Shown here: positions 1 to 36,051 of the stretch, piece by piece
How positions within the stretch are numbered: position 1 is the stretch's first letter
How the letters are laid out: the number at the start of each line of letters is the position of its first letter
Assembly (NCBI GenBank): GCA_023659935.1
Contig: JAGXOK010000002.1
Coordinates: 30,633-66,683, forward strand
Origin: Candidatus Aenigmarchaeota archaeon LH_S6
GTDB lineage: Archaea > Aenigmatarchaeota > Aenigmatarchaeia > QMZS01
Direction of reading: 5' to 3'
Length of the DNA: 36,051 nt
Notes under the pieces: model-generated
The model's database searches: none
Seen by the model: only the letters and a program-made list of their open reading frames with translations
What the model was told of the DNA's origin: nothing
Made by a program: the position numbers and the translations under genes

Positions 1-752
1 GAAGAAAGCGCCAGCCTCACTTTACGGCAGGTTGTGCTCGATAGAAAAATTCTAGCCACTCTACTTACCCAAGAATTTCTTATAAGGTAGCGAACTATCT
101 GACTTTTTATCTGACCGGCAGGATTGTACACTTTGAAAACTGGGGTAAACTCTTCATCAACATCAAGAAACCTCAAAACATCTCTGTATACTTTCGATGT
201 GTTGTTTACTATATCATCAAAGACAACTATATGAATCTGCTTCCATCCAAAAACATTAACATATCTTTTGATTTGTTCAGTGTATAGAGGTATCTCTGAG
301 TAGAAAAGGCGTTCAGGAAAACTCACATGCTTGGGTATGCGGAACCCCTTTCTCCGATCCTGTTCTGCGTCTAATGCTTCCTCAAAATCAGTAATATCCT
401 CACTACCTTTGCGGATCAAGTGGTTATGTAGTGAATATAGCATGTCCACAGGATTCCTAATCTGAATAATAATTTTCGCATGAGGACAGAACTTTTTGAT
501 TTCTGCCGCTGCCCGTTTTGAATATAAATACCATACAGATTTCTCTCCCACTCTCCTCTCATTTCCGGCTTCAGAAAAGTAACTTAGATACCCCTCTTCC
601 ATCAACTGCCTCGGATTGAAACGAATATCTTTACTAAAAAAATGTGGCTCTCCATAGGCCATAAACACATCAGGATGCTGTCTAAGATATCTGGCCATTG
701 AGGTAGTGCCACATTTTGGTGCACCCACAATAAAGAAATCTGGTTTTCTCAT
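1..752 (-). CDS. PAPS-dependent sulfotransferase (copy 1), C-terminus runs off the left edge
   Basis: Absent from the ORF track because it has no stop inside the window. Reverse-strand translation from ATG at 752 is open to the edge: MRKPDFFIVGAPKCGTTSMARYLRQHPDVFMAYGEPHFF...IIIQIRNPVDMLYSLHNH...; has the PKCGTTS 5'-phosphosulfate-binding motif and RNPVD motif; close paralogue of the 819..1703 ORF. Confidence 0.9.
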   Translation of the reverse strand, partial: MRKPDFFIVGAPKCGTTSMARYLRQHPDVFMAYGEPHFFSKDIRFNPRQLMEEGYLSYFSEAGNERRVGEKSVWYLYSKRAAAEIKKFCPHAKIIIQIRNPVDMLYSLHNHLIRKGSEDITDFEEALDAEQDRRKGFRIPKHVSFPERLFYSEIPLYTEQIKRYVNVFGWKQIHIVVFDDIVNNTSKVYRDVLRFLDVDEEFTPVFKVYNPAGQIKSQIVRYLIRNSWVSRVARIFLSSTTCRKVRLALS

Positions 753-818
753 AAACTAAATAAATAAAATAAAAGAGTTTCAAGTTGATAAGGGAATCAA
801 CGATTTGTCCAAACTTTT

Positions 819-1703
819 TTATTCCCTACACCAATAGGACAAATCCCGACCCAGCAGTTTACTTAACCTTTTCACTTCTGGTTCAAATTGTCTTTGAAGT
901 CTCTTACGCACATGCCTGTCCATCGGTGGTTTGGGCTTTTTACTGGTGTTCCAACGAAAAAGGGTCTGTCCAATTATACGACGGGTGGTATATGGTAAAA
1001 GAGTTCTACCAATTTTCTTCACCCAAAAATTTTTCATGAATTTGTGAAGCAACATACTTCTTCGTGGATTGCCAGAATTGTACACTTTGAGATCTGGAGT
1101 AAATTGATCATCAACCTCGAGGAATCTTAAGACATCTCTATATGTATTTAGAGTATCTTTTACCAAATCATCAAAGAGAACTATATGAATCTGCTTCCAT
1201 CCAAAAGAGTTAACATATCTTTTGATTTGTTTTGTATAAGAAATTTCTGAATAAGAAAGAAGTTTAGGAAAATCTACTGTCCTTTTGGGTATCCGTAATC
1301 CCTTTCTTCGATCTTCTTCTGCTTCCAGTGCTTTTTCAAAATCTACAATGTCCTCCCAACCACTGCGAAGAAAATGACCATGTAAAGAATAAGCCCAGTC
1401 CACAGGATTTCTAATCTGAATAATGATTTTCGCATGAGGACAGAACTTTTTGATTTCTGATGCTGCCTTTTTTGAACGCAGATATGAAGGAGATTTCTCT
1501 CCCACCATCTTCTCATCTCGGGCTTTGGAGAAGAGGTCTAGATACTCCTCTTCTGTCAGTTTTTTATCACGAGATGTATCACTACCAAAGAAACGTGGTT
1601 CTCCATAGGCCATAAACACATCAGGATGCTGTCTAAGATATCTGGCCATTGAGGTAGTGCCACATTTTGGTGCACCCACAATAAAGAAATCTGGTTTTCT
1701 CAT
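819..1703 (-). CDS. PAPS-dependent sulfotransferase (copy 2)
   Basis: 294 aa; MRKPDFFIVGAPKCGTTSMARYLRQHPDV, IIIQIRNPVDWAYS; tandem paralogue of copy 1. Confidence 0.9.
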   Translation of the reverse strand: MRKPDFFIVGAPKCGTTSMARYLRQHPDVFMAYGEPRFFGSDTSRDKKLTEEEYLDLFSKARDEKMVGEKSPSYLRSKKAASEIKKFCPHAKIIIQIRNPVDWAYSLHGHFLRSGWEDIVDFEKALEAEEDRRKGLRIPKRTVDFPKLLSYSEISYTKQIKRYVNSFGWKQIHIVLFDDLVKDTLNTYRDVLRFLEVDDQFTPDLKVYNSGNPRRSMLLHKFMKNFWVKKIGRTLLPYTTRRIIGQTLFRWNTSKKPKPPMDRHVRKRLQRQFEPEVKRLSKLLGRDLSYWCRE

Positions 1704-1754
1704 AATAACATGAAAATATTTTTCCTTTAAAGCCTTTGTTAATTTATGTTAACA

Positions 1755-1886
1755 GGGGCCAGGGCAACCAGAATTAGTTTTGCTCCTTAGAGAGCGTCTT
1801 CATAATTTGGTGCCCTTTTATAACGACCAGTTAACATGCTCCTCTGAGAGCGGATAGATACTTGTCGTTATAGCCCAGTTTGGCCT
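1755..1886 (+). ncRNA. Putative IS110 bridge RNA (two large stem-loops upstream of the transposase)
   Basis: Stem A: AGGGCAACCA (1761-1770) with TGGTGCCCT (1808-1816), one bulged A, enclosing GCTC-CTTAGA-GAGC (1782-1795). Stem B: ATAACGAC (1820-1827) with GTCGTTAT (1864-1871), perfect 8 bp, enclosing GCTC-CTCTGA-GAGC (1838-1851). Possible closing GGCC 1757-1760 / GGCC 1882-1885. Confidence 0.6.
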
Positions 1887-1904
1887 ATGTTAAGAGGTAA
1901 GACC

Positions 1905-2885
1905 ATGATATATATAGGAATGGATACACATAAATACTTTATCCAAGGGGTAGCAATAGACGAGAAAGGAAGAAAAGTAAGAGAATTAAAATTCAAGAAT
2001 AGGAGGGAAGAAATAGAAAGATTTGTAAGAAGCTTTGGTTCAGAAATCAAAGTAGCAATAGAAGGAACTTTTGGATGGCAGCATGTTTATGAGACTTTGG
2101 AATCAATAAAGGTAGAGATAACTTTGGTTAATGTCAGAAGAACAAAAGTTATTGCAGAGAGTAAGATAAAGACAGATAAGTTGGATGCTTTGGCAATAGC
2201 ACAATGTTTGAGAACAGGATTTATTGCAGAATCCTATGTTCCTAAACCAGAGATTAGAAGGATAAGGGAGATTGTTAGACACAGAATTTCTTTAAAGATG
2301 GAAGTAAAGAGGATTAAGAACAAGATACATGCAATCTTACTAAAGAATGGAATAAAGCAGGGATTTACGGATCTATTTGGAAAAAGGGGGATAGAATTCT
2401 TGCTAAAAGTTAAACTAGTAGAGCAGGATAGGTATAGACTAAACTCCTACTTAAGAATCTTAAACTCCCTAAACAAGGAAGTTGATGAAGTTACAGAAAG
2501 AATAAACAAAATAAGTAAGGCAGATAAAGATGCTATGCTATTAACAACAATCCCAGGGATCAGTTATTACTCTGCTTTGCTAATTTTAGCAGAGATAGCA
2601 GATGTAAAAAGATTTAGTTCAGCAGATAAACTTTGTTCCTATGCTGGTTTAGTTCCAAGAGTCATACAATCGGGTAATCATGAATATCACGGAAGACTAA
2701 TAAAAGAGTGTGATCAAAACTTGAAGTGGATTTTAACCTAATGTGCACATGTGCATGTTAGATATTGTAACTCAAAGGTCACAAAACATTATAGAAGAGT
2801 TGAGAAAAGAAGGGGAAAGAATAAGGCAATAGTTGCAGCCTCCAGAGAACTGCTGGTTGGGATGTATTCTATGTTGACCAGATAA
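1905..2885 (+). pseudogene. IS110-family transposase with one in-frame TAA (2739-2741)
   Basis: ORF 1887..2741: MIYIGMDTHKYFIQGVAIDEKG (DEDD-type N-terminus), TTIPGISYYSALLILAEI...CSYAGLVPRVIQSG (Transposase_20-like). The same frame continues after TAA: CAHVHVRYCNSKVTKHYRRVEKRRGKNKAIVAASRELLVGMYSMLTR*. Likely start ATG 1905. Confidence 0.85.
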
Positions 2886-2971
2886 GAAGCTTTTAAGGTT
2901 AATGGATAAAGTATTTAAAGTTTAAAAACAAATAAAGTTAGGGGAGAAAGAAAGATATTTTCATAGATAAA

Positions 2972-4675
2972 CTAAATAAAACCATTTTCTTCTAAATGCT
3001 TAACTACTTTATTTGTGCTTCCTTCAATACTTTCTTGGTCTGTTCTCAGTTCAATCTCAGGATTTTGGGGAGACTCATAGGGATCGGAAACACCAGTAAA
3101 GTTTAGGATTTCTCCTCTTCTTGCCTTCTGATACAATCCTTTTTTGTCTCTTTTTTCGCAAATTCCAAGGGGAGCGTTACAAAATACTTCTATAAAATTG
3201 TTGGTTTCTCTCCGAGCCATATCCCTGATTTTTCTATAAGGGGAGATGAAAGAGCAGATAGTTCCAATATTATTTTTACTCAAAAGACGAGCAACCATAG
3301 TTATCCTTCTGATATTCTCGTCTCTATCTTCTTTGGAAAATCCCAAATCCTTGCTTAATGACTGACGAACAATATCTCCATCTAATCTTTCAAGCTTCAA
3401 TCCTTTCTCTTTCAAAATTTGGTGAACTCTGTTGCCAACAGTGGTCTTACCAGCTTGGCTGAGGCCAGTGAACCACAAAACAAACCCTTTCTGATCCACT
3501 TGGTTTTTGTACATTTCATCAACTAAAGCATTTTTGCTTTGAGATAAGAAATTGTAAACTGCTGGTCTGATAACATATTCAGGAGGGGTGTTTTTGATTT
3601 GAATGTGTTCTCTAAGCTTTGTTCCGCTAAAAGAAACCCCTTCTTCTTTGGGGCATTCTGGCTGGAATACATGAATTTTCTTTTTTGGCCAGTAAACAAC
3701 TTCTGGATATTTTAAAATCTCAATACCAATCTCCTCTTTTTTAAAATTATTAAAGATTTTTTGAGCGTCAAAAGGACCGTAGTAATCCCCACATCCAGCA
3801 TGGTCCCTGCCTACAATAAAGTGGGAACAGCCAAAATTCTTTCTAATCAAAGCGTGGAAAACTGCCTCTCTTGGTCCAGCATATCTCATTTTTAAAGGTA
3901 AAATTCCTAAAAATATTTTATCTTTTTGATAATACTGGTTAATTAGAATCTCATAACTTATTAAAATATACTCATCTTTAAAATCTCTAATTTTTTTCTC
4001 TCCAATCACCGGTTGAATAAATAAACCATCTGTTTCTTTAAGAGCCTGTTTTTGTAAAAATTCATGTCCTACGTGAGGAACATTTCTGGTTTGAAAAGCA
4101 ACCACAGTTTCCCATCCTCTTTCTCTAAATATTTTTCTTGTTTGTCGAGGAGTAAAATTATACTCTGGAAAAGGTTCTCGAGAATCATCCAGAATTTTAA
4201 CTTCCCCTCCTATCAAAAATTTACCCATCTTATAAACCTCACTGACCCCTGGATGATCTTTATCTTTAGTACCAAACATATTCTTAGCCAAAGAATGTTT
4301 ATCATAAGGAAAAATTTGGATGTTTTCTAAGTGAGCAACTGGTTTTTTTCCATCTATTAAAAGAACTTCTTTTTCATTTTTAATTCTTTTATAATCTTTT
4401 GCTGAAATATCCAAGACGATTGGGATTGGCCAAATCACTCCATTGGCGAGTCGCATCTCAGAAACCACTCTATTAAAATCATCTTTTTTTAGGAAACCAG
4501 TCAGGGGAGAGTAAACTCCATAGGCAATATTTTTTACATCCTTAACCTGTTCTATATCCAACTTTATTTTTTTAAAACTCTCAATATTCTCTAAAATATC
4601 CCTCTTTTCTTGAGGAGATACAGTTTTGTCTATTAATTTTCTACCATGGGCAGAGATCATAATATTTATAGCCAA
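2972..4675 (-). CDS. Bifunctional sulfate adenylyltransferase / adenylylsulfate kinase (PAPS synthesis)
   Basis: QTRNVPHVGHE and GRDHAGCG motifs of ATP sulfurylase; APS kinase P-loop GLSQAGKTT, DGDIVRQSLSKDLGFSKEDRDENIRR, FISPYR. True start probably MISAHGRKL near 4660. Confidence 0.93.
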   Translation of the reverse strand: MAINIMISAHGRKLIDKTVSPQEKRDILENIESFKKIKLDIEQVKDVKNIAYGVYSPLTGFLKKDDFNRVVSEMRLANGVIWPIPIVLDISAKDYKRIKNEKEVLLIDGKKPVAHLENIQIFPYDKHSLAKNMFGTKDKDHPGVSEVYKMGKFLIGGEVKILDDSREPFPEYNFTPRQTRKIFRERGWETVVAFQTRNVPHVGHEFLQKQALKETDGLFIQPVIGEKKIRDFKDEYILISYEILINQYYQKDKIFLGILPLKMRYAGPREAVFHALIRKNFGCSHFIVGRDHAGCGDYYGPFDAQKIFNNFKKEEIGIEILKYPEVVYWPKKKIHVFQPECPKEEGVSFSGTKLREHIQIKNTPPEYVIRPAVYNFLSQSKNALVDEMYKNQVDQKGFVLWFTGLSQAGKTTVGNRVHQILKEKGLKLERLDGDIVRQSLSKDLGFSKEDRDENIRRITMVARLLSKNNIGTICSFISPYRKIRDMARRETNNFIEVFCNAPLGICEKRDKKGLYQKARRGEILNFTGVSDPYESPQNPEIELRTDQESIEGSTNKVVKHLEENGFI

Positions 4676-5499
4676 GTTTTAATTAAGGTGCATATTCCTA
4701 ATATAGTGATTAGAATTCCTAATATCATCTTTAACTTTTTTTCTGACTTAAATTTTGCAGTGAAATGAGGACCAATTACAGCCCCAACTATTGATCCTAC
4801 AGTTAATAATAAAGGAAGGTTCCAACCAGAGATTCCCTTTGTAAAATAGTAAGTTAAAAATCCAGCAATGCAAATTGGAGCTTTAGATAAGGTAGTAGAT
4901 CCTATAGAGCTTTTGATAGTTCTTCCAGAAATTATTTGTCCTGAAGTAACTACTGGTCCAAAACCACCTCCAGATATCCCTTTATTAAAAGCGCTTAATA
5001 TCCCTATTCCTATTATTCTCTTCCAAGAAAATCTGAGATTAAGCTTAGAAAGAAGAATGATTCCCATTACTATAACTAATCCTCCAATATAAGTTTTTAG
5101 AGCAACTTTTGGAATATTTATCGCAATTAAAACAGAGAATATCATAGCAATAACTCCTAAACCAGTAATACAAAAAGTAACTTTTAAATCTTTAGTTGTT
5201 CCTCTATTAAAAGTTTCTCTATAACCCAATTTTGCCAATCTCTCAATGATATACTTGGGGTCTTTGCTTTTAAAAGTAAAATCTACATTTTTTAAACGGT
5301 GATGGAATACAGCTGCACTAAATCCTCCTACTGCCTGAGAAAATAAAATTGAAGGTACTACCAATAATGGTTCAAACCCAACAATAATAAGGACCGGGGA
5401 AAGAATTGTCCCATAAAGCATTCCCAAAGAAGAATCAATCAATTCGCATATCAGAGCACCTATGATTAATCCCAAGATTAGGAATAAGATAAACTCCAT
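4666..5499 (-). CDS. TauE/SafE-family permease (probable sulfate/sulfite transport)
   Basis: 277 aa multi-TM protein; ISGGGFGPVVTSGQIISG and the N-terminal hydrophobic repeat; overlaps the Sat-APS kinase gene. Confidence 0.8.
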   Translation of the reverse strand: MEFILFLILGLIIGALICELIDSSLGMLYGTILSPVLIIVGFEPLLVVPSILFSQAVGGFSAAVFHHRLKNVDFTFKSKDPKYIIERLAKLGYRETFNRGTTKDLKVTFCITGLGVIAMIFSVLIAINIPKVALKTYIGGLVIVMGIILLSKLNLRFSWKRIIGIGILSAFNKGISGGGFGPVVTSGQIISGRTIKSSIGSTTLSKAPICIAGFLTYYFTKGISGWNLPLLLTVGSIVGAVIGPHFTAKFKSEKKLKMILGILITILGICTLIKTWL

Positions 5500-5534
5500 T
5501 TTTTAATTTCTTTATTTTATTATATAATTAAAAT

Positions 5535-6773
5535 ATGATCTTAAAGAAAAAAATTAAAGATTTTCTACTTTGGTCTCAAAAATATACTGAAACTGATATG
5601 GTTTATCTTGCCCGGGGAGGGTTTTGGTGGATCTTTGGAAGAGTCCTTATTTTCTTAATTTCTTTGGCTACATTGACAGCTTTTGCCCATTGGTTTCCTA
5701 AAGAAACCTATGGAGCTTATCAATATATTCTTTCAATGATTGGAATTTTAAGTATTTTTGCTTTGCCAGGAATGAATATTGCCTTAGTCAGAACCGTTGC
5801 TCGAGGATACGAAAAAATGATTTATCCTTGTGCTAAAACTAAAATCAAATGGGGTTTAGTCGGCAGCGGAATTGGTTTAATTATTTCTTTTTGGTATCTT
5901 TTTCATCAAAATTTTATTTTGGGGATTTCTTTCTTAATTGTGGGGGTCTTCCTTCCTTTTAGTAAGACTCTTAATCTTTTCCTTCCTTTTTGGCAGGGAA
6001 AGAAAAGATTTGATATCCAAAGTAAATATTCAATTTTGTTAAATTTCTTGGCAGCTTTAACCCTAATTCCAGTAATTTTTCTTACTAATGATCTCATTTT
6101 AATCGTCTTTACTTATTTTGCTTCCCGAACCCTTCTTGAAGCTATTCTCTTTAAATCTACTCTAAAAAAAATAAAAAATCAAGGAACAGAAAAAGAAACA
6201 ATTTCTTTTGGAAAGCATTTAACTTTAATAAAAACTATTTCCACTTTTGCAAATCGAATCGACAAAATTATTATCTGGCAGTTTTTAGGACCCACTTCAG
6301 TAGCAATTTATTCTTTTGCTCAACTTCCGATTTCAAGACTTCAACAATTAATTCCTATTTCTTCTTTAGCCTTACCAAAAGTAAGCGAAAAAAACGTTAA
6401 AGAAATTAAAAAAGGAATTTTTAAAAAATTTTCCAAACTTTTTTTGGTTTCTATTCCTTTGTCTCTCTTTTTTATTTTAATTGCTCCCTATCCTTATAAA
6501 ATTCTTTTTCCTACCTATTTAGAATCTATTGTCTATTTTCAAGTTTTAGCTTTAATCTTAATTTTTATTCCCTTTAAACTTCTTGGCGCTTCTTTGGTAG
6601 CAGAAATGAGAAAAAAAGAGCTTTATATCATTAGATTTGCCACTCCTTCTTTAAAAATAATTTTGTTTTTAGTTTTGATTCCTTTTTATGGAATTTGGGG
6701 AATAATTGCCGCGATTCTAATTTCCAAAATTTTTAATGGAGGGCTAGTGCTCTATTTTTTTAAAAGGATCTAA
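5535..6773 (+). CDS. Wzx-like polysaccharide flippase (MOP superfamily)
   Basis: 412 aa; many hydrophobic segments; N-terminal ARGGFWWIFGRVLIFLISLATLTAFAHWFPKETYGAYQYILS typical of polysaccharide biosynthesis flippases. Confidence 0.8.
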   Translation: MILKKKIKDFLLWSQKYTETDMVYLARGGFWWIFGRVLIFLISLATLTAFAHWFPKETYGAYQYILSMIGILSIFALPGMNIALVRTVARGYEKMIYPCAKTKIKWGLVGSGIGLIISFWYLFHQNFILGISFLIVGVFLPFSKTLNLFLPFWQGKKRFDIQSKYSILLNFLAALTLIPVIFLTNDLILIVFTYFASRTLLEAILFKSTLKKIKNQGTEKETISFGKHLTLIKTISTFANRIDKIIIWQFLGPTSVAIYSFAQLPISRLQQLIPISSLALPKVSEKNVKEIKKGIFKKFSKLFLVSIPLSLFFILIAPYPYKILFPTYLESIVYFQVLALILIFIPFKLLGASLVAEMRKKELYIIRFATPSLKIILFLVLIPFYGIWGIIAAILISKIFNGGLVLYFFKRI

Positions 6774-6858
6774 CTTAATTAGTGGTTTTTTCTGAATTAT
6801 ATTTTTTTTCGAAGAAATAAAATAATATGTAGAATCATAAATAGAAGCAGATAATATT

Positions 6859-8646
6859 ATGGTAGGCCAATTATTTATTTCAGATGAAAATATAGTTAAA
6901 GTAATAGATCAAAAAAATACAAAATTTATAAATCCGAAGACCTATAAAATACAAAAGCAAAATGAACAGTTTATAAAAGATTTTCAAAAAAAAGTAGAAC
7001 AAAACAGGATAAAAAAGTTATTTACCGTTAATGGTTATTCTTTATGGAGTTTCTTTGAACCTTTAATCCTAGGCAATTCTCCATTTCATGGTCGATTAAG
7101 TTTTCCACGGTATCGTAGATTACATATTGAAATAAATAAATTTAATTTTATTCTCAATAGGGAAGAACCAACAGAAATAATAATTGAAAATTTAGATGAA
7201 ATTTCTAAGCAAACAATTAAAAAAATATGTGAAACTAAAGGGATAGAACTAAGAGATAATTCTCTAAAAAAGAGAAAAAAATATTTCAACAAGTTTCTTT
7301 ATAATCCTTTTTTTATAAACTCTTACCTAAGACTAAGATTTTTTTTAAGAAGAGTATTATCAAAAAAACAAAAAAGAGGAAATAAAGAAATTTTGTTTTT
7401 GACTTCCGACAGATTTAATAAACAAAAAGATACTGACAATTCAATTTTTGGTCCAATTATTAGAAAATTAAAAAACCAGAAAAAGAAGTATCTACTTATA
7501 GACTATGATAGAACTTACAAAACAAGTATTTTTGATTTACTTAGGAGATTTTTGCTTAGACCAGAATCAAAATTTATAGGTTGCTATTACACAAAAAATG
7601 TTAATAAAAAAACTAAAGATTTATATAGATCTATAAAAAAAAGATTGAATGAAATAAAAAACAATCAAAATTTTAGAAATTTATTTGTGTATAAAGGAAT
7701 TGACTTATGGGATTTATTTGAAAAGCAGATAGATTATATATTTAAAATAACACCTTTATTTTTGGCAGATATGCTTACAATTACAGATGAACTTTTAAAA
7801 GTAGAAAAACCAAAAGTTGCTGTTTTAGTTGGTGAAAGTGATTTTTATTCAAAAGCATTAATTTTGAATTCAAAAAAATATAATATAAAAACAGTAACCT
7901 TACAGTTTGGTCCTATAAGAAAAACCTTTTCTGATTTAAATCCTACAAATGATATTATACCTGATATCAAATGTGTTGATGGTAATTATGAAAAGAATAT
8001 TATAACCAATATCTACAATTATTCGAAAAAGATTGTTAAGGTTACTGGAGAACCAAGATACGATTGCCTAGTTAAAAATAATTGGGATAAAAAGGAAATT
8101 TTTAGACAATTAAATTTAAGTTCAAAAAGGAAGATACTTCTTTTTATAGACGGAGATTTAAGAGCAAGCTTAAAATTTTTACCAGAAATACCAAATCTTA
8201 CTAAAAATTATAAAATTCAAGTAATAGTAAAACTACATCCTGATATCTCCAACAAACGGAAAAGAATATATAAAAAATATCTCGGATGTGAAAAATATAT
8301 AAAGATAGTAGATAACTTTAATACTTCTAAGTTAGTATATATATCAGATGTTGTAACAACTTCTGGTTCAACAGTTGCTATAGAAGCGATAATAGCAGAC
8401 AAGCCATTAGTTTTATTAGACCCTTTTCATATTAATATAGAACCACACTATGCAGAAGAAGGTGGAGCATTACTTGTTCACAATGAAAAAGACTTCAGAA
8501 AACTTATAAAATCATGTTTATTTGATAGAAAATATATAGATAAATTAAGAATAACAAGAGAAAAAAGCAAAAAATTACATACAGGATACAATCCTAAAGG
8601 CCAGGCAACACAAGAAGTTGTAGAGATAATAGAAAGATTTTTGTAG
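6859..8646 (+). CDS. GT-B-like glycosyltransferase (CDP-glycerol glycerophosphotransferase / polysialyltransferase-like C-terminal half)
   Basis: 595 aa; C-terminal VVTTSGSTVAIEAIIADKPLVLLDP and VTGEPRYD resemble GT-B capsule/teichoate transferases; next to the PseB-like gene. Family assignment tentative. Confidence 0.5.
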   Translation: MVGQLFISDENIVKVIDQKNTKFINPKTYKIQKQNEQFIKDFQKKVEQNRIKKLFTVNGYSLWSFFEPLILGNSPFHGRLSFPRYRRLHIEINKFNFILNREEPTEIIIENLDEISKQTIKKICETKGIELRDNSLKKRKKYFNKFLYNPFFINSYLRLRFFLRRVLSKKQKRGNKEILFLTSDRFNKQKDTDNSIFGPIIRKLKNQKKKYLLIDYDRTYKTSIFDLLRRFLLRPESKFIGCYYTKNVNKKTKDLYRSIKKRLNEIKNNQNFRNLFVYKGIDLWDLFEKQIDYIFKITPLFLADMLTITDELLKVEKPKVAVLVGESDFYSKALILNSKKYNIKTVTLQFGPIRKTFSDLNPTNDIIPDIKCVDGNYEKNIITNIYNYSKKIVKVTGEPRYDCLVKNNWDKKEIFRQLNLSSKRKILLFIDGDLRASLKFLPEIPNLTKNYKIQVIVKLHPDISNKRKRIYKKYLGCEKYIKIVDNFNTSKLVYISDVVTTSGSTVAIEAIIADKPLVLLDPFHINIEPHYAEEGGALLVHNEKDFRKLIKSCLFDRKYIDKLRITREKSKKLHTGYNPKGQATQEVVEIIERFL

Positions 8647-8728
8647 TTTTATAATTAAAAATAATCCTTATAATTTATCTAAAATATATTATGTGTGAAA
8701 AACACTACCATAAAAAAAGGTGATTTAG

Positions 8729-9703
8729 ATGTCTATGCTAGATGAAAAAACAATCTTGATAACTGGAGGAACCGGCTCATTTGGTCAAAAATTTACTGAA
8801 ATTCTTTTAAGAGAACATAATCCAAAAAGTGTGCGTATTTATGATAATCGTGAACTTGCAGAAGTACAAATGGAAAAAGATTTTAATGATAATAGATTGA
8901 GATTCTTGATAGGGGATGTTCGCGATAGAAACAGGCTTTACAGGGCAATGAATGGCATTGATATTGTTGTTCATGCTGCTGCTCTGAAACATGTACCTAT
9001 ATCCGAATATAATCCAATAGAAGCTGTAAAAACAAATATTGATGGTGCTGCAAATGTTATTGATGCTGCAATAGATAATTCAGTAGAAAAGGCAATTGCA
9101 ATCAGTACAGACAAAGCTGTTCACCCGGTTAATTTATATGGAGCAACTAAAATGGTTGCCGAGAAACTATTTATTCAGGGAAATACTTATACGGGAGGAA
9201 AAAAAATTAAATTTAGCTGTGTTAGGTATGGAAATGTGGTTGGAAGTAGCGGGAGTGTAATTCCACTATTTAAAGAACAAAAGAAAAATGGAGAAATCAC
9301 AATTACAGATGAGAAAATGACAAGGTTTTGGATTACTTTGGAACAGGGCGTGCATTTTGTCATAAATTGTCTTGAACTGATGAAAGGTAGGGAAATTTTT
9401 ATTCCAAAAATTCCAAGTATGAAAATTACTGATTTAGTAGAAGTTATAGCTCCAGAAGCTAAAAGGAGAATTATAGGTGTACGCCCCGGGGAAAAACTTC
9501 ACGAGATTCTTTTAACAGAAGAAGAAGCCAAGCACACAAAAGAATTTGATAATTATTTTATAATTGAGCCCGAACATAGTTTTTGGGAGAAAGAAAATTT
9601 TAAAGATGGAAAACCTCTCCCAGAAGGATTTAGATATACAAGCAATAATAATCAAGAGCGGATTACGAAAGAGCAACTTAGAAAAATTGTTGATAACTTA
9701 TGA
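8729..9703 (+). CDS. pseB: UDP-GlcNAc 4,6-dehydratase, PseB-like
   Basis: ITGGTGSFGQKFTEILL (Rossmann), YGATK active site, VRYGNVVGSSGSVIP, MTRFWITLEQGVHFV. Confidence 0.88.
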   Translation: MSMLDEKTILITGGTGSFGQKFTEILLREHNPKSVRIYDNRELAEVQMEKDFNDNRLRFLIGDVRDRNRLYRAMNGIDIVVHAAALKHVPISEYNPIEAVKTNIDGAANVIDAAIDNSVEKAIAISTDKAVHPVNLYGATKMVAEKLFIQGNTYTGGKKIKFSCVRYGNVVGSSGSVIPLFKEQKKNGEITITDEKMTRFWITLEQGVHFVINCLELMKGREIFIPKIPSMKITDLVEVIAPEAKRRIIGVRPGEKLHEILLTEEEAKHTKEFDNYFIIEPEHSFWEKENFKDGKPLPEGFRYTSNNNQERITKEQLRKIVDNL

Positions 9704-10107
9704 TGTATAAAGAATTATCCCGTGTAAAGCATAAAAGAGAAGATGGGTGGCTTTCTGAATTAATCTCAATGAATTACAGAGATGATCCTTTTAATTGTTT
9801 ACACTCCTATTTGGTTTCAATAAATCCCAGAAAAACACGCGCTGAGCATTACCATAAAAGAAAAGAGGAATGGCTCGCAATCACTTCTGGAAAAATTATT
9901 TTACTTTTAGAAGATGTAAATTCAAAGAAAAAAGAGAGAATATTCCTTGATTCAAATTCTGAAGATTATAAAATAATTTATATTCCCCCTCTTGTTGCTC
10001 ATACAATAAAAAATTTTGGCAGTACTAAAGCAAGCTTAGTTGTATTTAGTAAGACCCCAGAAGATTTAGAGGATACAATTCCTTATAAAACAGAAGAAGA
10101 AAAATGA
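9700..10107 (+). CDS. Cupin-fold protein of sugar-biosynthesis type
   Basis: 135 aa; INPRKTRAEHYHKRKEEWLAITSGKIILLLED...YIPPLVAHTIKNFG; overlaps the upstream gene by 4 nt. Confidence 0.7.
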   Translation: MMYKELSRVKHKREDGWLSELISMNYRDDPFNCLHSYLVSINPRKTRAEHYHKRKEEWLAITSGKIILLLEDVNSKKKERIFLDSNSEDYKIIYIPPLVAHTIKNFGSTKASLVVFSKTPEDLEDTIPYKTEEEK

Positions 10108-10238
10108 TACCCTATGGACATCAATGGGTTGACGAAGAAGATATAGAAGAAGTAATCAAAGTTTTGAAGAGTGATTGGGTCACCCAGGGACTAAAAATAC
10201 AAGAATTTGAGAATGCTCTATGCGAATATGTAGGTTGT
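10104..10238 (+). pseudogene. 5' fragment of a PseC-like (DegT/DnrJ/EryC1) aminotransferase
   Basis: MIPYGHQWVDEEDIEEVIKVLKSDWVTQGLKIQEFENALCEYVGC, then runs into IS110 sequence. Confidence 0.8.
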
Positions 10239-10726
10239 ACATTAAGAGGAATAGAAAAACTATCTTTAGATAATTATCTGTTCTTAATAGAATAGGTAAA
10301 CTCAAGAATAGCAAAGGTCGATGACGAAATAAGAGAAGCTAGCAGATCCTTAAATGATGCAGAATTGTTGACAACAATTTCTGGAATTGGATATTATTCT
10401 GCATTGCTAATTTTGTCGGAGATTTTAGACATAAAGAGATTCAAATCAGCGAAGAGGTTTGTTCTTATGCAGGATTGGTTCCATCGATTTATCAGTCTGG
10501 AGATAAACTAAGGACAGAAAGAATCACAAAGCAAGGAAGTAAGTGGTTGAGATGGATTCTGATTCAGGCAAGTCATAAGTCAGTACTTAGTGATGGGTTT
10601 TTAAGAGACTTCCATGACAGGATAGTAAACAGGAGAGGAAAGAACATTGCAACAGTTGCTGTTGCGAGAAAGTTGTTAATCTATATTTACAAGATATTGG
10701 AGACAAAAGTTTCTTATAGACACTAA
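10239..10726 (+). pseudogene. IS110-family transposase 2, 5'-truncated and frameshifted
   Basis: TLRGIEKLSLDNYLFLIE(TAG)VNSRIAKVDDEI...AELLTTISGIGYYSALLILSEILDIKRFKSA, frameshift near 10455, then CSYAGLVPSIYQSGDKLRTERITKQGSKWLRWILIQASHKSV... Confidence 0.85.
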
Positions 10727-10729
10727 AAA

Positions 10730-10822
10730 AGGGTTTGTCTTTTTCATAGTCATTAAAGGGTAAACCCTATAAAAGGCGACGACCCCCACTGGAACTTAGA
10801 TTCCGAATAGATGAATGTCGCC
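10730..10822 (+). ncRNA. Putative bridge-RNA segment of IS110 element 2 (downstream of the transposase)
   Basis: Stem AGGGTTT (10730-10736)/AAACCCT (10762-10768); stem GGCGAC (10775-10780)/GTCGCC (10817-10822) enclosing GGAA-CTTAGA-TTCC (10791-10804). The CTTAGA loop is also present in the element 1 candidate. Confidence 0.5.
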
Positions 10823-10868
10823 ATCCACATTTAAATTTAAAAACAAGTTAATATAGGTGTTTTCATAG

Positions 10869-11777
10869 ATGAATAAAATTCTTATTACAGGTGGTAGTGG
10901 GCTTCTTGGAAGTAATATTGCAAAATTAGCTTCTTCGAATTTTAAAGTTTATACAACATATAATAAAAATAGAGTTAGTATGAAAGATGTTTATTTTTTT
11001 CAAATTGACATTACAAAAAAAGAACAACTCATTAAAATAGAACAGATAAAGCCAGAGCTTATAATCCATTGCGCAGCTCTAACAAATGTGGGTTACTGCG
11101 AAGAACATCCAACTGAGGCATATAACCAAAATGTTCTTGCAAGCATTAATATAGCAGAGATAGCTAAAAAAATTGGTGCGTATCTAATTCATATCTCAAC
11201 AGATAGTGTTTTTGATGGAACAAAGGGTAATTATAGAGAGGGTGACATACCAAGCCCAATCAATATATATGGAAGGACAAAGTTGGAAGCTGAACAAAGA
11301 GTGTCATCAATCCACACTCATTCGTGTATTATTCGAACGAATATTTATGGCTGGAACAAAAGAGATAAATTTAGCTTAGCCGAATGGATGTTAAATAAAT
11401 TAACAAATAATGAGGAACTACCTGCATTAAAAGATATTTATTTTTCACCTATATTAGTAAATTATCTTGTAGATATATTGTTTAAATTACAAGAGAAAAA
11501 AAATGAAGGTATTATTCATATTGCAGGGAGCGAGACATGTACTAAATTAGAATTTGCTTACATGATATCAGAAGTATTTAATTTTGATAAGAGTCTAATA
11601 AAACCTGTTAGTATCCATGAATTAGGACTAAAAGCACCAAGAGGATTGGATACGTCCTTAAATGTATCAAAAGCAGAAAAGATTCTAAAAAAACATTTAC
11701 CCAGGGTTAAAGAAGGATTAAAAAAAATGAAGAAATTGTATGAAGAAGGATATGTTGAGGAGTTGAAACATGGCTGA
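10869..11777 (+). CDS. RmlD-like SDR (dTDP-4-dehydrorhamnose reductase family)
   Basis: MNKILITGGSGLLGSNIAKLA, HISTDSVFDGTKGNYREGD, YGRTKLEAEQ. Confidence 0.8.
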   Translation: MNKILITGGSGLLGSNIAKLASSNFKVYTTYNKNRVSMKDVYFFQIDITKKEQLIKIEQIKPELIIHCAALTNVGYCEEHPTEAYNQNVLASINIAEIAKKIGAYLIHISTDSVFDGTKGNYREGDIPSPINIYGRTKLEAEQRVSSIHTHSCIIRTNIYGWNKRDKFSLAEWMLNKLTNNEELPALKDIYFSPILVNYLVDILFKLQEKKNEGIIHIAGSETCTKLEFAYMISEVFNFDKSLIKPVSIHELGLKAPRGLDTSLNVSKAEKILKKHLPRVKEGLKKMKKLYEEGYVEELKHG

Positions 11778-12426
11778 GAAAAAAGTAATTGCTGTTATTC
11801 CTGCACTAAATGAAGAAAATACAATTTCAGAAGTGATCAGAGGGGTAAAGAAATATGTAAATGAAATAATTTTGGTTGATGATGCATCTACAGATAAGAC
11901 ATCAATTATTGCTCAACGAGAGGGCGCGGTTGTCATTTCTTATAAGAAAAATAAGGGTTATGATAAAAGTATTAACGATGGTTTTGCATTGGCAGAAAAG
12001 AGGGGAGCAACAACTATTTCAACTTTTGATGGTGATGGTCAGCATAATCCAGAAGATATTCCTAAAATTATTGAATCAATCTTAGATGGAGAAGCAGATG
12101 TTGTAGTTGGAAAAAGACCGCACTATACCAGAATTGCAGAATATCTTTTTGCGCTTGTCGCAAAGATTAAACTAAACATTGATGACCCCCTATGTGGGCT
12201 CAAAGCTTATCATATAAATGTGTATAAAGATGTTGGATATTTTGATAGATTCTCATCAATAGGAACTCAACTTCTGTTCAATGCAAAAAGGAGGGGATAT
12301 AGAATAGTTCAAAGAAATATCACACTAAATGAAAGAAAGGACACTCCTCGATTTGGGAAAAGATTCAAAGCAAATTGGAAGATACTTAAAGCGATTATTA
12401 AAATATTATGTTGGAGGGGCAAATGA
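11770..12426 (+). CDS. Family 2 glycosyltransferase
   Basis: VIPALNEENTISEVIRG, ILVDDASTDKT, STFDGDGQHNPEDIPK. Confidence 0.88.
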   Translation: MAEKKVIAVIPALNEENTISEVIRGVKKYVNEIILVDDASTDKTSIIAQREGAVVISYKKNKGYDKSINDGFALAEKRGATTISTFDGDGQHNPEDIPKIIESILDGEADVVVGKRPHYTRIAEYLFALVAKIKLNIDDPLCGLKAYHINVYKDVGYFDRFSSIGTQLLFNAKRRGYRIVQRNITLNERKDTPRFGKRFKANWKILKAIIKILCWRGK

Positions 12427-13475
12427 AAAGGACAAAAATAGGAGAGCAGTGGGTGGGCGATGGAGAGCCCGTATACATTATCGCTGAGATAGGTTCAAAT
12501 TTTGATGGTAGTATGGAGCGTGCAAAAATGCTTATTGATCTTGCGAAAGATTGTGGAGCAGATGCAGTCAAGTTTCAGTGTTTCACTGCCGATAAGATCA
12601 TTTCTAAAGAAGGATTTGACAGATTAAAGATCGGATTCCAGGCAAAATGGGAAAAATCAGTATATGAAACATATAAAAATGCAGAATTCCCACGAGAATG
12701 GCATGATAAGTTATTCCATTATGCAACTAAAAAGGGACTTCATTTTCTCTCTTCACCATACGATAAAGAAGCAGTTGATATCCTTGATAAGTTAGGTGTT
12801 CCAGCTTTCAAAATAGGATCAGGTGACATCACTTGGCATGATATGTTGAGGTATATAGCAAAAAAGGGAAAGCCAATTATTTTATCAACAGGTGCGAGTA
12901 CAATCGCTGAGATTGATGAAGCACTTAAGGTAATCCGATCTGAAGGAGGTAATGATATTATCCTTCTTCAGTGTGTTACAAATTATCCTTCGTATTTTGA
13001 ATATGCGAATATTCGGGCAATGAAAGCAATGGGTGAATTATTTGATGTTCTTGTTGGACATTCTGATCATACACCGGGAATTATTGTTCCTCTGGGTGCA
13101 GCCAGTTTAGGAGCATATGTAATTGAAAAACATTTTACAGATGATAAAACTCGAACAGGACCTGACCACCCATTTGCTATGGATGCAAAGGAATTCAAAG
13201 AAATGGTTGACAGTATTCGGGCATTGGAAAAAGCTCTTGGTTCCCCTCTAAAGGATTTATATGAAGAAGAAAAGGAGACTGTTACTCTTCAACGAAGATG
13301 CTTACGGGCAGCGAAAGATATTCCCAAAGGTTCAAAAATAACAGAAGATATGATAGATGTGTTAAGGCCGTTAGCTAAAGACGCTTTGGAACCAAAATAT
13401 AAGGAGACTGTTATAGGGCGGGAAGTGAAAGTAGATATGAAGAAAGGGGATCCATTTACCTTGGAGAAAATATGA
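12408..13475 (+). CDS. NeuB/PseI-family nonulosonate synthase with SAF domain (copy 1, intact)
   Basis: YIIAEIGSNFDGSMERAKMLIDLAKDCGADAVKFQCF, KIGSGDITW, GHSDHTPG, VIEKHFTDDKTRTGPDHPFAM; C-terminal SAF-like RRCLRAAKDIPKGSKITEDMI. Confidence 0.9.
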   Translation: MLEGQMKRTKIGEQWVGDGEPVYIIAEIGSNFDGSMERAKMLIDLAKDCGADAVKFQCFTADKIISKEGFDRLKIGFQAKWEKSVYETYKNAEFPREWHDKLFHYATKKGLHFLSSPYDKEAVDILDKLGVPAFKIGSGDITWHDMLRYIAKKGKPIILSTGASTIAEIDEALKVIRSEGGNDIILLQCVTNYPSYFEYANIRAMKAMGELFDVLVGHSDHTPGIIVPLGAASLGAYVIEKHFTDDKTRTGPDHPFAMDAKEFKEMVDSIRALEKALGSPLKDLYEEEKETVTLQRRCLRAAKDIPKGSKITEDMIDVLRPLAKDALEPKYKETVIGREVKVDMKKGDPFTLEKI

Positions 13476-14554
13476 AGATGGAGCAAATACTCGAAAACGC
13501 ATTAGAACATGCCCTAAAGAAGATAGAAAAGAATCTGAATGAGCTAAACAATTTGTTTCCATTTGTTACTGTCAATGGGAAATCTGTAAGGATAAGAATT
13601 GGGATTTGAACATCTTTAGTGACGGATATTGGTGCAATGGTTTCTGGCTTGGAATGCTCTGGCTGGCGTATAAAGTCACCAAAACTGATAAATTTAAGAG
13701 AAAAGTATACGAACTATGCAAACTAATCGAACCACGGAAGAATAGCAATAAAACTCATGATTTAGGGTTTCTTTTTTATCCTTCCTTTTGTGTTGGATAT
13801 GAGATAACAAAGGATGAATATTTAAAGAATGTTGCTTTGAATGCTGCTGAATCACTTCTGTCAAGGTTTAATGATGAAATTAATGTAATAGCCGTTTTAG
13901 GCAATCCGGAGAAGGTCGGGCTACAGCAATAGATACGATGATGAATTTACCTTTATTATGGTGGGCTTATAAAAAGACAGATGACAAGAAATATTATAAT
14001 GCTGCATGCAAACATGCCTTTACAACAATGCAACACTTTGTTAGAGAGGATGGCTCAACACATCACATAGTAGAGTTTGATTCAGAGAGTGGAGAAGTTA
14101 GAAGGAAGGTAACTTGGCAGGGATATAATGATGAGAGTTGTTGGTCAAGAGGGCAAGCATGGGCAATATATGGATTTGCATTAGTATATAGATATGCGAA
14201 AAAGAAAGAGTTCTTGAGAACGGTTGAAAATCTTACTGATTATTACGTATCCAATTGCCCTTCAGATTCTGTTCCATATTGGGATTTTGATGATTCTGAG
14301 ATACCAAACACGGTAAGAGACAGTTCAGCAGCGGCGATAACCGCTTCTGGGTTGTTGGAGTTTAATGGAAAAAGAAATTTATAGAAATTGGATTAAATAT
14401 CTTAAATTCTATATGCAGAAATTATCTGTCAGGAGATGGGGACGGAGGGATATTAAAGCATGGATGCTTCAACAAACCCGATGGAAAGGGTATAGATGAA
14501 AGTTTGATATGGGGTGATTATTATTTTATGGAGTCATTGACTAAAGCTATATAA
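13472..14554 (+). pseudogene. GH88-like unsaturated uronyl hydrolase, several frameshifts
   Basis: Segments in successive frames: MKMEQILENALEHALKKIEKNLNELNNLFPFVTVNGK / NIFSDGYWCNGFWLGMLWLAYKVT / TAIDTMMNLPLLWWAYKKT...WSRGQAWAIYGFALVYRY...DSSAAAITASGLLE / GILKHGCFNKPDGKGIDESLIWGDYYFMESLTKAI*. Confidence 0.78.
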
Positions 14555-14575
14555 GTAGAGAGGATTAAGTTAAGT

Positions 14576-15070
14576 ATGCGTGGAAATATGACAGAACAAA
14601 TGGAAGAAGGGGCAGGGAAATTTGGAGAAGAATATACCGATAGAAATTATAAAATTACAGATTTTCAATGTGCTCTTGGAATTTCTCAATTGAAAAAATT
14701 AGATAAATTTATTGAAAGAAGGCAATATTTATTTGATCTTTATAATAAATTATTTTCAGAAGTAAGTTTCATTGAACTACCAATAATAAAAGAGAAGATA
14801 AAACCAGCGTGGCATCTTTATACAATACTTTTAAAAAATATTGATAGAGATAAATTCTTTAAATATATGAGAAATAATAATATTGGTGTTAATGTTCATT
14901 ATATCCCAATTTATCACTTTTCTTACTATCAGAAACACTTTAATTTTAATCCTAAAGATTTTCCAGTAACTGAAGAAGTTTTTAAGAAAATTATTACTTT
15001 ACCCTTATTCCCAAAGATGAAAGATAAAGAAATAGAATATATTTCTGATATAATAAAAAATTATAGGTAA
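14576..15070 (+). pseudogene. Chimeric ORF: N-terminal piece resembling pseudaminate-associated methylase, joined to the C-terminal third of a PseC-like aminotransferase
   Basis: MTEQMEEGAGKFGEEYTDRNY|KITDFQCALGISQLKKLDKFIERRQYLFDLYNKLF...; the second part matches the C-terminal region of DegT/PseC aminotransferases. Confidence 0.65.
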
Positions 15071-15133
15071 TATATTTATGGTAAACACAATTCAAGAAAA
15101 AGAATGGGTAGGGAAATTTGGAGAAGAATATAC
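14614..15133 (+). repeat. 24-nt direct repeat AGGGAAATTTGGAGAAGAATATAC (14614-14637 and 15110-15133)
   Basis: Exact match by eye; lies in the GKFGEEYT codons of both methylase-like 5' relics. Confidence 0.85.
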
Positions 15134-15308
15134 TCAAGTTAATTATAGAGGGCAGAAAGAATTGCTCTGGAAGACGAACTTCGCAAAATTGTACTTAGAC
15201 AGATTTCCTGATTTGAAACTAATTAAGGAAAGAATATATCCCTATCTGGCAGACAGAAAACTTGTTAATCACGCTTTTTTATTAAAAAAGATTGAAAATT
15301 TTAGGTGA
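15078..15308 (+). pseudogene. Second 5' relic resembling the pseudaminate-associated methylase, with an unassigned tail
   Basis: MVNTIQEKEWVGKFGEEYTQVNYRGQKELLWKTNFAKLYLDRF; shares 24 nt (AGGGAAATTTGGAGAAGAATATAC) with 14614-14637; only 76 codons. Confidence 0.5.
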
Positions 15309-16012
15309 TTTCTATGAATACAGTTGCAATAATACCAGCAAGAGGGGGGTCAAAAGGGATCTCTAGAAAGAATATTAAAGAGCTCTGTGGAAAGCCACTT
15401 ATAGCTCACATCATAGAAACTGCTCTAAAGGTAAGAGAAGCGGATAGAGTCATAGTATCTACAGAGGATAAAGAGATAGCAGAAATAGCAAAGAAACATG
15501 GTGCCGAGGTACCATTCATTAGACCAGAAGAACTTGCCAGAGATGAAACACCAACTTTGCCTGTTTTGCAGCATGCGGTGAAATATTTAGAGGAGAATGA
15601 AAATTATAAACCTGACATAGTGGTTTTATTATATGCAACCTCCCCTTTACTAAAGCATGAAAAGGTATCAGAGGCAATAGGAATGTTAAAGGATAGGAAT
15701 TTTGATTCTGTTTTGAGCGTGGTAGAGGATAGAGGGCACTATTGGATTGAAAAGAATGGAAGCTACGAAAGATTATATCCGAAACATCCCAAAAACAGGC
15801 AATTTGAGAAGCCTTTATTTAAGGAGAATGGAGCAATCTACATCTACAAGAGGGATATTTTAATGGGAAAGGATGAGATAGTTGGAGGGAAGACAGGCTT
15901 TTTAAAAATGCAAAAAGAAGAATCCATAGATATTGATGAGCCTATTGACTTTAAGATTGCTGAGTTTTTTATGAGACGGGGAGAATATGAGAAAAACCAA
16001 AATCGGAAGTAG
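15305..16012 (+). CDS. Acylneuraminate cytidylyltransferase family (NeuA/PseF-like)
   Basis: VAIIPARGGSKGISRKNIKELCGKPLIAHIIETAL, LYATSPL, NGAIYIYKRD. Confidence 0.9.
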   Translation: MISMNTVAIIPARGGSKGISRKNIKELCGKPLIAHIIETALKVREADRVIVSTEDKEIAEIAKKHGAEVPFIRPEELARDETPTLPVLQHAVKYLEENENYKPDIVVLLYATSPLLKHEKVSEAIGMLKDRNFDSVLSVVEDRGHYWIEKNGSYERLYPKHPKNRQFEKPLFKENGAIYIYKRDILMGKDEIVGGKTGFLKMQKEESIDIDEPIDFKIAEFFMRRGEYEKNQNRK

Positions 16013-17018
16013 GCTAATAGGAGGAGAAGAGTCCTGCTTCATCATAGCAGAAGCAGGTTCAAATCATAACGGCAGTTTAGAACAGGCAAAGAAATTGATA
16101 GACATTGCCGCAGAGGCGAAAGCGGATGCAGTTAAATTTTAAATATTCAAGGCAGAAAATTTATATTCAAAATATACGCCAGGGTTCAGTTATTTAAAAG
16201 GGCAAAATATTTATGAACTAATTAAAAGCGTAGAAACACCGAGAGAATGGATAAAAGAACTTGTAGGATATTGCAAAGGAAAAAATATTAACTTTTTAGC
16301 TTCTCCATTTGATTTTGAAGCCGTTGACCTCTTAGATAAATATGTTCCAGCGTTTAAAATAGCTTCTTTTGAAATTACTGATTTAGAATTGCTTAAATAT
16401 GCAGCAGCAAAAGGAAAACCAATGATTATTTCAACAGGAATGGCTAATTTGGGTGAAATAGAAGATGCAATAACTGCGATAAAATCCGTTGGGAATGAGG
16501 ATATAATATTGTTGCACTGCAATTCTTTGTATCCAACACCGGTTAAAATTGTCAATTTGAAAGCGATAGAGACAATGAGAACTGCTTTTAAAGTCCCAAT
16601 TGGATTTTCTGACCATACTTTAGGAATTCATGTCCCGATAGCTGCGGTTGCGATGGGTGCTTCTGTGATCGAGAAACACTTTACATTGGATAGGACTCTA
16701 CCTGGTCCTGACCATTCTTTTGCTATTGAGCCGGATGAATTGAAAGAAATGGTGAAATACATAAGAGAAGTGGAGAAAGCGAAAGGAAGTGGAATAAAAG
16801 AGAAATCAGAATTAGAGGGTGAGGAGATGTATGTAAAGGCGAGGAGGAGTATTCATGCTAAAGTAGATATTCTAAAAGGGACAAAAATAACAAGGGGTAT
16901 GTTAATTGTAAAAAGACCGGGATACGGGATAAAACCGAAGTTTATTGATGTAGTTATCGGAAAGGAGGCAAAGAAGGATATAAAAGAGGATGAGTGGATA
17001 ACTTGGGAGATGGTATGA
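15987..17018 (+). pseudogene. NeuB/PseI-family synthase (copy 2) interrupted by one in-frame TAA
   Basis: MRKTKIGSRLIGGEESCFIIAEAGSNHNGSLEQAKKLIDIAAEAKADAVKF(TAA)IFKAENLYSKYTPGFSYLKGQ... continues in the same frame through ORF 16389..17018; TAA at 16140-16142 falls at the conserved Gln of AVKFQ. Confidence 0.85.
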
Positions 17019-17019
17019 G

Positions 17020-17571
17020 GTGTTACAAATTAAAATGTTAGAGGGTGAATCTATAAAATTAAGGCAGGTAGAAGAAAAGGACTTATCAAAACTCCGTGAT
17101 TGGAGGAACTCTCCACACATCCGGGCATATACCAGAGAATATCGTCCACTAAATATGCTAAAACAAAATACTTGGCTATCGTCTCTTTCAACAGATCAAA
17201 CAACCATCATGTTTGTCATTGAGGAATTGGAGTCCTCTGAGGCGATAGGTTGTTGTGGTTTAACCTACATTAATTGGAAAGAAGGATGTGGAGAAGTATC
17301 CATATACATTGGAGAGGAAAAATGGCAGGGAAAAAGATATGCAACTGATGCGCTCCAAATTTTACTTAAATATGGATTCCATGAATTAAGATTACATCGA
17401 ATTTATGCTGTTATATTTGAATATAATGAAGCAAGTATAAAGTTTTTTGAGAAAAATGGATTTAAGTTTGAAGGTAAACACAGAGAAGCAAGATTCTGGA
17501 ATGGGAAGTTTCATGATGAGCTGGTGTATGGAATTTTAGATTATGAATATCCCGTTTTGCAAAAGTCTTGA
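17020..17571 (+). CDS. GNAT N-acetyltransferase (RimJ/PseH-like)
   Basis: MLEGESIKLRQVEEKDLSKLRDWRNSPHIRAYTREYRPL, GEVSIYIGEEKWQGKRYATDALQILLKYGFHELRLHRIYA. Confidence 0.82.
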   Translation: MLQIKMLEGESIKLRQVEEKDLSKLRDWRNSPHIRAYTREYRPLNMLKQNTWLSSLSTDQTTIMFVIEELESSEAIGCCGLTYINWKEGCGEVSIYIGEEKWQGKRYATDALQILLKYGFHELRLHRIYAVIFEYNEASIKFFEKNGFKFEGKHREARFWNGKFHDELVYGILDYEYPVLQKS

Positions 17572-17588
17572 AGAGATATAAACCAATT

Positions 17589-19100
17589 CTATTGAATTTT
17601 TTCTCTATAAGAATCTAAAAATTCTTTAAAACTTTTCCAATTTATAATCTTCAGTTTAAAAACTAGGAAACAATAAATTAAAAGAGAAATACTAAAACCT
17701 AAAAAAGCATCAATGTAAATATTGCCAAATTTTAAAATATATTTAAAGAAAGTTAATGAACTTATAAATATTATAGAAAGTACAAAAAGTTTGAAAAATG
17801 TTTTGCAAGGAATTTTAAATTTAATAATTTTTTTTGTTTTTGTATAGGAGTAAGTTAGCATTATTAAGTAACTTAAGGTTGTTGTTAGGGCGGCTCCTTC
17901 AATTCCAAAGATAGGAATTAAAAGAAAATTAAGAAAAGTGTTAAATATTGCAGCAAGGAAAACAATCTTCGTAACTTCCTTTGGTTTTCCTATTCCCTTC
18001 AAAATTGAGAAGTTTATTCTTGCTAAGCTGACGAAAATAACTCCTAATGCCAAGAGCTGCATCGCAAAAAAACCAGGTACATAAGAACTACCAAACAAAA
18101 TTCTTAGGATTATATTTGGGTATACTAGCATTATTAGTGCAAAAGGCAAGCTAACTACTAAAGAATATTTATAGATTATATTAATCGCTTCTTTTAATCT
18201 GTAAAATTCCTTCTTTGCATAAATTTCAGAGACCATCGGAAAAAGCACAGTGGTCATAGCCCCACTGAAATGGCCAACAATAAGGACTGTTGGGAGAACA
18301 GAGTTATAAATTCCTACTTTATCTAAAGTCAAAAAGTAAGTTAGGATGAGGACATCAATATAACCAATAACAAATCCACTTATACTTGTCAGGGTTGTTG
18401 GCAAGGCAAAAGAACTCAATTTAAAAAAAAGTTTTTTGTTAAATTTGTAAATTTTTGGTTTTATTTTTTTACATAGGGGATAACCAAAACCAATAATTCC
18501 TATCAAGATTGTAATTAAATAAGCATAGGAAGGGAGAGATGCCTTTTTAGGAAATCCAAAATAGAATAGAATTAATATTAGAGCAAAAAACAAAAACTTA
18601 TTTATAAAACGTAACAACCCATGTTTCTTCATATCTTGTAATGATCGGAAAGATGCACTTATAAAACCGTTAATACCATTTAAAACTAACAATACGCAAA
18701 AAATATAGATAATATCCTTAGCTAAAGGATTTTTAAAATAACTTAGTGCTAAGAAATCTGCAAAAACAAAAAGCAAAAAAGCAAAAATGAGAGATAAAAA
18801 AAACTCAATTATAAAAACATGAAAAAAAGAACTCCTGGCTAATTCTTTTTTTTTCTTTGTAATGAAATAAGGTACAAATCTAACTAAGGCACCACTATAC
18901 CCCAACCTTGTGAAAACAGAAAGAAACATGAAGAACGTAAAAACTGAATAAAACAAACCAAATTGTTCCAGCGGGATAGTTTTTGCCAAAAATACCCTCA
19001 CTAGGTAACCAAAAAAACTTGCCAATGTAGTTGCTACTAAGATTATTATACTTCCCTTAACTTCTCTCTTAAAATAATTTGTCATTCTATTAAGCACCAA
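17589..19100 (-). CDS. Wzx-like polysaccharide flippase (MOP superfamily), second copy
   Basis: 503 aa, about a dozen hydrophobic segments; ATTLASFFGYLVRVFLAKTIPLEQFGLFYSVFTFFMFLSVFTRLGYSGALVRFVP. Confidence 0.82.
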   Translation of the reverse strand: MVLNRMTNYFKREVKGSIIILVATTLASFFGYLVRVFLAKTIPLEQFGLFYSVFTFFMFLSVFTRLGYSGALVRFVPYFITKKKKELARSSFFHVFIIEFFLSLIFAFLLFVFADFLALSYFKNPLAKDIIYIFCVLLVLNGINGFISASFRSLQDMKKHGLLRFINKFLFFALILILFYFGFPKKASLPSYAYLITILIGIIGFGYPLCKKIKPKIYKFNKKLFFKLSSFALPTTLTSISGFVIGYIDVLILTYFLTLDKVGIYNSVLPTVLIVGHFSGAMTTVLFPMVSEIYAKKEFYRLKEAINIIYKYSLVVSLPFALIMLVYPNIILRILFGSSYVPGFFAMQLLALGVIFVSLARINFSILKGIGKPKEVTKIVFLAAIFNTFLNFLLIPIFGIEGAALTTTLSYLIMLTYSYTKTKKIIKFKIPCKTFFKLFVLSIIFISSLTFFKYILKFGNIYIDAFLGFSISLLIYCFLVFKLKIINWKSFKEFLDSYREKIQ

Positions 19101-19166
19101 AAGTATCTTGAAATTCGATTTGCATAATTATACACTCAAAAATAGAATTTAACTGAACATGGAGAT

Positions 19167-19415
19167 CTATTTTTCTTCAAACCAATCAAAAAACCTCTTA
19201 ATTCCCTCTTCGATTTTTATTTTAGGTTTCCATCCTAATTTTTCTTCAATTTTACTTGTATCTGCTAAAGTATCTTGATCATCTCCATTTCTTAACCTTT
19301 CAATTTTTTCTTTATTTGAATTAAAACCAATAACTTTATAATGTTTGCTGAAGTTCAATGCTAAAGGTAAACCAACATAACCTAAACCTAAAACACAGAT
19401 AGTTTTATTTTCCAT
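19167..19415 (-). pseudogene. Chimeric relic: N-terminus of UDP-ManNAc/UDP-glucose dehydrogenase joined to the C-terminus of an SDR epimerase
   Basis: MENKTICVLGLGYVGLPLALNFSKHYKVIGFNSNKEKIERLRNG|DDQDTLADTSKIEEKLGWKPKIKIEEGIKRFFDWFEEK; the second half parallels ADLTKTKQKLNWEPKTNVEEGVKKFVDWYRNYYGK of the neighbouring epimerase. Confidence 0.75.
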
Positions 19416-20361
19416 AATAATTCCTATACCAATCCACAAACTTCTTAACCCCTTCTTCAACATTTGTCTTCGGCTCCCAGTTCAGTTTTTGCTTGGTTTT
19501 GGTTAAATCAGCATAAGTTTCTTTCACATCACCTGATTGCAAAGGTAAATAATTCTTTTTAGCTTTTTTTCCCAAAGCTTTCTCAACACATTCAATAAAA
19601 TATTCTAATTTTTCCGGTTTTGAATTACCTAAATTAAATATCTCGCAGATATTCTCATTGTTTTTGCAATATTCAATTGCTTTTATTGTGCCTTCAACAA
19701 TGTCATCTATGTAGGTGAAATCTCTTCTCATATTTCCATAGTTGTATACATCTATTGGCTCTCCATTAAGAATAGCTTTAGTAAACTTGAACATTGCCAT
19801 GTCAGGACGACCCCAAGGACCGTAAACAGTGAAGTATCTTAATCCAACCATGTCAATACCATATAGATGATTATATGTGTATGCAATTAATTCATTAGCT
19901 CTTTTTGTTGCAGCATACAAAGAAACAGGTCTATCAATATTATCCTTCTCTGAAAAAGGTATTTTTTTGTTTCCACCATAAACAGAAGATGAGGAAGCAT
20001 AAACAATTTTATTAACCCTATACTTTTTTGCTAATTCAAAAATATTCAAAGTCCCCAAAATATTTGACTTTTCATAGATCCAGGGATTAGTTAAAGAATA
20101 TCTTACACCTGGTTGGGCAGCGATATGGCAGATTAAATCAAATTTATTTTCAGAAAAAACTTTCTCTAGGGACTTAAAATCTGAAATATCTATTTTGTAA
20201 AACTTGATTTTGTCTTTTATTTGTTTTAGCTTGTCTTCCTTCAACTTCACATCATAATAATCTGACAAGTTGTCCACAACAATCACTTTATTTTTCTCTG
20301 CCAATTCTTTCGCCAAGTGGAATCCAATAAATCCTGCTCCACCAGTTACAAGAACTCTCAT
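19405..20361 (-). CDS. UDP-glucuronate 4-epimerase-like SDR
   Basis: MRVLVTGGAGFIGFHLAKELAE, AAQPGVRYSLTNPWIYEKSN, YAATKRANE, GLRYFTVYGPWGRPDMAMFKFTKAI. Confidence 0.88.
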   Translation of the reverse strand: MRVLVTGGAGFIGFHLAKELAEKNKVIVVDNLSDYYDVKLKEDKLKQIKDKIKFYKIDISDFKSLEKVFSENKFDLICHIAAQPGVRYSLTNPWIYEKSNILGTLNIFELAKKYRVNKIVYASSSSVYGGNKKIPFSEKDNIDRPVSLYAATKRANELIAYTYNHLYGIDMVGLRYFTVYGPWGRPDMAMFKFTKAILNGEPIDVYNYGNMRRDFTYIDDIVEGTIKAIEYCKNNENICEIFNLGNSKPEKLEYFIECVEKALGKKAKKNYLPLQSGDVKETYADLTKTKQKLNWEPKTNVEEGVKKFVDWYRNYYGK

Positions 20362-20386
20362 TATCCAATTTTGTTTAAACTAATTT

Positions 20387-21322
20387 ATGCAAAAAAGATA
20401 TTCTAAATTGTTTGTTTTGATTGGAATTGGCATATTTATTTACCTATTATCAAACATTGATTTAGCAATTCTTGTGAATTCTTTTAGAAAATTAAACCTT
20501 CTTCTTTTTCTAATTTCTTTGGCTTTTATAATCCCTAGTGTTACTCTGAAAAGTTTTAAATGGTTGCTAATTGTTGACAAAAAAGATAGAATTCCATTAC
20601 CGAAAGCAATTGTCGCTTGGGTTGCTGGTTTTGGTGCTGGGATGGTGACTCCTGGAAAGGTGGGGAACTTTCTCAGAGCTAAATTTTTAAAAGGGAAATT
20701 AGGAAAAAGTCTACTGACAGTTTTTGTTGATAGAATTAATGATGTTTTCCTTCTTTTTATTCTAGGTATATTTTCTATTTTTATTTTATTTTCTAATAAA
20801 AATTCTTTATTTAATTTGAGCTATCTGTTTATCTTGTTCTTTATTTTGTTTTTGATATTGATTCTTGTCTTAAGAAATGAAAAATTAATCAGAAAAATTG
20901 CAAAACCTTTTTATAAATATCTTATTCCAGAAAAATTCAAGAAGAGTATTGGAGAAAACTTTAATATTTTTTACAGAAATTTTGAAAAACTAGAGAAGAG
21001 AAAAATATTAGGTAATTTTTTGTTGACAATTTTAGCCTGGTTTGTTGGGTTTTTGCAGTATTGGTTTTTATCCTTTGCCTTTGGTCTAAATTTATCTTAT
21101 TTTTCAATTTGCCTTATTACACCAATTTTACTTCTCGTCCAACTAATTCCAATCTCAATATCCGGGATTGGAACAAGGGAAGCAACTTCTGTTTTACTTT
21201 TATCGAGTTTTGGAATTTCTCCAGAATTAGCTATTGCTTTTTCCTTGGGAATAATGGTGAAAGACTATATCATTGGGGGGATTGGACTAATATTTTGGTT
21301 CAAAGTTAAAAATTTTGATTAG
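20387..21322 (+). CDS. LPG_synthase_TM (UPF0104) flippase-like membrane protein
   Basis: 311 aa multi-TM; GFGAGMVTPGKVGNFLRAKFLKG, VDRINDVFLLF, PISISGIGTREATSVLL. Confidence 0.82.
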   Translation: MQKRYSKLFVLIGIGIFIYLLSNIDLAILVNSFRKLNLLLFLISLAFIIPSVTLKSFKWLLIVDKKDRIPLPKAIVAWVAGFGAGMVTPGKVGNFLRAKFLKGKLGKSLLTVFVDRINDVFLLFILGIFSIFILFSNKNSLFNLSYLFILFFILFLILILVLRNEKLIRKIAKPFYKYLIPEKFKKSIGENFNIFYRNFEKLEKRKILGNFLLTILAWFVGFLQYWFLSFAFGLNLSYFSICLITPILLLVQLIPISISGIGTREATSVLLLSSFGISPELAIAFSLGIMVKDYIIGGIGLIFWFKVKNFD

Positions 21323-21421
21323 AGAGCAACCTGATTTTTTTAAATAAATACAATATTATTGCCATCAGTAAAGTTTAAGAAGTTTGGTTTATAGATAACT
21401 AATTTTTTATAAATATATTTT

Positions 21422-22333
21422 ATGGAAACGAATCATATTATAGACAAAAAAGAAAAAAATAGTATTTCTGTTATTATTCCTGCGTACAATGAAGAAAAAT
21501 CCATAGAAGAAACAATTAACAAAGTTAAATTAACACTAAAAAAAACAAGAATAAACCATGAAATTATTGTTATAGATGATGGTTCTAAAGATAAAACAAA
21601 AGAAATAATTAAAAATAAGTTTAAGGATATTATTTTAATTGAGCAAGAAGAAAATAGAGGGTATGGTGCTTCTCTGAAAGAGGGGATTAAAAATGCCAAA
21701 TATAAATGGATTGCAATAACAGATGCTGACGGGACTTATCCTATTGAGGAAATTTCTAAATTATTGGAATATATCCCTAAATATACTATGGTTGTTGGAG
21801 CAAGGACAAAAAAAGGAGCAAAAATCCCTTCCCTACGAAAACCAGCAAAATGGTTTTTAAATAAACTAGCTAATTATTTAACAAAAACAAAAATCCCTGA
21901 TTTAAACTCTGGTCTTAGAGTATTCAGAAAAGATGCTGCTGAAAGATTTGAATCCTTATTACCTGACGGATTTTCTTTTACTACAACCATAACGATTGCC
22001 TGTTTATCCAACAATTATAAACTAAAATATCTACCCATAGACTATTATAAAAGGGAAGGAAAATCATCCATAAACCCTGTCAGAGAATTTGTTAATTTTA
22101 CGTTATTAATAGTTAAAATCATATTATATTTTAAGCCTTTGCATTTCTTTATACCTGCTGCTCTATTTTTTATTTTATCGGGGTCTTTATGGGCGATAAG
22201 AAATTTAATTAATAGTTATCCAACAGGTTTTCTCAACATAGGTCTTTTTTCTGTTTTGTTGATTATTTGTGGTATCCAAATTGGTTTTTTGGGATTATTA
22301 GCTGATTTAGTAATTAAAAGAACAAAATTATAA
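21422..22333 (+). CDS. Family 2 glycosyltransferase with C-terminal TM segments (dolichol-phosphate sugar synthase-like)
   Basis: SVIIPAYNEEKSIEETINKV, IVIDDGSKDKTKEI, ITDADGTYPIEEI, LNSGLRVFRKDAA. Confidence 0.88.
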   Translation: METNHIIDKKEKNSISVIIPAYNEEKSIEETINKVKLTLKKTRINHEIIVIDDGSKDKTKEIIKNKFKDIILIEQEENRGYGASLKEGIKNAKYKWIAITDADGTYPIEEISKLLEYIPKYTMVVGARTKKGAKIPSLRKPAKWFLNKLANYLTKTKIPDLNSGLRVFRKDAAERFESLLPDGFSFTTTITIACLSNNYKLKYLPIDYYKREGKSSINPVREFVNFTLLIVKIILYFKPLHFFIPAALFFILSGSLWAIRNLINSYPTGFLNIGLFSVLLIICGIQIGFLGLLADLVIKRTKL

Positions 22334-22531
22334 ATGTGCGAAATAAATGGATTTAACTGGGAGGATAAAGATTTGATTAATAAAGTGAATAATTCTCTAA
22401 AACATAGAGGACCAGAGGGAGAGGGAATCTATACAAATAGTTTAGTTTCTTTAGGACATAGAAGATTAGCAGTAATTGATTTATCCAAAAAAGGAAAACA
22501 GCCAATGAGTAATGAAATAAGAAGTATATAG
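22334..22531 (+). pseudogene. N-terminal fragment of a glutamine-dependent asparagine synthetase (AsnB-like)
   Basis: MCEINGFNWEDKDLINKVNNSLKHRGPEGEGIYTNSLVSLGHRRLAVIDLSKKGKQPMSNE then stop; only the first ~60 residues of the class II glutaminase domain remain. Confidence 0.8.
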
Positions 22532-22536
22532 ATAAC

Positions 22537-24441
22537 ATGAATTTAAAAGAAGGAGAAGGGAAAAATAAATTTAATAATTTGCAGATATTAAATAAAATTG
22601 GTTTAGAGAAAATGGATATAATTCTTTTATCAATATTGTTTATCCTCTTTTTTGGTATTAATTTCAATATAACTGCGGAAATGAAACAACTTCCTTCTCC
22701 AATCTATGGAGGAGACTATTATTATCAAATGGGTTGTATCAATCATATTAGATATGGAGGAGACCCTTTCCAGAATTGTAATTTAATCAGCGATAACCCA
22801 GGATACTTTCCTTTATTAGGTATTGCTGAATCACCATTTGCCAATTTTTTTAGTTTAGATAGTTTTACAGCAGAGATTAATTTTTCTTTTATTATTTTAA
22901 TTTTCTCAATATTTATATCCTATATTTTATTCAGGAAAATTTTTGGAGATTATAAAATTGCCTTTTTGGGTGTGCTATTATTCATCTATATAGGCCCAAT
23001 ACTAAAATATACTGAATTTGCAACTTATATAATAAACCCTTTATTCATACTTTTATTGTTTTCATTTTATAAAAAACAGAACTATCTAAATGCAGTCTTA
23101 TTGGGAATTGCTGCAGGGATTAATACAATTGCACATAGTGTCCTATTCCCTGCTACCTATATAACTTTAATGTTTTTGTTTTTGTATCTTGTCTTAAACA
23201 GTTCCATTAAATTAGACAAAACAACTCTTAGATTAAATAAAACTTTAATCATTAAAAGTATTAAAAAATTGGCCCCTTTTTCAATAATAATAATTTTTGT
23301 TTCTGTTCCAATTAGTATGTTATACTGGTACGAACCAATTTTTGAATATTCAATAAATACTTCTCCTCACTACCTAGAATGGAATGGTCCGGGAGATATG
23401 ACCTCATTTAGCCTACAGACAAAGATATTTGTGGATATATTAAAAAGTACCTTCTCCAATTTTTCTTCTATTTCAGGATTTATTAGGACCCTATTTTTCT
23501 TGTGTGGTGTTATTTCTATTTTTTTGATAAAAGAAATGGGAGAAAATATAAAATTTGTAATTTTTATATTCCTAACAGCTTTAATATGTACTTTCAGTTA
23601 TTTCATAACAATGCCCTTACTTCATATACACTTTGTTCCAAATTATATGTTTAAGGTATTTGGTAAAATAATCTTGGTTTGTTTTGCTTTGTTTGGGTTA
23701 GGAGGTTTAATGTCTCTCTTAAATAAGAAGATAAAACTGCCAAATCTAAAAACTATTTTAATTGGGGTATTTGTGGTTCTCTTGATTGTCTCGAATATAT
23801 ATGCTGTAAATAATTATAAGGAGTCTAAGTGGTATAATGTATCTTTAAACGAAATGGATGAGTCCAAAATTTCTCTAAAAAATTATGTATTAGCCAATAC
23901 AGAAGTAAATGATGTATTTATGACTACCAAAGAAGTTGGTTTTATGTTAAATGCACTAACAGGTAGAAAATTAGTATGTTCTAGAAGAGCACAAAATGAT
24001 GCTTTTGAAAATATGGATATAAGAGAAATTGAAGAGGCTATAATTTTATATGGAAACAACACAGAAACTAAAAAACAGTTGATCGAAAAATATAATATAA
24101 AATATTTATACTGGGATTATTACTGGATTCGGTCAGAATATTATTTTAATGAGAAGGGGCAGGTTACCGGCTGGTTTGATCCTCTAATTTCATTTAAAAA
24201 TCAGGAAAATATTGAATTATTAAACCAAAACAATGTCTCATATTTTATAAAAAATACTTATGTAGATCCAACAAAAAAATCAAAGTACCATCCAACTTTT
24301 GATTTAATATTTATCTCCTCACAAAACTATCACAACTTTGTCCATCCATGGAATCCAAATTTGGATCCTTACCTTGAAGAAGTTTGGAGTTACAAGCAAC
24401 AGAATCAGAAAATTGCAATATTATATAAAATAAATATTTAA
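22537..24441 (+). CDS. Large polytopic membrane protein, GT-C-like
   Basis: 634 aa; ~10 hydrophobic stretches; luminal-type loop YGGDYYYQMGCINHIRYGGDPFQNC; soluble C-terminus. Confidence 0.55.
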   Translation: MNLKEGEGKNKFNNLQILNKIGLEKMDIILLSILFILFFGINFNITAEMKQLPSPIYGGDYYYQMGCINHIRYGGDPFQNCNLISDNPGYFPLLGIAESPFANFFSLDSFTAEINFSFIILIFSIFISYILFRKIFGDYKIAFLGVLLFIYIGPILKYTEFATYIINPLFILLLFSFYKKQNYLNAVLLGIAAGINTIAHSVLFPATYITLMFLFLYLVLNSSIKLDKTTLRLNKTLIIKSIKKLAPFSIIIIFVSVPISMLYWYEPIFEYSINTSPHYLEWNGPGDMTSFSLQTKIFVDILKSTFSNFSSISGFIRTLFFLCGVISIFLIKEMGENIKFVIFIFLTALICTFSYFITMPLLHIHFVPNYMFKVFGKIILVCFALFGLGGLMSLLNKKIKLPNLKTILIGVFVVLLIVSNIYAVNNYKESKWYNVSLNEMDESKISLKNYVLANTEVNDVFMTTKEVGFMLNALTGRKLVCSRRAQNDAFENMDIREIEEAIILYGNNTETKKQLIEKYNIKYLYWDYYWIRSEYYFNEKGQVTGWFDPLISFKNQENIELLNQNNVSYFIKNTYVDPTKKSKYHPTFDLIFISSQNYHNFVHPWNPNLDPYLEEVWSYKQQNQKIAILYKINI

Positions 24442-24442
24442 C

Positions 24443-25300
24443 TTAATTCCTCTTTTTCCTCAAATATTCTTCAACTTTTTCTTTCAAACCCTCTCTCCTC
24501 AAAGCAAAATCCAAAGTTGCCCTAACATAATTAAATTTGTCTCCAATATCATATCTTTTTCCTTCAATTATTTTTGCATAAATATTTTGTTTCTCTAAAA
24601 GTAATTTTAAAGCATCTGTTAACTGAATTTCTCCTCCATGCCCTGGTTCTGTTCTTTTAATACAATCAAAGATTTCAGGATTCAAAACATATCTTCCTAT
24701 AATTCCTAAATTAGATGGAGTTTCTTCTTTTTTTGGTTTTTCAATTAAATTCTTAACAAAAAGCAAATCCTGTACTTTTTCAACATCAACAACTCCATAC
24801 CTGCTAATTTTCTCTAAAGGAACTTCTTCTGCTCCTATAACACTACAATCTGTTTTTTTAAACTCTTTTATTAACTGCAATATCCCATTTTTTTCAACAA
24901 CTATATCATCTCCAAGTAAAACAGCAAAAGGCTCATTTCCAATATGTTTCTCAGCCTTTAAAATTGCATGTCCTAAACCAAGAGGCTCTTTTTGCCTTAT
25001 ATAGTGTATATCAGCAAGAGATGAAATATCTTTAATCTCCTTCAAACTTTCACTTTTTCCATTTTTCTGTAAATGAAATTCCAACTCTGGATTTGAATCA
25101 AAATAATCTTCAATTGCTCTTTTTCCTCTCTCTGTTATAATTATAATATCTTCAATTCCAGCTTCAATTGCTTCCTCAACAACAAACTGAATTACTGGTT
25201 TATCAATTATTGGAAGCATTTCCTTTGGCATTGATTTTGTTGCAGGTAAAAATCTTGTTCCTAATCCTGCTGCAGGAATTACTGCTTTTCTTATTTGCAT
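24443..25300 (-). CDS. galU: UTP-glucose-1-phosphate uridylyltransferase
   Basis: KAVIPAAGLGTRFLPATKSMPKEMLPIIDKPVIQFVVEEAIEAGI, GRYVLNPEIF, GGEIQLTDAL. Confidence 0.95.
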   Translation of the reverse strand: MQIRKAVIPAAGLGTRFLPATKSMPKEMLPIIDKPVIQFVVEEAIEAGIEDIIIITERGKRAIEDYFDSNPELEFHLQKNGKSESLKEIKDISSLADIHYIRQKEPLGLGHAILKAEKHIGNEPFAVLLGDDIVVEKNGILQLIKEFKKTDCSVIGAEEVPLEKISRYGVVDVEKVQDLLFVKNLIEKPKKEETPSNLGIIGRYVLNPEIFDCIKRTEPGHGGEIQLTDALKLLLEKQNIYAKIIEGKRYDIGDKFNYVRATLDFALRREGLKEKVEEYLRKKRN

Positions 25301-25325
25301 AATAATTTAATTTAAAAAAATCAAT

Positions 25326-26570
25326 TTACCAACAAATACCTTCATAAATCTTAGCCTCTTTTGCTTTTAAAATCCCCCTACCATCAATTACAATATTCTT
25401 CCTATAGTCTAAATTCTCAAACTCTTTCCAGTTTGTCAAAATCAGGATAGCCTCAGAATTTAAAATTTCTTCGGGAGAGCAATATTTTATTTGAGGAAAC
25501 AATTTTTTAAAATTCCCAATTGCTTTAGGGTCATAAGCTTTTATAATAACTTCTTCTTTTAATAATTCTTTGACAATAGGAATTGCCCTGCTTTCTCTTA
25601 CATCATCTGTTTCCGGTTTAAAAGCAAGACCTAAAATCCCAATTTCTTTTCCTTTCAAGTTAGGAATATGTTTTTTCAAAAATTCTATTTTTTTTAAAGG
25701 TTGTTTTTCATTAATTTTTATTATCTCCTGCAAAAGTTTTGGTTCATGTCCAATTTCATTTGATTTGGCAATTAAAGCCTTGATATCTTTTGGAAAACAA
25801 CTTCCTCCAAAACCAATACCAGCATTTAAGAATTCTCTTCCAATCCTTTTATCATAACCTATTCCTTCAGCAATAGCATAAACATCGATTCCTAACTTTT
25901 TGCAGATATTTCCAATTTCATTTATAAAAGATATTTTTGTTCCCAGGAAAGAGTTTGAGGCATACTTAATCATCTCTGCTGTTTTTATATTCGCGAATAA
26001 TTTTGGACAATTAAAATCTTTGTATAATTCTGCCAAAATTTCCTTACTTTTTTCATCATAACTTCCAATAACAATTCTGTCTGGCTCAAAGAAGTCTTTT
26101 AGACTAGAACCTTCTTTTAAGAATTCAGGGTTCATTGCCAGACCGAAATCTTCTCCAACTTTTTTATCATTTTTTTCCAAAATTTTAATTAAACTCTCTG
26201 TTGTTCCAGGAATAACTGTGCTTTTTATAACGATAACTCTATAAGAACCTAATATTTTAGAAATATCTTCTGCTGCTCTTCTAACATACTTTAAATCAAT
26301 TGAGCCATCCTCTTTTGAAGGCGTTCCAACACAGACGAAGATTATTTCACTATCTTTCAAATCATTTATATTTGTTGTTGCTCTAAAATTGTCATTAACC
26401 TCTTTTAATTTTTCTTCTAAACCTTGCTCATAAATTGGAGTCTCTCCTGTGTTAATCTTATTAATTTTGTTGTTGTCGATATCAACCCCAATTACTTTAT
26501 TTCCAAGAGAAGCAAAACCAACCCCGGTAATTAAACCAACATAACCCAAACCAATAATTCCAATGTTCAT
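25326..26570 (-). CDS. ugd: UDP-glucose 6-dehydrogenase
   Basis: MNIGIIGLGYVGLITGVGFASLGNKVIGVDID, NPEFLKEGSSLKDFFEPDRIVIG, GIGFGGSCFPKDIKAL. Confidence 0.93.
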   Translation of the reverse strand: MNIGIIGLGYVGLITGVGFASLGNKVIGVDIDNNKINKINTGETPIYEQGLEEKLKEVNDNFRATTNINDLKDSEIIFVCVGTPSKEDGSIDLKYVRRAAEDISKILGSYRVIVIKSTVIPGTTESLIKILEKNDKKVGEDFGLAMNPEFLKEGSSLKDFFEPDRIVIGSYDEKSKEILAELYKDFNCPKLFANIKTAEMIKYASNSFLGTKISFINEIGNICKKLGIDVYAIAEGIGYDKRIGREFLNAGIGFGGSCFPKDIKALIAKSNEIGHEPKLLQEIIKINEKQPLKKIEFLKKHIPNLKGKEIGILGLAFKPETDDVRESRAIPIVKELLKEEVIIKAYDPKAIGNFKKLFPQIKYCSPEEILNSEAILILTNWKEFENLDYRKNIVIDGRGILKAKEAKIYEGICW

Positions 26571-26599
26571 AACTTGAATTAATTAAAATTTATTAGGTT

Positions 26600-26656
26600 A
26601 TGGCAGAAGAAACAGAGATCTCTTTGGATTTTTCAAAATCCCCCGCTTTAAAGTAA
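26600..26656 (+). pseudogene. 5' relic of an aglB/STT3 gene
   Basis: MAEETEISLDFSKSPALK*; near copy of the start of 27876..29114 (MAEEKETEISLDLSK) including the upstream TTTATTA..TTATGG. Confidence 0.75.
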
Positions 26657-26706
26657 TAAACTTTTACAACATCCTTTTCAAAAGTTCCTTAACAATTGGA
26701 ATTGTC
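26657..26706 (-). pseudogene. Short relic of a UDP-sugar dehydrogenase C-terminal region
   Basis: Reverse strand reads TIPIVKELLK + frameshift + KDVVKVYYFKA, parallel to AIPIVKELLKEEVIIKAYDPKA in the intact Ugd at 25326..26570. Confidence 0.5.
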
Positions 26707-26709
26707 TAC

Positions 26710-27501
26710 TCAATTATGCAATAGTTTATTAAGTATCTGGTGATGAATCTTTTTATTACTGGCGATGATACCACTTAAATTCCTTGTTTCTTTGCGATTA
26801 TAAATAAAATTTTTACCCTTCAAATTGGTTATCCTCCCTCCAGCTTCAGTTAAAATAATCTCTGGGGCACAAATATCCCATTGGCAAGTTTTATCACTCA
26901 TGCTAATATAGCCCTCGGCTTTTCCCTCTGCTATAAATCCTAATTTAATTCCAGTACTCCCTTTTTGGATAAAATCCGTCTTATTATCCTTTAAAAACTT
27001 CTTCTCTTTCTTTCTCAAATGGGTTCGGCTAACCACAAACTTAGATTCTGAAAAAGAAGAAACATCAGAAACCTTTAATTTTTGGAGGCTGCCATCTCCT
27101 TTTTTTAAAAAAGCACCTTCTCCCTTTTTAGCAAAATATAATTTATCCTCTACAGGCAAATAAACTACTCCTAAAACCGGCCTACCTTTATAAGCCAGAC
27201 CTACCATAATAGAGAATTCTCCTGTCTTTTGCAAAAAATCATTAGTACCATCTAAGGGATCTATTATCCATATTTTATCTTTTCTTAGCCGAGATAAATC
27301 ATCTTCTGTCTCTTCGGAAAGAATTCCATAATTATATTTCTTTAGAGTTGGCAGGATAGTTCTTTCTGAAGCCAAATCCGCTTCAGTAACCGGAGATTTA
27401 TCACTTTTTTGATAGGATTTATATTCTCTGCCATAACTTTCCATTACTTTTTGTCCAGCTTTTTTTGTTATTTGGATGACATCTTTCAATTCAAGGTCCA
27501 T
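26710..27501 (-). CDS. cysQ: 3'(2'),5'-bisphosphate nucleotidase (CysQ-like, inositol monophosphatase superfamily)
   Basis: SDKSPVTEADLASE, ILSEETEDD, WIIDPLDGTNDFLQKTGEFSIMVGL, CQWDICAPEIILTEAGG. Confidence 0.85.
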   Translation of the reverse strand: MDLELKDVIQITKKAGQKVMESYGREYKSYQKSDKSPVTEADLASERTILPTLKKYNYGILSEETEDDLSRLRKDKIWIIDPLDGTNDFLQKTGEFSIMVGLAYKGRPVLGVVYLPVEDKLYFAKKGEGAFLKKGDGSLQKLKVSDVSSFSESKFVVSRTHLRKKEKKFLKDNKTDFIQKGSTGIKLGFIAEGKAEGYISMSDKTCQWDICAPEIILTEAGGRITNLKGKNFIYNRKETRNLSGIIASNKKIHHQILNKLLHN

Positions 27502-27629
27502 AAATATTCTTAATTCTATTAGAATAACTTTTAACTTTAGCCCCCTACTCTTATTAAAGCATTGCTCATTCTAACTCCAATAGTAGCTTCTAGATTATCA
27601 AATACCCTGTTTTGAATTTCAAAAAACAA

Positions 27630-27817
27630 CTCAAGAAGGTAGGACTACTCCATTTGAAAGACACATCTCAAACATCACCTTCTCAAAATCATCTTTTTTC
27701 AAAAAACCTTCTAAAGGAGAATAAACACCTCTACCTATATTTTTCACATCCTCTACTTGTTCTTCATTTAAAACCAAATTTTTTGTTTACTAACTTGCCA
27801 CTGTGAGGAGAAATCAT
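27630..27817 (-). pseudogene. 5' relic of a second ATP sulfurylase gene
   Basis: Reverse strand: MISPHSGKLVNKK then, after a frameshift, NLVLNEEQVEDVKNIGRGVYSPLEGFLKKDDFEKVMFEMCLSNGVV; parallels KIKLDIEQVKDVKNIAYGVYSPLTGFLKKDDFNRVVSEMRLANGVI of 2972..4675. Confidence 0.8.
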
Positions 27818-27875
27818 ACAAATATTAAATTAAAAAAGTTTTAGTTAAAGTGTCTTTAAGTAGATTTATTAAATT

Positions 27876-29114
27876 ATGGCAGAAGAAAAAGAAACGGAGA
27901 TCTCTTTGGATTTATCAAAATTGTTCCAGGCTCTAAACAAACATAAACTGGCAATTTCTTTATTAATCCTTCTTGCAATTTTCTACTTAAGTTTTTCTAT
28001 TAGGTTGGCAACAGTTAATGAACCTTATCTACTTGCCGCAGATCCTCATTATTGGTATAGAAAAACAAAATATATTGTAGAGGATAATGTTCCGGAATCT
28101 GATCCTTTAAGAGGCCATCCAGAACATAGTAAATTAGGGTTGGGCTTTTTCCCTTATTCCGCAGCATATTCTTTCAAATTAGCCCATTTTATCACAGGAA
28201 TTGAATTTTACAGATTTTTATTTTGGTTTCCAGCAATTATAGCAGCCCTGTCTGTGTTTCCTGCTTTCTGGATTGGAAAGGAATTATATTCAAACAAAGC
28301 AGGTTTGTTTACAGCATTTTTTATTGGTTTAACCCCAAGTTTCCTCTCTCGTTCAATGGCTGGATTTTTTGATACTGATTGCTTTGTAATCTTACTTTCT
28401 GTTTTAACAGTTGCTTTATTCTTATCAGCTTACAATAGAGCAGATATAGAAAATATAAAGAAAAAATCACCAATAATTCTATCAATTCTTGCAGGTCTTT
28501 CTTTAGCAACATTTTCCTTAACCTGGGGTAGTGGTTTTGCTTATATTCCATGGCTCTTTATTGGGTTGTTTATTTTTCACTGGCTTTATAGAATTGTAAT
28601 TGCACAGGGAAACAAGTTTAAAGAAAAACTAAAACACAGTTATTTGTTTTTCAGAGGACATTTACTGGTTTATATAGTACTTTTCATCTCATTTATTTGC
28701 TTTACTTTTCCTTTCCAGGGTTTTGCTCCTTTAAACAGCGTTACTGCAGTAACAAGTTTTTTCCAGACAGGAAAAGCAGAAGGGGGAATTTTCCCAAATG
28801 TCTGGGTTTCAATTTCAGAGGAGATGTCTGCTTCTTTCACAGAAATTGTTGCAAGAGTTGGAACTCCTGTTTTTATTTTTGGGATAGTGGGGTTAGCAAT
28901 CTTATTTTTACTATTTACCTCCAACTTCGGAAAGAGCTCAATATACCCTGAAACCTTTTTCTTTATGTTTATCTGGCTCGCCCCAACTTTATATGGTTCT
29001 TTCTGGGCTGTAAGATTTACACAAATGCTTGCAATACCAATGGCAATCTGTTCAGGTATTGCTTTTGGAGTTTTGTTTGACTTAACAATAAAAATGATTA
29101 AGAAATATGGTTAA
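27876..29114 (+). CDS. aglB: AglB/STT3-family oligosaccharyltransferase, short form (TM domain only)
   Basis: LLAADPHYWYRKTKYIVEDN (DxD-like acidic motif region), FFDTDCFVILLS, SISEEMSASFTEIVARVG (SVSE-like), FWAVRFTQMLAIPMAICSGIAFG; ends at 412 aa with no WWDYG-containing C-terminal domain. Confidence 0.82.
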   Translation: MAEEKETEISLDLSKLFQALNKHKLAISLLILLAIFYLSFSIRLATVNEPYLLAADPHYWYRKTKYIVEDNVPESDPLRGHPEHSKLGLGFFPYSAAYSFKLAHFITGIEFYRFLFWFPAIIAALSVFPAFWIGKELYSNKAGLFTAFFIGLTPSFLSRSMAGFFDTDCFVILLSVLTVALFLSAYNRADIENIKKKSPIILSILAGLSLATFSLTWGSGFAYIPWLFIGLFIFHWLYRIVIAQGNKFKEKLKHSYLFFRGHLLVYIVLFISFICFTFPFQGFAPLNSVTAVTSFFQTGKAEGGIFPNVWVSISEEMSASFTEIVARVGTPVFIFGIVGLAILFLLFTSNFGKSSIYPETFFFMFIWLAPTLYGSFWAVRFTQMLAIPMAICSGIAFGVLFDLTIKMIKKYG

Positions 29115-29139
29115 GAACAAAATTTTAGTTTAAATATTT

Positions 29140-29181
29140 TTATCGATTATAATCTATAAAAACCTATAAATATATCGATAA
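29140..29181. promoter_or_regulatory. Inverted repeat TTATCGAT-N26-ATCGATAA around a TATA-like box upstream of ATPase 1
   Basis: TTATCGAT at 29140-29147, ATCGATAA at 29174-29181; CTATAAAAACCTATAAATAT between; ATG at 29189. Confidence 0.45.
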
Positions 29182-29188
29182 TAGTATT

Positions 29189-30330
29189 ATGGATAAAAAT
29201 ACCCTACGAGATTAATAGAAAAAGAGGATAAAAAAGAAAATATTCTAATAGTAAACTTTGAAGATGTTCGTTTTACAGAGTTTTACCCGGAACTCTTACA
29301 GGAAATTTATGAAACCTATCTTGAGTTTTTAAAACCATGTCCAACACCAATTATATTCTTGGATGAAGTGCATAATGTTCCAAAATGGGAAAAATTTGTA
29401 AGAACAATACAGGAATTAGGTAAAGCAAAAATTATTATTTCAGGTTCATCATCCAAATTACTTTCAGGTGAGTTATCAACAATCCTGACAGGCAGACATT
29501 TAGATATTTATGTTTTTCCTCTTTCATTTAAAGAATTTTTATCCTTTAAAAATTTAGAGATTAAAGATAAGTTAGCTATAATATCAAAAAGAATAGAAAT
29601 TAAAAGTTTTCTTAGAGAATATCTTAAGTTTGGTGGGTTTCCTGAAGTTGTTTTAAGCAAAGCGAAGAAACAGCTGTTATTAACTTACTTTGAGGATATT
29701 TTAACAAAAGACATAATAAATAAGTATAAAATTAGGAAAGGCCAGAAATTAAAGTCTTTGGCAAGATTTTATCTGACAAACATTGGCAAAGAAATAACTT
29801 TTAATTCTATTAAAAAGTTTTTAGGAATTTCTGTTGATAGCATTGACTTATATTCCTCGTATCTTGAAGAAGCAAATCTCCTATTTTTTATAAAAAGATT
29901 TAGCTCTTCTTTTAAAGAGCAAGAAAAAGCACCAAGAAAAATTTATTCAATTGATGTAGGTTTAGCAAATGCGATAGCTTTCAAATTAAGTAAAAACTTT
30001 GGTTATGGAATGGAGAATATTGTTGGTATTGAATTAAGGAAAAAAGAATTTTTAGATCCAAATCTGGAAATTTATTACTGGAAAGATTATAAGCAAAGAG
30101 AAGTTGACTTTGTCATTAAGGAAGGACTAAAAATAAAACAGTTAATTCAGGTCTGCTATTCTTTGGATGATTACAACACAAAAGAAAGAGAAATAAAATC
30201 ATTAATAAAAGCATCAGAGGAACTAAAATGCAATAATCTATTAATTATAACCTGGGATGAAGAAGACGAGGTTAAACAAGAAAACAAAACAATAAAAATT
30301 GTTCCTCTTTGGAAATGGTTATTATCCTGA
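29189..30330 (+). pseudogene. DUF4143-type ATPase 1, N-terminal Walker A region missing
   Basis: MDKNTLRD* then a different frame LIEKEDKKENILIVNFEDVRFTEFYPELLQEIYETYLEFLKPCPTPIIFLDEVHNVPKWEKFVRTI...; Walker B FLDEV present, no GxxxxGKT; C-terminal EVDFVIKEGLKIKQLIQVCYSL. Confidence 0.8.
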
Positions 30331-30348
30331 TTAATTCAATCATCTCCT

Positions 30349-30515
30349 CTGGAACCTTTTTCTTTATGTTTATTTGGCTCGCCCCAACTCTATATGGAAA
30401 TTTCTGGGCTGTAAGATTTACACAAATGCTTGCAATACCAATGGCAATCTGTACAGGCATTGCTTTTGGAGTTTTGTTTGATTTAACAATAAAATTAATC
30501 AGGAAATATAATTAA
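30349..30515 (+). repeat. aglB 3'-end fragment, copy 2
   Basis: GTFFFMFIWLAPTLYGNFWAVRFTQMLAIPMAICTGIAFGVLFDLTIKLIRKYN*; nearly the same as the end of 27876..29114. Confidence 0.9.
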
Positions 30516-30601
30516 CTTTATCTTAAATTCTGCAAAATCTTGTAGTTATTAATCCTATATTTATACAAATATAACAGTGTAATAACAGAAATACCATCTT
30601 T

Positions 30602-30621
30602 TTATCGTATTAATACGATAA
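30602..30621. promoter_or_regulatory. 20-nt perfect palindrome TTATCGTATTAATACGATAA upstream of ATPase 2
   Basis: Direct reading; followed by the TATA-like TTTATATATTTATA and ATG at 30650. Confidence 0.6.
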
Positions 30622-30649
30622 CTTTATATATTTATATCGTATATATATT

Positions 30650-31924
30650 ATGAAAAAGAATGCCATGAAGAAATATATTTACTCTTTTTGGGAAAAAGAA
30701 TTTGAGGATGTTAAAGAAAGGAAGATAAATCTTGATTTTTTAAAAACCGATTTAATAAATGATATCGTAGGAGTAAGAAGATGCGGAAAAACGTATCTCA
30801 TGTATTATATTTCGAAGAAAGGAAAATTTATTTATTTAAATTGCGAAGATAGACTTGTTTATCCTTTAAAACTTGAAGATTTGAACTATCTGATAGAATT
30901 TATCTATGAAGAAAATCTGCTTAAAGAACCAGTATTTCTAATGCTCGATGAAGTACAGACTATTGAGAAATGGGAGATTTTTGCAAAAAGTATTTACGAC
31001 GAATTTAAAGGTAAAGTGAAATTGATTGTTTCCGGGTCTGTTAAATCTTTACTCTCAAAAGATTATGGAAAATTACTCACAGGGAGGCATAAAACAGTAG
31101 AACTTTTTCCACTCTCTTTTAAAGAATTTTTAAATTTCAAAGGATTTTCTGATTTTGAAAGAGTAACAGAGGAGATAGAGGCAAAACTAAAAAAATTTAC
31201 AGAAGAATTTATTAAATATGGAAGTTTTCCAAAATATACCTTAGTAAAAGATTTCTCTTATATAGAAGAGGTTTTTAATGATATAATTGAGAGGGATATA
31301 AAATCAAGAGTTGAAGTCAGAAAAAAAGAAGTTGTAGATGAGCTTGCAAGTTTATTTATTGAAAGGGCAGGAGATTTAATTTCATTCACAAAAATTAAAA
31401 ATACATTAAAGAACAAAGGCTATAAAATCAGCACAGATTTGATAATAAGATATTCCTCAATTTTTGAAAATGTTTCTCTTTTTTTCTTTTTACCTATTTG
31501 TTCACCAAAATATTCTGAACTAATCAAAAATCCTAAAAAAGTTTATTGCGTAGACAACGGATTCTTTAAATTATTTTATTTGAATTTCTCAGAAAACTTA
31601 GGAAAATTAATGGAAAATACTATTGCCATTGAACTTTTGAAAAGAGGATATAAAACAGGAAAAGATTTATTTTATGCAAAAGTAGATGGTAAAGAAGTAG
31701 ATTTTGTCCTAAAAGAAGGAGCAAAAATTAAACAATTAATCCAGGTTTGTTACTCTTTAGAAGATGAAGAAACAAAGAAAAGGGAAATAAAAGGATTATT
31801 AAAAGCCTCAAAAGAATTAAAATGCAACAATCTGCTAATTATTTCCTGGGATGAAGAAGATGAAATTAAACAAGAAAACAAAATAATAAAAGTAATTCCT
31901 CTTTGGAAATGGTTATTATCCTGA
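30650..31924 (+). CDS. DUF4143-type archaeal ATPase 2 (intact)
   Basis: Walker A VGVRRCGKTYL, Walker B FLMLDEVQ, VSGSVKSLLS, LTGRHKTVELFPLSFKEFL, C-terminal nuclease-fold-like KEVDFVLKEGAKIKQLIQVCYSL. Confidence 0.88.
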   Translation: MKKNAMKKYIYSFWEKEFEDVKERKINLDFLKTDLINDIVGVRRCGKTYLMYYISKKGKFIYLNCEDRLVYPLKLEDLNYLIEFIYEENLLKEPVFLMLDEVQTIEKWEIFAKSIYDEFKGKVKLIVSGSVKSLLSKDYGKLLTGRHKTVELFPLSFKEFLNFKGFSDFERVTEEIEAKLKKFTEEFIKYGSFPKYTLVKDFSYIEEVFNDIIERDIKSRVEVRKKEVVDELASLFIERAGDLISFTKIKNTLKNKGYKISTDLIIRYSSIFENVSLFFFLPICSPKYSELIKNPKKVYCVDNGFFKLFYLNFSENLGKLMENTIAIELLKRGYKTGKDLFYAKVDGKEVDFVLKEGAKIKQLIQVCYSLEDEETKKREIKGLLKASKELKCNNLLIISWDEEDEIKQENKIIKVIPLWKWLLS

Positions 31925-31942
31925 TTAATTTAACCATCCTCT

Positions 31943-32104
31943 CTGAAACCTTTTTCTTTATGTTTATTTGGGTAGCCCCAACTTTATATGGTTCTTTCTG
32001 GGTTGTAATATTCGCCCAGTTACTTGCAATCGGCAATCTGTTCAGGTATCGCTTTTGGAGTCTTGTTTGATTTAGGGATAAAAATGATTAAGAAATACAA
32101 ATAG
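31943..32104 (+). repeat. aglB 3'-end fragment, copy 3 (degenerate)
   Basis: tctgaaacctttttctttatgtttatttgggtagccccaactttatatggttctttctggg... matches 28947 onward; internal frame breaks. Confidence 0.85.
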
Positions 32105-32116
32105 ATTTTGTTAGTA

Positions 32117-33352
32117 TTAAACCATTTTTAGGATATCTTCAATATCAAGCACTTTGATATTTAGAGGGTTTCTTTTCAAAATCTTTTTCTCTGGGACAAT
32201 CAAATATTTTTCTACATTTTTGAATTTTTCAAATTTTTCTTCAACTTTTCTTATTTCTTCCTCCCCTACCTTTTTCTTCCATTTTACTTCCCCAATCACC
32301 TTTAATTTTTTAAATTTAGTAAGTGCCATATCTATTTCTGGTTCTTCTATTATAACCTTTTTCAGCCCAAATAATTTAGAAAAAAGAGTTCTAAAGAAGT
32401 GTTCAATATGGAAAGGAATTTTGTATTCAACAATATCCCTAAGAAATTTTTTCGGAATCTCATTCTCAACATAACTGTATTTTTCATCTAAATAGAAGTG
32501 AAGGTCAAATACAGGTGAGATATGAAAAAATCTAAATTTATTTTTGTTCCAGACCTCTAATTTTTCCAAAATTCCTATTTTTACCATATTATCCAGATAT
32601 CTTTGTACATACCCCGAACTATCTTTTGGTATTAATTTCTTTGAAAAAAGGTAACTCGATATTTCTGTGCTTACATTTTTTCCTGCTGCAACTGCCATCA
32701 TTATACTTTCATAGACAGTTGAAAGTTCTCTTTCTTCTTCCTCAAAAATTTCACCAATTATTTCTCTTAAAGAAAGTTTGTTTGTTTCCATAAATCCGGG
32801 TAAAAATCTCCTTAGAGGAGATTTATATTTTACTGCAACCAAAGGCTCTCTGAGATAAATACATGTTTCTATGAGTTCTCTTTCTTTTAAATTATCTTTC
32901 ATAGAATCAATTATTTCCCTTTCATCTACCAACCCAAAAATAATTGTGGAGAAAAGACCAAGTAAAGGGGAGCCGCTTCCCAGAAGTTGTTTAGAAAACC
33001 AGAGTGTTGAGGAAATTATTATTAGTTCTCCTTCTACCCCAAGAAAATGTAGATATTCAAAAAAATTTTTTGGTAAACGCTGAAACTCATCTATTACAAT
33101 TCTTTTTTTTCCAACCATTTCCTTAAAGAGTTCAAAAAATGTTATATAAGAGATTTCTTTAGTATCTTTATCTAGTAAACCTCCATCTTTTCTCACAAAA
33201 AAATATTCCCCCCATTCTACGAAGTTTTTAACAAAAAAGGTCTTTCCCGTCTTTCTTCTTCCACATATATAGACCCATGGAACAGCACTTTTTACTCTTT
33301 CCAGTTCCATATTTCTTTTCAGTATGACCATAAACATAATGTCTATAAACAC
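32117..33352 (-). CDS. Archaeal AAA ATPase with DUF234-like C-terminal nuclease domain
   Basis: P-loop CGRRKTGKTFFVKNFV, RIVIDEFQRLP; C-terminal EPEIDMALTKFKKLKVIGEVKWKKK fits a PD-(D/E)xK motif. Confidence 0.82.
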   Translation of the reverse strand: MFIDIMFMVILKRNMELERVKSAVPWVYICGRRKTGKTFFVKNFVEWGEYFFVRKDGGLLDKDTKEISYITFFELFKEMVGKKRIVIDEFQRLPKNFFEYLHFLGVEGELIIISSTLWFSKQLLGSGSPLLGLFSTIIFGLVDEREIIDSMKDNLKERELIETCIYLREPLVAVKYKSPLRRFLPGFMETNKLSLREIIGEIFEEEERELSTVYESIMMAVAAGKNVSTEISSYLFSKKLIPKDSSGYVQRYLDNMVKIGILEKLEVWNKNKFRFFHISPVFDLHFYLDEKYSYVENEIPKKFLRDIVEYKIPFHIEHFFRTLFSKLFGLKKVIIEEPEIDMALTKFKKLKVIGEVKWKKKVGEEEIRKVEEKFEKFKNVEKYLIVPEKKILKRNPLNIKVLDIEDILKMV

Positions 33353-33425
33353 ATATAAAGAACTATTTGCTAATTTAGTGTAGAATTAAAAGTTAAAAAT
33401 AAGGGAATCCCTTATTGAGTATCCT

Positions 33426-33479
33426 TGTATGAAAGTTTCTGGGCAGTTAGATTCATTCAGATGCTTGCAATCGGCAATC
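33426..33479 (+). repeat. aglB 3'-end fragment, copy 4 (short)
   Basis: gtatgaaagtttctgggcagttagattcattcagatgcttgcaatcggcaatc; corresponds to SFWAVRFIQMLAI. Confidence 0.7.
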
Positions 33480-33500
33480 ATTGATTTTGGTTTTCTTTTA

Positions 33501-33843
33501 GAAAATGTTGTGGCAATAGAGTTATTTAGAAAAAAAATCTTTTAATCCTGATTTATGGCTCTATTATTTTAGAGATTATCAACAAAATGAAGTAGATTTT
33601 GTCCTAAAAGAAGGAGCAAAAATTAAACAGTTAATTCAGGTTTGTTATTCTTTGGAATATGGAGAAACAAAGAAAAGGGAAATTAAGGGATTGTTAAAAG
33701 CCAGCAAAGAACTGAAATGCAATAATCTATTAATTATAACCTGGGATGAAGAAACTGAGATAAAAGAAAGTGGTTTGGTAATTAAAGTAATTCCTCTTTG
33801 GAAATGGTTATTATTTTATGAGATATATTTATCTAAAATATAA
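33501..33843 (+). pseudogene. DUF4143-type ATPase 3, 3' fragment
   Basis: ENVVAIELFRKK, frameshift, SFNPDLWLYYFRDYQQNEVDFVLKEGAKIKQLIQVCYSLEYGETKKREIKGLLKASKELKCNNLLIITWDEE...VIPLWKWLL. Confidence 0.85.
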
Positions 33844-33845
33844 TT

Positions 33846-34502
33846 ATGATTGACAGAGAAGAACTTACAAGAAAAATTAGTAATTTGGTGAGGAAAATAA
33901 AAGAAGATAAAAGATTTTTTGGAGTGACTATAGCAACAGTAATAATTTTGATTTTAGTTGGAGTTGGTTCTATCACAGGTAACTTTATCTCAAAATCTTC
34001 TGATATAGAAAATGAATTATCATTAACCAATTTGGAATTGGAAACTTGTCAGAACAATTTAGAGGAATGTAATAATACAATAACAAATCTCTCAGGGCAG
34101 ATATCAGCCTTAGAAGAAAATCTTTCTAGAATAACAGAAAACTTGAACAACTATAAATCAGAAAAAAAAGTTTGTGAGGCCTCTTTAGATAATTGTACAA
34201 AAACAAAAAATTCACTTTCCGCAGAGCTTAATACTTCTAAATATAAATTAAAAGAAAAAACCAAAGATTATAGGGAGCTTTCACAACACTATGATAAACT
34301 TTCAGAAGACTATGAAAAAATTGGAGAAAATTTTGCAGAAAACAAATGTTGTCCATTTTATAGAGATGATTATACTCATTATACTATAACCGAAGATAAC
34401 AATGTGATTTGCTGTTATGAATCTGGTGGACTGTACATATGTGGTTTTGGTCCAGATACAGAAGAATTTTCAGAAGATAAAGTAAACAAGTTGATTTGTT
34501 AA
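33846..34502 (+). CDS. Single-pass membrane protein with extracytoplasmic coiled coil and Cys-rich C-terminus
   Basis: 218 aa; TM FGVTIATVIILILVGVGSITGNFI; heptad-like ELETCQNNLEECNNTITNLSGQISALEENLSRITENLNNY; CCPFYRDDY...CCYESGGLYICGF. Confidence 0.7.
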   Translation: MIDREELTRKISNLVRKIKEDKRFFGVTIATVIILILVGVGSITGNFISKSSDIENELSLTNLELETCQNNLEECNNTITNLSGQISALEENLSRITENLNNYKSEKKVCEASLDNCTKTKNSLSAELNTSKYKLKEKTKDYRELSQHYDKLSEDYEKIGENFAENKCCPFYRDDYTHYTITEDNNVICCYESGGLYICGFGPDTEEFSEDKVNKLIC

Positions 34503-34520
34503 TTTAATTTATTTGGTTTT

Positions 34521-35912
34521 ATGCGGAAAGTAATTTTGGTATTTTTATTTCTGATTCTTATTTTTCCTGTAAGAGGGGAAGTAATTCACAATCTTTCCTT
34601 AAAAGACAATGAAATTTTTGTAAATTCGACTTTAATTCTGAAATCAGATAATAGTCTAGATTATTGGAATTTAGAGATAATGTTGCCAGAGAAAACTGAA
34701 CTTGTAGGACTAAAAGATGAAATCGGAAACATAACTTATAACTTTTCAGAAAACCAATTGGAATTCAGAACAAACAGAAAGAGGGCAAAAACTAGGATCG
34801 TGAATTTGGTTTTCAAAAAGAACTTGGAAGAAGAGAGTGGTTTTAGAATTGCTGACTTAAATTTATTTGGATTTGAGAATGATACTACTACCATAATTTC
34901 ACCAAATTTTTCATACTTTTTTATTCCAGATGCTAAGGTTGAATATGGAGAAAAAATAAGGGCAAGAAAAAAAGGAGCTGCAAATCTAAGAATAATTTTT
35001 GATGGAAAAAGGGAAAGTAAACATTATTTTACAAACTCCAACTTAAATTTAAGTTTACTTGAAGACTATTACTGGGTCCTAGAAGGGATTACTGGACTAA
35101 AAATACCAGCAAAGTTTGGTATAGTTGTTTTAGGTGAAGAGTATAATAAAAGAATGGAAGATTGGAGTGGTGGAAGTTTTGAAGAAGGGCTAATTTTTAT
35201 AAGAGAAAACATGAGTAAAAATGAAAAAATTGCAACAATTTTACATGAAACAACTCATGGTTTTAATTCATTTGCTTTAGACTGGGATAAAACAAATATT
35301 TCTTGGTTTGATGAAGGAGTTGCTTGTTATGTGACTTCTGTAATGTACAGATTACTAAATGAAACCAAACCTCAGATTTTTGGAGAAGAAGTTAAGTGGA
35401 GGGAAGGAAGAACTATTTACTCTCTGAAACCAAACTTAAAACCAGAAGATCTATTTAATTATTATAGTAAGAGAGAAAAATTGGTTCTTAGTTGGTATCC
35501 TGGCAAATATAAAGAAAATTATAGAAGAAACTTTGGATATGCTTATTCAGAGTTGTTTATAAGGGAATGTTTAAAAGAAAATGGAAGTGCCCTACATAGA
35601 GTTTATCAAAGATTACTGAATATAAATAAGAGTATTGAAGATAAAGATAAGAGAAATAAAATAATCCTGAACATTTTTGGAAAAGAATTTAAACCTTGTT
35701 ATTCCCTAAATTTGGAAGAAATAAAAAATTGCACAAAAGAATTAAATGAGATGAATTTTGAAATTCCGCAAGTTGATGGAAAAGAGATTGATTATGAAGT
35801 TGCTATTCCAGAATTGCCAGAAGTGGAAAATTATTCTTTTATAGATTTGCTAATACAAAGAATAAACGGATTTTTTGGTTCTTTGACTGAGAAGATTTTA
35901 AGTTTGTTTTAA
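34521..35912 (+). CDS. Secreted gluzincin-type metalloprotease-like protein
   Basis: Signal peptide MRKVILVFLFLILIFPVRG; zinc-binding ILHETTHGFNSF with downstream WFDEGVACYV (HExxH...E); many N-X-S/T sequons. Confidence 0.72.
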   Translation: MRKVILVFLFLILIFPVRGEVIHNLSLKDNEIFVNSTLILKSDNSLDYWNLEIMLPEKTELVGLKDEIGNITYNFSENQLEFRTNRKRAKTRIVNLVFKKNLEEESGFRIADLNLFGFENDTTTIISPNFSYFFIPDAKVEYGEKIRARKKGAANLRIIFDGKRESKHYFTNSNLNLSLLEDYYWVLEGITGLKIPAKFGIVVLGEEYNKRMEDWSGGSFEEGLIFIRENMSKNEKIATILHETTHGFNSFALDWDKTNISWFDEGVACYVTSVMYRLLNETKPQIFGEEVKWREGRTIYSLKPNLKPEDLFNYYSKREKLVLSWYPGKYKENYRRNFGYAYSELFIRECLKENGSALHRVYQRLLNINKSIEDKDKRNKIILNIFGKEFKPCYSLNLEEIKNCTKELNEMNFEIPQVDGKEIDYEVAIPELPEVENYSFIDLLIQRINGFFGSLTEKILSLF

Positions 35913-36051
35913 TAGTAGAAAAATTATAACAAGTTAGCAAGATTTTTAACTTAAAATAGCCAAGAAGTCTATTTCCAAAATCTTAGCCAATAATACAGGA
36001 TTTTGGTAGTAGCTCAATTACCTTACTAAAGGATTTTGTTATATTATACTA

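What the first reader, a model, noticed from the sequence alone, without database searches (positions are those of the whole stretch)
10730..10874. Second bridge-RNA-like segment whose loop arm exactly matches the flanking rmlD start site
Downstream of the decayed IS110 transposase 2 are stems AGGGTTT/AAACCCT (10730-10768) and GGCGAC/GTCGCC (10775-10822). The latter encloses GGAA-CTTAGA-TTCC; CTTAGA is also the apical loop of hairpin A in element 1. The 3' arm of the second loop reads ATAGATGAAT (10807-10816), identical over 10 nt to 10865-10874, which spans the start codon of the RmlD-like gene (ATG at 10869). The first loop contains TTTTCATAG (10741-10749), identical to 10860-10868. The two arms together tile the junction TTTTCATAGATGAAT, overlapping on ATAG, as expected if one loop reads the element end and the other the target. 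The bridge RNA would be 3' of the transposase here, as in the IS1111-type arrangement, but 5' in element 1.
Basis: partly seen in the sequence, partly recalled or inferred. Interest (0 to 1): 0.82.

Follow-up and report, generated by a model that had tools for sequence, protein, structure and literature searches.

The report
Remnant of an RNA-guided jumping gene
A dead jumping gene of the IS1111 kind in an archaeal genome still carries the guide-RNA segment that once read its own right end, the two-base crossover point and the first bases of the gene it landed in front of; the kind is known, but its relatives show the pairing rules clearly.

Summary
The sequence observation is correct. This is the right end of a decayed IS1111-type element (left end and half the transposase lost) inserted exactly at the rmlD start codon. 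The second hairpin is a donor-binding loop: its 3' arm GAATAGATGAAT reads the element's right end (ATAGA), the core dinucleotide (TG of rmlD's ATG) and two target bases (AA); the last T matches by chance. In relatives from archaea and bacteria the guide arms track the flanks (left target 51/60, right target 60/65, right end 27/28, core 24/24 and 28/28; each p<=5e-5). Bases just past the core match the other DNA partner (26 elements; loop A p=5e-6, loop B p=3e-4), a mirror image of IS621 handshake guides. Loop B stems covary; polarity is the published IS1111 order; IS5075 looks the same. The element is ordinary; the IS1111 handshake rule may be new.

The parts
10104..10239 (+). First ~45 codons of a DegT/DnrJ/EryC1 aminotransferase gene, cut off by the deletion that also removed the element's left half
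   Evidence: PF01041 match over residues 10-44 of the frame; three-frame reading
10240..10726 (+). Decayed C-terminal part of an IS1111-type transposase (in-frame stop, frameshift near 10430-10460)
   Evidence: Alignment to element 1 transposase in two frames; PF02371 31.8 bits for 10475-10726; 51-53% identity to L011
10730..10768 (+). Remnant of loop A (target-binding loop), apical hairpin deleted; 5' arm GTCTTTTTCAT 10737-10747, 3' arm AGTCATTAAAG 10748-10758
   Evidence: Alignment with intact loop A of L011 shows a 13-nt gap at the hairpin
10775..10822 (+). Loop B (donor-binding loop) with stem GGCGAC/GTCGCC and apical hairpin GGAA-CTTAGA-TTCC
   Evidence: Fold; compensatory changes across 8 relatives: 17 double-changed cells vs 4.8 shuffled, covariation score 0.600 vs 0.166, 0/500
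10781..10790 (+). Loop B 5' arm, expected guide for the (lost) left end
   Evidence: In L011, L019, L020, L101 the reverse complement of this arm contains the left-end extension (ATTAC, ATGGT); not testable in element 2
10805..10816 (+). Loop B 3' arm GA-ATAGA-TG-AA-T: right-end guide (10807-10811), core (10812-10813), handshake-type bases for the target (10814-10815), last T by chance
   Evidence: Table and shuffle tests over relatives
10828..10850 (+). Promoter-like TTTAAATTTAAAAACAA inside the right end, same as upstream of other genes of this genome
   Evidence: 23-nt match at C11 upstream of an rps12-like ORF and a similar stretch at C7
10851..10866 (+). Right subterminal inverted repeat (...AGGTGTTTTCAT); AGGTG also a plausible ribosome-binding site for rmlD
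   Evidence: L011/L126 have TTAAGGAGGTTTTCAT / ATGAAAACCTCCTTAA, 16 bp perfect
10867..10869 (+). 3-bp right-end extension AGA; its last A is the A of rmlD's ATG
   Evidence: Same 3-bp extension in relatives with both ends
10870..10871 (+). Core dinucleotide TG (junction with target)
   Evidence: In the relatives found by their inverted repeats the same dinucleotide stands at both junctions and in both 3' arms
10872..11777 (+). Right flank: rmlD-like gene (start codon 10869-10871 completed at the junction)
   Evidence: PF04321 209.8 bits
1703..2969 (+). Element 1, a second IS1111-type element with bRNA at the 5' end: cores TA 1703-1704 and 2968-2969, sTIRs 1710-1724 / 2950-2964, loop A 1762-1815, loop B 1820-1871, transposase 1905-2741 with premature stop

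Best explanation
The segment is the right end of a dead IS1111-type insertion sequence that had inserted, guided by its own bridge RNA (seekRNA), exactly at the start codon of rmlD. When intact, the RNA from the 3' noncoding region had two loops. Loop A paired with the target: 3' arm = left flank + core, 5' arm = complement of core + right flank. Loop B paired with the donor: 3' arm = right end ATANN + core, 5' arm = complement of the left-end extension. In each loop the two bases of the 3' arm just past the core match the other DNA partner (loop A the left end, loop B the right flank), so that they can pair with the incoming strand after exchange, as the handshake guides of IS621 do. That is why the loop B arm of element 2 reads straight across the junction between element and rmlD. 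A later deletion removed the left end, half the transposase and most of an upstream aminotransferase gene, and loop A lost its apical hairpin, so the element is immobile; its right end now supplies a promoter-like sequence, a possible ribosome-binding site and the A of rmlD's ATG. Shown: anatomy, guide/flank covariation, stems, boundaries in relatives. Inferred: RNA expression, order of strand exchange, promoter activity.
For: Closest relative L011/L126 has the same loops, guide GGATAGATGAAT, 16-bp sTIRs and right junction TTTTCAT-AGA-TG-AAAGC. Over 12-14 elements the guides match their own flanks far better than exchanged flanks: LF 51/60 (18.3 shuffled), core 24/24, RF 60/65 (22.5), RE 27/28 (17.9), core 28/28; all p<=5e-5. 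Over 26 elements loop B post-core nt1-2 vs RF 31/52 (18.7 shuffled, p=3e-4), loop A post-core vs LE 35/36 (26.2, p=5e-6), while the same bases against their own DNA are at chance (16/46, 11/36). Three copies of one element in one genome share the right end but have different RF. Removing the L021 element with one TG core restores a continuous IS66 transposase ORF, PF03050 across the junction; removing element 1 restores an operon junction. IS5075/IS4321 show the same arms: RE ATAGA-TT, guide GGATAGA-TT. Polarity as published for IS1111.
Against: Element 2's own left end and left flank are gone, so its target guide and sTIR cannot be tested directly. The handshake-type match in loop B is absent in E1, L012, L021, the second HyVt-387 element, L159 and L177, so it is a tendency, not a rule; its significance rests mainly on the first position (17/26, p=3e-4; second position p=0.07). 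One relative (L027) does not show the same core at both ends. No RNA data exist. L011 and L126 are ends of two contigs and may come from two copies.
Confidence: 0.92

Rival explanations
1. The loop B arm is a pure target guide and the flanking ATAGATGAAT is target DNA.
For: The match includes the rmlD start codon, and the bases after the core do follow the right flank across elements.
Against: ATA is invariant next to the sTIR in all elements and copies; the right flank is read by the loop A 5' arm (60/65), the left flank by the loop A 3' arm; the loop B 5' arm fits the left end.
Confidence: 0.04
2. Chance or shared translation-start signals: TTTTCATAGATGAAT is just a start-site context that recurs.
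For: AT-rich genome; a 10-mer match has probability about 0.014; one of the ten bases (last T) is at chance level in the family.
Against: Guide-flank covariation in many elements of different phyla with different cores (TG, AG, CG, TA, GG, TT).
Confidence: 0.02
3. The loop is a donor guide only and the two matching target bases (AA) in element 2 are coincidental, i.e. IS1111-type RNAs have no handshake pairing.
For: About a quarter of elements show no match at these two positions; position 2 alone is p=0.07.
Against: Joint p=3e-4 for loop B and 5e-6 for loop A, chance level against the cognate DNA; experimentally known in IS621 (PMC11208158).
Confidence: 0.2

Closest known systems
IS1111 group / seekRNA elements (IS5075, IS4321, ISEc11, ISPa11, ISKpn4; PMC11187229)
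   Same: 3' noncoding region, sTIR, 3-bp right extension, guide order (5' arm pairs top strand, 3' arm pairs bottom strand); IS5075/IS4321 examined here have the same donor arm GGATAGA-core and a target arm complementary to core + right flank
   Different: Element 2 is a truncated, immobile copy in an archaeal draft genome; different guides and core (TG); left end lost
IS621 (IS110 group) bridge RNA and its handshake guides (PMC11208160, PMC11208158)
   Same: Two bispecific loops, core dinucleotide in the guides, bases beyond the core matching the non-cognate DNA
   Different: Mirror-image polarity: IS621 5' arm = top strand and bRNA in the left end; here 3' arm = top strand and bRNA in the right end; long sTIRs
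IS1111-type elements with upstream NCR (ISMtsp17, named in PMC11187229)
   Same: Element 1 of this window: sTIR, IS1111 polarity, noncoding region 5' of the transposase
   Different: Archaeal lineage, grouped with L159 in the tree

Membership tests
IS1111 group | DEDD transposase with DEDD_Tnp_IS110 and Transposase_20 domains | tested here: inconclusive
   Element 2 keeps only the C-terminal PF02371 part; complete relatives align over the full length with invariant D7, E54, D92, D95 and S252
IS1111 group | Subterminal inverted repeats of 7-17 bp | tested here: inconclusive
   Left end of element 2 is deleted; closest relative has 16 bp perfect, other relatives about 8-18 bp
IS1111 group | Long noncoding region downstream of tnp encoding the guide RNA | tested here: met
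   10727-10866; loop B stems covary across relatives
IS1111 group | 3-bp right extension and a longer left extension beyond the sTIR | tested here: met
   Right side AGA in element 2; left side only in relatives: core + 5 bp = 7 bp
IS1111 group | Guide order: complement of top strand in the 5' arm, top-strand sequence in the 3' arm | tested here: met
   Arms in relatives and loop B 3' arm of element 2 against PMC11187229
IS1111 group | RNA copurifies with the transposase and directs transposition | not testable with these tools
   Needs experiment
IS110 group (IS621 type) | bRNA in the left end; 5' arms = top strand; sTIR only 2-3 bp | tested here: not met
   bRNA in the right end, opposite polarity, long sTIRs in relatives
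IS621-like handshake guides | Bases next to the core guide match the non-cognate DNA | tested here: met
   Statistically in the family, and AA in element 2; biochemistry not tested

The most novel reading that the evidence does not exclude
IS1111-type bridge RNAs use handshake guides in mirror image of IS621: in both loops the two bases of the 3' arm beyond the core match the other DNA partner (left end for the target loop, right flank for the donor loop), whether the RNA is encoded 5' or 3' of the transposase. Not found stated for IS1111 in the papers searched (most subscription papers and all preprints are not held).
Probability: 0.7. Interest if true: 0.5.

Novelty: new member of a known kind. 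Interest (0 to 1): 0.38.

Why it matters
The element itself is ordinary, but the comparison it led to gives an explicit four-guide code for IS1111-type RNAs: target left = loop A 3' arm, target right = complement of loop A 5' arm, donor right end = loop B 3' arm, donor left end = complement of loop B 5' arm, the core in both 3' arms, plus two handshake bases. The seekRNA paper described target matches; a full donor and handshake code would make IS1111-type recombinases easier to understand and reprogram, and it holds in archaea as well as bacteria.

Tried and rejected
Rfam: no match. Viral contigs: no relative. Order, class and phylum of the host: few relatives. Empty rmlD site: closest homologues in the order are only ~31% identical, no site found. 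Sigma-70 promoter scan uninformative in an archaeon. Reading loop B as the target loop, and IS621 polarity, rejected by lining up arms and flanks. The loop A / junction TTTTCATAG match rejected as accidental. A looser automatic guide finder gave false hits and was replaced by one that requires sTIR, the same core at both ends and the donor 7-mer, without using the handshake positions. Because of that selection the core agreement is counted only on the hand-curated set found by inverted repeats. The transposase tree does not resolve whether 5' placement of the RNA arose once or more. Joined flanks of L016 were not used because flanks of multi-copy elements in MAGs may be chimeric.

Full report
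Observation. The 10-mer ATAGATGAAT is rare: 3 in the window against 0.32 expected, 10 in the 729-kb assembly against 3 for the reversed control. A 10-nt match between segment and junction has p about 0.014 in a Markov model. On its own that would be suggestive only; the relatives decide.

What surrounds it. The window lies in a draft archaeal genome (G000; its order holds only 11 genomes here). Upstream, the first 45 codons of a DegT/DnrJ aminotransferase run directly into a transposase remnant that aligns to the C-terminal half of an IS110-superfamily transposase in two frames with an in-frame stop; PF02371 is still recognised. The left end and N-terminal half are gone. Downstream, after the noncoding segment, rmlD starts at 10869.

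Relatives. The nearest, L011 (51-53% identity), has two loops 3' of the transposase and the right junction GGAGGTTTTCAT-AGA-TG-AAAGCC; its second loop carries GGATAGATGAAT in the same place. The end of another contig of the same genome (L126) carries the missing left half, with a 16-bp perfect inverted repeat ATGAAAACCTCCTTAA. A scan of GTDB genomes gave 25 further loci, among them three copies of one element in a Thermoplasmatales MAG with the same right end and different right flanks, and elements in Nanoarchaeota, Hadesarchaea, Asgard archaea, Elusimicrobia, Desulfocarbo and a deltaproteobacterial MAG; more came.

Boundaries. In elements with both ends the subterminal repeat runs outward to ATG (left) and CAT (right); beyond it lie a 3-bp right extension and a left extension of 5 bp, and the same dinucleotide stands at both junctions (TG, AG, CG, TA) in the elements found by inverted repeats alone, with L027 as an exception. 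Taking the element out with one copy of that dinucleotide restores a 222-aa IS66 transposase frame in L021 and, for element 1 of this window, an operon junction TTTAG-TTT-ATGAG. For element 2 this places the core at 10870-10871: the TG of rmlD's ATG, the A being the last base of the element's extension AGA.

Guides. The arms of the loops were lined up with the flanks. Loop A 3' arm = left flank + core; loop A 5' arm = reverse complement of core + right flank; loop B 3' arm = right end ATANN + core; loop B 5' arm resembles the reverse complement of the left extension (exact in L011 and L019). Against exchange of flanks among elements: 51/60 vs 18.3, 24/24 vs 15.3, 60/65 vs 22.5, 27/28 vs 17.9, 28/28 vs 18.0, all p<=5e-5. 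Loop B stems show 17 compensatory cells against 4.8 in shuffles. IS5075 and IS4321 show the same layout.

Beyond the core. The two bases that follow the core in each 3' arm do not match the DNA of that loop but that of the other: loop A to the left end 35/36 (26.2 shuffled, p=5e-6), loop B to the right flank 31/52 (18.7, p=3e-4); against the cognate DNA they are at chance; the third base is at chance. Detection of guides in the enlarged set did not use these positions. This is what the handshake guides of IS621 do (PMC11208158), on the opposite strand, in line with the reversed order reported for IS1111 seekRNAs (PMC11187229). In element 2 this accounts for AA; the tenth base, T, is a chance match.

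The first loop. In L011 it is intact; in element 2 the apical hairpin is missing (13-nt gap), so the 5' arm GTCTTTTTCAT (complement of ATGAAAAAGAC, the expected right-flank guide, agreeing with TGAA of rmlD) abuts the 3' arm AGTCA. TTTTCATAG therefore arises from the fusion, and its identity with the right-end repeat TTTTCAT is accidental.

Consequence for rmlD. The right end contains TTTAAATTTAAAAACAA, found also upstream of other genes of this genome, and AGGTG nine bases before the start codon. The remnant probably serves as promoter and ribosome-binding site for rmlD; this is inference.

Judgement. An IS1111-type bridge-RNA remnant, known kind. What could be new is the handshake rule in the IS1111 group and its independence of whether the RNA lies 5' (element 1 and seven others) or 3' of the transposase.

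Noticed in passing
1703-2969: Element 1 is an IS1111-type element (15-bp near-perfect sTIR, core TA, IS1111 guide polarity) with its bridge RNA 5' of the transposase; its excision restores an operon junction at the start codon of a sulfotransferase-like gene, so both elements of the window sit at start codons.
   Followed up: yes
10828-10850; L006 1480-1520; L007 around 1501-1542: Promoter-like TTTAAATTTAAAAACAA in the right ends of elements 1 and 2 and of L009 resembles stretches upstream of ordinary genes of this genome, among them an rps12-like gene.
   Followed up: partly
L035, L129, L159, L165, L177, L178, L181: sTIR-bearing elements with the bridge RNA 5' of the transposase but the same guide polarity as the 3' ones: polarity seems to follow the sTIR type rather than the position of the RNA.
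   Followed up: partly
L016, L015 (around the transposase stop): In the HyVt-387 element loop A overlaps the end of the transposase gene; the stop codon lies in the apical loop.
   Followed up: no
10240: The aminotransferase start is fused in frame to the transposase remnant, ending at a TAG.
   Followed up: no
L018 (match 3001-3474): Truncated Woesearchaeotal copy whose donor guide (ATAGA) no longer fits its right end (ATACA).
   Followed up: no
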